Assembly: GCF_900129765.1 (NCBI RefSeq)
Contig: NZ_FQWU01000001.1
Coordinates: forward strand, 930,001-994,000
From: Massilia sp. CF038
GTDB lineage: Bacteria; Pseudomonadota; Gammaproteobacteria; Burkholderiales; Burkholderiaceae_D
Reading direction: 5' to 3'
DNA: 64,000 bases
The position numbers and the translations under genes were made by a program. Shown piece after piece: positions 1 to 64,000 of the stretch. The first letter of the stretch is position 1, and every line of letters begins with the position of its first letter. The notes under the pieces were generated by a model. The model was not told the DNA's origin and made no database searches. It was given only the letters and a program-made list of their open reading frames with translations.

Positions 1-730
1 GCAGCTTGCTGGCCAAGTGGCCGGTATTGCGCTGCGGATTGACCAACTTGTCCTTGTTGGCGGCAATGAGCAACGCTGGCGGCGTGTTCTTGTCCGCATG
101 GTTGATCGGTTGCGAGTCCGGTGGGGTGTCCGGGAAATGAAACACCGGCCGGGTGGTGGGATTTTCAATCGGCATGAAGTCGTAGGGTCCAGCCAGGCCG
201 ATCCAGCCACGCAGTTCGGTCGTTTGCATGTGTTGCCTAGCCAGGTATTTGGGGTCCAGGGCCACCATGGCCGCGTTATAGGCGCCAGCGCTGTGGCCCA
301 TCACAAACAAGCGCTTCGGGTCGCCACCGTAGCGGCTGATTTCGCGCGCGGTCCATGCCACAGCCTGGGCGGAATCGTCCAGAAATTCCGGGTAGCGCAC
401 CTCGGGATAAAGGCGGTAGTCGGGGATCACCACCACATAGCCGCGTGAGGCAAGCGCACGGCCAACAAAGGCGTAGCCTTCGCGCTCACCCGTGGTCCAG
501 TTGCCACCAAAGAAAAACACCACCACGGGCGCGGGCCCGCTGGCGTGTTCGGGGCGGTAGATATCGAGCCGGTGACGCGCATTGCTTCCATATGCCACGT
601 TTTCCTGGGCCAGCAACGCCTTTCCGGGCGACAAGGCGTTCAGCGTGCCCAGCGGCGAGCAGGCGACAATCGAGCCCAGTACCAGCGCGCCGGCAGTCAC
701 ACCCAGCCATGTTTTCTGCCACGTCCGCAT
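1..730 (-). CDS. alpha/beta hydrolase (carboxylesterase-like), putative lipoprotein, 3' end outside window
   Basis: Read on the minus strand from ATG at 730, the frame stays open to the window edge (243 codons seen). The N-terminus has a basic start, a hydrophobic stretch and Cys24 in the sequence GSIVAC, which resembles a lipobox. Downstream are an oxyanion-hole segment FFFGGNW, where the first residue of the usual HGGG/HGGN motif is Phe, and a nucleophile elbow GHSAGAYN. This fits the BD-FAE/esterase group of serine hydrolases; the substrate cannot be told. A perfect TATAAT on the minus strand (761-766) could be its -10 box. The C-terminal His of the triad would lie outside the window. Confidence 0.85.
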   Translation of the reverse strand, partial: MRTWQKTWLGVTAGALVLGSIVACSPLGTLNALSPGKALLAQENVAYGSNARHRLDIYRPEHASGPAPVVVFFFGGNWTTGEREGYAFVGRALASRGYVVVIPDYRLYPEVRYPEFLDDSAQAVAWTAREISRYGGDPKRLFVMGHSAGAYNAAMVALDPKYLARQHMQTTELRGWIGLAGPYDFMPIENPTTRPVFHFPDTPPDSQPINHADKNTPPALLIAANKDKLVNPQRNTGHLASKL

Positions 731-804
731 AAGATTCTCGCTATCAATTTAACAAGATTCATTATAGCCAGGCAGGCGAAAAGCCCGTGCACGGCTGAGT
801 TTGC

Positions 805-1563
805 TTACATGGCCTGGCTGCGGCAGTGGGCGCGAAACTGCACCGGACTCATACCTGTGTGGGCCTTGAACTGGCGGCTGAAGGCGCTGTGATCGGTATA
901 GCCGCAGGCGTAGGCGATTTCAGCAATGCTTTGCTCGGTGCCGCCTTCGATCATGCTCATGGCGCCGGCCAGGCGCGACTGCAGCAGTAACTGGCGTGGG
1001 GAGTAATGAAATACCCGCTGGAACAGGCGTTCGACCCGCGACAGGGATAGCCCTTCGCTCGCCGCCAGATCTTCCATGCAGACATTGCCGCTGTAGTTTT
1101 CACGAATGTGCTGGGCAATCGCGGCAATCTTGCGGTACACCGGGTGCAAGTCATCCGCCAGGCCCAGATCCTGGGACGTGCCGGCCAGTCCGACAATGGC
1201 CCCGCTGTCGTCGCGCAGGGGAATCTTGTGCGTCAGGCACCAGCCACGGCTGCGGGTAGGGTACAAGTGCAATTCCAGATGCTTGGAGAGGGCGATACCA
1301 CTGTCGATCACTTGCCGGTCCTGCTCGATATACGTCAGGGCCAGAGGGCGCGGATGGACTTCGAGCACGGTCTTGCCAATCATGTCTTCTTTATTGCGCA
1401 GACCGCAGCGCCGGACCAGCGTATTATTAACGCTGACATAGCGGCCTTCGCGGTCCTTGATAAAGAAGGCAACGTCGTTCAGGGCATCGAACAATGATTC
1501 CAGGGCCGGAAAATCGACGGTGCGAATCCCATTTCGTGCGGGAAGCAGCGCGCTCATGTCCAT
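805..1563 (-). CDS. AraC-family regulator with N-terminal PAS domain, probable hydroxyproline-operon regulator
   Basis: A protein of 252 residues. Residues about 18-130 form a PAS domain (VAFFIKDREGRYVSVNN, then GLAGTSQDLG), so it probably senses a small molecule. The C-terminal third is a two-helix-turn-helix AraC DNA-binding domain (IAEIAYACGYTDHSAFSRQF, then GMSPVQFR). It is transcribed divergently from the hydroxyproline catabolic operon starting at 1729, the usual place for a pathway activator. AraC-type regulators accompany hydroxyproline operons in Pseudomonas; that this one responds to hydroxyproline is inferred from position. Confidence 0.88.
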   Translation of the reverse strand: MDMSALLPARNGIRTVDFPALESLFDALNDVAFFIKDREGRYVSVNNTLVRRCGLRNKEDMIGKTVLEVHPRPLALTYIEQDRQVIDSGIALSKHLELHLYPTRSRGWCLTHKIPLRDDSGAIVGLAGTSQDLGLADDLHPVYRKIAAIAQHIRENYSGNVCMEDLAASEGLSLSRVERLFQRVFHYSPRQLLLQSRLAGAMSMIEGGTEQSIAEIAYACGYTDHSAFSRQFKAHTGMSPVQFRAHCRSQAM

Positions 1564-1728
1564 GTTCGGGTTCTCCTTTTATGTGTTATTCGACCAGTAT
1601 AAAGCGGGAAATGGCCGTAAAAAACAATTGTGCCGATTTCTGCCCCGGCGACTAGTCCGCCGATCAAGACCGGGCCCCCTCGCGGGTCTATTCTGAAACC
1701 TTCCCGAAACCCTGAAAAGGTAATAACC

Positions 1729-2625
1729 ATGTGGCACGGCGTGATTCCAGCGGTAACAACAAAATTCAACGAAGACGGCAGTCTTGATTTTGCAGAAATG
1801 GAGCGTTGCTTCGGTTTGCAGATGGATGCCGGATGCGACGGACTGATCGCCTGTGGCTCGCTTGGCGAAGGCCCGATGCTGTCGCATGGCGAGCGCCTGG
1901 ATGTGCTGCGCCTGGCCAAGCAGACCACCGGTTCGCGCCCGGCCCTGCTGACCGTGGCCGAAGCAGCCACCCGCGACGCTTGCGCGCTGGCCGAAAAGGC
2001 AGCGCGTGCCGGGGCCGACGGTCTGATGGTTGTGCCCAGCACGATCTACCACACCAACCACCGCGAAACCGTGGCCACCCTGCGCGCGGTGGCCGCAGCG
2101 GGCGACCTGCCCATCATGATCTATTCGAACCGCCTGGCGTACCGGGTTGACGTCACCACCGACATGCTCGAAGAGCTGGCCGACGATCCCCGTTTCGTGG
2201 CGGTGAAAGAGTCGTCCGACGATATTCGCCGCAGCACCGAAATCATCAACCGCCTCGGCGGACGCTATGCGCTGTTCACCGGCGTTGACAACCTGGCGTT
2301 CGAAGCGCTCGCTGTCGGCGCGGTTGGTTGGGTAGCGGGCCTGGTGGTCGCTTTTCCCAAAGAGACGGTGGCCATCTACCGCCTGATGCAGGAAGGGCGT
2401 CAGCGCGAAGCGCTGGAGATTTACCGCTGGTTCCGTCCTTTGCTGGACCTGGACGTATCGTCCTACCTGGTGCAGAACATCAAGCTGGCCGAAGCGCTGG
2501 CCATCGGCTCGAACGAACGTGTGCGGGCACCGCGAATGCCGCTCGACGGCGAACAGCGCGCCCGCGCCGAACGCACCATCCGCGCCGCGCTTGAAACGCG
2601 TCCGAAGCTGCCTTCGTTCGCTTAA
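1729..2625 (+). CDS. lhpC: 1-pyrroline-4-hydroxy-2-carboxylate deaminase (DapA family)
   Basis: A 298-residue DHDPS/NAL-family aldolase. The Schiff-base lysine lies in FVAVKESSDD, and the conserved CGSLGEG and YSNRLAYRVD segments are present. The middle and C-terminus (ALFTGVDNL, GAVGWVAGL, IYRWFRPLLDLD, VRAPRMPL) match what I recall of the Pseudomonas hydroxyproline deaminase rather than true DapA. The reaction deaminates and dehydrates pyrroline-hydroxycarboxylate to 2-oxoglutarate semialdehyde. I chose the ATG at 1729, which follows AAAAGG, over an upstream start at 1630 that reaches into the regulatory gap. The next gene begins directly after its stop codon. Confidence 0.85.
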   Translation: MWHGVIPAVTTKFNEDGSLDFAEMERCFGLQMDAGCDGLIACGSLGEGPMLSHGERLDVLRLAKQTTGSRPALLTVAEAATRDACALAEKAARAGADGLMVVPSTIYHTNHRETVATLRAVAAAGDLPIMIYSNRLAYRVDVTTDMLEELADDPRFVAVKESSDDIRRSTEIINRLGGRYALFTGVDNLAFEALAVGAVGWVAGLVVAFPKETVAIYRLMQEGRQREALEIYRWFRPLLDLDVSSYLVQNIKLAEALAIGSNERVRAPRMPLDGEQRARAERTIRAALETRPKLPSFA

Positions 2626-3762
2626 GTGACACGCGCGTACGACGTTCTCGTGATCGGTGCCGGCATCGTCGGCGCTGCTTGCGCGCTCGCCCTGCGCGAC
2701 GAAGGACTGGATGTGGCGCTGGTCGACGCGGCCTCACCCGGGTCCGGCGTGACAGCGGCCGGCATGGGGCACCTGGTCGCGCTTGACGAAAGCGAGGACG
2801 AACTTGACCTGTGTCTGCTCTCCTTGCGCATGTGGCGCCAGTTCTGTGCGCGCCATCCGGGCGTGGGCGACCCCAGCCCGTGCGGCACCCTGTGGGTAGC
2901 CGAGAACGAACACCAGCTGCAAGAGGCGCATCTGCGCGCGCAGCGCCTCAGCGCGCGCGGCTATGGCGCCGATGCGGTTGGCGGCGACCAGTTGCGTCAC
3001 CTGGAACCGGCCTTGCGGCGCGGCCTGTGCGGCGGCGTGCGCGTGAGTGGCGACAGCGTGGTCTATCCGCCCGCGGTGGCCGATTTTCTGGCGCGCCAAT
3101 TGGTGGCAAAGGGAGGCGAGCTGCATGCCGGCCAGCGCGTGATCAGTATTGGCCAGGGCAGCGTCACGCTGGCCAACGGCACGCTGCTGGCAGCGGGGCG
3201 CATCGTGCTTGCCGCTGGCGTCCAGGCGGCAGCGCTCATGCCCGAGATTCCCGTGTTTGGCCGCAAAGGCCACCTGGCCATTACCGACCGCTATCCCAAT
3301 ACGCTGAACCATCAAGTGGTCAGCATGAATTATGGTCAGCCGGCGCCAGGGGAGGACGCGCTCAGTGTCGCGGCCAACGTGCAGCCCCGCGCCACCGGCC
3401 AATGGCTGGTCGGCTCCTGCCGCCAGGACCGCCAGGAGAGCCTGGAGGTGGACCCGGCCGTTCTGGCACAAGTGCTGCGCAGCGCCATCGCGCTGCTGCC
3501 GCGCCTGGCCAACATGCACGTGGTGCGCGCCTGGACCGGCATGCGTCCGGCCACGCCCGACGGCCGTCCCCTGATTGGTCCGCATCCGGCGCGCAAGGAT
3601 GTGTGGCTTGCCTGCGGCCACGAAGGCCTGGGCGTGACCACCTCGTTCGGCACGGCCGCTTTGCTGGCGGCGCAGCTCACGGGCCGTGCGGCGCCGCTCG
3701 ACGCCGCGCCCTATCTGCCTTCGCGCTTTACATCGATGAGAGAAATGCAGCATGTCCTCTGA
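2626..3762 (+). CDS. FAD-dependent oxidoreductase, D-hydroxyproline dehydrogenase catalytic subunit
   Basis: A 378-residue DAO-family flavoprotein with an N-terminal dinucleotide fold (VLVIGAGIVGAACA) and the C-terminal FAD-contact region (WTGMRPATPDGRPLIGP, then GHEGLGVTTS). It starts with GTG immediately after the stop of lhpC, indicating translational coupling. With the next two genes it makes the three-subunit layout known for D-hydroxyproline dehydrogenase, which oxidises cis-4-hydroxy-D-proline to the pyrroline substrate of the deaminase. A related D-amino-acid dehydrogenase role is possible; the deaminase neighbour favours hydroxyproline. Confidence 0.85.
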   Translation: MTRAYDVLVIGAGIVGAACALALRDEGLDVALVDAASPGSGVTAAGMGHLVALDESEDELDLCLLSLRMWRQFCARHPGVGDPSPCGTLWVAENEHQLQEAHLRAQRLSARGYGADAVGGDQLRHLEPALRRGLCGGVRVSGDSVVYPPAVADFLARQLVAKGGELHAGQRVISIGQGSVTLANGTLLAAGRIVLAAGVQAAALMPEIPVFGRKGHLAITDRYPNTLNHQVVSMNYGQPAPGEDALSVAANVQPRATGQWLVGSCRQDRQESLEVDPAVLAQVLRSAIALLPRLANMHVVRAWTGMRPATPDGRPLIGPHPARKDVWLACGHEGLGVTTSFGTAALLAAQLTGRAAPLDAAPYLPSRFTSMREMQHVL

Positions 3763-4009
3763 CCAGGTGACCGTAACAATTGATGGCCTGGCGCTGCGGG
3801 TCGACGCCGGCATCAGCGTGATTGGCGCGTTGATGCTCGCCGGGCGCATGTGCACCCGCCGCTCCGTCTCGGGCGAAGCACGCTTTGCGCTGTGCGGCAT
3901 GGGGCAGTGCCAGGAGTGCCGCGTCACGATTGACGGCCGCGCGCACCGGCTGGCATGCCAGGAGCGCTGCCAGGACGGCATGGTGATCGCCACCGGAGAC
4001 GCCGCATGA
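3752..4009 (+). CDS. (2Fe-2S)-binding subunit of D-hydroxyproline dehydrogenase
   Basis: A small 85-residue ferredoxin-like protein with the cluster pattern CGMGQCQEC followed by a distal Cys (LACQERC). It overlaps the end of the FAD subunit by 11 bases and the next gene by 4 bases (ATGA), so the four genes are one operon. Such short 2Fe-2S subunits sit between the two flavin subunits in heterotrimeric proline, hydroxyproline and sarcosine-type dehydrogenases and relay electrons between them. Confidence 0.87.
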   Translation: MSSDQVTVTIDGLALRVDAGISVIGALMLAGRMCTRRSVSGEARFALCGMGQCQECRVTIDGRAHRLACQERCQDGMVIATGDAA

Positions 4010-5271
4010 CGCCCCTGTTGATTCTGGGCGCAGGCCCGGCCGGGCTGGCCGCGGCCGAGGCAGCATCGCGCAACGGGCAGCGCGTCATTCTGATCGACGA
4101 AAATCCGGAGCCGGGCGGCCAGATCTGGCGCGGTGGTGCCAAGCGCTGGCAAGATCGGCGTGCCCACGCCTTGTGGGATGCCCTGAAAGCGCGCCCCGGC
4201 GTGCAAATGCGCTTTACCACCCGCGTTGTTGCCGTGGCCGGACCCGGCCAGCTGCTGCTGGTGCAGGGCGAACAAACGCAGGTGCAGGCATGGGAGCGCG
4301 TGATCGTTTGCAGCGGCGCGCGCGAATTGCTGTTGCCATTTCCGGGATGGACCCTGCCAGGCGTGACCGGCGCCGGCGCAATACAGGCGCTGATCAAGGC
4401 TGGCATGCCAGTCGAAGGACAGCGCGTCGTGGTGGCCGGCAGCGGTCCGCTGCTACTGGCTGCTGCCGATACGGTGCTGAAGAGCGGTGGCACCCTGGCA
4501 GCGATCGCCGAATACCGTGATACGCGCGCACTGGCTGCCTTTGCTGGCAAACTGGCACTACGCCATCAAGCCAAGCTGGCGCAGGCAATCGGTTTGTTTG
4601 CGCGCCTGCGTGGCGTGCCTTTCCTGCACGGCGCCATTGTGCAGGCAGCCAGCGGCAGCGACAAACTCGGCGCCGTACAGCTGCTGCACAAGGGACGCGA
4701 GCGCATCATCGATTGCGATTTCCTCGCCTGTGGCTTTGGCCTGGTGCCTGCGCCGGAAAGCGCGGCGCTGTTCGGCTGCGCCATCGACAATGGCAAGGTC
4801 ACCGTCGACGCGGCGCAGGCGACCAGTGTGGCTGGTGTCTGGGCAGCTGGTGAATCGACCGGCATCGGCGGTGTCGATAAAGCGCTGGCGGAAGGGCGCA
4901 TTGCCGGACTGGCCGCAGCCGGTTTCACGGCAAGCCGCGCCGACGTGCAGGCCCGTGAACGCGCGCTTGCCTTCGGCGCGCTGCTGGCGTCGACGTTTCC
5001 CGCGCCTGCCGCGATGCGCAAAACGTGTCAGCCCTCGACCATTGTCTGCCGCTGCGAAGATGTGCGTGCCGGCGAACTGGCCGCGCACGCCAGCTGGCGT
5101 GCAGCCAAGCTCCAGACCCGGGTAGGAATGGGACCGTGCCAGGGCCGCATGTGCGGCGCCGCCTGCACCTTCTTGTACGGATGGGAGGCGACCTCGCCGC
5201 GCCCGCCGGTGTTTCCCGTCAGAGCTGGCGCATTGGCGGCGATGTCATACGAAAACAGCGTGGAAAAATAA
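4006..5271 (+). CDS. NAD(P)/FAD-dependent oxidoreductase subunit with C-terminal BFD-like Fe-S domain
   Basis: A protein of 421 residues from an ATG overlapping the preceding stop. It has an N-terminal FAD-binding fold (LLILGAGPAGLAAAEAA, then ENPEPGGQIW), a second nucleotide-binding region (VVVAGSGPLLLAAAD), and a C-terminal cysteine cluster (IVCRCEDVRAGE, then GPCQGRMCGAAC) typical of the BFD-like [2Fe-2S] domain. This is the large subunit of the HcnB/SoxA-like dehydrogenase family. An intrinsic terminator follows directly, closing the operon. No epimerase or 2-oxoglutarate semialdehyde dehydrogenase gene is in the window, so the pathway must be completed elsewhere. Confidence 0.85.
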   Translation: MTPLLILGAGPAGLAAAEAASRNGQRVILIDENPEPGGQIWRGGAKRWQDRRAHALWDALKARPGVQMRFTTRVVAVAGPGQLLLVQGEQTQVQAWERVIVCSGARELLLPFPGWTLPGVTGAGAIQALIKAGMPVEGQRVVVAGSGPLLLAAADTVLKSGGTLAAIAEYRDTRALAAFAGKLALRHQAKLAQAIGLFARLRGVPFLHGAIVQAASGSDKLGAVQLLHKGRERIIDCDFLACGFGLVPAPESAALFGCAIDNGKVTVDAAQATSVAGVWAAGESTGIGGVDKALAEGRIAGLAAAGFTASRADVQARERALAFGALLASTFPAPAAMRKTCQPSTIVCRCEDVRAGELAAHASWRAAKLQTRVGMGPCQGRMCGAACTFLYGWEATSPRPPVFPVRAGALAAMSYENSVEK

Positions 5272-5273
5272 CA

Positions 5274-5303
5274 AAAGGCCCGGTTTCCCGGGCCTTTCTT
5301 CTT
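5274..5303 (+). terminator. Rho-independent terminator of the hydroxyproline operon
   Basis: A 10-bp perfect stem (AAAGGCCCGG with CCGGGCCTTT), a 4-base loop and a pyrimidine-rich tail. It starts three bases after the stop of the last operon gene. Confidence 0.85.
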
Positions 5304-5333
5304 GCACCACCTAATGTAGCCACCAAGCGTTCA

Positions 5334-5765
5334 TTAGTCGGGCGTCAAGTCGTCACGGCGTCCGACATTGCTTTGCTCCATCTGGCGGCTGCCTTGATCC
5401 TGCTGGGCCGACTGGCGGTTTGCGATGTTGGACAAGCCGGTGTCATCGTCCATTTTCTGGTCCGCTGCCAGGTTTTTTCCGCCTGGGCTTTTTGGCAGCC
5501 CGCCCGCCAGATCATTCGACTGGCGCTGGCCCTGGCCACCTTGCTGCACGTTGCCGGTCTGGGAGCCGCTACGGTCGGTGCTTTGCTGATCTATTTGCTG
5601 ATCCTGCTGCTGACGGCCACCCTGCTGCGAGCCGCCCAGCGTGCCCGACTGTTGCGATTGGTCCAGATTGCCCTTGTCGGCCGTGGTGCGGCCCGACGAG
5701 GTGTCTTTTTCGTTGGCGCCGTTGCTGGACTGGTTGTTGCCTTCGCTGCGTTGGTTCGAATTCAT
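5334..5765 (-). CDS. Hydrophilic Gln/Gly/Ser-rich low-complexity protein
   Basis: A 143-residue protein with no signal peptide or membrane segment. It is dominated by Q, G, S, N and D (SQQGGRQQQDQQIDQQ) and is probably intrinsically disordered, like stress-linked hydrophilin proteins. I chose the ATG at 5765 because AAGGAG sits at the right distance; an upstream ATG adds eight residues but lacks a ribosome site. It is divergent from the KGG-type stress gene 280 bases away, suggesting a shared stress-controlled region. I recognise no family by name. Confidence 0.6.
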   Translation of the reverse strand: MNSNQRSEGNNQSSNGANEKDTSSGRTTADKGNLDQSQQSGTLGGSQQGGRQQQDQQIDQQSTDRSGSQTGNVQQGGQGQRQSNDLAGGLPKSPGGKNLAADQKMDDDTGLSNIANRQSAQQDQGSRQMEQSNVGRRDDLTPD

Positions 5766-6047
5766 GATCTGTCTCCTTGTAGAAGTCATTCGGTGGCGAC
5801 GCTGTTGGCGCTGCCAGAAAGTTCATGATGCGCTTGCCCGCTCAGCCTTTGCATCGGAACACGGAGCGTGCCAGTGTAGGACGCACACCCAGTGTTCAAT
5901 ACCAGTAGTGGCTAACTTGCGGGATCGAAATTTTTCGCGCCTGTTCTCCTACAAGGCTGCCTGTTTCCGTCCTATAGCACTGCTGTGCAGCTCTGCCTAA
6001 CATGGTCTGGCCCGGGAGGGCTTGGGCACCAGCACAAGGAGATGACC

Positions 6048-6353
6048 ATGGCAGCGAGCAAGCAGGGCAGCAAGGAAGGCAACAAACAGTCGGGCAGCGG
6101 TACCAGCAATCGCGGTTTCGCTTCGATGGATCCGGAGCGTCAGCGGGAAATTGCCAGCGAAGGCGGCAAGGCGGCGCACGAGAAGGGCACCGCGCACGAA
6201 TTTACATCCGAAGAGGCGCGCCGCGCTGGCAGCATGAGTCACGGCAACCGTCAGTCGGATCAGGCCAGCACGCGCGTCGGCAAGCAGAGTGGTAACAAGC
6301 AGGGCGGCAGCAGCGACGATAGCGGCGGCAAGAAGGGTTCGTCCAAGCGCTAA
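6048..6353 (+). CDS. KGG-motif stress-induced protein
   Basis: A 101-residue, very hydrophilic protein. Its core GFASMDPERQREIASEGGKA followed by HEKGTAHEFTSEEARRAG is the GsiB/KGG repeat found in general-stress hydrophilic proteins, with one full repeat and a second partial one. The C-terminus is a Gly/Ser/Lys-rich tail. I chose the ATG at 6048, six bases after AAGGAG; an ATG two codons upstream lies too close to that site. It is followed by its own terminator and is therefore monocistronic. The usual role is stress or desiccation tolerance; the mechanism is unknown. Confidence 0.85.
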   Translation: MAASKQGSKEGNKQSGSGTSNRGFASMDPERQREIASEGGKAAHEKGTAHEFTSEEARRAGSMSHGNRQSDQASTRVGKQSGNKQGGSSDDSGGKKGSSKR

Positions 6354-6364
6354 GCTGCGATCGG

Positions 6365-6394
6365 GCGGGAAGCGCAGGGGCTTCCCGCTTTTTT
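6365..6394 (+). terminator. Rho-independent terminator after the KGG gene
   Basis: A 9-bp stem (GCGGGAAGC with GCTTCCCGC), a 6-base loop and six T residues, starting 11 bases after the stop codon. A TAAAAT -10-like box at about 6417 probably starts transcription of the next gene. Confidence 0.88.
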
Positions 6395-6454
6395 GTGCGA
6401 GCCCTGCCGCTTGGGGTAAAATCGTTGCGCGTTTTTAACTCCCTGAGGCATACC

Positions 6455-6862
6455 GTGGCAAAGCAAGCTGTCGTTCGTGAAGTCAAGAGCATGACCCTGT
6501 CATGCGACCCGGTGGGCAATCTGCTGCTGGTTAAAATGTCCTTTGCAGCAGGTAAAGATGCCTGTTTCTTCCTGCCTGCCCATATCGTGTTCTGGCTGCT
6601 CAATCACTTGCCGGTGAACCAGGACCCGAACCTGACGCCACCCCCGCCGCCGCCCGTGGTGGAACCGCAAGACTGGGATGATGTGGCCACGCCGCGCGTC
6701 GATACGCTGCAATGCAAGGAATTCCCGAACGCGCTGCGCATGCACTTCGAGATGTTTTCACGGGAAGAGCTGGTCGTGCTGCTCAACCGCAACAACATTG
6801 AGTTGCTGCGCCAGTTCCTGGAAAATTACCGTGGCGACCTGATGGACCTGGGCATATTCTGA
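6455..6862 (+). CDS. Conserved-looking hypothetical protein
   Basis: A 135-residue cytoplasmic protein with a central run of prolines (LTPPPPPPVVEP) joining an N-terminal beta-rich part to a C-terminal helical part (FSREELVVLLNRNNIELLRQ). I place the start at GTG 6455, after TGAGG and downstream of a likely promoter; ATG 6491 is the alternative. I do not recognise the family. It is separated from the downstream carboxypeptidase by a short gap that may hold another ribosome site only. Confidence 0.6.
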   Translation: MAKQAVVREVKSMTLSCDPVGNLLLVKMSFAAGKDACFFLPAHIVFWLLNHLPVNQDPNLTPPPPPPVVEPQDWDDVATPRVDTLQCKEFPNALRMHFEMFSREELVVLLNRNNIELLRQFLENYRGDLMDLGIF

Positions 6863-6914
6863 GTCCTGCTGGGTTATCATGCTGTCTTTGTGAAACCACT
6901 GACACGAGGACAGC

Positions 6915-8036
6915 ATGCCAATCAAAATCAGCCAGCAATTCGATTCCGGAGCCATCGAGGTGGTGCAGGCCGACAGCGCCCAGCACATCGACCTGAATCT
7001 GCGCAAAGATTCGCACGCCGACATTCATCAGTGGTTCCATTTCCGCCTGCAGGGCGCACGCGGCCAGGACTGCAAAATCCGCTTCCTGAACGCCGGCCAG
7101 GCCACCTACGCCAAGGGCTACGAAGACTACCAGGTGGCAGCCAGCTACGACACCGAGAACTGGTTCCGCGTGCCCACTACCTTCGACGGCCAGGTCATGA
7201 CCGTCAGCCATACCCCGGAACTTGACAGCGTCTATTACGCCTACTTCGAGCCCTACTCGTGGGAGCGCCATCTGCGCCTGCTGGGCGAAGTGGCCGACAA
7301 TCCCATCGCGCGCGTGCACGACATCGGCAGCTCGGTCGACGGGCGCGACATGAATCTGGTCGTGGTCGGCAATCCCGCCGCGGAAAAGAAAATCTGGGTC
7401 ATCGCGCGCCAGCATCCGGGCGAAACCATGGCCGAGTGGTTCGTCGAAGGCATGCTTGACGCCTTGCTCGACAATGCCAACCCGGTCGCGCGCAAGCTGC
7501 TGCAGCGCGCCGTGTTCTACGTGGTGCCAAACATGAACCCGGACGGTTCGGTACGGGGCAACCTGCGCACCAATGCGGCAGGCGCCAACCTCAATCGCGA
7601 ATGGATGACGCCATCGGCCGAGCGCAGTCCTGAAGTGCTGTGCGTGAAAAACAAGATCCACGAAGTCGGCTGCGACATGTTCTTCGACATTCACGGCGAC
7701 GAAGCCTTGCCCTACAACTTCGTGGCAGGGAACGAAATGCTGGCCGACTTCACGCCCGAGCGCGCGGCGCGCCAGAAAGCCTTTGTCGACCAGTACATGG
7801 CGGCCAGCCCCGACTTCCAGAACGTGTATGGCTACGCCGCCAGCAAGTACAACGAAGACATGCTCACGCTCGCGTCCAAGTACATTGGCCACACCTTCAA
7901 GTGCCTGTCGCTGACGCTGGAAATGCCGTTCAAGGACAATGCCAACCTGCCTGATGCCTACACTGGTTGGAACGGTGCGCGCAGCAGCGAATTGGGCCGC
8001 GCGATTCTGCAGCCGATTCTGAGCTCGCTGGACTAA
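6915..8036 (+). CDS. M14-family zinc carboxypeptidase, cytosolic CCP-like
   Basis: A 373-residue protein with no signal peptide. The zinc ligands are visible as His167 and Glu170 (QHPGE) and His260 (FFDIHGDE), and the catalytic Glu is probably Glu336 (LTLEMPF). The roughly 120-residue N-terminal beta domain ahead of the peptidase is the arrangement of cytosolic carboxypeptidases of the Nna1/AGBL type, which in eukaryotes trim glutamate from protein tails. Bacterial members have mostly unknown substrates. It ends two bases before the CYTH gene, so both are probably translated from one message. Confidence 0.88.
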   Translation: MPIKISQQFDSGAIEVVQADSAQHIDLNLRKDSHADIHQWFHFRLQGARGQDCKIRFLNAGQATYAKGYEDYQVAASYDTENWFRVPTTFDGQVMTVSHTPELDSVYYAYFEPYSWERHLRLLGEVADNPIARVHDIGSSVDGRDMNLVVVGNPAAEKKIWVIARQHPGETMAEWFVEGMLDALLDNANPVARKLLQRAVFYVVPNMNPDGSVRGNLRTNAAGANLNREWMTPSAERSPEVLCVKNKIHEVGCDMFFDIHGDEALPYNFVAGNEMLADFTPERAARQKAFVDQYMAASPDFQNVYGYAASKYNEDMLTLASKYIGHTFKCLSLTLEMPFKDNANLPDAYTGWNGARSSELGRAILQPILSSLD

Positions 8037-8038
8037 GC

Positions 8039-8503
8039 ATGGGCGTCGAGATCGAACGCAAGTTCCTGCTCGTGGGCGAGGACTGGCGCGCGCTCGGCGA
8101 ACCGGTCCTGCTGCGCCAGGGATACCTGTCGTCGGACCCGGAGCGCACGGTGCGGGTGCGGATCGAAGGGCAGGGCGCCACGCTCACCATCAAGGGACGC
8201 AGCGTTGGGGCCACCCGCGCCGAGTGGGAGTATCCGATTCCATTGGCCGACGCGGCCGACCTGCTGGACCGCCTGTGCCAGCAGCCGCTGATCGAGAAGT
8301 ACCGGCGCCGTATTCCCTTCGACGGGAACGTGTGGGAAGTGGACGAGTTTTTGGGCGCCAATCAGGGACTGGCATTCGCCGAAATCGAACTGGCATCCGA
8401 GTCGCAGGCGTTCACCAAGCCGCACTGGATCGGCGAGGAAGTCACCCACGACCGCCGCTACTTCAATTCAAATCTGATCAAACAGCCGTTCTCCAGCTGG
8501 TAA
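8039..8503 (+). CDS. CYTH-domain protein (triphosphate-tunnel phosphatase family)
   Basis: A 154-residue protein beginning with the diagnostic MGVEIERKFL (ExExK motif) and carrying tunnel residues in VRVRIEGQGATLTIKG and EWEYPIP. The family hydrolyses inorganic triphosphate, thiamine triphosphate or similar ligands in a metal-dependent beta tunnel. It follows the M14 peptidase by two bases. Its stop is directly adjacent to the stop of the opposing ABC/CPBP gene, with no base between them and no obvious terminator. Confidence 0.87.
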   Translation: MGVEIERKFLLVGEDWRALGEPVLLRQGYLSSDPERTVRVRIEGQGATLTIKGRSVGATRAEWEYPIPLADAADLLDRLCQQPLIEKYRRRIPFDGNVWEVDEFLGANQGLAFAEIELASESQAFTKPHWIGEEVTHDRRYFNSNLIKQPFSSW

Positions 8504-10840
8504 TCAGGCCCAGAGCTGGAAGGCCAGCACGGCGCCGTTGTAAATGGCGTGCACCAGCATGGCGGCCAGCAGGGAACGGGTACGATCATATGCCAGCGCC
8601 GTCGCCACACCCAGTCCGAACACGGGCAGCATTGATACGGGCGGGTGAACGATGGCAAACAGCGCCGCGCTCAAAGCAACGCTGGGCAGCAATCCCGTTG
8701 AACGGCGCATGCCGGCGAAAATCAGGCCGCGGAAAATAAATTCTTCAAACAGCGGCGCCAGAATCACGGTCAGCACGAACAGCGAATACGGCGCCAGCAG
8801 CGTCGTGCTGCCAGCATTGTCGGCGTCAGCAAACGTGGCCAGGCCAAACAGATAAGCGAGTGCGCAGCCAGCCGCCGCCAGGCCGGCGCCGGCACCCCAG
8901 CCCAGCGTACGCGCCGCACTGCCCGCGAACAGCGCTGGTACCCCGCTTGTCTTCTTCAGCAGATACAGCAGCCGCATCAGACAGTACACCACCAGCCCGG
9001 CCAGCGAAAACGCGATCACCAGGCTTTCGGCAGTGCCGGTGATAGCGAGCTTGCGCATGGCCAGCATGAGGCCCGCCTGCAGTAAAAAGAACAGCATCGC
9101 CGCGATCATGCCGTCGGCAGTGGAAACGCGCGCCGGCGGCGCCATTGAAGGGTCAAGCAGGAAGGGCAGCTGGTCGTGCGCCTTCTGCCAGAGCGCCATG
9201 GCAAATGCCGCCATGAGCACGATCAGGACCAGTTTTTGCGACCACAGCTGGATGCCGATGGCCGTGCCGTAAAGCCCAGACAGCATCAGATACAGATACA
9301 CATAAGTTTGCTTGACCTTGGCGCGCACGTCTTCTGCCAGCGGGTCGCAGCCGAACACGCCCAACGCCACCGCGATCGCAGAAAAAATCGGTATCCCAGC
9401 CAGTACCACGGCGAACAGACTGAGGGTTTGCGCCGCATGGGCAGGGGCGAACGCCAGGCCTGCACTGAGCATGAGCAACGGGTAGAGCAGGGCCAGTACG
9501 GCCCAGAACTGCGCCTTCTGGCGCAGCACCTGGTCAATCGAGGTGGGCAGCGTATATAAAATCCACAGCGACTTTCCCTCATTGTTCAGGGTCTGGAATG
9601 CCGACAGCATCAACATGTACGAGCCAATGCCGAACGCGGTGATGGCGAGGAAGCGCGGACTGCCCAGGATTTCCATGACCGCATCTGGACTACCGGTAAA
9701 CAGCAACTGACTGCCGAAGATAATCACTGGCAGCAGCAGGCTCTGGATCAGGAAGTTGCGGTCGCGCGAGAGCAAACGCAACTCCCGCCGCATGACGGGG
9801 GAAGCGGGCAGCACACGCTGCAACAGGCTGCTGCGCGCGCCAGGCGGCGCCTTGCGGCGCGCGGATTCGCGCGGACCGTCGCCCACGACGCCATTGCGCA
9901 GTTGGTAGTGCAGCAGGCGCATGCCAAGCCAGAGTGGCAGCCCCACCTGGGCCAGCAGCAAGGCGGCCTTGAACCAGCCGCCACCATTGATAAGTTGCAG
10001 CACCAGGCCCGGCGCCAGCCAGCCGGCCCACGCGGGAAAGTGCTGCGCCATCGTATGGACGGGCGAGCCGGCGTGCATGGAGCTGAGGCCAATCGCCATG
10101 TACATCAGTGGCATGCTGGCCAGGGTGCACATTGCTTGCAAGTTGCGTAGCTGCGATGGCGGCAGCCACATACGCAATCCGGTATCGATCAAGGTGCGTA
10201 ACATGGCGGCCAGCGGGAGCAGCAGCAAGGCGCTGACCACCGCAATCGGCAGTGCAGCCCAGCGATAGCCCGACAGCCAGGCGACCATGGTAATCGGCGC
10301 CAGCATGAACAACCATCCCGTCGGATTGGCCACGGTGCGTTCCAGAATGCGGCCCCACAGCAGGGTGCTGCGCTTAACCGGCAGTGTCACCAGCCACTCC
10401 AGATCCCAGTCTGCCTGCGCCAGCTCGCGCGTGCTCAGCGGCAGCAGAATGCTGAGCAACATCAGCAGTGATATTTGCATGGTGAGGGCGCGCGCCACGG
10501 CGGGATCGAATGGTCCTTGCTGCAGTTCTTGCAGCGCCACCTCGTCGGCATGATAGCGTTCGCGCTTGTCCTTGCCCAGTACCTGGCACTGACTGTGCGG
10601 CACCAGCAGGCATTGCGCGTTGACGGCCGAACTGCGCGCCATGAAGCCGAGCGAGATCAGCATGGCCATCACGATCAAGCCAGTGAGCAGCCAGCCCACG
10701 CGCTGTTTGGCGGGGGTCGCCTGGCGGCTTTTGCCATCTTTTTTGCGGCCGAAACGGGCGCGCGAGACGATGTTGCCAAGGCGTTGCAGGCGCACGCGCG
10801 CGAGCAGCCAGATGGCGCGTGTCGGACTGGCTTGCATCAT
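8504..10840 (-). CDS. ABC-2 type permease fused to a CPBP-family intramembrane protease domain
   Basis: A 778-residue, strongly hydrophobic protein. The N-terminal ~600 residues form two ABC-2 permease-like halves with a large extracytoplasmic or soluble segment between membrane helices. The C-terminus is a complete Abi/CPBP domain: EEFIFR (Glu699, Glu700, Arg704), FAIVH (His732) and HAIYN (His764, Asn768), the motifs of the Rce1-type glutamate protease. Its ATG overlaps the stop of the upstream ATPase gene (ATGA), so both make one transporter. The likely role is export, possibly with processing, of an unknown substrate; NatAB-like exporters are the nearest relatives. Confidence 0.88.
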   Translation of the reverse strand: MMQASPTRAIWLLARVRLQRLGNIVSRARFGRKKDGKSRQATPAKQRVGWLLTGLIVMAMLISLGFMARSSAVNAQCLLVPHSQCQVLGKDKRERYHADEVALQELQQGPFDPAVARALTMQISLLMLLSILLPLSTRELAQADWDLEWLVTLPVKRSTLLWGRILERTVANPTGWLFMLAPITMVAWLSGYRWAALPIAVVSALLLLPLAAMLRTLIDTGLRMWLPPSQLRNLQAMCTLASMPLMYMAIGLSSMHAGSPVHTMAQHFPAWAGWLAPGLVLQLINGGGWFKAALLLAQVGLPLWLGMRLLHYQLRNGVVGDGPRESARRKAPPGARSSLLQRVLPASPVMRRELRLLSRDRNFLIQSLLLPVIIFGSQLLFTGSPDAVMEILGSPRFLAITAFGIGSYMLMLSAFQTLNNEGKSLWILYTLPTSIDQVLRQKAQFWAVLALLYPLLMLSAGLAFAPAHAAQTLSLFAVVLAGIPIFSAIAVALGVFGCDPLAEDVRAKVKQTYVYLYLMLSGLYGTAIGIQLWSQKLVLIVLMAAFAMALWQKAHDQLPFLLDPSMAPPARVSTADGMIAAMLFFLLQAGLMLAMRKLAITGTAESLVIAFSLAGLVVYCLMRLLYLLKKTSGVPALFAGSAARTLGWGAGAGLAAAGCALAYLFGLATFADADNAGSTTLLAPYSLFVLTVILAPLFEEFIFRGLIFAGMRRSTGLLPSVALSAALFAIVHPPVSMLPVFGLGVATALAYDRTRSLLAAMLVHAIYNGAVLAFQLWA

Positions 10841-11574
10841 GGCGCGCTCGCGGCAGCGTCGTCGGTAATCTTGAGGAACACGTCCTCCAGCGAGCCATCG
10901 CTGGCAGCGCTGGCGCGGACGTCGTCCAGCGAGCCGGTGGCAACGAGCGCGCCGTGGTGAATGATGCCAACCCGGTCGCACAGCTTTTCGGCCATGTCCA
11001 GCAGGTGGGTCGAGACAAAGATGGTGGTGCCTTTGGCAGCGGCACTCACCAGGCGTTCCTGCACGTCGCGCGAGGCGCGCGGATCGAGGCCGTTGATCGG
11101 TTCATCGAGAATCAGCACGACCGGGTCGTGGATTAGGGCGCAGGCCAGGCCCAGCTTCTTCTTCATGCCCATTGAATAGTTGACGGCGAATTCCTCGGTG
11201 ACGTCGTCCAGGCCCAGTTCTGTCAGCAGGCGGGCGGCGCGCGCGGCCGCGTCAGCGCGGCTGAAGCCATGCATTTCAGCGACGAACTGGAGGATCTCGC
11301 GGCCGCGCAAGAAGTCGTAGAAGATGGGATTATCCGGCAGGTAGCCGACGCGGCGTTTGACTTCGGTGGCTTCGCGGTGGCAGTCGAAGCCGTCAATCAG
11401 AACCTGGCCGCCGCTGGGAGCGAGGATGCCCATCATCATGCGGATGGTGGTGGTCTTGCCGGCGCCATTGGGGCCAAGGAAGCCGAACACCTCGCCACGC
11501 GGCACGCTCAGCGTGAGCGGCTTGACGGCTTCGAATGCGCCGTAGGCGCGGGTCAGGGATTGAAACTCGATCAT
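10837..11574 (-). CDS. ABC transporter ATP-binding protein
   Basis: A 245-residue nucleotide-binding protein with Walker A GPNGAGKTT, a Q-loop region (VGYLPDNPIF), signature YSMGMKKKL, Walker B LILDEP and the H-loop FVSTHLLD. The sequence type is the CcmA/NatA exporter group. It is the first gene of a two-gene operon with the permease-protease fusion. A dispersed palindromic repeat lies between it and the DUF2863 gene upstream. Confidence 0.93.
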   Translation of the reverse strand: MIEFQSLTRAYGAFEAVKPLTLSVPRGEVFGFLGPNGAGKTTTIRMMMGILAPSGGQVLIDGFDCHREATEVKRRVGYLPDNPIFYDFLRGREILQFVAEMHGFSRADAAARAARLLTELGLDDVTEEFAVNYSMGMKKKLGLACALIHDPVVLILDEPINGLDPRASRDVQERLVSAAAKGTTIFVSTHLLDMAEKLCDRVGIIHHGALVATGSLDDVRASAASDGSLEDVFLKITDDAAASAP

Positions 11575-11634
11575 GTACGCTCCGCGCGGGATTTGTTGCG
11601 CGGATCATAACACTGGTAGGAGACGCAATCCACT

Positions 11635-11722
11635 ACATCGCCCTCGCGAAGGCGGGGGCCTATACCACTTGTCCGAATTCGGTAACGTGGTATGGGCCCC
11701 CGCCTTCGCGAGGGCGATGTGG
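11635..11722. repeat. Dispersed long palindromic repeat, copy 1
   Basis: An inverted repeat of about 35-bp arms. The left arm contains CCTCGCGAAGGCGGGGGCC and the right arm its complement, GGCCCCCGCCTTCGCGAGG, with a short centre containing CCGAATTCGG. It lies between the stop of the DUF2863 gene and the start of the ABC ATPase gene. Six further copies are in the window. Confidence 0.93.
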
Positions 11723-11730
11723 TGGTTTGC

Positions 11731-12996
11731 TTAGTGGAAGTGCTCGTTCCCGCTTGGTGCGTCATCCGGCATTTCTGCGTGCACCAGTTCACCAACAGGA
11801 TCGGCAAACAGCGGCCCGCCGCAATCGTCACAATACTCGGCAATAAAACGCTCGCTATGCCGCTTGACGTGGGTAACGCCCGCCTCGTTGAGGTGCGCGA
11901 CGATTTCGTCGAGCGGTGCCTTCTGGTCGGTCAGCCCGCCCACGCCGGCGTTGATCAAGCCTTCCACCGGGGTGCCGTCTTCGTCTTCCTGGCCGTACAG
12001 CGGCCACACAATGCCGTAAATGACATCGGTGGTCTGGCGCATGGTAAAGGCGACGCGGTATTCATCGATTTGTCCCTCGGCCGCTTCTTCGCCAAAGCCG
12101 GCGATGACGGCGCGCAGGTCCGACGCTTCCACGCCCAGCGTGTTGGTCAGATAGTGCACGGCAGCGCGCACCGAGACCGGGCGAATGAGTTTGTCGGCCT
12201 CGCGGCAGGCAACGTAATACGCCTCGGGTAGCAGCAGCTCGATGCCGCAGCCGGGCAGCAGGCGCGTGACCGTGTCGCTGGCCTGGCCGCGCCATTGTTC
12301 GAGCGCGCTGGCGCGTTCGGTACTGAAGTGAATGTGATGCTCAGGTTCCTGCCAGCGGAACAGCGGTGCGCCCAGCGGCGCCACAACGGCCACCAGCAGG
12401 TAGCGGGTGTCGGCCAGGAAGGGCGCTGTTTCGGGCGCCTTGGGGAAGGGCTTGAGCGGCGTGCCCTTGTAGGCGGCCTGCGCCAGCTTGTGCGTCATCG
12501 CGTAGGTTTCCGCGTGCGTGCGCGGCAGCTGGTCGATGGCGAACAGGGTAGGGGCGATGGCCATGCGCACACCGTCGGCCAGCAGGTGCGCGCCAAAGTG
12601 GGCGGACAGGGTGGCCAGCAGGTCGGGTGGAATGGTGCCGGACGCGATGGAAAAACGCGTCCATGCGAGGATCGGTGCGGCCACGAGCAGCGCCTGATAG
12701 GTGGTTTCGACGCCGTCGACGACGTCGGTCATGACGGACGATTCGCTGACCGCCTCGACGCCTTCCATCAGCACATCGTAGGCGTTCAGGTCGTCCTTGA
12801 ACAGCACGTTGAGGGTGGTGTCGACGGTATCCTGGTGGCCGGTTTTGAGCAGCTTTTGCAGTTGCGTATCCAGCTGGCGTTCCCAAGCCCGTTCCTCGAT
12901 CCGGCTGGACGCTTGCACGATGGCCTGGCTGATGCTGACCAGGCGCTGGCTTTCGGCCGACAGTTTAGGAGATGTATCTTTGGATGGACGACGCAT
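11731..12996 (-). CDS. DUF2863-family protein
   Basis: A 421-residue cytoplasmic protein without signal peptide. A basic, helical N-terminus leads into a mixed domain with conserved-looking runs (HIHFSTERASALEQWR, PEAYYVACREADKLIRP) and a C-terminal CDDCGGPLFADP pair of cysteines that could bind zinc. I recognise the overall sequence as the DUF2863 family, found in Burkholderiales, whose function is unknown. The stop codon lies eight bases from palindromic repeat copy 1. It is not obviously in an operon. Confidence 0.75.
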   Translation of the reverse strand: MRRPSKDTSPKLSAESQRLVSISQAIVQASSRIEERAWERQLDTQLQKLLKTGHQDTVDTTLNVLFKDDLNAYDVLMEGVEAVSESSVMTDVVDGVETTYQALLVAAPILAWTRFSIASGTIPPDLLATLSAHFGAHLLADGVRMAIAPTLFAIDQLPRTHAETYAMTHKLAQAAYKGTPLKPFPKAPETAPFLADTRYLLVAVVAPLGAPLFRWQEPEHHIHFSTERASALEQWRGQASDTVTRLLPGCGIELLLPEAYYVACREADKLIRPVSVRAAVHYLTNTLGVEASDLRAVIAGFGEEAAEGQIDEYRVAFTMRQTTDVIYGIVWPLYGQEDEDGTPVEGLINAGVGGLTDQKAPLDEIVAHLNEAGVTHVKRHSERFIAEYCDDCGGPLFADPVGELVHAEMPDDAPSGNEHFH

Positions 12997-13170
12997 GGCG
13001 TATAAGGATCTTTTTAGGTGGATGAACGGATCAATTATGTACGGAACAATGATAAACCCTTATCGGCACTATTGTAGTGCATTCCGAATCGGACCATGAA
13101 TGCAGCGCAAGAAGCAGGTAGATTGGGATGACGGATTGATATGCAAGAGGAATGTCGGGTGAGCACAGTG

Positions 13171-13256
13171 ACATCGCCCTCGCGAAGGCGGGGGCCCATC
13201 CCACGTCCCCGAATTCGGAAAAGTGGCATAGGCCCCCGCCTTCGCGAGGGCGATGT
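13171..13256. repeat. Dispersed long palindromic repeat, copy 2
   Basis: The same inverted repeat as copy 1 (CCTCGCGAAGGCGGGGGCC arms, CCCGAATTCGG centre). It sits in the 351-base gap between the DUF2863 start (12996) and the acnA stop (13348). Apart from this repeat and the acnA terminator the gap holds a plausible DUF2863 promoter zone (13000-13100) and nothing coding that I can support. Confidence 0.93.
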
Positions 13257-13296
13257 GGGGGAATTTTTTAGTCTTCCTTTCCCGCTGCTGCCCAAA

Positions 13297-13326
13297 TAAA
13301 AAATGCCGGACGAATCCGGCATTTTT
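13297..13326 (-). terminator. Rho-independent terminator of acnA
   Basis: A 12-bp stem (AAAAATGCCGGA with TCCGGCATTTTT) and a 4-base loop. Read on the minus strand it is followed by a T-rich tract, 21 bases after the acnA stop. The A/T flanks on both sides make it potentially bidirectional. Confidence 0.88.
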
Positions 13327-13347
13327 GTGACACACAGCAGGCTGGTA

Positions 13348-16056
<2,709 letters not shown>

Positions 16057-16083
16057 GACCTCTCCTTCAGTGGGGTTTTGTTT

Positions 16084-16599
16084 TTAATGCAGTGTAGTTT
16101 TGACCGAGACAGGTCCGTTGCTGGCCGATTTCATGGCCCCTTCTTGCTCCGACGTTTTGCATTCGTTGGCCAGCTGGCGATTCTGACGCGAATCGAGCAG
16201 CATGCCTTTCGACGGGATGCCGATCCAGATCAGGCCGGTGCGCTTGTTTTCAAAGCGCTTCGCGCCCGTGGTGGTGCCCACGCGGGTGAGGCGGTGCAAA
16301 CGGGTTTTCCAGCGCAGGGCGAGGTGTTCGTCGTCCTTGGCATTGGTGTAGATCGTGATCTTGTTGCCAAGTTCGCAGTTGTAATCGGCCACGCCGTCGT
16401 CGCTGTTGATGGTTGGCTCGTCTTCTGCGTCGATGCCGCCGGAAACCACTGCTGCCGATTTGGCTTTTTTCGCTTTTGGTTTGGCCTTGGCCTTGGCTGT
16501 TTTTGGCGCTTCGGCGGCAGGCGCTGGTGCGGCCATCAGGGAACCTGCGAACAGGGAGAGGCTCAGGACGAGCAGGGTCTTGTTGAGTACGTTTGCCAT
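16084..16599 (-). CDS. Secreted MliC-like protein in the acnA unit
   Basis: A 171-residue protein from ATG 16599, where an N-terminal signal peptide (NKTLLVLSLSLFAGSLMAAP) is clear; longer open frame upstream lacks one. After a Lys/Ala-rich linker comes a domain with YNCELGNKITIY near its start and a closing Cys (LANECK), which resembles the eight-strand MliC/PliC lysozyme-inhibitor barrel with its single disulfide. The family call is from pattern only. It lies 14 bases after the CoA-ester lyase and 27 before acnA, an odd location for an envelope protein. Confidence 0.7.
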   Translation of the reverse strand: MANVLNKTLLVLSLSLFAGSLMAAPAPAAEAPKTAKAKAKPKAKKAKSAAVVSGGIDAEDEPTINSDDGVADYNCELGNKITIYTNAKDDEHLALRWKTRLHRLTRVGTTTGAKRFENKRTGLIWIGIPSKGMLLDSRQNRQLANECKTSEQEGAMKSASNGPVSVKTTLH

Positions 16600-16613
16600 C
16601 GGGATTATTCCGT

Positions 16614-17600
16614 TCATGTGACGATGTTGACGATTGCGATTGCAGCCTCGGGTAAGGCGAGTCCTGCGAGTTTCGCACGCTGTAAAACCGTCCAATAATA
16701 GCGATAGCTGGCGCGGTCGTGCAAGCGTCCGTTTTGCGCAATCGGCCCCCATGCCGCGGCCTTGGCCTCGGTCAGGATCAGGGTCGCTTCGTTCACTTCT
16801 GACAAGCGTGGTGTAAAAGCTTTAATAATCGGCTTGATCTGGTCGGGGTGGATGCTCCACATCCGCGTGAAGCCAAACTCGGCTGCCGCGCGCTGGGCAT
16901 CATTGGCCACCACGGCCGTATCCTTGATTTCTGTTGTCACATTGTGTGACGGAATCTTTCCATGCGCATGGCATGCGGCGACCATTTCCAGCTTAGCCCG
17001 CACTATGAGCGGATGGGTAAACTGGCCGGGCGTGCGCATGGCGCTGCCGGGGATCGCGCCGTAGTGCGCCGACACAAAATCCATGATGCCGAAGGACAGA
17101 CATTCGACCTGGGGCAGGGCAGCAATGGCGTACGCATCGCGCAGCGCGCCATGGGTTTCGATCAGCACGTGCACCGGCAGCGGCGTGTCGCGCCCGGCCT
17201 TGCTGGCGTGCTTGTTAATCAACTCAATTGCCCGGGCAACATCATCGACGCTGTCGGCTTTTGGCAACACAATATAGGCAAGACGTTGTGCCGCTGCGCC
17301 AACAATGACAGTCACATCACCTGCGAAGAAGGGACTGCCATATTCGTGCACGCGCACGCCAATGCGGTTGAAGCGGTTGCCTTCGTCATTGAGCAGGCGC
17401 GCGACCAGCTGCGCGTGTTCCGGCTCGGCGCCGGCGGCAGCGCCGTCTTCACAGTCGAAGGTGATGTCGAACAAGGGGCCAAGCTCTTGTTGCAGGGCCA
17501 TCGATTTGGCCATCAGCTTCTCGGAACCGGCGTAATGATCGCAGGCTGGCAGAAGCAGGGGCTGTCGTTTTCCCTGGAATAAAACCTCGGAAGGATGCAT
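16614..17600 (-). CDS. HpcH/HpaI-CitE family CoA-ester lyase
   Basis: A 328-residue TIM-barrel lyase of the citrate-lyase-beta / malyl-CoA lyase group. The acidic metal-binding Glu/Asp are seen in DITFDCEDGAAAG and HVLIETHGALRDAYA, and MWSIHPDQIKPI is the usual C-terminal block. Likely substrates are malyl-, citramalyl- or related CoA esters. I prefer the ATG at 17600 (MHPSEVLFQGKR), which matches family starts; an in-frame ATG at 17684 adds 28 low-complexity residues. It follows mdh by about 100 bases in the same direction. Confidence 0.82.
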   Translation of the reverse strand: MHPSEVLFQGKRQPLLLPACDHYAGSEKLMAKSMALQQELGPLFDITFDCEDGAAAGAEPEHAQLVARLLNDEGNRFNRIGVRVHEYGSPFFAGDVTVIVGAAAQRLAYIVLPKADSVDDVARAIELINKHASKAGRDTPLPVHVLIETHGALRDAYAIAALPQVECLSFGIMDFVSAHYGAIPGSAMRTPGQFTHPLIVRAKLEMVAACHAHGKIPSHNVTTEIKDTAVVANDAQRAAAEFGFTRMWSIHPDQIKPIIKAFTPRLSEVNEATLILTEAKAAAWGPIAQNGRLHDRASYRYYWTVLQRAKLAGLALPEAAIAIVNIVT

Positions 17601-17701
17601 GTTTGTTTTTTCAGGTACAGCAGCACCCGTGCCGCTCGGGGCGGCACGGGGCTTGCGGCGAACTGGTGGCTTGTCGGCCTCCATTTTTGCCGCGGTGAGA
17701 A

Positions 17702-18691
17702 TTAAGCCAGCAGGTGGGCAACGCCCTCACGCTCTTCGGTCAGTTCCTTGAGCGTCAGGTTGATGCGTTCTTGCGAGAACTCGTCGATTGGCAAGCCTTG
17801 GACGATGCTGTACTCGCCATTGGCGACCGTGACTGGGAAGCCGAACATGGTGCCTTCAGGGATGCCGTACGAACCATCCGAAGGAATGCCCATGGTGGTC
17901 CACTTGCCGTTGGTGCCAGCGTGCCAGTCGTGCATGTGGTCGATGGCGGCGTTGGCTGCCGACGCTGCGGACGACAGGCCGCGTGCTTCGATGATGGCGG
18001 CGCCGCGCTTGCCCACGGTTGGCAGGAAGGTGTCGCGGTTCCAGACGTCGTCGTTGATCATGTCCTTGACCGACTGGCCGTCCACGGTGGCGAAGCGGTA
18101 GTCAGCGTACATGGTTGGCGAGTGGTTGCCCCATACGGCCATTTTTTCGATCGATGCCACTGGCTTGCCGGTCTTGGCAGCCACTTGCGACAGGGCGCGG
18201 TTGTGGTCCAGGCGCAGCATGGCGGTGAAGTTTTTCGCTGGCAGCGATGGGGCCGATTTCATGGCGATGTAGGCATTGGTGTTGGCTGGGTTGCCGACCA
18301 CCAGTACCTTCACGTTGCGCGAAGCGACAGCGTCGAGCGCCTTGCCTTGCACCGTGAAGATCTGGGCGTTTGCTTCCAGCAGGTCTTTGCGTTCCATGCC
18401 TGGGCCACGTGGACGTGCGCCGACCAGCAGAGCGTAGTCAATATCCTTGAATGCGGTCATCGGGTCGCTGTGCGCGGTCATGCCGGCCAGCAGCGGGAAG
18501 GCGCAGTCGTCGATTTCCATCATCACGCCTTTGAGGGCCTTCTGTGCTTTTTCGTCGGCGATTTCCAGCAGTTGCAGGATGACTGGCTGGTCTTTGCCGA
18601 GCATGTCGCCGTTAGCGATGCGGAACAGCAGGGAATAGCCGATTTGGCCGGCCGCGCCGGTAACGGCAACGCGCAGAGGGGTTTTAGCCAT
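17702..18691 (-). CDS. mdh: Malate dehydrogenase
   Basis: A 329-residue NAD-dependent enzyme (malate to oxaloacetate). It has the Rossmann motif [11 protein letters not shown], the active-site loop [15 protein letters not shown], Asp162 (LDHNR) and catalytic His190 ([11 protein letters not shown]). I start it at ATG 18691, seven bases after GGAG; a longer frame upstream adds unrelated residues. It is divergent from gntR across a gap containing a perfect palindrome and heads the minus-strand TCA unit. Confidence 0.97.
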
Positions 18692-18874
18692 GATGAATCT
18701 CCAAAGTGGGAAAGAAAACGGTCGAAGCTGAGGATACGCTTGTTCGAAAAACCATAATGATACCAAAACCGGCAACAGCCGGTCCGGCCTTGATAATCTG
18801 CATGGACCTGCGCGCGTATGCCGGATCGACCGCGAGTGTAGGCCGCTGTGGTGCCAATGTCAATTCATATCATA

Positions 18875-18890
18875 TGTCTTATATAAGACA
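18875..18890. promoter_or_regulatory. Candidate GntR operator, 16-bp perfect palindrome
   Basis: TGTCTTATATAAGACA is a perfect palindrome in the 240-base mdh/gntR divergent gap, 60 bases upstream of the gntR ATG. Two-fold symmetry with a TATA centre is typical of GntR-family operators. I did not see a second copy in front of sdhC, gltA or odhA, so it could serve gntR autoregulation and mdh control. Confidence 0.7.
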
Positions 18891-18949
18891 CATAACAGCA
18901 GGTGTTTATTACTAGACTGCAAAGGTCTTTTGTGGTGAAATCCAAGGCT

Positions 18950-19747
18950 ATGAATTCTGCCTCGTCCAATCCGGTCAACCATGGTACTCCACCTGCGGGG
19001 ACGGGTGCGTCCGGCAGTGCAGGCGGCCCTTCGCCCACCTTCAGCCCGCTGTATCAGCAAATCAAGGCGCTCATCACGCAAAGCCTGCAGTCGGGCGAGT
19101 GGAAGCCGGGCGAGCTGATCCCTAGCGAAGTCGAGCTGGCCAGCCGCTTCAAGGTCAGCCAGGGCACGGTGCGCAAGGCGATCGACGAGCTGGCCGCCGA
19201 GAACCTGGTCATGCGGCGCCAGGGCAAGGGCACGTTTGTGTCCACCCACCATGAAGCGCGTGCGCACTTCCGCTTTTTGCGGCTGATGCCGGACGAAGGC
19301 GTGCCGCACCAGCCAGAGAACAAGATTATTGAAGTCAAGCGCATGCGCGCGCCGGCCGAGGTGGCGCGCCTGCTTGATTTGAAGTCGGGCGACGCGGTGG
19401 TGTACATCAAGCGGGTAATGTCGTTTGATGGCGCGCCGACCATTTTGGAAGAATTATGGCTGCCGGGTCTGCTATTTAAGGGACTTACTGCCGAAAGACT
19501 GGTCGAATACAAGGGGCCGATGTATGGACTGTTCGAGTCCGAGTTCGGCACGCGCATGATTCGCGCGAGCGAAAAGATTCGCGCGGTCAGTGCGGATGCG
19601 GGGGCGGCGCAGTTTCTGAATGTGGCCGAGGGCACGCCCTTGCTGTGTGCGGAGCGGGTGTCGTTTACGTATGGAGACAAGGCAGTGGAGCTGCGCCGGG
19701 GTATTTACCTGACGGCGCATCATCACTATCAAAATGATTTGAGCTAG
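18950..19747 (+). CDS. GntR-family regulator (HutC/UTRA type) of the TCA gene cluster
   Basis: A 265-residue repressor with an N-terminal winged helix (SPLYQQIKALITQSLQ, then IPSEVELASRFKVSQGTVRK) and a C-terminal UTRA ligand domain (VVYIKRVMSFDGAPTILEE, then LCAERVSFTYGDKAVELRRG). The divergent mdh and the downstream sdh operon make a TCA-cycle metabolite the likely ligand. The start is uncertain: ATG 18950 is used, but GTG 18932 has the better-spaced AAAGG site. Confidence 0.9.
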   Translation: MNSASSNPVNHGTPPAGTGASGSAGGPSPTFSPLYQQIKALITQSLQSGEWKPGELIPSEVELASRFKVSQGTVRKAIDELAAENLVMRRQGKGTFVSTHHEARAHFRFLRLMPDEGVPHQPENKIIEVKRMRAPAEVARLLDLKSGDAVVYIKRVMSFDGAPTILEELWLPGLLFKGLTAERLVEYKGPMYGLFESEFGTRMIRASEKIRAVSADAGAAQFLNVAEGTPLLCAERVSFTYGDKAVELRRGIYLTAHHHYQNDLS

Positions 19748-19761
19748 CCCGAGCGGTGAAT

Positions 19762-19848
19762 ACATCGTCCTCGCGAAGGCGGGGACCCATAGCAAGCTGA
19801 ACAACTTCGGTGACATGCTATAGGCCCCCGCCTTCGCGAGGGCGATGT
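19762..19848. repeat. Dispersed long palindromic repeat, copy 3
   Basis: Inverted repeat with CCTCGCGAAGGCGGGG in the left arm and CCCCCGCCTTCGCGAGG in the right. The arms differ slightly, so the palindrome is less perfect than copy 1. It begins 15 bases after the gntR stop in the 334-base gap before sdhC. The rest of that gap is the sdh promoter region. Confidence 0.9.
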
Positions 19849-19974
19849 GGTGGCTGCTCACGATGTGGTTGCTGCTTACCATGTGTTCGCTGCCGCGATG
19901 TGCTGGCTGCTCGGCAGGAAACATGCATACCGATTAAAATGCTTGGTACTGGGAAAGTACACAAAAGTTGTTCT

Positions 19975-20027
19975 TTGACCCGCTAATTTTCCCTAATACT
20001 AATTTAGCTATTGGTGCAGTACACCAA
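19975..20027 (+). promoter_or_regulatory. Putative sdh promoter and operator
   Basis: TTGACC (19975-19980) and ACTAAT (19998-20003), 17 bases apart, form a plausible sigma70 promoter. Directly downstream is an inverted repeat, TTGGTG, five bases, CACCAA (20011-20027), placed where a repressor would block initiation. AGTACAC followed by AAA occurs twice (near 19955 and 20019). The assignment is by position only. Confidence 0.45.
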
Positions 20028-20081
20028 AATTGGCGATAATTACGAGTTATACATTCAAAAGTCAGTCAAGGGGAGGTCTTT

Positions 20082-20504
20082 ATGTCCGAAGCCGTGAAAG
20101 AAGTTCCAAAAAAAGAACGGCCAGAGTTCCGTAATATTCACATTACGGAATTACCAAACTACCGTTTGCCGCCGCAAGGCTGGGTATCGATTTTGCACCG
20201 CATCAGCGGCGCTGGTCTGTTCCTGCTGATGCCGTTCTTGCTGTTCCTGTTCGACAATAGCGTCAAATCCGAAATGACCTTCGCGTACTTCAAGGGCATT
20301 CTGGGCAACCCGCTGGTCAAACTGATCCTGCTGGGCCTGATCTGGGCGTACATGCAGCACTTCTGTGCCGGCGTGCGTCACCTGTTCATGGACCTGCACA
20401 TGGGGATCGAAAAAGATTCGTCGCGTCAGAGCGCCATCGTGGTTCTCGCCGTCAGCCTGTTCCTGACTGCACTGGCCGGTCTTAAACTGTTCGGAGTCTT
20501 CTAA
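20082..20504 (+). CDS. sdhC: Succinate dehydrogenase cytochrome b556 subunit
   Basis: A 140-residue membrane subunit with three transmembrane helices. The early ISILHRISG-like segment (VSILHRISGAGLF) is the quinone-site region, and HFCAGVRHLFMDLHMG carries the haem-ligand His. It has a strong ribosome site (GGGGAGG) and overlaps sdhD by one base (TAATG). It anchors the SdhAB catalytic dimer to the inner membrane. Confidence 0.95.
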   Translation: MSEAVKEVPKKERPEFRNIHITELPNYRLPPQGWVSILHRISGAGLFLLMPFLLFLFDNSVKSEMTFAYFKGILGNPLVKLILLGLIWAYMQHFCAGVRHLFMDLHMGIEKDSSRQSAIVVLAVSLFLTALAGLKLFGVF

Positions 20505-20869
20505 TGGCTAAAAATAATATCGGCCAAAACCGCCTCGTCGTTGGCGCCCACTACGGTCTGAAAGACTGGCTGGCGCAGCGCATCACCGCCATCGTCATGG
20601 CCGTGTACACCCTGGTCTTGCTGGGTTCCTTCCTGACCGGCACCAACTTCAGCTATGAAGGCTGGGCTGCCCTGTTCTCGAAACAGTGGTTCAAGCTGTT
20701 CAGCCTGGTGACCTTCACCGCGCTGTACTACCACGCCTGGGTTGGCATGCGCGACATCTGGATGGATTACGTCAAGCCGGTCGGCATTCGCCTGGGCCTG
20801 CAAGCACTGACCATTCTGTGGCTGATCGGCTGCTTCTTCTACACCGTGCAAATTCTCTGGGGGCAGTAA
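20504..20869 (+). CDS. sdhD: Succinate dehydrogenase membrane anchor subunit
   Basis: A 121-residue, three-helix membrane protein. The second haem ligand lies in [17 protein letters not shown], the usual SdhD motif. It starts inside the sdhC stop codon and ends two bases before the sdhA GTG start, so translation is coupled through the operon. Confidence 0.95.
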
Positions 20870-20871
20870 TC

Positions 20872-22650
20872 GTGGCCGCAATTAAGAAAGCTTTACCTAC
20901 CCGCCGCTTCGATGCGGTCATCGTTGGCGCCGGCGGTTCCGGCATGCGCGCGTCCTTGCAGCTGGCTGAAGCCGGCCTGAACGTGGCTGTGCTGTCGAAA
21001 GTATTCCCGACCCGCTCGCACACCGTGGCTGCCCAGGGCGGCATCGGCGCTTCGTTGGGCAATATGTCGGAAGACGACTGGTACTGGCACATGTTCGACA
21101 CCGTCAAGGGTGGCGACTATCTGGGCGACCAGGACGCGATCGAATTCATGTGCCGCGAAGCACCAAAGGTCGTGTACGAACTCGAACACTTCGGCATGCC
21201 ATTCGACCGCAACCCGGACGGCACGATTTACCAGCGTCCGTTTGGCGGCCACACCGCCAACTTCGGCGAAAAGCCAGTCCAGCGCGCCTGCGCGGCAGCC
21301 GACCGTACCGGTCACGCCCTGCTGCACACCCTGTACCAGCGCAACGTGCGCGCCCGTACCCACTTCTATGTGGAATGGATGGCGATCGACATCATCCGTG
21401 ACGCCGAAGGCGACGTGGTTGGCGTGGTGGCACTGGAAATGGAAACCGGCGAATGCATGATCCTGGAAGCGAAGACCACCATCTTCGCCACCGGCGGCGC
21501 AGGCCGTATTTTCGCTGCATCGACCAACGCCTTCATTAACACCGGCGACGGCATGGGCATGGCGGCACGTGCCGGCCTGCCACTGCAGGACATGGAATTC
21601 TGGCAGTTCCACCCGACCGGCGTGTCCGGCGCGGGCGTGTTGATTACCGAAGGCGTGCGCGGCGAAGGCGGCATCCTGATCAACAGCAACGGCGAACGCT
21701 TCATGGAGCGCTACGCACCGACCCTGAAAGACCTGGCGCCGCGTGACTTCGTGTCCCGCTCGATGGACCAGGAAATCAAGGAAGGCCGCGGCTGCGGTCC
21801 AAACAAGGACCACGTGCTGCTGGATCTGCGCCACATTGGCGCCGAAACCATCGCCAAGCGTCTGCCTTCGATTCTGGAAATCGGCCACAAGTTCGCCAAC
21901 GTCGACGCGACCAAGGAACCAATTCCAGTCGTGCCGACGATTCACTACCAGATGGGCGGTATTCCGACCAATATCCACGGTCAGGTCGTCGCACCAAAAG
22001 ACGGCAACCCGGTGGCTGTGGTCAACGGCCTGTACGCGATTGGCGAATGCGCCTGCGTGTCGGTGCACGGCGCCAACCGCCTGGGCACCAACTCGCTGCT
22101 GGACCTGATCGTGTTTGGCCGCGCAGCGGGCAACCACGTGGTCGCATCGAACCTCAAGCAGAAGGCCAACAAGCCGCTGCCGAAGGATGCTGCCGACTTC
22201 GCGCTGGACCGCATGAACCGTCTGGAAACCTCGACTGGCGGCGAAAAAGTGCAGGGCGTGGCCAACGACATCCGCGCAGCGATGCAGAAGCATTGCGGCG
22301 TGTTCCGTACCGACGCCATGCTGGCTGAAGGCGTGGAAGAAATCATGAAGCTGGACGAGCGCCGCAAGCACGTGTCGTTCAAGGACAAGTCGATGGTGTT
22401 CAACACCGCCCGCGTGGAAGCGCTGGAGCTGGACAACCTGATCGAAACCGCCAAGGCCACCATCGTGTCCGCCAACGCCCGCAAGGAATCGCGCGGCGCG
22501 CATGCGCACAACGATTATCCGGATCGCCTGGATGCCGAATGGATGAAGCACACGCTGTGGTTCTCGGAAGGCAATCGCCTCGAGTACAAGCCTGTGATCA
22601 CCAAGCCGCTGACGGTTGAGACCTTCCAGCCGAAAAAACGTACCTTTTAA
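20872..22650 (+). CDS. sdhA: Succinate dehydrogenase flavoprotein subunit
   Basis: A 592-residue subunit oxidising succinate to fumarate. It has the FAD fold [15 protein letters not shown] and the covalent-FAD histidine, His50, in [11 protein letters not shown], plus [20 protein letters not shown] of the active site. I start it at GTG 20872, two bases after sdhD; an earlier in-frame start lies inside sdhD. Flavinylation of His50 would be done by SdhE, encoded two genes downstream. Confidence 0.97.
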
Positions 22651-22715
22651 ACGCATAGGGGGAAATGCCGGCGCCGAAGGCGACTGCTTTGCCCCCTACC
22701 AGCTAGGGATAGAAC

Positions 22716-23426
22716 ATGACACGCACCGTAAATCTCGAAATCTACCGCTACGATCCGGACAAGGATGCGAAGCCGTACATGCAAAAAGTAACCGTCGAGT
22801 TGCAAGACACCGACAAGATGCTGCTGGACGCGCTGCAGCGCATCAAGTCCGACGTGGACGACTCGATCGCGCTGCGCCGCTCCTGCCGTGAAGGCGTGTG
22901 CGGTTCCGACGCCATGAACATCAACGGCAAGAACGGCCTGGCCTGCACCACCAACCTGAACGAGCTGACCCAGCCCATCGTGCTGCGTCCGCTGGCAGGC
23001 TTGCCGGTGATCCGCGACCTGATCGTCGACATGACCCAGTTCTTCAAGCAGTACGATTCGATCAAGCCTTACCTGATCAACGATTCGATCCCGCCTGAAA
23101 AAGAGCGTCTGCAGACCCCGGCAGAGCGCGAAGAACTCGACGGCCTGTACGAGTGCATCCTGTGCGCTTGCTGCTCGACCTCGTGCCCATCGTTCTGGTG
23201 GAATCCGGACAAGTTCGTCGGTCCTGCCGGCCTGCTGCAAGCCTACCGCTTCATCGCCGACAGCCGCGACGAAGCCACCGGCGCGCGCCTGGACAACCTG
23301 GAAGACCCGTACCGCCTGTTCCGTTGCCACTCGATCATGAATTGCGTCGACGTTTGCCCTAAAGGATTGAATCCGAACAAGGCCATCGGCAAGATCAAGG
23401 AACTGATGGTTCGCCGCGCAATTTAA
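22716..23426 (+). CDS. sdhB: Succinate dehydrogenase iron-sulfur subunit
   Basis: A 236-residue subunit carrying three Fe-S clusters: [2Fe-2S] in SCREGVCGSDAMNINGKNG plus a following Cys, and the [4Fe-4S] and [3Fe-4S] sites in CILCACCSTSCPSFW and CHSIMNCVDVCPKGL. It passes electrons from SdhA to quinone at SdhCD. The gap to sdhA is 65 bases. Confidence 0.97.
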   Translation: MTRTVNLEIYRYDPDKDAKPYMQKVTVELQDTDKMLLDALQRIKSDVDDSIALRRSCREGVCGSDAMNINGKNGLACTTNLNELTQPIVLRPLAGLPVIRDLIVDMTQFFKQYDSIKPYLINDSIPPEKERLQTPAEREELDGLYECILCACCSTSCPSFWWNPDKFVGPAGLLQAYRFIADSRDEATGARLDNLEDPYRLFRCHSIMNCVDVCPKGLNPNKAIGKIKELMVRRAI

Positions 23427-23505
23427 GGCGTATATACAGTAAAAGTACCGTACTGCCGATATTTGGCGACGGGTGTATAGTGTTGACCGAACGACAGGCT
23501 CTTGT

Positions 23506-23772
23506 GTGACTACGCATCAATCCGATCCGGCAAACCGTTCACGGCTGCGCTGGCGCAGTCGCCGCGGCTTGCTGGAAAACGACATCATCCTCACGCGCTT
23601 CCTCGATGCGCATGAGGAAAGTCTGACCGACGAAGAAGTCGACGCGCTCACGCGCTTGCTGGATCTGGCGGATAACCCGCTGATGGACCTGATCCTGGCG
23701 CGTGCCGAGCCCGAAGGTGAAGTTGACCTGCCGCATGTGCGCGCCTTGCTGGTGCGCCTGCGCCAGGCCTGA
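23506..23772 (+). CDS. sdhE: FAD assembly factor SdhE (succinate dehydrogenase assembly factor 2)
   Basis: An 88-residue small helical protein with the family motif [11 protein letters not shown] (the RGxxExD pattern needed for SdhA flavinylation). I take GTG 23506 (MTTHQSDP), since upstream in-frame codons would add an unrelated leader; no strong ribosome site is visible, so this start is moderately sure. It lies between sdhB and gltA, the common order. Confidence 0.9.
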
Positions 23773-23825
23773 CAAGTTTCGTAATTTTTTTATTTGAAGA
23801 CCTCACCTCCCAAGAAGGAAGTGCC

Positions 23826-25127
23826 ATGAATATTTCTGATACCAAAGCCACACTGTCCTTTTCCGATGGCAGCACCCCCATCGACATGCCGATCTACAAG
23901 GGCACGGTTGGCCCGGACGTCATCGACATCCGCAAGCTGTACGCCCAGACCGGCAAGTTCACCTATGACCCAGGCTTCATGTCGACGGCTGCTTGCAACT
24001 CGAGCATCACCTACATCGACGGCGACAAGGGCGAGCTGCTGTACCGCGGCTACCCGATTGAGCAGCTGGCCGTCAATTGCGACTTCCTGGAAACCTGCTA
24101 CCTGCTGCTGAACGGCGAACTGCCAAACGCGGCCCAGAACAAGACCTTCAGCGACACCGTCACCAAGCACACCATGGTGCACGAGCAGATGCAATTCTTC
24201 TTCCGCGGTTTCCGTCGTGACGCGCACCCGATGTCGGTGCTGGTCGGCACCGTTGGCGCGCTCGCTTCGTTCTACCACGACTCGCTCGACATCAACGACC
24301 CGCATCACCGCGAAGTATCGGCCATCCGCCTGATCGCCAAGATGCCAACCCTGGTGGCCATGTCGTACAAATACTCGATCGGCCAGCCGTTCGTGTACCC
24401 ACGCAACGACCTGTCGTACAGCGCCAACTTCATGCGCATGATGTTCGGCAACCCTTGCGAAGAATACGTTGTCAACGAAGTGCTGGTACGCGCCCTGGAC
24501 CGCATCCTGATCCTGCACGCAGACCACGAACAGAACGCATCGACCTCGACCGTTCGTCTGGCCGGTTCGTCGGGCGCCAACCCGTTCGCCTGTATCGCTG
24601 CCGGTATCGCTTGCCTGTGGGGCCCTGCTCACGGCGGCGCCAACGAAGCGGCACTGAACATGCTGAAAGAAATCGGCACTGTCGACAAGATTCCTGAGTT
24701 CATCGCCAAGGTGAAAGACAAGAATTCCGGCGTCAAGCTGATGGGCTTTGGTCACCGCGTCTACAAGAACTTCGACCCACGCGCCAAGCTGATGCGTGAA
24801 ACCTGCCACGAAGTGCTGAACGAACTGGGCCTGCACGACGACCCATTGTTCAAGCTGGCCATGGCGCTCGAAAAGATCGCTCTGGAAGACGAATACTTCG
24901 TGTCGCGCAAGCTGTACCCGAACGTCGACTTCTACTCGGGTATCGTGCAGTCGGCCCTGGGCATTCCAGTGTCGCTGTTCACCGGTATCTTCGCCATGGC
25001 GCGTACCATCGGCTGGATCGCCCAGTGGAACGAAATGATTTCGGATCCAGAACAGAAGATCGGCCGTCCGCGTCAGCTGTTCGTCGGTTCGACCACCCGC
25101 GATGTGCCGGGGATCGACAAGCGTTAA
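23826..25127 (+). CDS. gltA: Citrate synthase (type II)
   Basis: A 433-residue enzyme condensing acetyl-CoA and oxaloacetate. It has the active-site blocks [15 protein letters not shown] and [16 protein letters not shown] and the [12 protein letters not shown]-type loop ([13 protein letters not shown]). Length and motifs fit the hexameric, NADH-sensitive Gram-negative type. It has a good ribosome site (AAGAAGGAAG) and is closed by a terminator 17 bases after its stop. Confidence 0.97.
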
Positions 25128-25143
25128 TTGCGCTTGAATTCGT

Positions 25144-25178
25144 AAAAAAAGCGGGCTTTCGAGCTCGCTTTTTTTTTG
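25144..25178 (+). terminator. Rho-independent terminator after gltA
   Basis: An A-tract and GCGGGCT pairing with AGCTCGC around a TTCG loop (one G-T or mismatch position), then a run of T. It ends the sdh-gltA unit and marks the left edge of the accessory block. Confidence 0.87.
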
Positions 25179-25246
25179 TGGGACAATTGAAAACCTGTGG
25201 CTCGCTCAGTAGCAGATGCAGGGTTGAAGCTAAAAAATAGAAGTAA

Positions 25247-25675
25247 ATGAATACTGACAATGAACATGGCTTTCGAAGCTCGCTTAACACCTTTGGCGCC
25301 GTAAGCGTGACAGTGCTCGCTGCGGTCTTGCTTGTTCTTATCTTTGTCCGGCCTGAAGCGCGTATGGACCCCGAAACTTCGATGGTAAGGGTGTCAAATG
25401 ACACTGGCGTGCCAGTAAATAATATTATTCTGAATAACGTGCCATTTGGACATTTGTCGGATAAGCAAGTTAGCAAATATCAGCCTGTAACGAATGCATA
25501 TCCATACGCGCCTTTGCGATTAGACGTAGCTAACAAAACGTTCGAGTGGATGCCAGATGACTATTATGGAGAAAAACCATTGGGAAATGGAAACTTCACA
25601 TATTCAATCCGGCGGAGGGAAACTCCGGTTGGTCCGGAGTTTGACGCACATATTCGCAACGAGTTCGAGCACTAA
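25247..25675 (+). CDS. AT-rich orphan, single-pass membrane or secreted hypothetical protein
   Basis: A 142-residue protein with a hydrophobic segment near residues 17-33 (AVSVTVLAAVLLVLIFV) that would act as a signal anchor. After that is a soluble domain rich in N, D and Y (VSNDTGVPVNNIILNN, YYGEKPLGNGNFTYSIRRR). The base composition is visibly more AT-rich than the TCA genes beside it, and AT-ending codons are common, suggesting acquisition. I recognise no family. Its start has a weak AAATAGAAGT leader. Confidence 0.6.
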   Translation: MNTDNEHGFRSSLNTFGAVSVTVLAAVLLVLIFVRPEARMDPETSMVRVSNDTGVPVNNIILNNVPFGHLSDKQVSKYQPVTNAYPYAPLRLDVANKTFEWMPDDYYGEKPLGNGNFTYSIRRRETPVGPEFDAHIRNEFEH

Positions 25676-25769
25676 ACTTTGATGGAGTGACCGCGGAGCC
25701 GCGTTGGTCCTGTCCGGCCAATTGGCAAGTAGCTGAGCCTTGGTCCGCTGATCGCATTCAGCGCGCGCT

Positions 25770-26489
25770 TTACTCAGTAAGCAGCGCCCGCAGGCAAGCT
25801 ACGCGTCTGTCTGCCCAGGAACGGCGCACCGCCAGCCACGCCAACCCCAAGCCAAGCAACGCCAACGTCCCCGGCTCCGGCACCGATGGCGGGCTCTCTT
25901 CATCGATCACCACATCGTCAATCGCAAAGCTCACGCCGGGGTCGGATGTGAACCAGAATGCCTTGATGTTCTTGAACTGCTCACCCAGGATAATTTTGGT
26001 GCCGGGGAAGCCCCAGTCCTGGCTTGGCATGAGCATGACGTAAGAAGAATGGAGGAAGTCCAGCGACGCGTGCAGAAATACGCGCTCGCTGCCGTTCGCA
26101 TTGCCGTACATGTTGGCTGTGTTGGTCGTCAGGACAAAACTGTTCAAATCGAGCGATTCGCCATAGCGCTTGTAGGCGAGAATTCCCGGCGCGTCCGCTG
26201 CAGCCGTGTCGCTCCAATCGCTGTGCAAGACGTCATTCTCGACGGCATAATAATCGCCCACGAAACCTTCGCTGACCTGCGTGTAGAACGACAGCACGCC
26301 TTCGGTGTTTTCCGCGTAATACACAGCAAGATCGGAGAAGGTGCCCGCATTCTGTGTGATGCCCGCCCAGCCGTTATGCATCGCCGCGGTGCCGCCGGTG
26401 AAGTCGATCGTTGTTGCGTTTGCCGGACCGGCCGTTGCCAGGACAAGACCGAGTGCGGCAGAAAATGTACGGAGCAGGTGCATGTTCAT
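25770..26489 (-). CDS. PEP-CTERM sorting domain protein, copy A
   Basis: A 239-residue secreted protein from ATG 26489, which gives an uncut signal peptide (LLRTFSAALGLVLATAGPAN). The C-terminus has VPEPGTLALLGLG followed by hydrophobic residues and VRRS, the PEP-CTERM signal that an exosortase (EpsH/XrtA) processes. An unusual extra tail (WADRRVACLRALLTE) follows the Arg cluster. The body is about 35-40% similar by eye to the next gene: IDFTGG, NDVLHSDW, ERVFLHASLD and IKAFWFT recur in both. A surface or matrix role is likely. Confidence 0.88.
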   Translation of the reverse strand: MNMHLLRTFSAALGLVLATAGPANATTIDFTGGTAAMHNGWAGITQNAGTFSDLAVYYAENTEGVLSFYTQVSEGFVGDYYAVENDVLHSDWSDTAAADAPGILAYKRYGESLDLNSFVLTTNTANMYGNANGSERVFLHASLDFLHSSYVMLMPSQDWGFPGTKIILGEQFKNIKAFWFTSDPGVSFAIDDVVIDEESPPSVPEPGTLALLGLGLAWLAVRRSWADRRVACLRALLTE

Positions 26490-26547
26490 TCCAGTCAGTG
26501 TTGGTTGAAGCCGCGCGATGGATGTCGACCCCGCCGAGCCCGAATGA

Positions 26548-27210
26548 TCAGACAATACGGCGGCGCAGGCTTAGACCCGCCAAGGCCAGCCCAAACAAAG
26601 CCAGCGTCGCCGGCTCAGGCACTTGTCCCGGGCCCGCATCCGCCAGAATCAGATTATCGATGCCCAGACAGTCGACGAAGTTCTCGGTAGTGAACCAGAA
26701 TGCCTTGATGTGGTCGAATTCTGTCCCCAGCAAGACGGTGGACAGTGTGCCGCCCCAGTTTTCTGGCGGCAGCATCACGCTGTAACTGACGTTGATTCCG
26801 TCAAGGGAAGCGTGGATGAAGGTGCGCTCGTCGCCGCTGGCGGTACCGCCTGGATGGTTGTTGCTCGACACGTCAAAGGAATCGAGGTCGAACAGGGCGC
26901 CGTCCAGCCGGGCAACGCGCACTTCCGTGACGCCACCGCCGTTGCGGGCCCAGTGCGTGTGCATCACGTCATTTCCAAGACCGTAATAGTTACCCAGATT
27001 CAGCACGCCCCCGGTGTTGCTGACCTTGTAGCCGTTTTCGAGGTAGTAGCTGGCGTTGTAATAGGACTCGATATTGTTGGTCACCACGCTCGAGCCGTCA
27101 AAGTACACGGCCTGCCCGCCGGTGAAATCAATTTCGGTTGCAGCGGCGGGCAGCATGCTTGCAAGGTTAAGCGCGGCCGCGGCCAGCAAGGCAAATCGGA
27201 ATGTCGTCAT
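26548..27210 (-). CDS. PEP-CTERM sorting domain protein, copy B
   Basis: A 220-residue paralogue of the neighbouring gene, upstream of it on the same strand. It has a signal peptide (RFALLAAAALNLASMLPAAA), a matching body (IDFTGGQAVYFDG, NDVMHTHWARN, ERTFIHASLDG, IKAFWFTTENFV) and a clean PEP-CTERM end (VPEPATLALFGLALAGLSLRR). It ends 58 bases before the copy A start, so the pair look like a tandem duplication in one transcript. The exosortase is not in the window. Confidence 0.9.
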   Translation of the reverse strand: MTTFRFALLAAAALNLASMLPAAATEIDFTGGQAVYFDGSSVVTNNIESYYNASYYLENGYKVSNTGGVLNLGNYYGLGNDVMHTHWARNGGGVTEVRVARLDGALFDLDSFDVSSNNHPGGTASGDERTFIHASLDGINVSYSVMLPPENWGGTLSTVLLGTEFDHIKAFWFTTENFVDCLGIDNLILADAGPGQVPEPATLALFGLALAGLSLRRRIV

Positions 27211-27235
27211 GGTGTTTCTCCAGGTAGGGGCGAGG

Positions 27236-27616
27236 TCAGTTGCATTTGCCGCGCAGGTAGGCGATCGGAATAAAGGGCAGGGCGAGCAAGCCCTGGAAGA
27301 TAAATGTGGGCTGGCGTTTCAAGCCTTGCGAGCTCAGGCATCCCGGCACTTTGGCTTCGTCAAACTGCGCAGCAAAGCGTTCGTAGCGGTCCATCGGCGG
27401 TTCCGAACTGGCCGTGTAGCGTTGCGGAATTGCCGCAGCTTTGGAGGCAGCGACAGCGATCTCTTTCTCTTCCTGGATCGAAGCGCGAACGGCGCGCTTG
27501 ATCAATTGATCGTCGTTGATGGGCGCGGCGGCCCAGTTCTCGGGAATGACTGCCTCCTGCGCAGAGGCACTAGTCACGGTAATGGCAAGTGCGATGCTGA
27601 CGAATTGCCTGGACAT
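27236..27616 (-). CDS. Small secreted hypothetical protein
   Basis: A 126-residue protein with an N-terminal signal peptide (FVSIALAITVTSASAQ). The mature part is helical and has two Cys (GCLSSQG and GKC near the end) and a second hydrophobic segment (FQGLLALPFIPIAYLRG) at the C-terminus. No family recognised. It lies 25 bases upstream of the PEP-CTERM copy B gene on the same strand and may share its transcript. Confidence 0.6.
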   Translation of the reverse strand: MSRQFVSIALAITVTSASAQEAVIPENWAAAPINDDQLIKRAVRASIQEEKEIAVAASKAAAIPQRYTASSEPPMDRYERFAAQFDEAKVPGCLSSQGLKRQPTFIFQGLLALPFIPIAYLRGKCN

Positions 27617-27743
27617 GGTCGTTATCCGTGGATGCTCATGACAGAACTGTACGTCATTTTGATGACGTTTGTGCTACCTTTTTAAAAAAGTACGATGTCG
27701 GCGCGTGTACAATCATCTCCACGCCATTGACCGACTGACCACC

Positions 27744-28244
27744 ATGAAACAACTTCTTGCCCTTGTCTGCCTTGTGTTCGCCAGTGTTGCCCTTCCCGCG
27801 CAGGCGGTCGAGTCGGATGCAGCGTACCGCAAGCAAATCAATGCCTTCATCGACGAGTGGCATGACGACGCCGCCAATGCCCGCGAAGCCTACTTCGACA
27901 AGATCGCCCCGAACGGAATCTACATCGGCACAGATAAAACCGAGCTGTGGAACCGCGAACAATTCAAGGCCTGGGCCAAACGCTTTTTCGACCGCAAGTC
28001 AGCCTGGTCGTTCAAGGCCACGAAGCGCAACGTCTACATGTCACCGGACAAAAAATTCATCTGGTTCGACGAACTGCTTGATACCCAGATGGGCGTCTGC
28101 CAGGCCAGTGGCGTGATCCGCAAAACCGACACCGGTTTCGAAATCGAGCACTACCAGCTGTCGATCGCCGTGCCCAACGAAGTGGCTGACAAGGTGACCA
28201 AGATCGTCAAGGACCACGAAGCCAAACCGGCTGCCGTCAACTGA
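27744..28244 (+). CDS. NTF2-like (SnoaL_3) periplasmic protein
   Basis: A 166-residue protein. The ATG at 27744 gives a signal peptide ([20 protein letters not shown]). The mature domain ([67 protein letters not shown]) fits the cone-shaped NTF2-like/SnoaL_3 fold that binds small hydrophobic ligands. The ligand is unknown. Its stop lies one base before the GTG of gluQ, so both are probably translated together. Confidence 0.8.
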
Positions 28245-28245
28245 G

Positions 28246-29124
28246 GTGAGCGGCAACTATGTCGGGCGCTTTGCGCCCTCGCCAAGCGGGCCGCTGCATG
28301 CCGGTTCCATGGTCGCGGCACTGGCCAGCTATCTCGATGCGCGTGCGCACCACGGCCGCTGGCTGATCCGGATTGAAGACGTGGACGAAGACCGTGCCGT
28401 TCCCGGCGCGGCGCAAGGCATGCTGGCTTTGCTCGAGGCACTGGGCATGCATGCCGATGGCGAGGTGGTATGGCAGAGCCGGCGCACGCATCTGTACGCA
28501 GCGGCCTGCGCTCAACTGGCAGAGGCAGCCTATCCCTGCGGCTGCAACCGGCGCGAAATCGCCGATTCGCGCCTCGGCCTGGCGCCCGATGGCAGCGCGA
28601 TCTATCCGGGCACCTGCCGCAACGGCCTGGCTGCGGGGCGGGAAGGGCGCAGCCTGCGCGTGCGCGTGCCAGATGGACCGGCCGGGACCATGACCTTTGT
28701 CGACCGGTTTGCCGGCACACAGACCCAGCACCTCGATACGGAATCGGGCGACTTCGTGCTGAAACGTGCGGATGGCTTCTATGCCTATCAGCTGGCAGTG
28801 GTGGTGGATGACGGCGCCCAGGGCGTGACCGACGTGGTACGCGGCGCCGACCTGATCGATTCCACAGCACGTCAGATTTATCTGCAGCGCCTGCTGGGCT
28901 TGCCCGAGCCACGCTACCTGCACGTGCCGGTAGTGCGCAACGCCGATGGCGAGAAATTGTCGAAGCAGACCGGTGCGCTTGCCATCGATCCGGCCCAGCC
29001 TCTGGCAGTACTGATGGATGCCGCCAATTTTCTCGGCCTTGGCTTGTCGCCCCTGCCGAGCGTGAGCCAATTCTGGCCCGCAGCAACTGCCGCGTGGGCG
29101 CAGCGTTTTTGCGGTATGCAATAA
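28246..29124 (+). CDS. gluQ: Glutamyl-Q tRNA(Asp) synthetase
   Basis: A 292-residue enzyme resembling a truncated GluRS catalytic core. It has the HIGH-like PLHAG in [13 protein letters not shown], the KMSKS-like EKLSKQTG, and the zinc-binding cysteines in [10 protein letters not shown] and GTCRNG. It glutamylates the queuosine base of tRNA(Asp). The anticodon-binding domain of GluRS is absent, as expected. GTG start, one base after the preceding stop. Confidence 0.95.
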
Positions 29125-29197
29125 GTATTTTTTCAAGATAACATGACAGAATATAATGGCTTCCCTATAATTCAATAGTTGAACAAACATAAACTAT

Positions 29198-29225
29198 AGC
29201 TCCACTCAGAGGGAGCTTTTTTTTT
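29198..29225 (+). terminator. Rho-independent terminator upstream of the triple-repeat lipoprotein
   Basis: AGCTCC pairs with GGAGCT around an 8-base loop, followed by nine T residues. It lies only 10 bases before the next start codon, and TATAAT boxes at 29152 and near 29166 are upstream. It can terminate gluQ; transcripts from those boxes would also have to pass it. Confidence 0.75.
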
Positions 29226-29235
29226 AGGGATTTAC

Positions 29236-30939
29236 ATGCACTTCAATTTGCGTAATGGCACTGTCACGATGTTGCTCGCTTCGCTGCTCGCGGCTTGCGG
29301 CGGCGGCGGAAACGATACCCCGCCAAGTCTGGCAGCAGGATCGTCGTCGTCACCGACCCCAACCCCAAACCAAATCGTAACCCCAACCCCAACACCAACC
29401 CCAACCCCAAACCAAATCGTAACCCCAACCCCAACACCAACCCCAACCCCAACCCCGACCCCGACCCCGGCGCCGGCAGATCCGCTGCCGCTGTACCCGA
29501 TTCCCGTCAATATGTGGAAAGCGCCTTCCAATGCGCTGCCGACGTCAGGCAATTACGTCTACCTGCAAAGCGATAGCGGCGACTATATTGGCGGCGGCAA
29601 GACCTACACCTACAACGGCAAGACCGCGCTGCTGAGCGTGACCGCTTCCGGCCGCAGCGTCCAGATGAGCGTTGCCGGCGACGAAGACTGGTCCGGTTCG
29701 ATCCGTGTGCCCAGCGCTATGGACCAGATCGGGCCTGGCTATTTCGTCAACCTGACGCGTGCGCCGTTCTCCGACCCTGCAGTCGGCGGTCTCGAGTGGT
29801 CGGGCGAGGGCCGTGGCTGCAATACCCTCAAGGGTTGGGCGATCATCGACAAAGTCAAGCTGGTCGCCGGCGTCATCACCGAAATCGATGCACGCTTCGA
29901 GCAGCATTGCGAAGGCGGCACCTCGGCACTGCGCGGTCAGATCCACTGGACCAAGGCCGATCTGTCGACCGAGCAGCCTAACGGTCCACAGCCGATTCCA
30001 GCCAACCTGTGGCGCCCTGATCCTGCCGCGCTTCCAGGCAACGGCAACTATGTGTACCTGAACAGCACGGCGGGCGATTACATCGGTGGCGGGCGCAGCT
30101 ATTTGTACACCGGCGCGGTCGCCAATCTGGGCGTGAGCGCCAGTCCGAGCTACCTGAAGGTGTCGGTCGCTGGCGACCAGGACTGGACGGGCGACTTCCA
30201 GACCATGGCCAGCGTCTCGGAATTGCGTCCAGGCTATTACGCCGATTTGTCCCGCTATCCCTTCCACAACAAGCTGAAGGGTGGGCTGAACTGGTCTGGT
30301 GAAGGCCGCGGCTGCAACACCCTGAGCGGCTGGTTCGCAGTCGATGCCTCCAGTTATGTGGGCGGTGTGCTCAAGTCCATCGATCTGCGCTTCGAGCAGC
30401 ATTGTGAAGGCGGCACCAGCGCCTTGCGCGGACAGATTCACTGGCGTGCCGATGATGTGGTGACGGTGCCGGGCCCGGTCAATCCACCGCCGGCAAACTT
30501 GTGGACTCCGCCAGCGAACTTTGTGCCACCAGCAGGCAATTACGTGTATCTGGCCAGCGATGCCGGCGACTTCATCGGCCAGGGCATGACCACGCTCTAC
30601 ACGCCCGGCAATACCACCATCACCCCGGTGCTCAACCGCACGGCGGCATTCGCTATCGGTGTCGGTGGTTTCAATGGCGACTTTGTCGGCATGCAGAGCG
30701 TGTCGCAGCTCGTGCCTGGCTACTACGGCGGCATGCAGCGCTATCCCTTCCACAATGCGACCAAGGGTGGCATGGACTTTAGCGGCAATGGCCGGGGCTG
30801 CAATACGCTCAGTGGCTGGTTCGTGGTCGATAGCGTCACGTACAACATGGGCGCGATCAGTTCCCTGCATATGCGCTTCGAACAGCATTGCGAGGGCGGC
30901 GTCGCTGCACTGCGCGGTGTGATCCACATCGGCAGTTAA
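29236..30939 (+). CDS. Secreted lipoprotein with three repeats of an uncharacterised domain
   Basis: A 567-residue protein. Residues 1-21 form a lipoprotein signal (lipobox LLAAC, Cys21). Residues about 40-80 are a Thr/Pro linker. Three domains of about 145 residues follow; each contains NYVYL, D(Y/F)IG, a GYY or GYF turn, a GRGCNTL(S/K)GW block and a closing RFEQHCEGG, ALRG. The two Cys per repeat would form disulfides, and Trp/Tyr richness suggests ligand binding. I recall similar FEQHCEGG segments in other bacterial secreted proteins but know no function. Confidence 0.9.
   Translation: MHFNLRNGTVTMLLASLLAACGGGGNDTPPSLAAGSSSSPTPTPNQIVTPTPTPTPTPNQIVTPTPTPTPTPTPTPTPAPADPLPLYPIPVNMWKAPSNALPTSGNYVYLQSDSGDYIGGGKTYTYNGKTALLSVTASGRSVQMSVAGDEDWSGSIRVPSAMDQIGPGYFVNLTRAPFSDPAVGGLEWSGEGRGCNTLKGWAIIDKVKLVAGVITEIDARFEQHCEGGTSALRGQIHWTKADLSTEQPNGPQPIPANLWRPDPAALPGNGNYVYLNSTAGDYIGGGRSYLYTGAVANLGVSASPSYLKVSVAGDQDWTGDFQTMASVSELRPGYYADLSRYPFHNKLKGGLNWSGEGRGCNTLSGWFAVDASSYVGGVLKSIDLRFEQHCEGGTSALRGQIHWRADDVVTVPGPVNPPPANLWTPPANFVPPAGNYVYLASDAGDFIGQGMTTLYTPGNTTITPVLNRTAAFAIGVGGFNGDFVGMQSVSQLVPGYYGGMQRYPFHNATKGGMDFSGNGRGCNTLSGWFVVDSVTYNMGAISSLHMRFEQHCEGGVAALRGVIHIGS
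29368..29451 (+). repeat. Perfect 42-bp tandem duplication in the Thr/Pro linker
   Basis: Two identical 42-bp units (29368-29409 and 29410-29451) encode 14 residues each, with NQIV marking each unit, inside wider CCAACC-type low complexity. In-frame, so slippage would change linker length without breaking the protein. Confidence 0.9.
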
Positions 30940-30988
30940 TTGTGGGCAGGCGGGGCGGCCTCGGGTCCGCTCCGCTTTCCGATCGGGT

Positions 30989-31456
30989 CTAGCTTTGCTT
31001 CTTGGTCTGGATGGTGATGTTGCCATCTGCTTCCAGGAAGGCATACGCCATGTCCTCCATGGTGCAGTCGGCCTCGCGCAAGGCTTCCTGCACCTCGGTG
31101 TCGGACAGGCGGCATTTTTTCAGCACCTTGTCGAACATTTTTCCATCACGTCCCAGCAAGACCGGGGTGCCGTCCAGCAAGTCCGACATCTTTTTGCTGT
31201 GCGAGCTCATGTACGCGACCGACATGTTCAGCGCCACCAGCGTGCCTGCAATGATCAGGCCGCCCAGCACCGAATCGTCACCGCCGCTCAGCGAGTTCGA
31301 TACCGCTTCACTGAGCAGCATCACCACCAGCAGATCGAAGGGTGTGAACTGGCCGACAGTACGGCGTCCCGATACCCGCACCATGATCAGCAAGACACAG
31401 AACACAATGACTGCGCGCAGAATAAATTCCCACCAGGGAAGGCTCAAATCGAGCAT
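30989..31456 (-). CDS. DUF421-family membrane protein
   Basis: A 155-residue protein with an N-terminal hydrophobic region of two or three helices (FILRAVIVFCVLLIMVRVSG, then LGGLIIAGTLVALNMSV) and a C-terminal soluble beta domain (GTPVLLGRDGKMFDKVLKK, LEADGNITIQTKKQ). GRRTVGQFTPFDLLVVMLLS is typical of the YcaP/YetF group. The function is unknown; Bacillus members are implicated in sporulation or spore germination. It converges with the lipoprotein gene with no clear terminator between. Confidence 0.88.
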   Translation of the reverse strand: MLDLSLPWWEFILRAVIVFCVLLIMVRVSGRRTVGQFTPFDLLVVMLLSEAVSNSLSGGDDSVLGGLIIAGTLVALNMSVAYMSSHSKKMSDLLDGTPVLLGRDGKMFDKVLKKCRLSDTEVQEALREADCTMEDMAYAFLEADGNITIQTKKQS

Positions 31457-31651
31457 GCATGACTCCGTTTACTTGGACAAATCGTCGTCAGATTGTAGAG
31501 ATGCATGTGGGTATTGACTGTGCCCAATCCAACAGTCTGTGCCGATTCTTTTGCCTCCAAACAACCCGCATTTGCAGGTCAGCCCGGATGCTCGCGTCGG
31601 CCGGTGCCGGCGCTGCGCCGTGGCAGCCGGCCGCCCGTGTAGGCGCTGCCA

Positions 31652-31858
31652 TCATGTATTTGGTGCCGCCACCTTGCCGTCGCGCCGCGCCTCCCATTGC
31701 TTGAGCTGAAGGCGGTAGCGCTCCATCGCGTCTTCGTACAAATCGAAAACGCAAGGCGTGCAGCCGCTGCGGCAGCAGTCTTCCAGCGTGGGTTGGGTAG
31801 GTGCAGTTGGTCGGAGCGCGCCGTGATCGACGATTTTCGTGTTCATGCGCACCAACAT
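31652..31858 (-). CDS. Oxidoreductase-like domain protein
   Basis: A 68-residue protein dominated by the motif DCCRSGCTPCVFDLYEDAMERY, with four Cys in CC-x3-C-x2-C spacing, as in the Oxidoredx-like family (eukaryotic OXLD1). It could bind a metal or act by thiol chemistry; the role is unknown. ATG 31858 and ATG 31846 are both possible, and neither has a clear ribosome site. Confidence 0.7.
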   Translation of the reverse strand: MLVRMNTKIVDHGALRPTAPTQPTLEDCCRSGCTPCVFDLYEDAMERYRLQLKQWEARRDGKVAAPNT

Positions 31859-31956
31859 AAATCACCGGATGCGGAAAGTCCAATTTGCGGAGGACGGGTT
31901 TTCAGTTTCCGAATGGCATGCTATCATTTAGGCAACTTTTACACGATTGGGAAACA

Positions 31957-32289
31957 ATGAAAAAAACGCTTCTGGCAATTGCTGCCCTTACACTTTCCGC
32001 ACCATCTTTTGCTGGCTTTCAAGTCGGTACAGTAAAGAGCGTCACCGTGCGCGATTCCGATGGACTGGTATTTTTCGTCTTGAATGGGACCGCGCGCGAG
32101 GGACGGCCAACGTGCGCAGGTCAGACCTATTGGATGATCAAAAATGAAACGACGCTCGCAGGTAAGCAGCTTTATGCGCAAGTTCTGGCAGCTCAGCTGA
32201 GCGGCAAAACGCTTACCGTGGAAGGTGCTGGCACTTGCACGCGGTGGCCTGATGGCGAGGATGTCCGTTCGATTTCGCTCGGCGACTGA
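31957..32289 (+). CDS. Small secreted hypothetical protein
   Basis: A 110-residue protein with a signal peptide (KKTLLAIAALTLSAPSFAG). The mature domain has FFVLNGTAREGRPTCAGQ, a YWMI segment and a closing GAGTCTRWPDGEDVRSI, with two Cys likely in a disulfide. I have seen similar short secreted proteins in Gram-negatives but cannot name a family. A hairpin (GGGTACC at 32306, GGTACCC at 32324) lies 17 bases downstream without a T-run. Confidence 0.65.
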   Translation: MKKTLLAIAALTLSAPSFAGFQVGTVKSVTVRDSDGLVFFVLNGTAREGRPTCAGQTYWMIKNETTLAGKQLYAQVLAAQLSGKTLTVEGAGTCTRWPDGEDVRSISLGD

Positions 32290-32448
32290 TCGGCTCTGCA
32301 CGGTCGGGTACCAGCATCGTGCCGGTACCCACAGCATTCGATTTGAGACCTGACTACATCGAAAATCGCTTTTACTACAGACTGTCCCGGAATCGCGCGA
32401 CAGAGTCAGCTTAGTTCGCTTTATGTGCATCGGTACAAACAGGGTGTA

Positions 32449-32670
32449 TTACAAAACCTCAAATTCGACACTCCGTTTGTCCTCTGAGCGATGCGCCAGG
32501 AAGAAGATAACGCCGGCAATCCAGCAAAAAATGATCATGTAAGGCTGAGAGATGTCAGCAGCGGCATCGACCGCGAACCCGTGGATCCAGAAGCCGAATC
32601 CGATACCAAGTGCGACCGAAAAGCAGATCTCGAAAACGAGCATGGAGGGGGAAGGGGATGTTAATTTCAC
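32449..32670 (-). CDS. Small membrane hypothetical protein
   Basis: A 73-residue protein with two transmembrane helices (LVFEICFSVALGIGFGFWI and MIIFCWIAGVIFFLA) and charged ends. I start it at GTG 32670, six bases after GGAG; a longer frame begins at 32700 without a ribosome site. No family recognised. Its neighbours give no clue; the 160-base gap to the proline-rich gene upstream shows nothing I can identify. Confidence 0.5.
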   Translation of the reverse strand: MKLTSPSPSMLVFEICFSVALGIGFGFWIHGFAVDAAADISQPYMIIFCWIAGVIFFLAHRSEDKRSVEFEVL

Positions 32671-32867
32671 GGTGAACTCCGGCAATTGCACGATGAGCAA
32701 TTGTCGCTTCGGCCAGTGGTCTTAAGGGTGATTTTGCGCAAACGTGTGGTGAGAGCGTTCCGGCGCGCCGGCACATCGGTCCGGCCGCGCCGCAGGATTC
32801 AGTGGCATGGGAAGGGGCAGGCCGCGGGATGGCGCGCCAGAAGTCCAGTCAATCTGCCCGCGTCCAT

Positions 32868-33215
32868 TCAGTTGGAAATGTGCACCGAATACACCTCGAA
32901 ATACATCCCCCGGTTATCTCGCTCGCATACACCGCTCATACTGCCATGTTTGATGGCGTAACTTAACTTGGTGCCCGGCGCCTTTTTGGCGCATGCGGCG
33001 TGCGCTTCGGCCGGCGCTTCGGGTACGGGTGGCGGGGCAGGCGGTGCAGGTGCGACCGGCATATCCGGCATGCCCGGCGGGGTCGGTGGTGTCGGCGGTG
33101 CTGGCGGGGCAGGGAAGGCGGTGCCGCACTTGCAGTGCCGCTCGTGCGCTGCTGCCGGCACGGCGATGGACATGGCGCACAGCGCGCTCAAAATCAACGT
33201 TGAAATCAGCTTCAT
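32868..33215 (-). CDS. Secreted proline-rich small protein
   Basis: A 115-residue protein from ATG 33215 with a strong AAGGAG site. It has a signal peptide (KLISTLILSALCAMSIAVPA), then HCKCG, a Pro/Ala-rich linker (AFPAPPAPPTPPTPPG, VAPAPPAPPPVPEAP) and a short C-terminal domain with two Cys (AACAKKAPGTK, GVCERDNRG). The linker resembles the periplasmic loop of the neighbouring sensor kinase. A 21-bp motif 43 bases upstream also occurs before the kinase gene, so it is likely under the same control. Confidence 0.75.
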   Translation of the reverse strand: MKLISTLILSALCAMSIAVPAAAHERHCKCGTAFPAPPAPPTPPTPPGMPDMPVAPAPPAPPPVPEAPAEAHAACAKKAPGTKLSYAIKHGSMSGVCERDNRGMYFEVYSVHISN

Positions 33216-33257
33216 GGTGTTCTCCTTGTGGTTGACCGACAAAGCCAGTCTGACCGT

Positions 33258-33278
33258 CAAATGTGGAGAAACCGTGGG
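33258..33278 (-). promoter_or_regulatory. Candidate response-regulator site upstream of the proline-rich gene
   Basis: CAAATGTGGAGAAA, two bases (CC), GTGGG, lying just beyond the response regulator stop. It differs from the copy at 35550-35570 only in the two middle bases. The nearest downstream start on the minus strand is that of the proline-rich gene at 33215. Confidence 0.6.
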
Positions 33279-33281
33279 GAC

Positions 33282-33944
33282 CTACAGGTCGAAGCGATAT
33301 CCCAGGCCATACACGGAACTGATCGCCTCCACATCCGGCAATGCAGCACCGATCTTGCGGCGCAGGTTCTTGATATGACTGTCCACTGCGCGATCGGTGA
33401 CATCAAGGCTATCCTGACTGGCCAGATCCAGCAGCTGTGCGCGCGAGAACACCTGGCCGCGCCGGCGCGCCATGCCTGTCAGGATCTGGTATTCGCTCGG
33501 CGTTAAATCCAGTGCCTTGCCGTTCACGCTGACGCGGCGCGCGGCTTCATCAATTTGATACAGGTCTGGCGCCTGCCCTTTGTTCACGCGCCGCAAAATG
33601 ACTTTGATGCGCGCCATCAGTTCGCGCGGACTGAAGGGCTTGCACAGATAGTCGTCGGCGCCATTGTCGAGCCCTAGCAGACGGTCGATCTCCTCCACCC
33701 GTGCCGTGACCATGATGATCGGAACGTCCGAGAACGCGCGTACTTCACGGCACAAGGTCAAGCCATCCACGCCGGGCAGCATCAGGTCCAGCACCAGCAT
33801 TTCCGGTATGTCCTCGCGCAAGGCTGCCAGCGCTGCGGCGCCATCGCCAAACACCGTTGGCAGATAACCGCTGGCACGCGCGTAGTCGGCCACCAGCGCT
33901 GCCAGTTCGGGCTCGTCCTCGACGATGAACACGCGGGCACTCAT
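33282..33944 (-). CDS. OmpR-family response regulator
   Basis: A 220-residue regulator. The receiver domain has acidic pocket Asp10/Glu11 (IVEDEPE), phospho-acceptor Asp53 (LVLDLMLPG) and Lys102 (CKPFS). The C-terminal winged helix (LDLTPSEYQILTGMARRRGQ, then AVDSHIKNLRRKIG) is the OmpR/PhoB DNA-binding domain, BaeR-like. Its ATG overlaps the kinase stop by four bases. The 21-bp motif found before the kinase and the proline-rich gene is its probable binding site. Confidence 0.93.
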   Translation of the reverse strand: MSARVFIVEDEPELAALVADYARASGYLPTVFGDGAAALAALREDIPEMLVLDLMLPGVDGLTLCREVRAFSDVPIIMVTARVEEIDRLLGLDNGADDYLCKPFSPRELMARIKVILRRVNKGQAPDLYQIDEAARRVSVNGKALDLTPSEYQILTGMARRRGQVFSRAQLLDLASQDSLDVTDRAVDSHIKNLRRKIGAALPDVEAISSVYGLGYRFDL

Positions 33945-35494
33945 GTGACCACCATTGGCATAGCAAGGCGGACCTGCAAGCCGCCCATGGGCGAGCGGGC
34001 GAAGGTCAGCGTGCCGCCATGCGCTTGCATGATGCGCTGAACCAGGGCCAGGCCCAGGCCAGCACCGCCATGTTCGCGACTGCGCGATCCTTCGACGCGG
34101 AAAAACCGCTCCCCCAGCCGCGCCAGTGCCGCCTCGGATACGCCAGGGCCGCTGTCATCGATGGTCAGCTTGACGACGCCCCCTTCTGTATTTAGCTGCA
34201 TGGCGATGCGCGCTCCGGCGCCACAGTAGCGGATGCAGTTCTCGAACAGGTTGGCGAAGACCTGACGCAGGCGTTCAGAATCGGCCAGAACGGTGCTTGC
34301 CTCCGTCGGTGGCACAGCGTGGAACGCCAGCCCGGCGGCGGAGAATTTGTCGCTAAACGCGCTCGCTTGCTCAGTGGCGAGCTGCCACAGATCGATTTGA
34401 TGGCGCTGCAAGGCCAGTTCGCCTACATCGGCGCGCGCCAGGGCATACAGTTCGTCAATCAGCTTGTTGAGCGACAGGACCTGCCGCAGCATGGCCGCCG
34501 TGCTGTCGGCGTTGGCCGGGCGCACGCCGTCCTGCACTGCTTCGAGCTGGGCGCGCAGGACCGACAAAGGCGTGCGCAATTCGTGCGAGGTGTCGGCCAC
34601 CCACTGGCGGCGCGACGTTTCCGCCCGCCCCAGCTTGTCGGCCAGCTGATTGAAGGTGGCTGCCAGGTCACCCAGTTCGTCGCTGCGCGCGTCCGGCAAC
34701 CGGCGCTCGTAATGGCCGTCGGCCAGGTCGCGCGCACCTTCTGCCAGACGCAGGATCGGCTTGCGGAAGTGCGCCGCCAGCAGCATCGCTGCCAGTGCGC
34801 TCAGGGCCAGGCTGGCACCAATAATAATCGGCAGGCTGTCCTTCATCTGCTGTACGAAAGTACGGGCCATGGCGTCGCTCGGCCTGGCCCCTCTGGCCAC
34901 TGCCAGATACCCCACCGTCTTGCCGCCGCTGATGATCGCGCGGCGCGCATCCGTTCCCGCGCTGCCGCTATACCCGGCCAGATAGCGCCCGTCTGCGCCC
35001 AGCAGCGTGACCCGGTCCTGCAGGCCCAGTTCGTCCACCGGCGGCAGCACGGACGGCTCATCCGGCGGTTCGGGAATAAAGGGTGGTGGCAAGGGCGGTG
35101 CTGGCGGTGCAGGCGGCTCGGGCGCAACAGCCCGGCCAAGTGGCTCGCGAATCGCTACCGGTGGTGCAGGTGGCGCCGGCGGTGCAGGCGCTGCTGGTGC
35201 TTCCGGGACCGCCACGCCGAGCTGGCGCTGGCGCTGCAATCTGGCCAGCTCGATGGCAATCCATTCGGCCCGCGCTTCCCGTTCGGCCGGGACGAACTGC
35301 CAGCCACCGCGTGTCTGATAGCGCCGGGCCAGGCTATTCGACAGTTCGTCCAGCCGATCGAGTTCGATGCTGACGGCATACTCGGCGAAGCTGCGCATCA
35401 CGTTCTGGCGCATCAGCACGAGCGCAGTCGCTGCCACTGCCAGCATCGCCAGCAGAACGGAAATGAACAGACGGTGGCCTATCGAGATGCGCAA
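33941..35494 (-). CDS. Sensor histidine kinase with proline-rich periplasmic domain
   Basis: A 517-residue kinase, gene order kinase then regulator. It has a transmembrane helix (LFISVLLAMLAVAATALVL), a ~150-residue periplasmic domain whose first half is a Pro/Ala repeat (PEAPAAPAPPAPPAPP and PEPPAPPAPPLPPP), a second helix (IIIGASLALSALAAMLLAA), HAMP, the H-box (ADTSHELRTPLSVL) and the ATP domain (NLFENCIRYC, DDSGPGV, GGAGLGLALV). BaeS/CpxA-like layout. The proline stretch is unusual; envelope stress sensing is a guess. Confidence 0.92.
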   Translation of the reverse strand: MRISIGHRLFISVLLAMLAVAATALVLMRQNVMRSFAEYAVSIELDRLDELSNSLARRYQTRGGWQFVPAEREARAEWIAIELARLQRQRQLGVAVPEAPAAPAPPAPPAPPVAIREPLGRAVAPEPPAPPAPPLPPPFIPEPPDEPSVLPPVDELGLQDRVTLLGADGRYLAGYSGSAGTDARRAIISGGKTVGYLAVARGARPSDAMARTFVQQMKDSLPIIIGASLALSALAAMLLAAHFRKPILRLAEGARDLADGHYERRLPDARSDELGDLAATFNQLADKLGRAETSRRQWVADTSHELRTPLSVLRAQLEAVQDGVRPANADSTAAMLRQVLSLNKLIDELYALARADVGELALQRHQIDLWQLATEQASAFSDKFSAAGLAFHAVPPTEASTVLADSERLRQVFANLFENCIRYCGAGARIAMQLNTEGGVVKLTIDDSGPGVSEAALARLGERFFRVEGSRSREHGGAGLGLALVQRIMQAHGGTLTFARSPMGGLQVRLAMPMVVT

Positions 35495-35549
35495 GTGGGG
35501 TACCGGGTGGCTGAATGCACAGAGTGTATCGCGCCACCAGCCTGCACGC

Positions 35550-35570
35550 CAAATGTGGAGAAATTGTGGG
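35550..35570 (-). promoter_or_regulatory. Candidate response-regulator site upstream of the sensor kinase
   Basis: CAAATGTGGAGAAA, two bases (TT), GTGGG, matching the site at 33258-33278. On the minus strand it overlaps the place where a -35 box would sit relative to a TACACT -10-like box (35523-35528). Probably mediates autoregulation. Confidence 0.6.
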
Positions 35571-35579
35571 CTTTACATT

Positions 35580-36917
35580 TCAGTAGACATCGCGGCGGTA
35601 GCGGCCTTCGGCGTCGAGCTGGTCAAGCTGTTGCTGACCGAGCGCAGCGAGCAGGGCGTCGTGTACGCCAGCAGCCATGCCTTGCAGGCTGCCACACACG
35701 TAAATGGCCGCCCCCTGCGCAACCCATTGGCGTACTTGCTCCGCCTGCGCACTGAGCGCGTGCTGCACGTAACGGGGCTCGGCGCCGTCGCGCGAGAAGG
35801 CCAGGCTGAGCGACGCAAGCGCGCCGTCACGCTGCCAGGCGTCGATGTCGTCGCGACAGAAATGGTCGTGCGCAGCGTTGCGTTCCCCGAACACCAGCCA
35901 GTTGTCACGCCGGCCATTGGCAATCCGGTGCTTCAGGTGTGCGCGCAGCCCGGCAATGCCGGTGCCATTCCCGATCAGGATCATCGGTCGCGCGGCGTTG
36001 CCGCCTTGCTGGAAGCGGCTATGCTGGCGCACGCGCATCTGGATGGTGTCCTGTTCGGGCGCCTGCAGGCATAGCCAGCCTGAAGCAACGCCATGGCTGC
36101 CATCGTCGCGCACGTGCAAACGGACCAGCAGTTCGATTTGACCGTCGGCCGGCAGCGAAGCAATCGAGTACTCGCGCGGGTAGGCCGGGTCGCCCGGTGC
36201 ACTGATCTGGACCAGGTCGCCGGCTTGCCAGTCGGGCAGGAGCGCGCCTGCTGGACGCAGCGTAACCCGGTACACAGGCGCGCCGGCGCTGCCCGGGTTA
36301 AGCAGCGCGCGTTCTCCAATGCGCCACTCACCATAGGCAGGAGCGCTCCAGTCGGGCGCATCGCTGGTGCCGGCCAGGTGGCTCAGATGGTGCTGCCATG
36401 CTTCGATGGCGGCGGGCGCACTGCGGTCAGCTTCAACGCGCTGGAACAGGGGCTGCGCACCACGCGCCTGCAAGGCCGCGTCCAGGTATCGCCCAAAGCC
36501 GCAGAAATTGACGTAGCTGCTGTCACCCATCGCCAGGACGGCGTAATGCAGCTCGCCGAGCGATGCATCGAGCCCGCCGAGCATTCCGGCGAAACGCGCG
36601 CCGCTATCGGGCGGGTCGCCTTCGCCATAGGTGCTGACGATGAACAGAATGCGGTTGGCATTGCGCAGTTGCGCCTCGGCGATATCGTCCATGCTGGCAG
36701 CGCGTGCACGCAGGCCACCGGTGCGCAGGGTTGCCACGGTTTGTCCGGCCAGGTATTCACAGGTGCCAGTCTGGCTGGCGTACACCACCAGCCAGTCGGC
36801 CGCCTCATCCGGGGCGCAGCGCTTGCTGCTGCTGCGCCAGAGGGCAAAGCACATGGCGGCGTATGCCAGCAGCATGCCTGCGGCGACAGCCAGGCGGACG
36901 GGGTCGAGATTGATCAT
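35580..36917 (-). CDS. Membrane-anchored NADPH flavodoxin/FNR-type reductase
   Basis: A 445-residue protein. An N-terminal transmembrane anchor (LAVAAGMLLAYAAMCFALW) is followed by a flavodoxin domain (VVYASQTGTCEYLAGQT, FIVSTYGEGDPP) and an FNR-like domain (REYSIASLP for FAD, LIGNGTGIAGLRAHL and YVCGSLQGMAAGV for NADPH). This is the CysJ/P450-reductase arrangement. It is the last gene of the iron operon and overlaps apbE by four bases, so it probably feeds cytoplasmic electrons into the membrane PepSY protein. No sulfite reductase partner is nearby. Confidence 0.9.
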   Translation of the reverse strand: MINLDPVRLAVAAGMLLAYAAMCFALWRSSSKRCAPDEAADWLVVYASQTGTCEYLAGQTVATLRTGGLRARAASMDDIAEAQLRNANRILFIVSTYGEGDPPDSGARFAGMLGGLDASLGELHYAVLAMGDSSYVNFCGFGRYLDAALQARGAQPLFQRVEADRSAPAAIEAWQHHLSHLAGTSDAPDWSAPAYGEWRIGERALLNPGSAGAPVYRVTLRPAGALLPDWQAGDLVQISAPGDPAYPREYSIASLPADGQIELLVRLHVRDDGSHGVASGWLCLQAPEQDTIQMRVRQHSRFQQGGNAARPMILIGNGTGIAGLRAHLKHRIANGRRDNWLVFGERNAAHDHFCRDDIDAWQRDGALASLSLAFSRDGAEPRYVQHALSAQAEQVRQWVAQGAAIYVCGSLQGMAAGVHDALLAALGQQQLDQLDAEGRYRRDVY

Positions 36918-37921
36918 TGAAGCAGTTCGTTAAATGCGGTGGAGCCGAGTTCCTGAAACCCGGTGGCCGTGCGCAACACGAAGCGGGCTGCCAGACCTTG
37001 GGCCTGCGCGAGGCGCATGCCTTCATCAGGGCCGAGTACGGTCAGCGCGGTCGACAGCGCGTCGGCGGCCATGCACTCCCGGTGCAGTACCGTGACCGAC
37101 GCCACACCGTTGTCAATCGGGTAGCCGCTGCGCGGGTCCAGCGTATGGGAGGCGCGCTCGCCTTGATGCTGATAGAAGCGCCGGTAGTCGCCTGAGGTGG
37201 CAACGGCCAGTCCGTGCAAGGCCACCACGACGGCGTCATTGGCGCTTTCGCCGGGCACGGCTTCGAGTGTGACCCACCACGGCTGACCATCGGGTTTCAT
37301 GCCTGCGCCGCGCAGTTCGCCCCCTGCCTCGACCAGATAATGGTCAATCCCGCTCGTTTCCAGGTGCTGCGCCAGACGGTCCACGGCATGTCCCTTGGCC
37401 ACCGAAGACAGATCAAGCTGCACGCCGCCCGGCTGCAAAATGCGGCGTTCGCGGGCGTCGAACTGGACGCGTTCGCGGTCGCTGCGTGCCAGGATCGCTT
37501 TCAAGTCAGCATCGGCGGGGGCGTAAAAATCGGGGCCGTCGTAGCGCTTGCGCGCGCCGAAGCCCCAGCGATTGACCAAGGCTCCCGCACAGGGATCGTA
37601 GGCGCCGCCGCTGATGCGAGCCACTTCCAGCGCGTAGCTGACGACATCGCAGAAGGCTTGCGGCATGGTGTGCCAGCTGCCTGCAGACGCACTGTTATAG
37701 CGGCTCAGGTTTGAATCAGGTTCCCAGTGACTCATTTCTGCCACCACCTGGTCGAGCTGGTGTTGCAGTTCGCCGGCCAGTGCTTCGCGGCTGGCGCCAG
37801 GCTCCAGAACCACGCGCGCTGACCATGTGGTGCCCATGCTGGTCCCGCCGATCTGGCGCACTTCGCTGCCTGCCGCGGGCAAACCCGAAGAGACGGTCAG
37901 TGGAACCAGAACGCGGCGCAT
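36914..37921 (-). CDS. apbE: FAD:protein FMN transferase
   Basis: A 335-residue ApbE-family enzyme that attaches FMN to a Thr or Ser of a target protein. It has GTSMGTTWSARV at the start, YDPCAGALVNRWGFG, LDLSSVAKGHAVDRL, EAGGELRGAGM and SHTLDPRSGYPIDNG, with the Mg-binding and substrate motifs of the family. The N-terminus is short and only partly like a signal, so its location needs care. The likely target is the DUF2271 protein two genes upstream. Confidence 0.93.
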   Translation of the reverse strand: MRRVLVPLTVSSGLPAAGSEVRQIGGTSMGTTWSARVVLEPGASREALAGELQHQLDQVVAEMSHWEPDSNLSRYNSASAGSWHTMPQAFCDVVSYALEVARISGGAYDPCAGALVNRWGFGARKRYDGPDFYAPADADLKAILARSDRERVQFDARERRILQPGGVQLDLSSVAKGHAVDRLAQHLETSGIDHYLVEAGGELRGAGMKPDGQPWWVTLEAVPGESANDAVVVALHGLAVATSGDYRRFYQHQGERASHTLDPRSGYPIDNGVASVTVLHRECMAADALSTALTVLGPDEGMRLAQAQGLAARFVLRTATGFQELGSTAFNELLQ

Positions 37922-37930
37922 TGGCAGGGC

Positions 37931-38761
37931 TTATTCCGGCAGGATTTCGAGCGTGGCAGCGTAGCTGTAACGGCGCGTGTTCGACGGGCCGTCGGCGGGC
38001 GGCATGCCTTTTCCGGTGGCGACCGGGTACGCGGCGTTGAGCCAGTACATGCCCGCTGCCGGCAGCTTGAGCGAGATTTCGCCGTTGGCGTCGGTCGTCA
38101 GACGCTGTTCGCCCAGCACGCCGCGATAGCGTACGCCCCCTGGCGTCAGGCTGAACGCAAACTGCGGCAGCGCTTTACCGTCAAGCTGGAAGCGCCATTT
38201 TGCCGTTTCGCCCGCGCGCAGGTCGGTCGGATGGGTCACTGGCACCAGTTCCAGGCCCACGCCGGACGGCTTGAGGGCACCGGTACTTTGCTTGTTGGCG
38301 CTGACGAAGGTCTCCAGGCGTGCGTGGGTGCGCACCGTTTTCAGGTCCTGCGCGTCAGCCGGCACGTCTTTGGCGAACGATTCTTCACTGCCGCGGAAGC
38401 GTTTGGTCTCGCCGCTGGCCTTGTCTTTGTAGCTGCCCATGACGGCCTGGGTGACCAGCGCGATTTTGTAGGTGCCATCCTGCGCCAGCTTCAGGTCGAA
38501 CGTGCTGCGCTGCTTGCCTTGCACCGGCGTTGGAATCGGCGCGGTCACGCCATCGGGCCCGGTCACGGTAGCGCCGTCCAGCTTGAGCGCGACGTGGTCG
38601 ACGTCGAACAGGCCTTCGGAGATGGCGCCGTCGATGGTAACCCAGGCTTCTTTGGCTTCGACGTTGGTCGTTTGCGGGTACAGCCAGCCGCGGTGCGCGC
38701 TCGCTTGCAGGGTGACGGTGGCCAGCGCAATGGCCAGCACGGTTTTAGTGAGCTTTTTCAT
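37931..38761 (-). CDS. DUF4198-family periplasmic protein
   Basis: A 276-residue protein with a signal peptide (KLTKTVLAIALATVTLQASA) followed by HRGWLYP, the conserved N-terminal His region of the family. The C-terminal part is a beta sandwich (GGVRYRGVLGEQRLTTDANG, GMYWLNAAYPV). DUF4198 proteins occur next to TonB receptors and PepSY proteins in metal-uptake loci and are thought to handle metal ions in the periplasm. It is 10 bases from apbE in the same operon. Confidence 0.87.
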   Translation of the reverse strand: MKKLTKTVLAIALATVTLQASAHRGWLYPQTTNVEAKEAWVTIDGAISEGLFDVDHVALKLDGATVTGPDGVTAPIPTPVQGKQRSTFDLKLAQDGTYKIALVTQAVMGSYKDKASGETKRFRGSEESFAKDVPADAQDLKTVRTHARLETFVSANKQSTGALKPSGVGLELVPVTHPTDLRAGETAKWRFQLDGKALPQFAFSLTPGGVRYRGVLGEQRLTTDANGEISLKLPAAGMYWLNAAYPVATGKGMPPADGPSNTRRYSYAATLEILPE

Positions 38762-38769
38762 GGCCAGCC

Positions 38770-39285
38770 TTATGGAGTGATTTGAAGGGATACCGCACCG
38801 ATTTCTTCCTTGCCGCTGGCGCTGGCCGTCTGCGCTGCTTTGAGCGGCAGCTTGAATGGCACGCGCACCAGTTCGCGCCCGCCCGCTTCACGCGCCGCTT
38901 CGATCACCAGCTGGTAGTCGCCAGCGGGCAGCTTGTCAAAGCCGGTACGGGCCGGACCAAAGCTGATTTTCTGTTCGCCAGCAGTGCGGGTGGCGCCCGA
39001 GACGCCATCCATCGGCAGGTTCACATCACGCCCGCTCTTGCGCCACCAGGTGCGCAGATCCTTGACCCACTTGGTGCCTGCATTGTCTTTCTTCTTGACG
39101 TCGTACAGCACCGCCAGATTGGTGACGAAGGCGTTGTCGCCTTTTTCCAGCCACATGGCCACGTAAGGACGGTGGTATTCGGCCACGTTCAGCTGCGGGA
39201 TTTCGAACTTGACGGACATGTCGGCGGCGACTGCCCAGCTGCTCAGCATTGGCAGCGTCAGCGCCAGGGTGTGGTGTAGTTTCAT
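38770..39285 (-). CDS. DUF2271 periplasmic protein with candidate flavinylation motif
   Basis: A 171-residue protein with a signal peptide ending near AVAAD. The central part has VAMWLEKGDNAFVTNLAV and TWWRKSGRDVNLPMDGVSGATR. DGVSGAT matches the ApbE recognition pattern, in which FMN is attached to the final Thr (Thr99 here). DUF2271 proteins have been proposed as flavin carriers in the periplasm. Its place between PepSY, DUF4198 and apbE supports this; covalent FMN itself is inferred. Confidence 0.85.
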   Translation of the reverse strand: MKLHHTLALTLPMLSSWAVAADMSVKFEIPQLNVAEYHRPYVAMWLEKGDNAFVTNLAVLYDVKKKDNAGTKWVKDLRTWWRKSGRDVNLPMDGVSGATRTAGEQKISFGPARTGFDKLPAGDYQLVIEAAREAGGRELVRVPFKLPLKAAQTASASGKEEIGAVSLQITP

Positions 39286-39295
39286 GTGTGTCTGC

Positions 39296-39937
39296 TTAGT
39301 GGGTAAATAAAAGCGCGAGCAGGATCGGCACCAGCATGCCGAAGCCGATCACAGGCCAGGTGGACGGCCGGTTGGCCGCGTGTAGTTTCATGATCAAGAA
39401 TCCGGTGATCGCAAACACCATGCAGGCGATCGCAAAAATGTCGATGAACCAGCTCCAGACCGCGCCGGTGTTACGGCCTTTGTGCAAGTCGTTCAGCCAC
39501 GACACCATGCCGCGGTCGGTCTTTTCGTATTCGGCCGCGCCGTCGGCGGCAATGCGCAGCCAGGCGTCGCCACCCGGGCGCGCCATGGGCACGTAGGCTT
39601 CGTCTTCTTCCCATTCTGCTTCCATGCCGGCCACGTTGATGTCAAAGCTGGTGCGGGCCCAGTCGGCCAGCGCGGCTGGCAAGGGAGCGCGCTTGCCGGA
39701 AAGGCGTTCGCCTTCGGTGCGCAGCACCGTCTGCAGCGGAGCGGGCAGGGTGGCCGTGCGCTTGACAACACTCGGTTTGGCTTCGATCTGGGTGGCGTGA
39801 TTGAGGGTGAAACCGGTAATGGCAAACAGCAGCATGCCGGTCAGACTGAGCGCCGCGCTGATCCAGTGCCAACGGTGCAAATTCTTGAGCCACACGGCAC
39901 GGCTGGCGTTGGGAACGGGCGTTGGCTGCGGCGGCAT
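39296..39937 (-). CDS. PepSY-associated transmembrane protein
   Basis: A 213-residue inner-membrane protein with three or four helices: WISAALSLTGMLLFAITGFTL, WSWFIDIFAIACMVFAITGFL and a C-terminal VIGFGMLVPILLALLF. The first pair brackets a periplasmic PepSY-like region. The HRWHW start and conserved His (LNHAT, LNDLHKGRN) could bind haem, as in PepSY-linked ferric reductases. I start at ATG 39937 rather than a TTG 30 bases earlier. It heads the operon, 28 bases from a Fur box. Confidence 0.87.
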   Translation of the reverse strand: MPPQPTPVPNASRAVWLKNLHRWHWISAALSLTGMLLFAITGFTLNHATQIEAKPSVVKRTATLPAPLQTVLRTEGERLSGKRAPLPAALADWARTSFDINVAGMEAEWEEDEAYVPMARPGGDAWLRIAADGAAEYEKTDRGMVSWLNDLHKGRNTGAVWSWFIDIFAIACMVFAITGFLIMKLHAANRPSTWPVIGFGMLVPILLALLFTH

Positions 39938-39965
39938 TGGCGCTTTCAATATGCATGAGGAATGC

Positions 39966-39986
39966 AAATGATAACGATTATCATTT
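39966..39986. promoter_or_regulatory. Fur box, PepSY operon side
   Basis: A perfect inverted repeat of AAATGATAA and TTATCATTT with a 3-base centre (CGA), an almost ideal 9-1-9-like Fur operator. It sits 28 bases upstream of the PepSY gene start, so iron-replete Fur should shut the operon. Confidence 0.88.
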
Positions 39987-40052
39987 ACTGCGTCAAACCT
40001 TATTGCAAATAGAAAAGTAAAGAAAAGTATCTGCTATGTATCTTGCATTTAT

Positions 40053-40073
40053 GAATGAGAACCATTATCATTC
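40053..40073. promoter_or_regulatory. Fur box, TonB receptor side
   Basis: GAATGAGAA and TTATCATTC with a 3-base centre (CCA), one mismatch from a perfect inverted repeat. It lies about 80 bases upstream of the receptor start. Confidence 0.85.
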
Positions 40074-40154
40074 GCATTCCAAATTAGGGGCCAGCCAGCT
40101 GTGGTGTTCATGTCAGCAAGCCAACCATGACCTTCAACCCGCTGGGAGAACTCT

Positions 40155-42473
40155 TTGTCTTACATTCGCAATCGCAAGCACGCATCGGCACGCCACCCCT
40201 TGTTGCCCCAATCTCTGATCGCGCTGGCCGCCCTGGGTTCGCCAATTGCCGCTCACGCGCAAAGCACCGAGCCAAAAGAAGCGACGCTGCAGGAACTGCA
40301 CGTGACCGCCACTGCGGATGCGCCTTACAAGGCGGACAAGGTGTCCTCGCCAAAGTTGACCCAGCCGCTGGTCGACACCACCCAGACCATTACCGTCATC
40401 AAGAAGGAAGTCATTCAGGAGCAGGGCGCTGGTTCCCTGGTGGATGCCTTGCGCAACACCCCGGGCATCACCTTGCAGCTGGGCGAAAACGGCAACACCA
40501 GCGCTGGCGACACGTTCCAGATGCGCGGCTTTTCGACCCAGTCTTCGGTTTTCATCGATGGCATCCGTGACCTGGGCGCGGTCACCCGTGACGTATTCAA
40601 TATCGAGCAGATCGAAGTGTCGAAGGGCCCGGCCGGCACCGACGTGGGCCGCGGCGCGGCTTCCGGCTACATCAACCTGGCGTCCAAATTGCCATCGCTG
40701 GAAGATGCTGCCAGCGGTACCATCGCTTACGACAGCGGCGAGAAAGCCCGCGTGACGGCCGACCTGAATCGCAAGTTGAGCGACAGCAGCGCTTTCCGCA
40801 TCAATGCCATCGCCCAGGACGGCGGGCAAATGGGCCGCAAGGTCATTGAAAAGAAAACCGTGGGCATTGCGCCATCGCTGGCCTTTGGCCTGGGCGGCCC
40901 GACCAAGGTATTCCTGTACTCGCAGCACATCCGTCAGGATGGCATGCCGGACGGCGCGATCCCGGCTATCGGCATCATGGGTTACAACAGCACCAACACC
41001 AACGCGGCTGTTGCCAGCGCGCTGCGCAGCGCCGGGCGCGTGGACAACGAGAACTACTATGGCTACGACAGCGACTTCGAGAAGGTCGACGCTGACATGC
41101 TGACCGTGAAGATTGAGCACGAACTGGGCGCCAAGTCCAAGCTCACCAACACCAGCCGCTACGGCAAGACCAAGATCGACCGCATTTTGACTGGCGTGAA
41201 CGGCATTACTGCCGCCACCACCCCGGCCACCGCCACGGCCCCGGCTGTCCTGCTGGGCAATCCAGCCACTTGGCAAGTGGCGCGCACCCGTCAGAGCGTG
41301 TTGCAGGACAATAAAATTCTCGCCAACACCACCAACATCGTGACCGAGTTCGCCACCGGCGGCCTGACCCACACCCTGTCGACGGGCGTGGAATTGCTGT
41401 CCGAAGAGCAGCTGTCGCTGACCCGGGTTGGCTTGGGTGATGCGGTCAACGCCAATCTGTACAGCCCGGTCAGCCTGGCTGTGCCGGGTAATTACAATCC
41501 GGTGCTGAACGGCGTGTACACCAAGGGCTCGACGACTACCGCCGCGCTGTACGCCTTCGACACGATCAAATTGAATGACCAGTGGCAGATCAATGGTGGC
41601 GTGCGCACCGAGCACTACAACACTGAAACCAGCGCAGCCAGCCTGTCGACGGCCACGGCGAACCCAACGCTGCCAGTGGGCACGCTGCTGGGCAGCCACC
41701 TGGAAAAATCGGGCAACTTGACCAGCTGGAAAGCGGGCGCGCTGTACAAGCCAACCCAGGATGGCAGCATCTACCTGTCGTACGCCACCTCGCAAACCCC
41801 GCCCGGCGGCGCCAATTTCTCGCTGGTGTCGACTGCCGGTAATGTCAATGGCCCGGCCATGGACCCGTCCAAGACCACCAATATCGAGTTCGGCACCAAG
41901 TGGGATCTGATTCAGAAGAAGCTGGCAGTGACGGCTGCTGTGTACCGTACTGACAACACCAACGAGTTCACGCTGGAAGACCCGGTCACCCATCAGTACT
42001 CGCAGCTGGGCAAGCGCCGCGTGGAAGGTGTGGAACTGGGCGTGGTGGGGCAGATTACGCGCGATTGGAACATTATTGCCGGCGTGGCTACGATGGATGC
42101 GACTATTTTGGAAGGCAATCCAAGCAATCCAGCCGATTCGGCCACCCGCTGGTCGCCTGACCTGAGCGCGACCTTGTGGTCGACTTATAAGCTGAATGAT
42201 GCCTTTACCTTCGGTGGCGGCGTGCGTTATACCTCGGAGCAAAAACGGGTTGTGGCGCCGAATGCAGCACCGTCGAACGGTGTGCCTGAGATCCCGTCGT
42301 ATGCGGTGGTCGATGCGATGATGAGCTACAAGGTGGCCCGGAACGTGTCCTTGCAGCTGAACGTGTATAACTTGTTTGACAAGTTCTACGTGGCTTCGCT
42401 GAACAACGGCGGCTCGCGCATTAATACTGGTGCGCCGCGTTCGGCGCAGCTGACGGCCAATATCGCGTTTTAA
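40155..42473 (+). CDS. TonB-dependent siderophore receptor (Fiu/PiuA-like)
   Basis: A 772-residue outer-membrane receptor. It has a signal peptide (LIALAALGSPIAAHA), a TonB box-like LQELHVTATA, a plug domain (GSLVDALRNTPGITLQLGEN, FQMRGFSTQSSVFIDGIRD, IEVSKGPAGTDVGRGAASG) and a 22-strand barrel ending in a terminal Phe (LTANIAF). The plug motifs resemble catecholate/ferrichrome-type receptors. The start is TTG 40155 after GGGAGA; no in-frame ATG exists before the signal peptide. It is Fur-controlled and divergent from the flavin reductase operon. Confidence 0.93.
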   Translation: MSYIRNRKHASARHPLLPQSLIALAALGSPIAAHAQSTEPKEATLQELHVTATADAPYKADKVSSPKLTQPLVDTTQTITVIKKEVIQEQGAGSLVDALRNTPGITLQLGENGNTSAGDTFQMRGFSTQSSVFIDGIRDLGAVTRDVFNIEQIEVSKGPAGTDVGRGAASGYINLASKLPSLEDAASGTIAYDSGEKARVTADLNRKLSDSSAFRINAIAQDGGQMGRKVIEKKTVGIAPSLAFGLGGPTKVFLYSQHIRQDGMPDGAIPAIGIMGYNSTNTNAAVASALRSAGRVDNENYYGYDSDFEKVDADMLTVKIEHELGAKSKLTNTSRYGKTKIDRILTGVNGITAATTPATATAPAVLLGNPATWQVARTRQSVLQDNKILANTTNIVTEFATGGLTHTLSTGVELLSEEQLSLTRVGLGDAVNANLYSPVSLAVPGNYNPVLNGVYTKGSTTTAALYAFDTIKLNDQWQINGGVRTEHYNTETSAASLSTATANPTLPVGTLLGSHLEKSGNLTSWKAGALYKPTQDGSIYLSYATSQTPPGGANFSLVSTAGNVNGPAMDPSKTTNIEFGTKWDLIQKKLAVTAAVYRTDNTNEFTLEDPVTHQYSQLGKRRVEGVELGVVGQITRDWNIIAGVATMDATILEGNPSNPADSATRWSPDLSATLWSTYKLNDAFTFGGGVRYTSEQKRVVAPNAAPSNGVPEIPSYAVVDAMMSYKVARNVSLQLNVYNLFDKFYVASLNNGGSRINTGAPRSAQLTANIAF

Positions 42474-42486
42474 TTAGCGTCACCCC

Positions 42487-42572
42487 ACATCGCCCTCGCG
42501 TAGGCGGGGGCCTATTCCATGCGTCCGGATTCGGTAACATGGGATGGGCCCCCGCCTTCGCGAGGGCGATGT
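42487..42572. repeat. Dispersed long palindromic repeat, copy 4
   Basis: Inverted repeat with one arm change (CCTCGCGTAGGCGGGGGCC) and right arm CCCGCCTTCGCGAGGGC. It begins 14 bases after the receptor stop in the 370-base gap before odhA. The rest of that gap holds the odhA promoter; no coding sequence is supported there. Confidence 0.92.
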
Positions 42573-42660
42573 TGTTTTAAAGGAAAGGTGTTTTCCCTTC
42601 CTTGGCAATTTGGTACGTTACATTTTGTATCTATTGGGCAAATTTTTTGCCACAGTCTTT

Positions 42661-42689
42661 TTTCACCACGTGGAAAGTTGGGATACAAT
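42661..42689 (+). promoter_or_regulatory. Putative odhA promoter
   Basis: TTTCAC (42661-42666) and TACAAT (42684-42689) are 17 bases apart, about 155 bases upstream of the odhA start. The -35 match is weak. Confidence 0.4.
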
Positions 42690-42843
42690 GGCGCGTGCTA
42701 TTTTCCCGCTCAGTGTCGGGATTTAGTGAGCAGTACAAGTCCTTCCCCACAACTTGATGTGCAATCCGCTAACCGGTCAGGCCGTGTCGCGGAAGGTTAG
42801 ATTAACCCGCCAAACTCGCGAAGCGCGAAGAAAGGTGAGCAAG

Positions 42844-45699
42844 ATGATGCAACAATACACCGCCAACTCCTATTTGTTCGGCGGTAACGCGCCGTACGTA
42901 GAAGAGTTGTATGAAGCCTACCTGGACAATCCAGGTTCTGTGCCCGACAACTGGCGCGCCTACTTCGATTCCATGCAGAATGTCCCCGCTGTCGATGGCT
43001 CCAGCAAGCCCGACGTCGTGCATTCGTCCGTCATCGCTTCGTTCGCCGAGCGTGCCAAGCAGGGCCCGATCCGCGTGGTCACCGCGTCCACCGACCCGGA
43101 CATGGGCCGCAAGCGCGTCGCCGTCACCCAGCTGATCGCCGCTTACCGCTACCTCGGTTCGCAGTGGGCCAATCTGGACCCGCTGCAGCGCCAGGAACGC
43201 CCAACGATTCCTGAACTCGATCCATCGTTCTACGGCTTCACCGATGCCGACATGGATATCGTGTTCAACATCAGCAATACCTATTTCGGGCAAGAGACCG
43301 CGTCCCTGCGCGACTTGCTCAACATGCTGCGCGATACTTACTGCCGTTCGATCGGCGCCGAGTTCATGTACATCGGCGATCCGGCGGAAAAGCGCTGGCT
43401 GCAAGAAAAACTCGAAGCAATCCGCTCGACCCCGTCGTTCACGGCCGAGAAAAAAGCCCACATCCTCGAGCGCCTGACCGCGGCCGAAGGCCTGGAACGC
43501 TATCTGCACACCAAGTACGTTGGCGCCAAGCGCTTCTCGCTGGAAGGCTCCGAATCCTTCATCGCGGCGATTGACGAAACCATCCAGCGCGCCGGTGAAA
43601 AGGGCGTGCAGGAAATCGTGATCGGCATGGCCCACCGCGGCCGCTTGAACGTGCTGGTCAACACCCTGGGCAAGTCGCCGCAGGAACTGTTCGAAGAATT
43701 CGAAGGCAAGCATGGCGACGATCTGCCATCGGGCGACGTCAAGTACCACCAGGGTTTCTCGAGCGATATCTCGACTGCCGGCGGTCCGGTGCACCTGTCG
43801 CTGGCCTTCAACCCATCGCACCTTGAGATCGTCAACCCGGTGGTTGAAGGTTCGGTCAAAGCGCGCATGGAACGCCGCGGCGACAAGGATGGCGCCCAAG
43901 TGCTGCCAATCCTGGTCCACGGTGACGCCGCATTTGCCGGCCAGGGCGTGGTCATGGAAACGCTGAATCTGGCGCAGACCCGTGGCTACGGCACGGGCGG
44001 CACGGTCCACATCGTGATCAACAACCAGATCGGTTTCACCACCTCCGACCCGCGCGACGCCCGTTCGACGCTGTACTGCTCGGACGTGGTCAAGATGATC
44101 GAAGCGCCGGTCCTGCACGTGAACGGCGACGACCCTGAAGCCGTGGTGCTGGCGACCCAGATCGCCATGGATTACCGCGTGCAGTTCCAGAAGGATGTTG
44201 TGGTTGACATCATCTGCTACCGCAAGCTTGGTCACAACGAACAAGACACGCCAGCGCTGACCCAGCCGCTGATGTACAAGAAAATCGGCCAGCATCCAGG
44301 CACCCGCAAGCTGTATGCGGACAAGCTGATCGCCCAGGGCACCCTGCCAGCCGACGGCGGCGACAAGATGGTGTCGGCCTACCGCGACGCCATGGACGCC
44401 GGCAAGCACACGATCGATCCGGTCATCTCCAACTTCAAGAACAAGTACGCGGTCGACTGGCTGCCGTTCCTGAACAAGAAGTGGACCGATTCGGCCGACA
44501 CCGCCGTGCCGCTGACCGAACTGAAACGCCTGGCCACCCGCGTGACCACCGTGCCGGAAGACTTCAAGGTCCACTCGCTGGTCGAGAAGGTCCTGGCTGA
44601 CCGTGCTGCCATGGGCCGCGGCGAAATGAACCTGGACTGGGGCATGGGCGAGCATCTGGCTTACGCCTCGCTGGTCGCTTCCGGCTACGCCATCCGCCTG
44701 TCGGGCCAGGATGCCGGCCGCGGCACCTTCACCCACCGCCACGCCGTGCTGCACGATCAGAACCGCGAACGCTGGGATGCAGGGACCTATGTCCCGCTGT
44801 GCAATGTGTCCGAAGGCCAGGCACCGTTCACCGTGATCGACTCGGTGCTGTCCGAAGAAGCCGTACTGGCCTTCGAATACGGCTACTCGACCGCGGAACC
44901 GAACACCCTGACCATCTGGGAAGCCCAGTTCGGCGACTTCGCCAACGGCGCGCAAGTGGTGATCGACCAGTTCATCGCCTCGGGCGAAGTGAAGTGGGGC
45001 CGCGCTTCGGGCCTGGTCATGATGCTGCCGCACGGTTACGAAGGCCAGGGTCCGGAGCACTCGTCTGCCCGTCCTGAGCGTTTCCTGCAGCTGTGCGCAG
45101 ACAACAACATGCAAGTGGTGCAGCCAACCACCGGTGCGCAGATCTTCCACCTGCTGCGTCGCCAGATGGTGCGCCAGTTCCGCAAGCCGCTCGTCATCAT
45201 GACGCCGAAGTCGCTGCTGCGTAACAAGGACGCTTCGTCGCCATTGTCGGAACTGGCCAAGGGCGCGTTCCAGACCGTGATCGGCGAGACCGACGAGAAG
45301 ATCGTCGCCTCCAAGGTCAAGCGCGTGATCGCTTGCTCGGGCAAGGTCTACTACGATCTGGTGAACAGCCGCAAAACCCGCGGTACCACCGACGTGGCCA
45401 TCATCCGTATCGAACAGCTCTATCCATTCCCGCACAAGTCGTTTGCGGCCGAACTGAAGAAGTTCCCGAATGCGACCGAGCTGGTATGGTGCCAGGATGA
45501 ACCGCAGAATCAGGGGCCATGGTTCCAGATTCAGCACAACATCTTTGAGAGCCTGGAATCGGGTCAGCGTCTGGCGTATGCAGGCCGTCCTGCATCGGCC
45601 TCGCCGGCCGTCGGTTACAGCGACAAGCACAATGCGCAGCAGAAGGAACTGCTGGAAACCGCATTCGCGAAACTCAAGGGTTTCATTCTGACCAAATAA
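42844..45699 (+). CDS. odhA: 2-oxoglutarate dehydrogenase E1 component
   Basis: A 951-residue thiamine-diphosphate enzyme (also called sucA) catalysing the decarboxylation step. It has the N-terminal YLFGGNAPYVEELYEAYLDN, VIGMAHRGRLNVLVN, the TPP motif region (GDAAFAGQGVVMETLNL, HIVINNQIGFTT) and the C-terminal HGYEGQGPEHSSARPERFL. The ATG at 42844 follows GAAAGGTGAGC; ATG 42847 is also possible. First gene of odhA-odhB-pspC-like-lpdA. Confidence 0.97.
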   Translation: MMQQYTANSYLFGGNAPYVEELYEAYLDNPGSVPDNWRAYFDSMQNVPAVDGSSKPDVVHSSVIASFAERAKQGPIRVVTASTDPDMGRKRVAVTQLIAAYRYLGSQWANLDPLQRQERPTIPELDPSFYGFTDADMDIVFNISNTYFGQETASLRDLLNMLRDTYCRSIGAEFMYIGDPAEKRWLQEKLEAIRSTPSFTAEKKAHILERLTAAEGLERYLHTKYVGAKRFSLEGSESFIAAIDETIQRAGEKGVQEIVIGMAHRGRLNVLVNTLGKSPQELFEEFEGKHGDDLPSGDVKYHQGFSSDISTAGGPVHLSLAFNPSHLEIVNPVVEGSVKARMERRGDKDGAQVLPILVHGDAAFAGQGVVMETLNLAQTRGYGTGGTVHIVINNQIGFTTSDPRDARSTLYCSDVVKMIEAPVLHVNGDDPEAVVLATQIAMDYRVQFQKDVVVDIICYRKLGHNEQDTPALTQPLMYKKIGQHPGTRKLYADKLIAQGTLPADGGDKMVSAYRDAMDAGKHTIDPVISNFKNKYAVDWLPFLNKKWTDSADTAVPLTELKRLATRVTTVPEDFKVHSLVEKVLADRAAMGRGEMNLDWGMGEHLAYASLVASGYAIRLSGQDAGRGTFTHRHAVLHDQNRERWDAGTYVPLCNVSEGQAPFTVIDSVLSEEAVLAFEYGYSTAEPNTLTIWEAQFGDFANGAQVVIDQFIASGEVKWGRASGLVMMLPHGYEGQGPEHSSARPERFLQLCADNNMQVVQPTTGAQIFHLLRRQMVRQFRKPLVIMTPKSLLRNKDASSPLSELAKGAFQTVIGETDEKIVASKVKRVIACSGKVYYDLVNSRKTRGTTDVAIIRIEQLYPFPHKSFAAELKKFPNATELVWCQDEPQNQGPWFQIQHNIFESLESGQRLAYAGRPASASPAVGYSDKHNAQQKELLETAFAKLKGFILTK

Positions 45700-45762
45700 G
45701 ACATTAGAGAATGCGCCCTGCCACAAGCGGGGCGCCACTAAAAACAAGATACGGAGTTTTTC

Positions 45763-47013
45763 ATGGCACAAATCGAAGTTAAAGTCCCAGTACTGTCGGA
45801 ATCGGTTGCAGAAGCGACCCTGCTGGCATGGCATAAAAAAGTCGGCCAGCAAGTGAGCCGCGACGAAAACATGATCGACATCGAGACCGACAAGGTCGTG
45901 CTCGAACTGCCAGCGCCTGCCGCCGGCGTGATCACTCAGATCGTCAAGGGCGACGGCAGCACCGTAGTCGCCGGCGAAGTGATCGCCATCATCGATACCG
46001 AAGCATCGGCACAAGCGAGCCCGGTGGCTGTAGTAGCAGCACCTGTGCAGGCAGCACCGGCCGCGCCAGCCGCAGCAGCGGGTGGCAACAAGGGCGACGT
46101 GGCCATGCCGGCCGCCGCCAAGATCCTGGCCGATAACAACATGACCACCGCTGACGTGTCGGGCACCGGCAAAGATGGCCGCGTGACCAAGGGCGACGTC
46201 CTGGGCGCGGTTGCAGCCGGTTCCGTCAAGCCTGCCGCACCAGCACCGCTGGCGCCAGCCGCTGCCAAGCCTGCGCTGCAGCAGGTTGCCGCGCCTAGCG
46301 TGAACCTGGGTGACCGTCCGGAAGAGCGCGTGCCAATGAGCCGCCTGCGCGCCCGTATCGCCGAGCGTCTGGTGCAGTCGCAGTCGACCAACGCGATCCT
46401 GACCACGTTCAATGAAGTGAACATGCAGCCGGTGATCGACCTGCGCAACAAGTACAAGGACAAGTTCGAGAAAGAGCACGGCGTCAAGCTGGGCTTCATG
46501 TCCTTCTTCGTCAAGGCCGCTGTGGCAGCCCTGAAGAAGTACCCGATCATCAACGCTTCGGTCGATGGCAACGACATCGTCTACCACGGTTACTTCGACA
46601 TCGGTATCGCGGTCGGTTCGCCACGCGGCCTGGTGGTGCCAATTCTGCGCAATGCCGACCAGATGTCGATCGCTGAAATCGAGAAGAAAATCGGTGAATT
46701 CGGCGCCAAGGCCAAGGAAGGCAAGCTGACCCTGGAAGACCTGACCGGCGGTACCTTCTCGATCTCGAACGGCGGCACCTTCGGCTCCATGCTGTCGACC
46801 CCGATCATCAACCCGCCACAGTCGGCCATTCTGGGCGTGCACGCTACCAAAGACCGCGCTGTCGTCGAAAACGGCCAGATCGTGGTGCGTCCGATGAACT
46901 ACCTGGCCATGTCGTATGACCACCGCATCATCGACGGCCGCGAAGCCGTCCTGGGTCTGGTCACCATGAAGGAAACGCTGGAAGATCCATCGCGTCTGCT
47001 GCTGGACCTGTAA
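45763..47013 (+). CDS. odhB: 2-oxoglutarate dehydrogenase E2, dihydrolipoamide succinyltransferase
   Basis: A 416-residue protein (also called sucB). The lipoyl domain is at the N-terminus, with lipoylated Lys44 ([10 protein letters not shown]). An Ala/Pro linker leads to a peripheral-subunit-binding domain ([18 protein letters not shown]) and the catalytic acyltransferase domain ending in [11 protein letters not shown], with His387 and Asp391. The single lipoyl domain and HxxxDG are standard. It is 63 bases after odhA. Confidence 0.96.
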
Positions 47014-47077
47014 GAAGAAGGAACGCGCTGGCGGCAGCGCGTGCCATGCTGATCATTTTTAGTGAGGTTGAAGCACC

Positions 47078-47431
47078 GTGAATATCTCCGATGAAATCAA
47101 GCGTTTGCACGAACTGCATCAAGCCGGCGCGCTCTCCGCAGCCGAATTCGAACAGGCCAAGGCCAAGCTGCTGAACGCCTCCGTCAACCTGAACAAGCCG
47201 GGGCAGAGCGCCGCCTCGAGCGGCAACGCCACCGACGACTTTGTCAACGAAGTGTCGCGCCTGCGCCGTGCGCGCGGCGACCGCTGGCTGGGCGGCGTGT
47301 GCGGTGGGCTGGGCAAGGTCTCGGGTGTGGAATCGTGGGTATGGCGCCTGGTTTTCGCGCTGTGCACCATCTTCGCCGGATTCGGTTTCCTGATCTATCT
47401 GCTGATGTGGATATTCGTACCAGAAGAATAA
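47078..47431 (+). CDS. SHOCT-like plus PspC-domain membrane protein inside the odh operon
   Basis: A 117-residue protein. Residues 1-35 resemble a SHOCT module (IKRLHELHQAGALSAAEFEQAKAKLL). Residues about 60-117 are a PspC domain (RRARGDRWLGGVCGGLG with the C-terminal FLIYLLMWIFVPEE), giving one membrane helix region. PspC in the phage-shock response senses membrane stress. It starts with GTG 47078 and lies between odhB and lpdA, with lpdA 13 bases after it, which is unexpected for a core TCA operon. Confidence 0.85.
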   Translation: MNISDEIKRLHELHQAGALSAAEFEQAKAKLLNASVNLNKPGQSAASSGNATDDFVNEVSRLRRARGDRWLGGVCGGLGKVSGVESWVWRLVFALCTIFAGFGFLIYLLMWIFVPEE

Positions 47432-47444
47432 AAGGATTACGTAA

Positions 47445-48878
47445 ATGAGCACTTCTAAACAATTCGACGTCGTCGTCATCGGCGCCGGTCCTGGCGGCTA
47501 CATCGCCGCCATCCGCGCAGCGCAGCTGGGCTTTTCGGTTGCCTGTATCGATGAATGGGCCAATGCCAAGGGCGGTCCTGCCCCAGGCGGCACTTGCACC
47601 AACGTTGGCTGCATCCCATCGAAAGCGCTGCTGCAATCGTCGGAGCACTTCGAGCACGCCGGTCACGCCTTCAAGGAACACGGCATCGATGTCGCCGGTC
47701 TGTCGCTGAACCTGCCGCAAATGCTCAAGCGCAAAGAGACTGTCGTCAAGCAGAACAACGATGGCATCCTGTACCTGTTCAAGAAAAACAAGGTCACTTT
47801 CTTCCACGGCCGCGGCGCGTTTGCCGGCGCAGCCGATGGTGGCTACACCGTCAGCGTGACCGGCGCCAATGCCGAATCGCTGCAGGCCAAGCACGTGATC
47901 GTGGCCACCGGCTCGAATGCGCGCGAACTGCCAGGTGCACCGTTCGATGAAAAACTGATTTTGTCGAACACCGGCGCACTGGCCATCGATGCGGTACCGG
48001 CCAAGCTGGGCGTGATTGGCGCCGGCGTGATCGGTCTGGAAATGGGCAGCGTGTGGCGCCGTCTGGGCGCTGAAGTGACCGTGCTGGAAGGTCTGCCGAC
48101 CTTCCTGGGCGCAGTTGACGAGCAAATCGCCAAGGAAGCGCACAAGCTGTTTACCAAGCAGGGTTTGAACATCAACCTGGGCGTCAAGATCAGCAAGGTC
48201 AGCGCCGGCAAGAACGACGTGACCGTGGAATACGCGGATTCGACCGGCGCGGCCCAGAAAGCCGTATTCGACAAGCTGATCATCTCGATCGGCCGCGTGC
48301 CAAACACCAATGGCCTGAATGCCGACGCGGTGGGCCTGAAGCTGGATGAGCGCGGCTTCATCGCCGTGGATGACGACTGCAAGACCAACCTGCCAGGCGT
48401 ATGGGCGGTGGGCGACGTGGTGCGTGGTCCGATGCTGGCGCACAAAGCAGAAGAAGAGGGTGTTGCCGTGGCCGAGCGCATCGCCGGTCAGCATGGTCAC
48501 ACCAACTTCAACACGATTCCCTGGGTGATCTACACCTCGCCGGAAATCGCGTGGGTCGGTCAGACCGAGCAGCAACTCAAAGCGGCCGGTGTGGCGTACA
48601 AGGCTGGCACCTTCCCGTTCATGGCCAATGGCCGTGCGCGCGCGCTGGGCGACACGTCGGGCATGGTCAAGTTCCTGGCCGATGCTACGACCGATGAAAT
48701 CCTGGGCGTGCACATTGTTGGCCCGATGGCGTCCGAGCTGATTTCGGAAGCCGTGGTGGCGATGGAGTTCCGTGCTTCGTCCGAAGACATCGCGCGTATC
48801 TGCCACGCGCACCCATCGCTGTCGGAAGCGACCAAGGAAGCCGCGCTCGCCATTGACAAGCGTTCGCTGAATTTCTAA
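47445..48878 (+). CDS. lpdA: Dihydrolipoyl dehydrogenase (E3)
   Basis: A 477-residue FAD disulfide oxidoreductase with [18 protein letters not shown], the redox-active disulfide in [16 protein letters not shown], the NAD motif [15 protein letters not shown] and a C-terminal His-Glu pair ([13 protein letters not shown]). It reoxidises the lipoamide of OdhB. It starts 13 bases after the PspC-domain gene and ends four bases before palindromic repeat copy 5. Confidence 0.96.
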
Positions 48879-48882
48879 ACCA

Positions 48883-48969
48883 CCGTCGCCCTCGCGGAGG
48901 CGGGGGGCCATACCATGTTACCGAATTCGGGGACGTGGCATGGGCCCCCGCCTTCGCGAGGGCGATGTG
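48883..48969. repeat. Dispersed long palindromic repeat, copy 5
   Basis: Inverted repeat with left arm CCTCGCGGAGGCGGGGGGCC (one base insertion and change) and right arm GGGCCCCCGCCTTCGCGAGG. It lies between lpdA and zapE and starts four bases after the lpdA stop, so it may act as a 3' stem. Confidence 0.92.
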
Positions 48970-49017
48970 GTTTTAAGATGTCCCTTTTTATCCTCTGCAG
49001 TTTCTAGAAGCGCCTCA

Positions 49018-50115
49018 ATGAACGTCCAAGAGTACTACCAGCATTCCCTTGCCCAGCGCGGCTATCAGTCCGATCCGGCCCAGCAACGCGCCGTCGACCG
49101 GCTGCAGCGCTTCTACGAGGATTGGGTAGACTATCGCGGCAAACGTTCATCAACCTTCAAGCGCCTGATCAACCGGCCCGACGTACCGCGTGGCGTGTAC
49201 CTGTGGGGTGGTGTGGGCCGCGGTAAGTCGTTCTTGATGGACAGCTTTTACTCCGTGGTGCCGGTGGTACGCAAAACCCGCGTGCACTTCCACGAATTCA
49301 TGCGCGATGTGCACCGCCAGCTCGATGACATGAAGGGCATCGCGGATCCGCTCAACGACGTGGCGCGTAACATCGCCAAAAAATACCGCCTGATCTGCTT
49401 CGACGAATTCCACGTCTCCGACATCGCCGATGCCATGATCCTGTACAACCTGCTGTCAGCCCTGTTCGACAACGGCGTGTCGTTTGTCATGACGTCCAAT
49501 TACGACCCCGACCTGCTGTACCCGGACGGCCTGCACCGCGACCGCATGCTGCCGACCATCGCGCTGATCAAGGAAAAGCTCGATGTATTGAACGTCGACG
49601 CCGGCACCGATTACCGCAAGCGCGCGCTGGAACAGGTGGACAGTTACTACACCCCGCTGGGCGCGGCGGCCGACCAGGCCCTGCGCACCGCTTACGCAAA
49701 AATCGCCGAGGTGGCTGACGAAGATCCGCACGTGCGCATCGAGGGCCGCGAGATCCATGCGCTGCGCCGCGCCGGCGGCATCATCTGGTTCGACTTCGTC
49801 ACCCTGTGCGGCGGTCCGCGTTCGCAGAACGACTACCTGGAACTGGCCAGCCGCTTCCATACCGTGATCCTGTCCGGCATTCCCGCCATGTCGGCGGCGC
49901 AGTCGTCCGAGGCACGCCGCTTCACCTGGCTGATCGACGTTTTTTACGATCACAAGGTCAAGCTGCTGATGTCGGCCGAAGTGGTGCCCGAAGAGCTGTA
50001 CACCCAGGGCACGCTGTCAAACGAGTTTCATCGCACGGTCTCGCGTATCATTGAAATGCAATCGCGTGAATACATGGATGCGGAACGGCGCAGTGCGGCC
50101 GAATCGCTGTCCTGA
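49018..50115 (+). CDS. zapE: Cell division ATPase ZapE (AFG1-like)
   Basis: A 365-residue P-loop ATPase with Walker A GGVGRGKSF, Walker B LICFDEFHVSD and the sensor TSNYDPDLLYPDGLHRDR. This is the ZapE/AFG1 family; ZapE acts on FtsZ at the division ring under stress or low oxygen, and mitochondrial AFG1 degrades respiratory subunits. It follows odhA-odhB-lpdA after repeat copy 5, with start ATG 49018. Confidence 0.93.
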   Translation: MNVQEYYQHSLAQRGYQSDPAQQRAVDRLQRFYEDWVDYRGKRSSTFKRLINRPDVPRGVYLWGGVGRGKSFLMDSFYSVVPVVRKTRVHFHEFMRDVHRQLDDMKGIADPLNDVARNIAKKYRLICFDEFHVSDIADAMILYNLLSALFDNGVSFVMTSNYDPDLLYPDGLHRDRMLPTIALIKEKLDVLNVDAGTDYRKRALEQVDSYYTPLGAAADQALRTAYAKIAEVADEDPHVRIEGREIHALRRAGGIIWFDFVTLCGGPRSQNDYLELASRFHTVILSGIPAMSAAQSSEARRFTWLIDVFYDHKVKLLMSAEVVPEELYTQGTLSNEFHRTVSRIIEMQSREYMDAERRSAAESLS

Positions 50116-50137
50116 CCAGCTTTAAAGGACAAGAAAA

Positions 50138-50803
50138 ATGAAGCAAGGATTTGTACGGCGCACGCTGCGCGGGATGGCAATGGCCGCGTGCGCAGCAGGC
50201 CTGGGCGCCTGCACCACGGTGCTCCTGCCCCCGAACATCACCCCGGTCGTGGCGCCATCCACTTCGGTGGCTGAAGCGACGGCCCGGATTGAGAAGGTCA
50301 AGGTCGACCGCGCTGCCATCGAGGCCGAGTTCAGCGCCAGCGAGCGCGTGTGCTATGCAAAGTTCTTCGTCAATAGCTGTCTGGACGAAGCCAAGGAAAA
50401 ACGCCGCGGCGCGCTGGCTTACCAACGTGCGATCGAGGTCGAAGCCGAGCATTTCCGCCGTCAGGCAAACGTCGAACAGCGCGACCGCGATGTGGCGCTG
50501 GCGGTCAAAGAGTTCGAGGAGGGCGAGGCGCGCGCTGCAGCGGCGCCGCCGGAGGCACCCAAGGCTGCGCCCGTGCGCAAGCCGGTGGCGCCACGTGCGT
50601 CGCTGGCCGAACGCAAGGCGGCGCACGATGCCAAGCTGGCGCGCACCGCGGCGCGCGAGCAGGCTGATGCGCCCAAACGCGCAGCGAATGCGCAGGCGTT
50701 CGAGCAGCGCAAGCTGGAATCGGCGCAGCGGCAATTGAAAGTGGCCAAGAAAAAGGCGGAGAAGGCAGAAAAAGCTGCCCGCGCCGCCGACCCGTCCAAA
50801 TAA
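50138..50803 (+). CDS. Hypothetical lipoprotein with charged coiled-coil-like C-terminus
   Basis: A 221-residue protein from ATG 50138 (AAAGGACAAG ribosome site). The N-terminus has a signal and lipobox, LGAC, with Cys25. The rest is Ala/Glu/Lys/Arg-rich helical sequence (AKFFVNSCLDEAKEKRRGA, LKVAKKKAEKAEKAARA) with an internal Cys pair. It begins 22 bases after zapE. No named family. Confidence 0.75.
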   Translation: MKQGFVRRTLRGMAMAACAAGLGACTTVLLPPNITPVVAPSTSVAEATARIEKVKVDRAAIEAEFSASERVCYAKFFVNSCLDEAKEKRRGALAYQRAIEVEAEHFRRQANVEQRDRDVALAVKEFEEGEARAAAAPPEAPKAAPVRKPVAPRASLAERKAAHDAKLARTAAREQADAPKRAANAQAFEQRKLESAQRQLKVAKKKAEKAEKAARAADPSK

Positions 50804-50901
50804 CTTCGTCCTCGCGGAGGCGGGGACCTATTCCATGTCCCCGAAGTCGTTTAGCGTGGCATGGGGCCGGCGCATGCGCCGGCACCTTCGCGAGGACGAT
50901 G
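50804..50901. repeat. Dispersed long palindromic repeat, copy 6, with altered arm
   Basis: The left arm has CCTCGCGGAGGCGGGGACC. The right arm has GGGGCCGGCGCATGCGCC and then CACCTTCGCGAGGACGAT, so one arm carries an extra GGCGCATGCGCC block not found in other copies. It is followed at once by a terminator. Confidence 0.85.
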
Positions 50902-50918
50902 TTTTGGGGCCAACATAA

Positions 50919-50954
50919 AAAACGCCGCATTCGCTTTCACGAATGCGGCGTTTT
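50919..50954. terminator. Bidirectional Rho-independent terminator
   Basis: A 15-bp stem (AAAACGCCGCATTCG with CGAATGCGGCGTTTT) around a 6-base loop, with A and T tracts on both sides. It lies between the lipoprotein gene (plus) and the convergent PP2C gene (minus), whose stop is at 50973. Confidence 0.9.
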
Positions 50955-50972
50955 CATTTGTCGCTATGCTGT

Positions 50973-51779
50973 TTAGACAGCCCGGCGCATCTTTTCGACG
51001 GTGTAGTTCTTTTCTTCCTTGGGCAGCTTGACGAACTTGATGATCGCCATGGTGCAATTGTCGCCCTTGCCCTGCGCGCGCTCATTGGCCTTGTTGATCA
51101 ACATTTCCGAGGCCGTGCGTGGGGTTGCCTTGCTGGTGACTGCGCCCAGTTCCCGGTCGGTGAAGAAATGCCACAGGCCGTCCGTGCAGAGCAGGAAGCT
51201 GTCGCCGGCAACGACGTTCTCGTGCACGCCAACGGTAGTGAACGGTTCCTTGCGGCTATTGCCCAGTACATTGAGCAGCAGCTTCGAATGGCGGTGATTC
51301 TTGGCCGCTTCCAGCGGCAGCTTGTCGGTTGCCACCAGGTGGTCGATATAGGCCGTGTCATTGGTGCGCAGCACGCACTCGGACTTGACGAAGTGGTACA
51401 GGCGCGAATCGCCCACATGGCCCCAGACGGCACGCCCATCGGGTGTGATGATCAGGCCGACAAAGCTGCAATGGGCTTCGATCTTGGTGGTGAACGAGTT
51501 CATCTTGATGATCATGTGGGTCTCGTGCACGATTTCGCGCAGCAGATCGCCCAGACGTTCATTGCTCGGGTTATCGCCCGGCTTGAATTCATCAAATACT
51601 TGTTTCGCTGTGTGCAGCACCTGTTCGGACGCGGCAGAGCCGCCCAGCAAACCGTCGGCCAGCACGGCCAGCACGAAGCCGGGCGCGCGCGCGCCGGTGA
51701 ACAGGGCAGTACGATCGTTTTGTTGCGGACGGCTGCCGATGTGCTGCGCAGTCCCCGCTTCTAGCTTGTATGGAGTCAT
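50973..51779 (-). CDS. PP2C-family protein Ser/Thr phosphatase
   Basis: A 268-residue PPM-fold phosphatase. Motifs seen are SRPQQNDRTAL (degenerate RxxNED), VLADGLLGG (DGxGG with one residue inserted), WGHVGDSRLY and LLCTDGLWHFFTD, with GKGDNCTMAIIKF at the end; the metal-binding Asp residues are present. No kinase or forkhead gene is adjacent, unlike the usual StkP-PppL arrangement. Its promoter is in the 220-base gap to the DUF465 gene. Confidence 0.85.
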   Translation of the reverse strand: MTPYKLEAGTAQHIGSRPQQNDRTALFTGARAPGFVLAVLADGLLGGSAASEQVLHTAKQVFDEFKPGDNPSNERLGDLLREIVHETHMIIKMNSFTTKIEAHCSFVGLIITPDGRAVWGHVGDSRLYHFVKSECVLRTNDTAYIDHLVATDKLPLEAAKNHRHSKLLLNVLGNSRKEPFTTVGVHENVVAGDSFLLCTDGLWHFFTDRELGAVTSKATPRTASEMLINKANERAQGKGDNCTMAIIKFVKLPKEEKNYTVEKMRRAV

Positions 51780-52002
51780 AAACTTGTGATGTGTCCCGGC
51801 TGCGTTACCATATTGCTTTTTTCTCTAGCCATCAATCTATATTGGCGGCAACGTCGGCGTATATTAAACTATGCACCGGGAAGGCCAAATGTTGCAAGTG
51901 GAGACTATTTACTAAGCGACACGAATTGTTACCGATTGTAATGCGCTTCCGAGCCCGCACCAATGCCAAACTTGAAATATACCTGCTGGGAACCTCAACA
52001 CC

Positions 52003-52203
52003 ATGACTGATGTCCAAGAAATCCAGCGCCGCCTGATTGAGCTCGATGTGGAACATCGCGACCTGGATGCGGTCATAGACATGTTAATCCTGGACGGGCA
52101 CCACGACCAGTTACAGTTGCGCCGCCTTAAAAAGCGCAAGTTGCAGCTGAAAGACCATATCACCTTGTTGAAAATGCAATTGGTGCCGGACGTCCCGGCC
52201 TGA
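52003..52203 (+). CDS. DUF465 (YdcH-family) small protein
   Basis: A 66-residue helical protein. HRDLDAVIDMLILDGHHDQ and LRRLKKRKLQLKDHI are the YdcH hallmark, forming an antiparallel coiled coil. The function is unknown; members often act as regulators or assembly factors. It has a separate upstream gap of about 220 bases with AT-rich promoter sequence. Confidence 0.88.
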   Translation: MTDVQEIQRRLIELDVEHRDLDAVIDMLILDGHHDQLQLRRLKKRKLQLKDHITLLKMQLVPDVPA

Positions 52204-52231
52204 TCCGTCTTCGCATCACTGAAACGCCACC

Positions 52232-54277
52232 TTGACCGATTCAAACAGCGCGCCCCTGGCCCGCACCGACGCCCCACCCGAGGCCGAGCGCGATGGCGCG
52301 CCCGCCGGCAAACACGATGCCGAGATCGACCGCCTGTTCAGTGCGGGCGGTCCACTCGCGCCTGCCGTGGGCAGTTTCAGTCCGCGCCGCTCGCAAACCG
52401 AAATGGCCAAGGCGATTGCCCAGGCCATTGCCGACCAGACCACTTTGATTGCCGAAGCCGGCACGGGCACGGGCAAGACCTTTGCTTATCTCGTCCCGGC
52501 CTTGCTGTGGGGCGGTAAAACCATCGTGTCGACCGGTACCAAAAATCTGCAAGATCAGTTGTTTCTGCGCGACATTCCGACGGTGCGCGCTGCCTTGCGC
52601 GCCCCCGTCTCGGTAGCCCTGCTCAAGGGACGCTCCAATTATGTCTGTCATTACCACCTTGAACGGACCTTGCAGAACGGCCGCATGACCTCGCGCGACG
52701 ACGTGGGCAACCTGCGTGAAATCTCGCGCTTCATCAAAATGACCACTTCCGGGGACAAGGCCGAGCTGGCCAAGGTACCGGAAAACGCGCAGATCTGGAA
52801 CCTGGTGACCTCCACCCGCGATACCTGCATGGGCACCGAGTGCCAGTACTACCAGGATTGCTTTGTCATGAAGGCGCGCCGCGAAGCGCAGCAGGCCGAT
52901 GTGGTGGTGGTCAATCACCACCTGTTCTTTGCCGACGTGGCGCTGAAAGACACCGGCGTGGCCGAGCTGCTGCCGTCAGCCAATACCATCATCTTCGACG
53001 AAGCGCACCAGCTGCCCGACACCGCCACCCTGTTCTTTGGCCAGACCGTGTCGACCTCGCAAATTCTGGAGCTGTGCCGCGACGTGCTGGCCGAAGGCCT
53101 GGCGCACGCGCGCGGCGGGCCCGACTGGGCCAAGACCGTCACCGTGGTGGAGAAGGCAGCGCGCGACCTGCGCCTGACCTTCCCGCAAGACATCATGCGT
53201 TTGTCGCTGGCGCAGATCATGCCGTCGTCCGATTTTTTCCCGGCGCTTGAAAACCTCAAGCAAAAGCTGGCCGAGATGATCGATGTGCTGGAAGAAAACG
53301 CGGCTCGCGCTGAAACGCTGGAACAAGTGCGCGTGCGCGCGGTCGAACTGGCGGCAGGGCTTGATGGCTGGAAGCCGGACGGCAAAGGCAAAATGGTCGA
53401 GGGCGACCAGGCCGTGCTGTGGGTCGAAGCTTTCTCTTCCTCCCTGCATTTGCACAAGACACCGCTGTCGATTGCGCCCATCTTCACCAATCAGCGTGAA
53501 GGCACGCCGCGCAGCTGGATCTTTACCTCGGCCACGCTGGCTGTCAAAAACGACTTCAAGCATTTTTCCAATCAAATGGGGCTGACGGGCGAACCGGCGC
53601 AAACCTGGCCCAGTCCCTTCAACTACGAGCAGCAGGGCTTGCTGTATGTGCCCAACGGCTTGCCGGAACCGAATTCCTTCGGCTACACCGATGCCGTGAT
53701 CGACGCCGCGCTGCCGGTCATCGAGGCGGCTGGCGGGCGCACATTCTTTTTGTGCACCACCATTCGCGCGGTCAAGCAGGTGTCGGAACGCCTGCGCGAC
53801 GAGTTTGCCAATCGCGGTCTGAACTTCCCCCTGTTTGTGCAGGGCGAGCGCGGCCGCACCGAATTGCTCGACTCTTTCCGCAATGCCGGCAACGGGGTGC
53901 TGGTGGGCAGCCAGAGTTTCTGGGAAGGCGTGGACGTGCGCGGCGACGCGCTCTCGCTGGTCATCATCGACAAGCTGCCGTTCGCGCCGCCCGACGATCC
54001 GGTGCTGGCGGCCCGCATTGACGTGATGGAAAAGCAGGGCATGAACGGCTTCATGCACCACACGCTGCCGGAAGCGATCATCAACCTCAAGCAGGGCGCC
54101 GGGCGCCTGATCCGCGACGAAACCGATCGCGGCGTGCTGATGATTTGCGACCCGCGCCTGATCAGCAAGTCGTACGGCAAGCGTGTGTGGCAAAGCCTGC
54201 CTTCATTCAAGCGCACCCGTCTGGAAGCAGACGTGGTCGCGTTCTTCAAACCGCAACAACCGAGTGCAGAGGAATAG
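52232..54277 (+). CDS. DinG/YoaA-type ATP-dependent helicase with Fe-S cluster
   Basis: A 681-residue XPD-like helicase. Walker A is AGTGTGKTFAYLVPALL, DEAH is IIFDEAHQLPD, and motif VI is in QGAGRLIRDETDRGVLM. Cysteines for a [4Fe-4S] cluster are in NYVCHYH, DTCMGTECQYYQDCF. Such enzymes resolve R-loops or stalled forks. The first possible start is TTG 52232 (no clear ribosome site, no earlier in-frame start); its stop is three bases before the next start. Confidence 0.9.
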   Translation: MTDSNSAPLARTDAPPEAERDGAPAGKHDAEIDRLFSAGGPLAPAVGSFSPRRSQTEMAKAIAQAIADQTTLIAEAGTGTGKTFAYLVPALLWGGKTIVSTGTKNLQDQLFLRDIPTVRAALRAPVSVALLKGRSNYVCHYHLERTLQNGRMTSRDDVGNLREISRFIKMTTSGDKAELAKVPENAQIWNLVTSTRDTCMGTECQYYQDCFVMKARREAQQADVVVVNHHLFFADVALKDTGVAELLPSANTIIFDEAHQLPDTATLFFGQTVSTSQILELCRDVLAEGLAHARGGPDWAKTVTVVEKAARDLRLTFPQDIMRLSLAQIMPSSDFFPALENLKQKLAEMIDVLEENAARAETLEQVRVRAVELAAGLDGWKPDGKGKMVEGDQAVLWVEAFSSSLHLHKTPLSIAPIFTNQREGTPRSWIFTSATLAVKNDFKHFSNQMGLTGEPAQTWPSPFNYEQQGLLYVPNGLPEPNSFGYTDAVIDAALPVIEAAGGRTFFLCTTIRAVKQVSERLRDEFANRGLNFPLFVQGERGRTELLDSFRNAGNGVLVGSQSFWEGVDVRGDALSLVIIDKLPFAPPDDPVLAARIDVMEKQGMNGFMHHTLPEAIINLKQGAGRLIRDETDRGVLMICDPRLISKSYGKRVWQSLPSFKRTRLEADVVAFFKPQQPSAEE

Positions 54278-54279
54278 CG

Positions 54280-56079
54280 ATGGCAATGTTCAAGGCAGTG
54301 GTATTGGCAGCAGCACTGGCGGGCGCTGGCTTGATGGGCATGGCACCGTTGGCGCATGCCGCCGACGCCGTGCACAGCGAGAGCGCGGCCCAGCAGCTGG
54401 CGGCCCTGGCCGAGAAGTACTACGACGCCCAGGCGCGCTTCGAGCCGCTCAATGCCACCTTCTCGGGCGACAACCGCTTTGACGATTTGCTGCCCATGAC
54501 GCTCATGCCGGCCGTGCGCGCGCGCCAGTTTGCCATGCTGCACGACACCCACGAAGCGCTCACGCGCATCGACCGCAGCAAACTGGCGCCAGCCGACATC
54601 ACTACCTTCGATATTCTTGCCTTCGAACTGGCGGCCCAGCTGCGCATGGAGCCGTTCAAGGATTACCTGATGCCCATGTCGCACATGGACAGCCTGCCCG
54701 TGGTGCTGGCCAACTTCGGCAGCGGCCAAAGTTCGCAGCCCTTGACCACGGTGGCACAGTATCAGGCTTACCTGAAACGGGTCGAGGCCATGCCGCAGTG
54801 GATCGACGCGGCCATTGCCAACATGCGGGTGGGCATGCGCGACAAGATCGTGCTGCCCAAGGCCCTGGTGACGGGACTGCTGCCGCAAATCAAGGCGCTG
54901 GCCGCGGCACCGCTCGCGAAAAGCGATTTTTATACCCCGATCAGCAATCTGCCCGCCAGTTTCAGCGCGGGCGAGAAGGCGCGCCTGAAGGGCGCCTACG
55001 CCAATGCCGTGCGCGACAAGGTGCTGCCCTCGCTGCGCAAGCTGGCCGTGTTTTTGGAAAACGATTATCTGCCCGCAGCGCGCGAGAGCGCTGGCTGGGG
55101 CGCGCTGCCGGACGGCGCCGCCTGGTACCAGAACTGGGTGGCAGTGCAAACAACCAGCAATCTGACACCGGACGAGATTCACCGCATCGGCCTGGCCGAA
55201 GTGGCGCGCATCCATGCCGAACTGGCCAAGCTCGGCCCCAAGCTGGGCTACACCGGCAGCCCGGCCGGCTTGCCGCGCTGGCTGGCCGAGCAGCCCAAAT
55301 ACCGTCCGTTCAAGAGCGATGAAGCGGTGCTGCAGGCATATCGCGATTTGAATGCGCGCATCCAGCCCAAGCTGGCCCAGCTGTTTGCCACCCTGCCCAA
55401 AGCGCCGCTCGAGATTCGCGCGGAGCCGGCCTTGTCGCGCGACACCGCCTCCGACCATTACACTGGCGCAGCTGCCGACGGTTCGCGCCCGGGCATGTTC
55501 TGGGCCGTGATCCCCGACCCGGCCGCGTACGCCAGCACCAAGATGACGGCCTTGTTCCTGCACGAAGGCAATCCGGGCCACCATTTCCAGCTGTCCCAGC
55601 AGCAGGCACTGGCGGTGCCCAAGTTCCGCAAATTCGGCGGCAACAACGCCTACATCGAGGGCTGGGCGCTGTATGCCGAGTCGCTTGGCAAGGAGATGGG
55701 CCTGTACGACGACCCCAACGCCTACGCCGGCTTCCTGATGCTGGACTTGCGCCGCGCCGCGCGCCTGGTGGTGGATACCGGCCTGCATGCGAAGGGCTGG
55801 AGCCGCGAACAAACGGTCGACTATCTGGTTGAGCAGGCCGGCGACACCAAGGACAGTGCCATCAACGCCACCGAACGCTACATGGCCTGGCCAGGCCAGG
55901 CGCTGGGCTACAAGGTGGGGGCGCTGAAAATTGCCGAATTGCGCGAGCGCGCCAGCAAGGCGCTGGGACCGAAGTTCAAGCTGGCACGCTTCCACGATGC
56001 CGTGCTGGCCGAGGGCAGTTTGCCGCTGGGCTTGCTGGAGACGCGCATCAACGGCTGGATTGCGGAGCAGGCAAAGTAG
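54280..56079 (+). CDS. DUF885-family secreted peptidase-like protein
   Basis: A 599-residue protein from ATG 54280, with a signal peptide (KAVVLAAALAGAGLMGM, cleavage near AHA). The zinc-binding HExxH-like core is LFLHEGNPGHHFQLSQQ, with a further Glu in YIEGWALYAESL, as in the DUF885 metallopeptidase group. It starts three bases after the helicase stop, probably sharing its transcript. Substrates are unknown. Confidence 0.88.
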   Translation: MAMFKAVVLAAALAGAGLMGMAPLAHAADAVHSESAAQQLAALAEKYYDAQARFEPLNATFSGDNRFDDLLPMTLMPAVRARQFAMLHDTHEALTRIDRSKLAPADITTFDILAFELAAQLRMEPFKDYLMPMSHMDSLPVVLANFGSGQSSQPLTTVAQYQAYLKRVEAMPQWIDAAIANMRVGMRDKIVLPKALVTGLLPQIKALAAAPLAKSDFYTPISNLPASFSAGEKARLKGAYANAVRDKVLPSLRKLAVFLENDYLPAARESAGWGALPDGAAWYQNWVAVQTTSNLTPDEIHRIGLAEVARIHAELAKLGPKLGYTGSPAGLPRWLAEQPKYRPFKSDEAVLQAYRDLNARIQPKLAQLFATLPKAPLEIRAEPALSRDTASDHYTGAAADGSRPGMFWAVIPDPAAYASTKMTALFLHEGNPGHHFQLSQQQALAVPKFRKFGGNNAYIEGWALYAESLGKEMGLYDDPNAYAGFLMLDLRRAARLVVDTGLHAKGWSREQTVDYLVEQAGDTKDSAINATERYMAWPGQALGYKVGALKIAELRERASKALGPKFKLARFHDAVLAEGSLPLGLLETRINGWIAEQAK

Positions 56080-56193
56080 GGCGGTGAGCAGGATGTGATT
56101 TTACCGTCGCATTTCCTGTGGGAACGTGATATTTTGTGCATCGTTGGCATGTTCGCATGCCCGATTCCTCACTTGTCCCCTCAGGAGAACACC

Positions 56194-57033
56194 ATGTTCG
56201 ACCGTTTGAAACGCAGCTTTGAGCTCGTCAAAGCCAGCGCCACCGTACTGCGCCAGGATAGCCAGTTGCTGGTCTTCCCTTTGATTTCCGGGCTGGCATC
56301 GCTGCTGGTGGTCCTGTGCTTTGCCCTGCCCATGTTCGGCTTGCACGCCTTTGATCACGTGCGCGGCAACAACGCGATGATTTACTCGACGGGCTTCCTG
56401 TTCTACGTGGTTCAGTATTTCGTGATTTTCTATTTCAACGTGGCCCTGGTGGGCGCAGCCATGATCCGCATGGATGGCGGCGTGCCGACCTTGTCGGACG
56501 GTCTGAAGGTTGCCAACAGCCGCCTGGGCGCCATTTTTGGCTATGCCGTCATTGCCGCGACCGTGGGCGTGGTGTTGCGCGCCATTCAAGAACGAGTTGG
56601 CTTCCTTGGCCGCATTATTGTCGGCCTGTTGGGGATGGGCTGGACCACCGCCACCTTCCTGGTGGTGCCGGTGCTGGTGGCCCATGACAAAGGACCGATC
56701 GAGTCGATCAAGGACAGTGCCTCTTTGCTCAAGCGCACCTGGGGTGAAAACGTGATTGGCCAGGCCGGCATGAGCACCTTCTTTGTTGTGCTGTACATGG
56801 CGCTGGTGCTTGGCGCGTTTGGTTTGCTGGCAGGCGCGGTGGCGCTGGGCAGCAATGTGCTGGTGGTGCTGGTGGTGGTGTGTGCGGTGGCACTGCTGCT
56901 GGTGGGCGGCTTGATCCAGAGCGCCTTGTCGGGCATCTACTCGGCGGCCTTGTATCGCTATGCATCCGGTGGCAACACGGGCAGTGCGTTCGATAACACC
57001 GTGCTGGCCAGCGCCTTCCAGCCGAAACACTAA
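56194..57033 (+). CDS. DUF6159-family membrane protein
   Basis: A 279-residue protein with an N-terminal amphipathic start (FDRLKRSFELVKASATVLRQ) and about six membrane helices (LLVFPLISGLASLLVVLCF, VLYMALVLGAFGLLAGAV, VVLVVVCAVALLLVGGLI). The start pattern resembles the DUF6159 family; the function is unknown. ATG 56194 follows CAGGAG. Repeat copy 7 lies six bases after its stop and separates it from the convergent quinone oxidoreductase. Confidence 0.78.
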   Translation: MFDRLKRSFELVKASATVLRQDSQLLVFPLISGLASLLVVLCFALPMFGLHAFDHVRGNNAMIYSTGFLFYVVQYFVIFYFNVALVGAAMIRMDGGVPTLSDGLKVANSRLGAIFGYAVIAATVGVVLRAIQERVGFLGRIIVGLLGMGWTTATFLVVPVLVAHDKGPIESIKDSASLLKRTWGENVIGQAGMSTFFVVLYMALVLGAFGLLAGAVALGSNVLVVLVVVCAVALLLVGGLIQSALSGIYSAALYRYASGGNTGSAFDNTVLASAFQPKH

Positions 57034-57039
57034 CCACAA

Positions 57040-57140
57040 CCTCGTCCTCGCGAAGGCGGGGACCCATTCCGCGCTCGCGCAGAGAAACCCGTATTCTCTG
57101 CGCGAACGCGCTATGGGTCCCCGCCTACGCGAGGACGAGG
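57040..57140. repeat. Dispersed long palindromic repeat, copy 7, with nested palindrome
   Basis: Outer arms GTCCTCGCGAAGGCGGGGAC and its near complement (CCGCCTACGCGAGGACGAGG), enclosing a second inverted repeat: CGCGCAGAGAA and TTCTCTGCGCG with a short centre (57073-57103). It lies between two convergent genes, so it may terminate both. Confidence 0.88.
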
Positions 57141-57146
57141 TGTGTG

Positions 57147-58127
57147 TTATTTGCCGGGCTGAATGACCACTTTACCCGTCACTTTACGCGCCGCCATGTC
57201 GTTCAACGCCGCCGCCGTATCCTTGAGCGCATAACGTCCCGAAATATGCGGCTTAATCTTGCCTTCGCCCAACCAGCCAATCAACTGGCGCATGGCCGCC
57301 ATGTTGGCCTTCGGTTCGCGCTTGGCAAATTCGCCCCAGAACACGCCCATCAATGAGGCGCCCTTGAGCAAGGTCAGGTTCAGTGGCAGCTTGGGAATCT
57401 CGCCATTGGCAAAGCCCACCACCAGGTAGCGCCCGCGCCAGCCAATCGAACGGAAAGCGGGCTCTGCATAGATGCCGCCAACCGGATCGTAAATCACATC
57501 CGGCCCCTTGCCATCGGTGGCCGCCTTGATGGCCTCGCGCAAGTCTTCGCTGCTGTAGTTGATGGTGGCGTCAGCGCCGTGGGCGCGGCACACAGCCAGT
57601 TTTTCTTCGCTGGACGCGGCCGCAATCACGTGCGCCCCCAGCGCCTTGCCGATCTCGATTGCCGCCAGCCCGACCCCGCCTGCCGCACCCAGCACCAGCA
57701 TGGTTTCGCCGGCTTTGAGGGCGGCGCGGTCGACCACCGCATGATGCGACGTGCCGTAGGTGAGGGTGATGGCCGCTGCCGTGTCGAAGTCCATGCCAGG
57801 TGGCATGGGCATCAAGGCGTGCACCGGCACCACGATCTGCTGCGCGAACGCGCCCTGGGCCGTGAAGGCAATCACCTTGTCGCCCGCCTTGAAGGTGGTG
57901 ACCCCGTCGCCGACAGCGCGCACCACGCCGGACAGTTCGCTGCCTGGCGTGAACGGCAGTTCAGGCTTGAACTGGTACTTGCCCTGGATGATCAGCACAT
58001 CGGGAAAGTTGACGCCAGCGGCCATCACCTCGAGTGCCACCTGGCCGGGACCGGGCTGGGGATCGGGCAAGTCCTGAATGGCTAATGTATCGGGCAATCC
58101 CCATGCGCTGCAGACCACGGCTTTCAT
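57147..58127 (-). CDS. Zinc-free NADPH:quinone oxidoreductase (MDR family)
   Basis: A 326-residue quinone oxidoreductase/zeta-crystallin-like enzyme, with GVNFPDVLIIQGKYQ, PGSELSGVVRAVGDGV, the NADPH fold LVLGAAGGVGLAAIEIGKALG and DVIYDPVGG. Start at ATG 58127 after CAGGAG; a longer open frame upstream overlaps the TIR gene region. It reduces quinones or related alkenals with NADPH. Divergent from the TIR gene across a 158-base AT-rich gap. Confidence 0.92.
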   Translation of the reverse strand: MKAVVCSAWGLPDTLAIQDLPDPQPGPGQVALEVMAAGVNFPDVLIIQGKYQFKPELPFTPGSELSGVVRAVGDGVTTFKAGDKVIAFTAQGAFAQQIVVPVHALMPMPPGMDFDTAAAITLTYGTSHHAVVDRAALKAGETMLVLGAAGGVGLAAIEIGKALGAHVIAAASSEEKLAVCRAHGADATINYSSEDLREAIKAATDGKGPDVIYDPVGGIYAEPAFRSIGWRGRYLVVGFANGEIPKLPLNLTLLKGASLMGVFWGEFAKREPKANMAAMRQLIGWLGEGKIKPHISGRYALKDTAAALNDMAARKVTGKVVIQPGK

Positions 58128-58285
58128 TGGCGTCTCCTGAATGATAAGAAAATAGTACGACCGTTTGATTTTTTGATTATGCCTGATTTGCGCACTTTGC
58201 GGGAGCGCAAGGCTGCAAATGTCGAGCTTGTTAAAGTCGAGGATGCGCGCGCGCCGGTCCGCACATTCGCAAAAGGGAGAATGAA

Positions 58286-58894
58286 ATGGCAATCCGTTAC
58301 GGCTGTTTCTTCAGTTACGCCCACGGCCGTTACGAGCTGATGAACAAGTTCAAGGCGGCCCTGTCTGATGCGATCCGCTGTTACCTGGAGCCGTATTTCG
58401 ACAACGAAGACGAGCTGTTCATCGATACCGAACAGCTCGGTGGCGGCGACGACATTGACCGCCGCATCGCGCGCGCGCTGTGCGAAAGCGTGTCCATGAT
58501 TCTGATTTACACCCCCAAGTACGAGGCGCACGGTTACACCCGGCGCGAATACGCGGCCATGCAAATGCTGGAGCAGGAGCGCGGCCAGTGGTACCCCATG
58601 CCCAGCCATTTGATCATTCCCGTGATCATGACCATGCACCCTGGCCGCCTGCCGCCGCAAATCACCAATTCCAGCCTGTACGTGGACTTTTCCCATTTCA
58701 CGATGGCGACCAGCGACCTGAAGTCAAATCCCGATTTTCTGCCAGACATTAAGAAAATTGTTGAGCGGATTGTTATTCACTATCAGTACCAAAAAAGGTA
58801 CACGCCGGTGGGACATGATTGCAACCAATTCGTGCTCCCCGATGTCCCACCTGAATGGCGCGATCTGCCGGATCTGACTTTTCCAAAAAAATAG
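58286..58894 (+). CDS. TIR-domain protein
   Basis: A 202-residue protein. Residues 5-120 look like a TIR domain: box 1 CFFSYAHG, LFIDTEQLGGGDDIDRRIARAL, then MILIYTPKYEAHGYTRREYAAM, where Glu88 is in the position of the catalytic NADase glutamate. The C-terminal part (DLKSNPDFLPDIKKIVER) is helical. TIR proteins cleave NAD in bacterial immune systems or act as adaptors. The AAAGGGAG site is strong. It is 10 bases before the P-loop/TPR gene, so the two form a unit. Confidence 0.82.
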   Translation: MAIRYGCFFSYAHGRYELMNKFKAALSDAIRCYLEPYFDNEDELFIDTEQLGGGDDIDRRIARALCESVSMILIYTPKYEAHGYTRREYAAMQMLEQERGQWYPMPSHLIIPVIMTMHPGRLPPQITNSSLYVDFSHFTMATSDLKSNPDFLPDIKKIVERIVIHYQYQKRYTPVGHDCNQFVLPDVPPEWRDLPDLTFPKK

Positions 58895-58904
58895 AGGAGC
58901 ATTA

Positions 58905-61358
58905 ATGGAACGCAAACGCATTACCCTGCCGCCGATAACCGCTCCCGGCGAGGTGACCACGTTTTACTCTTTCGAGAGCGGAACGGCGCGCAGTATCGCG
59001 CTGTCGAACACAGCAGTACTGCTGGCGGGCCGGGCCAATGCCACGGTGCCAGTGCTGATGATCGATTGGGACACCGAATCACCGGGTCTGCATCACCATT
59101 TCGGCTGCGGCCAAGCCGCACCCGGCCTGCTGGAATATTTTCAGGCCTGCCGCGACTACCTGCACAGCCTGGGGCGCGCGCCTGCCGCTGCCGACGACAG
59201 CGCGCTGGCGCGCCAGGTGCTCGAGGCCATCGACTGGGAACCCTTTGTCGAGCGGGTCGACGCCAGCCGCCCCCTGTACCTGATGCGCGCCGGCCTGCTG
59301 GACGACAGTTACGGCGAGCGCGCCGACCGCATGGACTGGGATGGCTTGTTCACCGCCTGTCCCGCCTTGTTCCGCTGCTTTGGCGACCATCTCGCACGGC
59401 GCTTTCGGCATGTGCTGGTCGATGCGCGCAGTGGCCGCTCGGCTGCCGTGAGCATCTGCACCACCTTGCTGCCGACCCGCCTGGTCACCTTGTTCACCCC
59501 CAACCAGCGCAGCCTCGACGGTCTGGCCGGGGTGGTCACCCGCGCCATCGATTACCGCTGCAGCCACGAGGAAGAGCAGCGCCCGCTGCTGGTGTATCCG
59601 CTGCCCTCATCGATCGACAGCGCCGACTGCGAGCGGCGTATCCAGTGGCGCCGCGGCGATCCCCAGCGCGGGCAGCCAGGCTATCAGCCGGTGCTGGAGA
59701 AGCTGCTGCGCCAGTGCTACAGCATGTCGCAGCTGTCACTCGAGAGCTACTTCAACGAAGTCCAGCTGCAGCAAACCAATGCCATGTCGGGCGGTGACCA
59801 GCTCCCTGCCATGGCCGCGCGCGAGGCCGACCGCTTTTCGCTGGCGCGCACCTTCGAGACCTTGCTGGCCTGGCTGGGCGAAGGCCGCTTTCCCTGGCAG
59901 TCGCTGGACGAAGTGCGCCTGGTCGATGCCATTGCCCAGGCGCGCGCCCTGCTGGGCGAGTGCGCGGGCGGCGCCATTTCGCTGCCGCTGGCGCACGATT
60001 TGCACGCGCTGGGTCTGCTGTACCAGGACCAGGGCAGGGCCGCCCAGGCCCTGGCCTGCTACGAAGAAAGCCTGGCCCTGCGCCAGCGCGTGCTGGGCGA
60101 AGACCACCCCGATACCCGCCGCAGCCGGGCCCACCTGGCGGCGCTGCTGCGCGACAGCGGCAAGCTGCCCGAGGCCAGCTTCCTGCACGAATTGCTGGTG
60201 GAAGACTGTCTGCGCCTGCTTGGCCCCGACCACCCCGACACGCTGGCCGCGCGCGCCGCGCTGGCCGCCACCCTGGCGGCACTGGGCGAATTTGAACGCG
60301 CGCTCAGTTTGCACGAACAAGTCATCGCCGATTGTGAGCGCCTGTTTGGCGCCGGCAGTGCCCTCACGCTCGACAGCCTGGCCGGGCAGGCGCAAACCCT
60401 GACCCGGCGCGGCGAATTTTCGCGCGCCCGCATGGTGTACGAACGGGTGCTCGAAGGCCGTGAACGCCTGCTTGGCGACGAGCACGCCGACACCGTGCGC
60501 TGCGCCCAGCAGCTGGCCATGCTGCTCTACGAGCTGGGCGACCTCAATCATGCGCGCAAGCTGCAGGAGGGCGTGGTCGAAGCGCGCGACCGCCACCTGG
60601 GCCACGACCATCCGCTCACCCTGGACGCGCGCGCGCAGCTGGCTGAAATCCTTGCGGCCCAAAGCGACATCGATGGCGTGCGCAAGGTGCTCGAAGCCCT
60701 CGCTGCCGGACGCGAACGGCGTCTGGGTGCCGAACATCCCGATACGCTGTCCATTCAACTGCGCCTGGCCTCCATGCTCAGCGATTATGGCGACCATGGC
60801 GACCTTGATGCGGCGCGCCGCCTGCAGCAGCAGTTGTTAAGTGTGCACGAGCGGGTGCACGGCGAGGACGACCTGCATACCCTCCATTGTAAAAAGGCCC
60901 TGGCCACCACGCTCTCGCGCCAGGGCCACAGCGTGGACGCGCGCAAGCTCGAAGAATCGGTCCTCGCCGGCAGCGCCCGCCTGATCAGCAAGCGCGGGGT
61001 GGCAGCCGGGCCGCACGAGTCGCACGCGGGCGCGCTCGGCTTGCGCGCCTCCATTCTCGACGGGCGCGACCATCCCGACCAGGCCGAAACGCTGGGCCAC
61101 AAACTGGCCCAGCTGCAGCAACTGATCGACAACCGCAGCGAGCGCGAGGCGCGCGAACTGGCCGACAGTTTGCGCCAGTCGGTGCTGCGCCCGAATGCTG
61201 CCAATCCCCTGCGCCTGCGCGGCGTGGCCATGATCAAGCAAGTCTATTTGCAAGAGAATGACAAAGATGCCTTGCTGTCGTTTGCACAAGATGAAGTGTC
61301 ATCGTTGCAAGAGGCATTGAAGGAAGTGGCGGGCGGCCGCGCTGCCACGATCCTCTGA
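58905..61358 (+). CDS. Degenerate KGGVGR-type P-loop protein with TPR repeats
   Basis: An 817-residue protein. The N-terminal part is a ParA/MinD-like fold: FYSFESGTARSIALSNTAVL aligns with the usual FYSYKGGTGRTMALAN, and DWDTESPGLHHHF with DWDLEAPG. Walker A lysine and a glycine are replaced (K24E, G25S, G28A), so it is probably catalytically inactive. From residue about 362 to 685 are six or seven 42-residue TPRs of kinesin-light-chain type (LGxDHPDTLxxR). The domain order resembles actinobacterial FxsT. It follows the TIR gene with a GAGGAG site. Confidence 0.85.
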   Translation: MERKRITLPPITAPGEVTTFYSFESGTARSIALSNTAVLLAGRANATVPVLMIDWDTESPGLHHHFGCGQAAPGLLEYFQACRDYLHSLGRAPAAADDSALARQVLEAIDWEPFVERVDASRPLYLMRAGLLDDSYGERADRMDWDGLFTACPALFRCFGDHLARRFRHVLVDARSGRSAAVSICTTLLPTRLVTLFTPNQRSLDGLAGVVTRAIDYRCSHEEEQRPLLVYPLPSSIDSADCERRIQWRRGDPQRGQPGYQPVLEKLLRQCYSMSQLSLESYFNEVQLQQTNAMSGGDQLPAMAAREADRFSLARTFETLLAWLGEGRFPWQSLDEVRLVDAIAQARALLGECAGGAISLPLAHDLHALGLLYQDQGRAAQALACYEESLALRQRVLGEDHPDTRRSRAHLAALLRDSGKLPEASFLHELLVEDCLRLLGPDHPDTLAARAALAATLAALGEFERALSLHEQVIADCERLFGAGSALTLDSLAGQAQTLTRRGEFSRARMVYERVLEGRERLLGDEHADTVRCAQQLAMLLYELGDLNHARKLQEGVVEARDRHLGHDHPLTLDARAQLAEILAAQSDIDGVRKVLEALAAGRERRLGAEHPDTLSIQLRLASMLSDYGDHGDLDAARRLQQQLLSVHERVHGEDDLHTLHCKKALATTLSRQGHSVDARKLEESVLAGSARLISKRGVAAGPHESHAGALGLRASILDGRDHPDQAETLGHKLAQLQQLIDNRSEREARELADSLRQSVLRPNAANPLRLRGVAMIKQVYLQENDKDALLSFAQDEVSSLQEALKEVAGGRAATIL

Positions 61359-61429
61359 CATCTGTTGCACACCACAAAATCTTGGAGGCAGGCGAGCGGT
61401 GGAACCGTTGCTTCAGGTAAAATCGCTGC

Positions 61430-62167
61430 ATGAGAATTCTGATTAGCAATGATGATGGCTATCTGGCCCCGGGCCTGGAAGCCCTGGCCGGGGCGCTGGC
61501 AAGCATCGCCGAGATTGTCGTCGTCGCGCCGGACAGCAATCGTTCGGGCGCGTCCAATTCCCTGACGCTGGACCGGCCCCTGTCAGTGCAGCGGGCCGCC
61601 AATGGCTTTTATTACGTCAATGGCACCCCCACTGACTGCGTGCACATTGCCTTGACGGGCATGCTCGACTACCGTCCCGATCTGGTTGTCTCCGGTATCA
61701 ACAACGGCCAGAACATGGGCGATGACACCCTGTATTCGGGCACGGTGGCGGCCGCCACGGAAGGCTATCTGTTCGGTATCCCGGCGATTGCCTTCTCGCA
61801 GGTGGCGCACGGCTGGGAGCATGTCGATGCTGCTGCCCGCGTGGCCTGCGAGATCGTGCAGCGCCGCTTTGACGGCTTGCCCTCGCCATATCTGCTGAAC
61901 GTCAACATTCCCAACCTGCCATACGAAGCGATGGGCGCGCTGCGCCCAACCCGCCTGGGCCGGCGCCACCAGGCCGAGCCGGTGATCCGCACCCAGGATC
62001 CGCGCGGCCGCGATATTTACTGGATAGGCCCGCCCGGCGCTTGCCTCGATGCCGGCGAGGGGACCGACTTTTACGCCACCGCCCAGGGGGAGGTCTCGAT
62101 CACCCCCTTGCAGATCGACCTGACCCACAAGACCCAGCTCGAGCTGCTGGCGCGGGGTCTGGCATGA
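61430..62167 (+). CDS. surE: 5'/3'-nucleotidase SurE
   Basis: A 245-residue metal-dependent phosphatase starting [15 protein letters not shown], with Asp8 and Asp9, then [12 protein letters not shown] and [17 protein letters not shown]. It hydrolyses nucleoside monophosphates. A -10-like TAAAAT box at 61418 is just upstream. It overlaps pcm by four bases (ATGA), the conserved surE-pcm-nlpD order, in which rpoS usually follows. Confidence 0.96.
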
Positions 62168-63054
62168 CGGAAAAGCGCAGCACCTTTCCCTTGCCGCTGT
62201 CGTCCGTCACCGGCAGCGCCAAGGGCAGCAGCGGCGCCAAAGGCAGCAGCACCCCATCGTATTCGCCGGCCAAAGTCGCGACGCCGCAAACGGCCACCCG
62301 CAACGCCGCGCACACGCCTGCCGCCAAGCCATGGTCGCTGCCGCCGGCGCCGGGCAGGGCCCAGAGCGATGCCCTGGCCCGCGGCCAGGCCCAGCCATTG
62401 CAGGCACCGCGTCCGGACTTGATGGTGTCGGACGCGATCCGGCGCGCCATGGTGCAGCGCGTGGCCAAGCAGGGCGTACAGGACGCGCTGGTGCTGGGTG
62501 CGCTGGAAGCGGTGCCGCGCCACCGCTTCATTGATGAAGCCCTGTCGGCCCAGGCGTATATCGATGCCTCGCTGCCGATTGGCCACCACCAGACCATTTC
62601 CCAGCCGTATATCGTGGGCCGCATGATCGAAGTGATGCGCAACGGCGGCAAGCTGCAGCGCGTGCTCGAGATCGGCACCGGCTGCGGCTACCAGGCCGCC
62701 GTGCTGTCGTGCGTGGCGCAGGACGTGTATTCGATCGAGCGCATCAAGCCCCTGCACGAGTTGGCTAAAAGCAATTTACGCCCCTTACGGATCCCGAATA
62801 TCAGGCTGCACTACGGAGATGGTATGCTTGGGCTGCCCCAGGCCGCGCCATTTGATGGCATTATTCTGGCTGCGGCTGGTATCGAGGTGCCCCAGGCACT
62901 GCTCGAACAGCTCACCATCGGTGGCCGTCTGGTCGCGCCGGTGGGTGTCCGCGTCCAGCATTTGCAACTGATTACGCGCATCGGCAAATCCGAATGGACC
63001 AGCGAGACGCTCGAAGATTGTCACTTCGTGCCGTTACGCTCCGGGACGGTTTGA
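62164..63054 (+). CDS. pcm: Protein-L-isoaspartate O-methyltransferase with N-terminal extension
   Basis: A 296-residue protein. The last 210 residues are the methyltransferase: [31 protein letters not shown] (SAM binding), then [13 protein letters not shown]. It repairs isoaspartyl residues in aged proteins. Residues 1-85 are a low-complexity S/A/P/T/K-rich extension not in the usual ~210-residue enzyme. ATG 62164 overlaps the surE stop. Confidence 0.95.
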
Positions 63055-63085
63055 TCCACTGCGCAAGCCTAGACCCATAACAACG

Positions 63086-64000
63086 ATGAGAATGAAACAG
63101 TTAAGCCAACTTACCCTGCTGACCTTGGTCTTCGGACTGCTCAGCGCCTGTACCAGCACCGGCCGCCATGCGCCGGTCGAAGAGCGCAAACCGGCCTCGC
63201 ACGAAAGCCGCCCCAGCAGCAGCGCGGCCGAGGAACCGAAAGATGAACGCGGCTTCTACACCGTCAAGAAAGGCGATACGCTGCTGCGCATCGCGCTGGA
63301 CTACGGCCAGAATTATCGCGACCTGGTGGTCTGGAACAACCTGGCCAATCCAAACGACATCAAGGTCGACCAGGTGCTGCGCGTGGCGCCGCCGGACGGC
63401 GCGTCCGGTTCCGGCGTGCAGACGCTGCCTGTGGCGGCCGCGCCCGAGATCAAACCGGTGCAGCCACCAGTGCCGCGCAAGACCAGCCCGAAGGGCGACA
63501 AGAAGCCGTATTCCGAAGCGGCGCTAGCCGATGCGCGCGGCGAAACCGGGGCCCGGGCCGACAAGGACGACAAGGACGACAAGCCAGCCAAGCCGGTCGC
63601 CGCCACGGTGCCATCGGCATCCGGCATTGCCGCCGGCAGCATGGTCACCGCCACCGACGACGACAAACTGAGCTGGATGTGGCCATCGGACGGCAAGATT
63701 GTCGCCACCTTCGATGAAGGCAAAAACAAGGGCATCGACATTGGCGGCAAGGCGGGCCAGCAAGTGATGGCGGCCAGTTCCGGTAAAGTCATGTATGCGG
63801 GCAGTGGAATCCGCGGTTATGGTAATCTGGTGATTGTGAAGCATAGCAATAGCCTGTTATCGGCCTATGCACATAACCGCAGCATCACTGTCAAAGAAGG
63901 CCAGAGCGTCAACAAGGGCCAGGTCATCGCCGAGATGGGAGATTCGGATGCAGACGCCGTCAAATTGCACTTTGAAATACGCCAGCAGGGCAAGCCGGTC
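63086..64000 (+). CDS. nlpD: NlpD-type lipoprotein, LysM plus degenerate M23, cut by window end
   Basis: The frame is open from ATG 63086 to the last base (305 codons). It has a lipoprotein signal with Cys22 (GLLSAC; Cys20 if ATG 63092 is used), a LysM domain (FYTVKKGDTLLRIALDYG) and an M23 domain near the end. The M23 region lacks the first zinc His (NKGIDIGG), while SAYAHN and LHFEIR remain, consistent with an amidase activator such as NlpD/EnvC. The 3' end is outside the window. Confidence 0.93.
   Translation, partial: MRMKQLSQLTLLTLVFGLLSACTSTGRHAPVEERKPASHESRPSSSAAEEPKDERGFYTVKKGDTLLRIALDYGQNYRDLVVWNNLANPNDIKVDQVLRVAPPDGASGSGVQTLPVAAAPEIKPVQPPVPRKTSPKGDKKPYSEAALADARGETGARADKDDKDDKPAKPVAATVPSASGIAAGSMVTATDDDKLSWMWPSDGKIVATFDEGKNKGIDIGGKAGQQVMAASSGKVMYAGSGIRGYGNLVIVKHSNSLLSAYAHNRSITVKEGQSVNKGQVIAEMGDSDADAVKLHFEIRQQGKPV

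Follow-up and report, generated by a model that had tools for sequence, protein, structure and literature searches.

What does a TIR gene do when it sits beside surE, paired with a gene for a MinD-like protein? TIR is an NAD-cleaving immune domain, and bacterial TIR proteins have mostly been studied as phage defences. Such a pair lies in a 64,000-nucleotide stretch of Massilia sp. CF038 (hereafter the window), and a preliminary description of the sequence read it as a possible immune or signalling system. Searches of the open-licence PMC literature listed no paper that we recognised as describing this pair.

Gene structure and fold class of the pair

The two-gene locus is arranged as first described (Table 1), with 10 bases between the end of the TIR frame and the start of its partner, and AGGAG lies in this gap at 58895-58899. 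A chance pair of open reading frames was rejected, as the two proteins are conserved together in many genomes. The neighbourhood also agreed with the surE-pcm-nlpD order reported earlier: surE and pcm were confirmed by NCBIfam, and the frame after pcm, still open at the end of the window, we take from reading its sequence to be an NlpD-like lipoprotein. The divergent neighbour scored 263.5 bits against TIGR02824, under the cut-off of 296.8, and a PIG3-family quinone oxidoreductase was found at 60 of the 80 named loci.

Table 1 Features of the TIR locus and its immediate surroundings (window coordinates).
Feature	Coordinates	Strand	Basis
PIG3-family quinone oxidoreductase, divergent neighbour (context)	57147..58127	-	NCBIfam TIGR02824
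14-bp palindrome TTGCGGGAGCGCAA, FixK/FNR-type box geometry (TTG-N8-CAA)	58197..58210	+	conservation upstream of loci
TAAAGT, -10-like hexamer of predicted promoter	58232..58237	+	constant distance from palindrome
TIR protein, 202 aa, putative catalytic Glu88	58286..58894	+	ATG 58286, TAG 58894; Pfam, AlphaFold2, Foldseek, conservation
MinD/ParA-like (KGGVGR family) + TPR protein, 817 aa	58905..61358	+	ATG 58905, stop 61358
MinD/ParA-like domain, residues about 16-212	58950..59540	+	NF047398; strand/helix order in model
YSFESGTARS, degenerate deviant Walker A; E24 codon 58974-58976	58965..58994	+	
TPR repeats, residues about 360-690	59982..60974	+	Pfam, Foldseek
TTGCTTCAGGTAAAATC, conserved element just before surE	61408..61424	+	kept at sites without pair
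surE (context)	61430..62167	+	NCBIfam

The first protein proved to be a TIR by profile and by predicted fold. It matched Pfam TIR_2 (PF13676) at E 3.2e-9 (37.8 bits, above the cut-off of 28), and its AlphaFold2 model (pLDDT 78.7, pTM 0.79) matched solved TIR domains in Foldseek, with SPARTA TIR-APAZ best (E 3e-4), followed by RPP1, RUN1, SARM1 and AbTir, all at a probability of 1.00 and with modest E-values that reached 0.001 or below in three matches only. No solved TIR was matched by sequence, the sole hit with TIR profile A1 being a TetR protein (E 0.47). Glu88, assigned by motif spacing, lies where the catalytic glutamate of a TIR is expected, and the P-x-Y...R-E spacing matches that of canonical TIRs, e.g., PRYLNSEWCTREV in locus L232. 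The conservation expected of this residue was found: it is identical in 43/43 aligned TIR orthologues, shows no change on a 71-row tree and has its equivalent in a TIR homologue of 39% identity (locus L240). As 72 of the 202 TIR columns are likewise unchanged on the tree, Glu88 alone is not special. Where canonical TIRs have "WC" before the catalytic Glu, the window protein has "YT" and the L240 homologue YC. We consider the protein a putative NAD+-cleaving enzyme acting through Glu88.

The partner matched the NCBIfam model AAA_KGGVGR (NF047398) over residues 17-212 (E 1.4e-20), its 74.4 bits falling under a cut-off of 90 that intact orthologues pass (123.3 bits in the Janthinobacterium-type genome G021, 123.5 in Duganella) and that 13 matches exceeded in 369 class genomes. 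The DWDTESPGL motif and TPRs described earlier are both present, the latter as seven TPR_10 and six TPR_12 stretches in Pfam, which gave no NB-ARC or AP-ATPase match; TRF found no DNA-level TPR expansion in the gene. The Foldseek matches listed for the partner model were all TPR chains, with kinesin light chain at the top, so the support for the MinD fold comes from sequence models and from the order of strands and helices.

The Walker A loss of the preliminary description (K24E) stood as to the change but not as to the lysine concerned. Deviant Walker A motifs read KGGXXK[S/T], in which the leading lysine serves as the signature residue and the later one as the catalytic residue (PMC9178275, Table 1). 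What was lost at position 24 is therefore the signature lysine of the MinD type; the place of the second lysine is already taken by arginine, R29, in 77/77 partner sequences. The window protein has ESGTARS in place of KGG.GR[ST], while related genera retain KGG(T/A/S)GR, with an intact motif in relatives from Duganella, Rugamonas, Janthinobacterium and Pseudoduganella. Position 24 holds only E (39 sequences), D (14) or K (24). On a tree of TIR and SurE, this is a single event, a K-to-acid change on one branch; the TPRs were later lost in one sub-clade. As one event, its cause and effect are inseparable, and the acidic position is not exceptional in that clade, where 101 of 309 domain columns vary as little or less. 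The set comprised the 80 named loci and the window. Short TIR frames excluded L136, L138 and L143, and a disrupted partner frame excluded L122, so that 78 TIR and 77 partner sequences remained; D-type L139, on a contig without surE, stands outside the tree.

Comparison with known systems

Actinobacterial FxsC/FxsT (NF040588, NF040586), to which the pair had been likened, also join a TIR-like protein to a MinD-like/TPR partner, and these models gave the best NCBIfam names for both window proteins: FxsC_Nterm for the TIR at 34.5 bits, under a cut-off of 130, and FxSxx_TPR for the partner at 166.3 bits, under a cut-off of 300 and aligned solely in the TPR part (residues 376-689). Across 369 class genomes, the FxsC model found nothing above its cut-off and 11 matches at E ≤ 1e-6; the KGG.G[RK][ST] motif is absent in the 13 loci examined (L227-L239, the window's own included). 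The reported lack of a radical SAM gene was borne out more widely, as the FxsB maturase was above its curated cut-off in none of 21 genomes (a relative in the same-genus genome G009 scored 269 bits against a cut-off of 370). A single one of the window's 329 small ORFs ends in FxSxx, 54 kb from the pair. Given these scores, the lack of an FxsB above its cut-off and the distance of that ORF, FxSxx membership was rejected.

Other likenesses are to conflict systems. In the systems of VMAP/peptide-processing type treated in a part of PMC7159879, an AP-ATPase-TPR protein occurs with an inactive MinD/ParA-like domain; the window shares a predicted inactive MinD-like domain, TPRs and the TIR context, but no vWA, MoxR, peptide or peptidase gene was seen beside the pair, which is proteobacterial and chromosomally fixed. 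At L240, the gene after the TIR (39% identical over its length) runs in the same direction and encodes an nSTAND1 + FGE-sulfatase protein, comparable to the STAND-FGS/TIR pairs described in PMC8195603; there the partner is a STAND NTPase, not a MinD-like protein, and the contig carries transposase-like ORFs. A Sinorhizobium plasmid carries a KGGVGR + TIR fusion in a TIR/ThsB-rich stretch, with a TIR gene of ThsB type next to it. The TIR fold is shared with Thoeris ThsB, but the window TIR had no ThsB_TIR (PF08937) match at E ≤ 1 and scored 16.8 bits with the Thoeris III ThcB4 model (cut-off 220), for which Thoeris membership was rejected; no ThsA-like neighbour was seen. In PADLOC, no system was matched confidently by both proteins, the best TIR match having E 0.0054 and the partner matching PDC-M28B only (E 3.2e-7, residues 16-64).

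Inheritance, constraint and promoter

The pair is found at a single site, flanked by dinG/quinone reductase and surE, in Massilia, Telluria, Duganella, Rugamonas and Janthinobacterium relatives. Both genes were detectable in 16/16 other genomes of the window's genus (G001 with a contig-end TIR fragment only, G006 with a split TIR), and the order TIR-partner-surE was found at 73 of the 80 named loci, the remaining seven being short or contig-end stretches without a surE match. The homologues co-occur, as had been expected for a functional set: in a neighbouring genus, 5 of 62 genomes are without the TIR and the same five are without its partner, with one discordant genome (G712, TIR at a contig end). 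Losses remove both genes together, and 9 of 15 pair-less lineages show the empty site, with quinone reductase or dinG directly preceding surE. One gene of the pair appears broken in G201 and L122, so some of these bacteria can do without its function. An outcome named in the preliminary description as refuting it, a pair present in all relatives as a housekeeping locus, is largely what was observed within the genus, although the pair is not universal among relatives.

There was no TIR match in 72,556 plasmid records and no mobile gene at the site, and searches of viral contigs and plasmids with the distant TIR homologue gave no firm lead. Among 398 phylum genomes, TIR profile A5 had matches in two, the window genome and G033, so few members of the family occur beyond the group. 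Fixed synteny and the plasmid result led us to reject a mobile or defence island; with both genes in 16/16 genomes at one syntenic site, the pair looks like a vertically inherited locus of this group of related soil bacteria rather than a recently acquired anti-virus island.

The TIR is about as constrained as SurE (median dN/dS 0.146 and 0.165), and the TPR region is fast-evolving (0.59); of the 2278 pairs formed by 68 rows, these medians use the 1655 in which each of the four dS values lay within 0.1-1.5. By a simple method applied to diverged pairs, dN/dS shifted from 0.21 to 0.48 for the ATPase, from 0.069 to 0.133 for the TIR and from 0.140 to 0.153 for surE.

The palindrome upstream of the TIR gene has a box geometry agreeing with that given in a part of PMC6710368 and lies ~41 bp before a start site predicted from the -10-like box. 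TTG-N8-CAA followed after 21-22 bp by TAnAGT occurs in 78 of 81 upstream regions (the window and 80 loci), against 1 of 4860 dinucleotide-shuffled regions. Because the single match in the window alone is at chance level (0.72 expected), the evidence for a FixK/FNR-type box is its conservation. Promoter/terminator consensus matches were at chance level, and a simple sigma-70 scan placed no promoter here, which fits an activator-dependent promoter and is also evidence against a strong one. The pair would be under its own CRP/FNR-type candidate promoter, with a regulator presumably of that type. Among 15 pair-less regions, seven have GGTAAAAT at -14/-15 before surE, and loss sites carry a sequence similar to the surE-proximal element. 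Since TTGCTTCAGGTAAAATC is kept at pair-less sites, it is probably surE's own promoter.

Candidate functions

Our preferred reading, held tentatively and at slightly less than an even chance, is a vertically inherited TIR switch, probably NAD-consuming, with a MinD-like scaffold as its gate and its own physiologically regulated promoter; derivation of the pair from conflict systems belongs to this reading. The TIR protein would be the output enzyme, cleaving NAD+ to ADP-ribose products through Glu88, and the MinD-like/TPR protein, co-translated with it, may bind it as scaffold and gate. The ancestral gate would have had an intact KGG.GR nucleotide-binding motif, a state that Duganella, Rugamonas and Janthinobacterium still keep. 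An acidic residue took the place of the signature lysine once, in the Massilia/Telluria clade, so the partner of that clade would function without ATP-dependent dimerisation of the MinD type and, in one sub-clade, without TPRs as well. With a FixK/FNR-type box in its own promoter, the pair's level would follow cell physiology, and a trigger would probably lead to slower growth, by way of NAD+ depletion or an ADPR-type signal. Of the immune or signalling system first proposed, the signalling-switch half fits better than the immune half.

An anti-phage system, in which the TPR/MinD-like protein would sense infection and release TIR NADase activity in abortive infection, is an unlikely but serious contender. 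Prokaryotic conflict systems routinely contain TIR and STAND/TPR modules (PMC7159879, PMC8195603), and kin of the pair stand in conflict-type settings (the L240 TIR with nSTAND1-FGE, the Sinorhizobium fusion), but the locus itself is vertical and fixed in one clade, outside any island, and no PADLOC TIR family matched better than E 0.005. Fast evolution of the TPR region and occasional loss of the locus would suit a defence role; the partner's TPRs can nevertheless be lost while the TIR remains conserved, and the promoter is of physiological type. It is quite improbable that the TIR is a non-catalytic interaction module in a structural or regulatory scaffold, with Glu88 kept for fold reasons: the many other unchanged columns and the "YT" agree with this, whereas the canonical motif spacing, the Glu retained in the distant YC-bearing homologue and the known NADases among the best fold matches argue against it. 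A proteobacterial FxSxx-COOH-type system, with peptide and maturase elsewhere in the genome, has the best NCBIfam names in its favour and is nonetheless very improbable in view of the low scores, the FxsB survey (even with the G009 relative) and the lone, distant FxSxx-ending ORF.

Being vertical, at a fixed site, under SurE-like constraint and behind a conserved CRP/FNR-type promoter, this TIR can be studied as a possible part of normal physiology. The group provides a natural comparison of sister genera with the intact motif, the lysine-replaced clade, the TPR-less sub-clade and a few pair-less lineages, so the MinD-like partner's role for the TIR is testable within it. A more specific form of the TIR switch, which we consider rather unlikely, is a domesticated core-genome one: a conflict module would have inserted a single time, in the Massilia-Duganella ancestor, into the site between dinG and surE, come under FixK/FNR- or CRP-type control, gained a pseudo-ATPase gate in Massilia by the lysine-to-acid change and shed its TPR sensor later. 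If true, oxygen, redox or cyclic-nucleotide state, not phage, would govern how such a switch consumes NAD+.

The gene pair and its chromosomal site

The genes of the pair are separated by 10 bases, which contain a ribosome-binding-like AGGAG. The first encodes a TIR protein (PF13676, E 3.2e-9, Pfam), and TIR structures were the top matches in the structure search with its predicted model (pLDDT 78.7). The N-terminal part of the partner holds a KGGVGR-type MinD/ParA-like domain, scoring 74.4 bits against NF047398, below the cut-off of 90, with TPRs downstream (Pfam); the Foldseek matches listed for the partner's predicted model (pLDDT 81.0) were TPR chains, e.g. kinesin light chain. A second TIR_2-like protein was observed in the same genome (L002, G000:C2:628757-629080; 25.5 bits, under the Pfam cut-off of 28).

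Features of the TIR/MinD-like pair in window coordinates
Feature	Position	Strand	Product
TIR gene	58286-58894	+	202 aa
Partner gene	58905-61358	+	817 aa
-10-like box	58232-58237		

The TIR was detected in 20/60 relatives searched (own genome counted), namely the window's genome, 16/16 other same-genus genomes and three other genera, with genome G001 showing only a 47-residue contig-end fragment and genome G006 two pieces. Partner hits covered the same 20 of 60 genomes, plus distant relatives in genomes G017 and G025. Family-wide, 96/294 genomes from 5 genera carried the TIR; its named loci belong to Massilia, Telluria, Duganella, Rugamonas, Janthinobacterium, Pseudoduganella, besides a few differently named records. 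On the TIR+SurE tree, Herbaspirillum sp. SJZ107 (L134) groups with Massilia and Massilia sp. Root351 (L165) with Pseudoduganella, so these two names may be out of date. Within the genus of genome G033, the TIR was found in 57/62 genomes and the partner in 56/62 (E <= 1e-40), both being absent from the same 5/62; genome G712 is the one exception to the joint pattern, and its TIR match lies at the end of a contig.

The partner followed the TIR in 18/18 fetched TIR-bearing regions (excluding a 19th genome, G001, split over two contigs), and surE came next in 17/18, the remaining region stopping at a contig end. Across 80 named loci, we detected the TIR in 80, the partner in 78, surE in 73, dinG in 76 and the quinone reductase in 60, and the order TIR-partner-surE was kept in all 73 having all three. 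The partner-surE gap is about 2.7 kb in locus L109 and 1.7 kb in L129 (BLAST ends), exceeding that of other loci. Among 15 regions without the pair, surE was directly preceded by the quinone reductase in 6 and by dinG in 3, and the other 6 had a longer gap or different neighbours. At three of the five loss sites (L219-L221) the quinone reductase is missing as well, and L223 has a 162-bp gap. At L222 (genome G708) the quinone reductase is kept and the TIR and MinD-like domain are gone; between the quinone reductase and surE lies a remnant whose TPR sequence resembles the partner's (L222:7344-7688, oriented with surE on +). The pair in genome G201 (L224) is probably a decaying copy: a single in-frame TAA interrupts the TIR frame, and the partner is 42% identical.

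Change at the signature lysine

The text available from PMC9178275 describes a KGGXXK[S/T] motif whose signature lysine is distinct from the catalytic lysine. At this site, position 24, the 77 partner sequences carry K (24), E (39) or D (14); R29, D54, D56, P60, L62, G177 and R178 are invariant. K occurs in Duganella, Rugamonas, Janthinobacterium, Pseudoduganella and Massilia sp. Root351. The simplest reading makes the acidic state the derived one: K/acid states need one change on the TIR+SurE tree of 79 rows (two for K/E/D states), orthologues that retain K reach 123.3 and 123.5 bits against NF047398, and K is also present in distant KGGVGR proteins. In the 47 rows of the acid clade, a single change is seen in column 24 against 3 to 7 in columns 25-28; such constancy is not exceptional, as 101/309 columns change at most once there.

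Partner lengths are 639-821 aa for K-type, 389-950 aa for E-type (the minimum being a protein cut by a contig end) and 393-537 aa for D-type, plus one of 816 aa (L139). None of the seven D-type partners scanned (L065, L113, L121, L128, L132, L133 and L134; L139 left out) had a Pfam TPR match. Median dN/dS in the K and acid clades, respectively, was 0.069 and 0.133 for the TIR, 0.210 and 0.483 for the MinD-like domain, 0.371 and 0.526 for the TPRs, and 0.140 and 0.153 for surE (simple Nei-Gojobori method; 210 K-clade and 932 acid-clade pairwise comparisons, not independent). This pattern is consistent with a partner whose constraint was relaxed or redirected once the lysine had been lost.

A conserved upstream box

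The 170 bp before the TIR start aligned poorly outside TTG-N8-CAA and a TAnAGT box (28/81 rows viewed). TTG-N8-CAA followed after 21-22 bp by TAnAGT occurred in 78/81 upstream regions versus 1/4860 dinucleotide shuffles; as the rows are related, 78/81 is a statement on conservation and not 78 independent events. The three exceptions (L123-L125) have CTGCG in place of TTG. Palindrome symmetry held in 78/78 at three outer pairs and in 28, 64, 18 and 23 of 78 at the inner ones. The box was kept in 18/20 loci without a detected quinone reductase and therefore belongs to the TIR gene; a looser palindrome lay within 220 bp of surE in 2/15 pair-less regions, and surE's own upstream element is conserved both with and without the pair. 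Given the -10-like box, the palindrome is centred near -41 relative to the inferred start, where class II activators usually sit. The window's TTGCGGGAGCGCAA shares the form of the FixK2 box, given in the available text as a 14-bp palindrome, TTGA/C-N6-T/GCAA, with listed sites including TTGCGCGAGCGCAA (PMC6710368).

Origin and candidate role

Genome G603, from another family of the class, encodes a 225-aa TIR protein (39% identical, Glu kept) with an nSTAND1-FGE-sulfatase protein encoded after it on the same strand, and ORFs that we read as transposase-like share its contig. A Sinorhizobium plasmid carries a MinD-like + TIR fusion (TIR_2 E 3.6e-15 at residues 324-445) 3.7 kb from a ThsB-type TIR gene, and further plasmid KGGVGR proteins adjoin MqsA-like or helix-turn-helix genes. 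The G603 arrangement, the fusion and these plasmid neighbours support an origin of the pair in conflict modules with reshuffled parts. Near the distant TIR/nSTAND1-FGE genes we also observed a 1495-aa protein (L240:12094-16581, -) with B12-binding and radical SAM domains, a weak TPR match and an N-terminal half that looks NB-ARC-like by eye.

This analysis shows the anatomy, fold and conservation of the pair, its synteny and joint loss, the motif change and a conserved promoter. Among four readings of function, we tentatively favour a TIR switch under physiological control, for which the MinD-like partner would act as the gate. That the pair is instead a dedicated anti-phage system is the strongest of the rivals and still rather unlikely; a TIR serving as a non-catalytic scaffold is improbable, and a cryptic FxSxx system very improbable. 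The ingredients of the pair are already known: the text available from PMC7159879 describes actinobacterial systems in which an inactive MinD/ParA-like domain occurs together with AP-ATPase and TPRs. Our searches of open-licence literature turned up no paper that we recognised as describing this proteobacterial, chromosomally fixed TIR/MinD-like pair.
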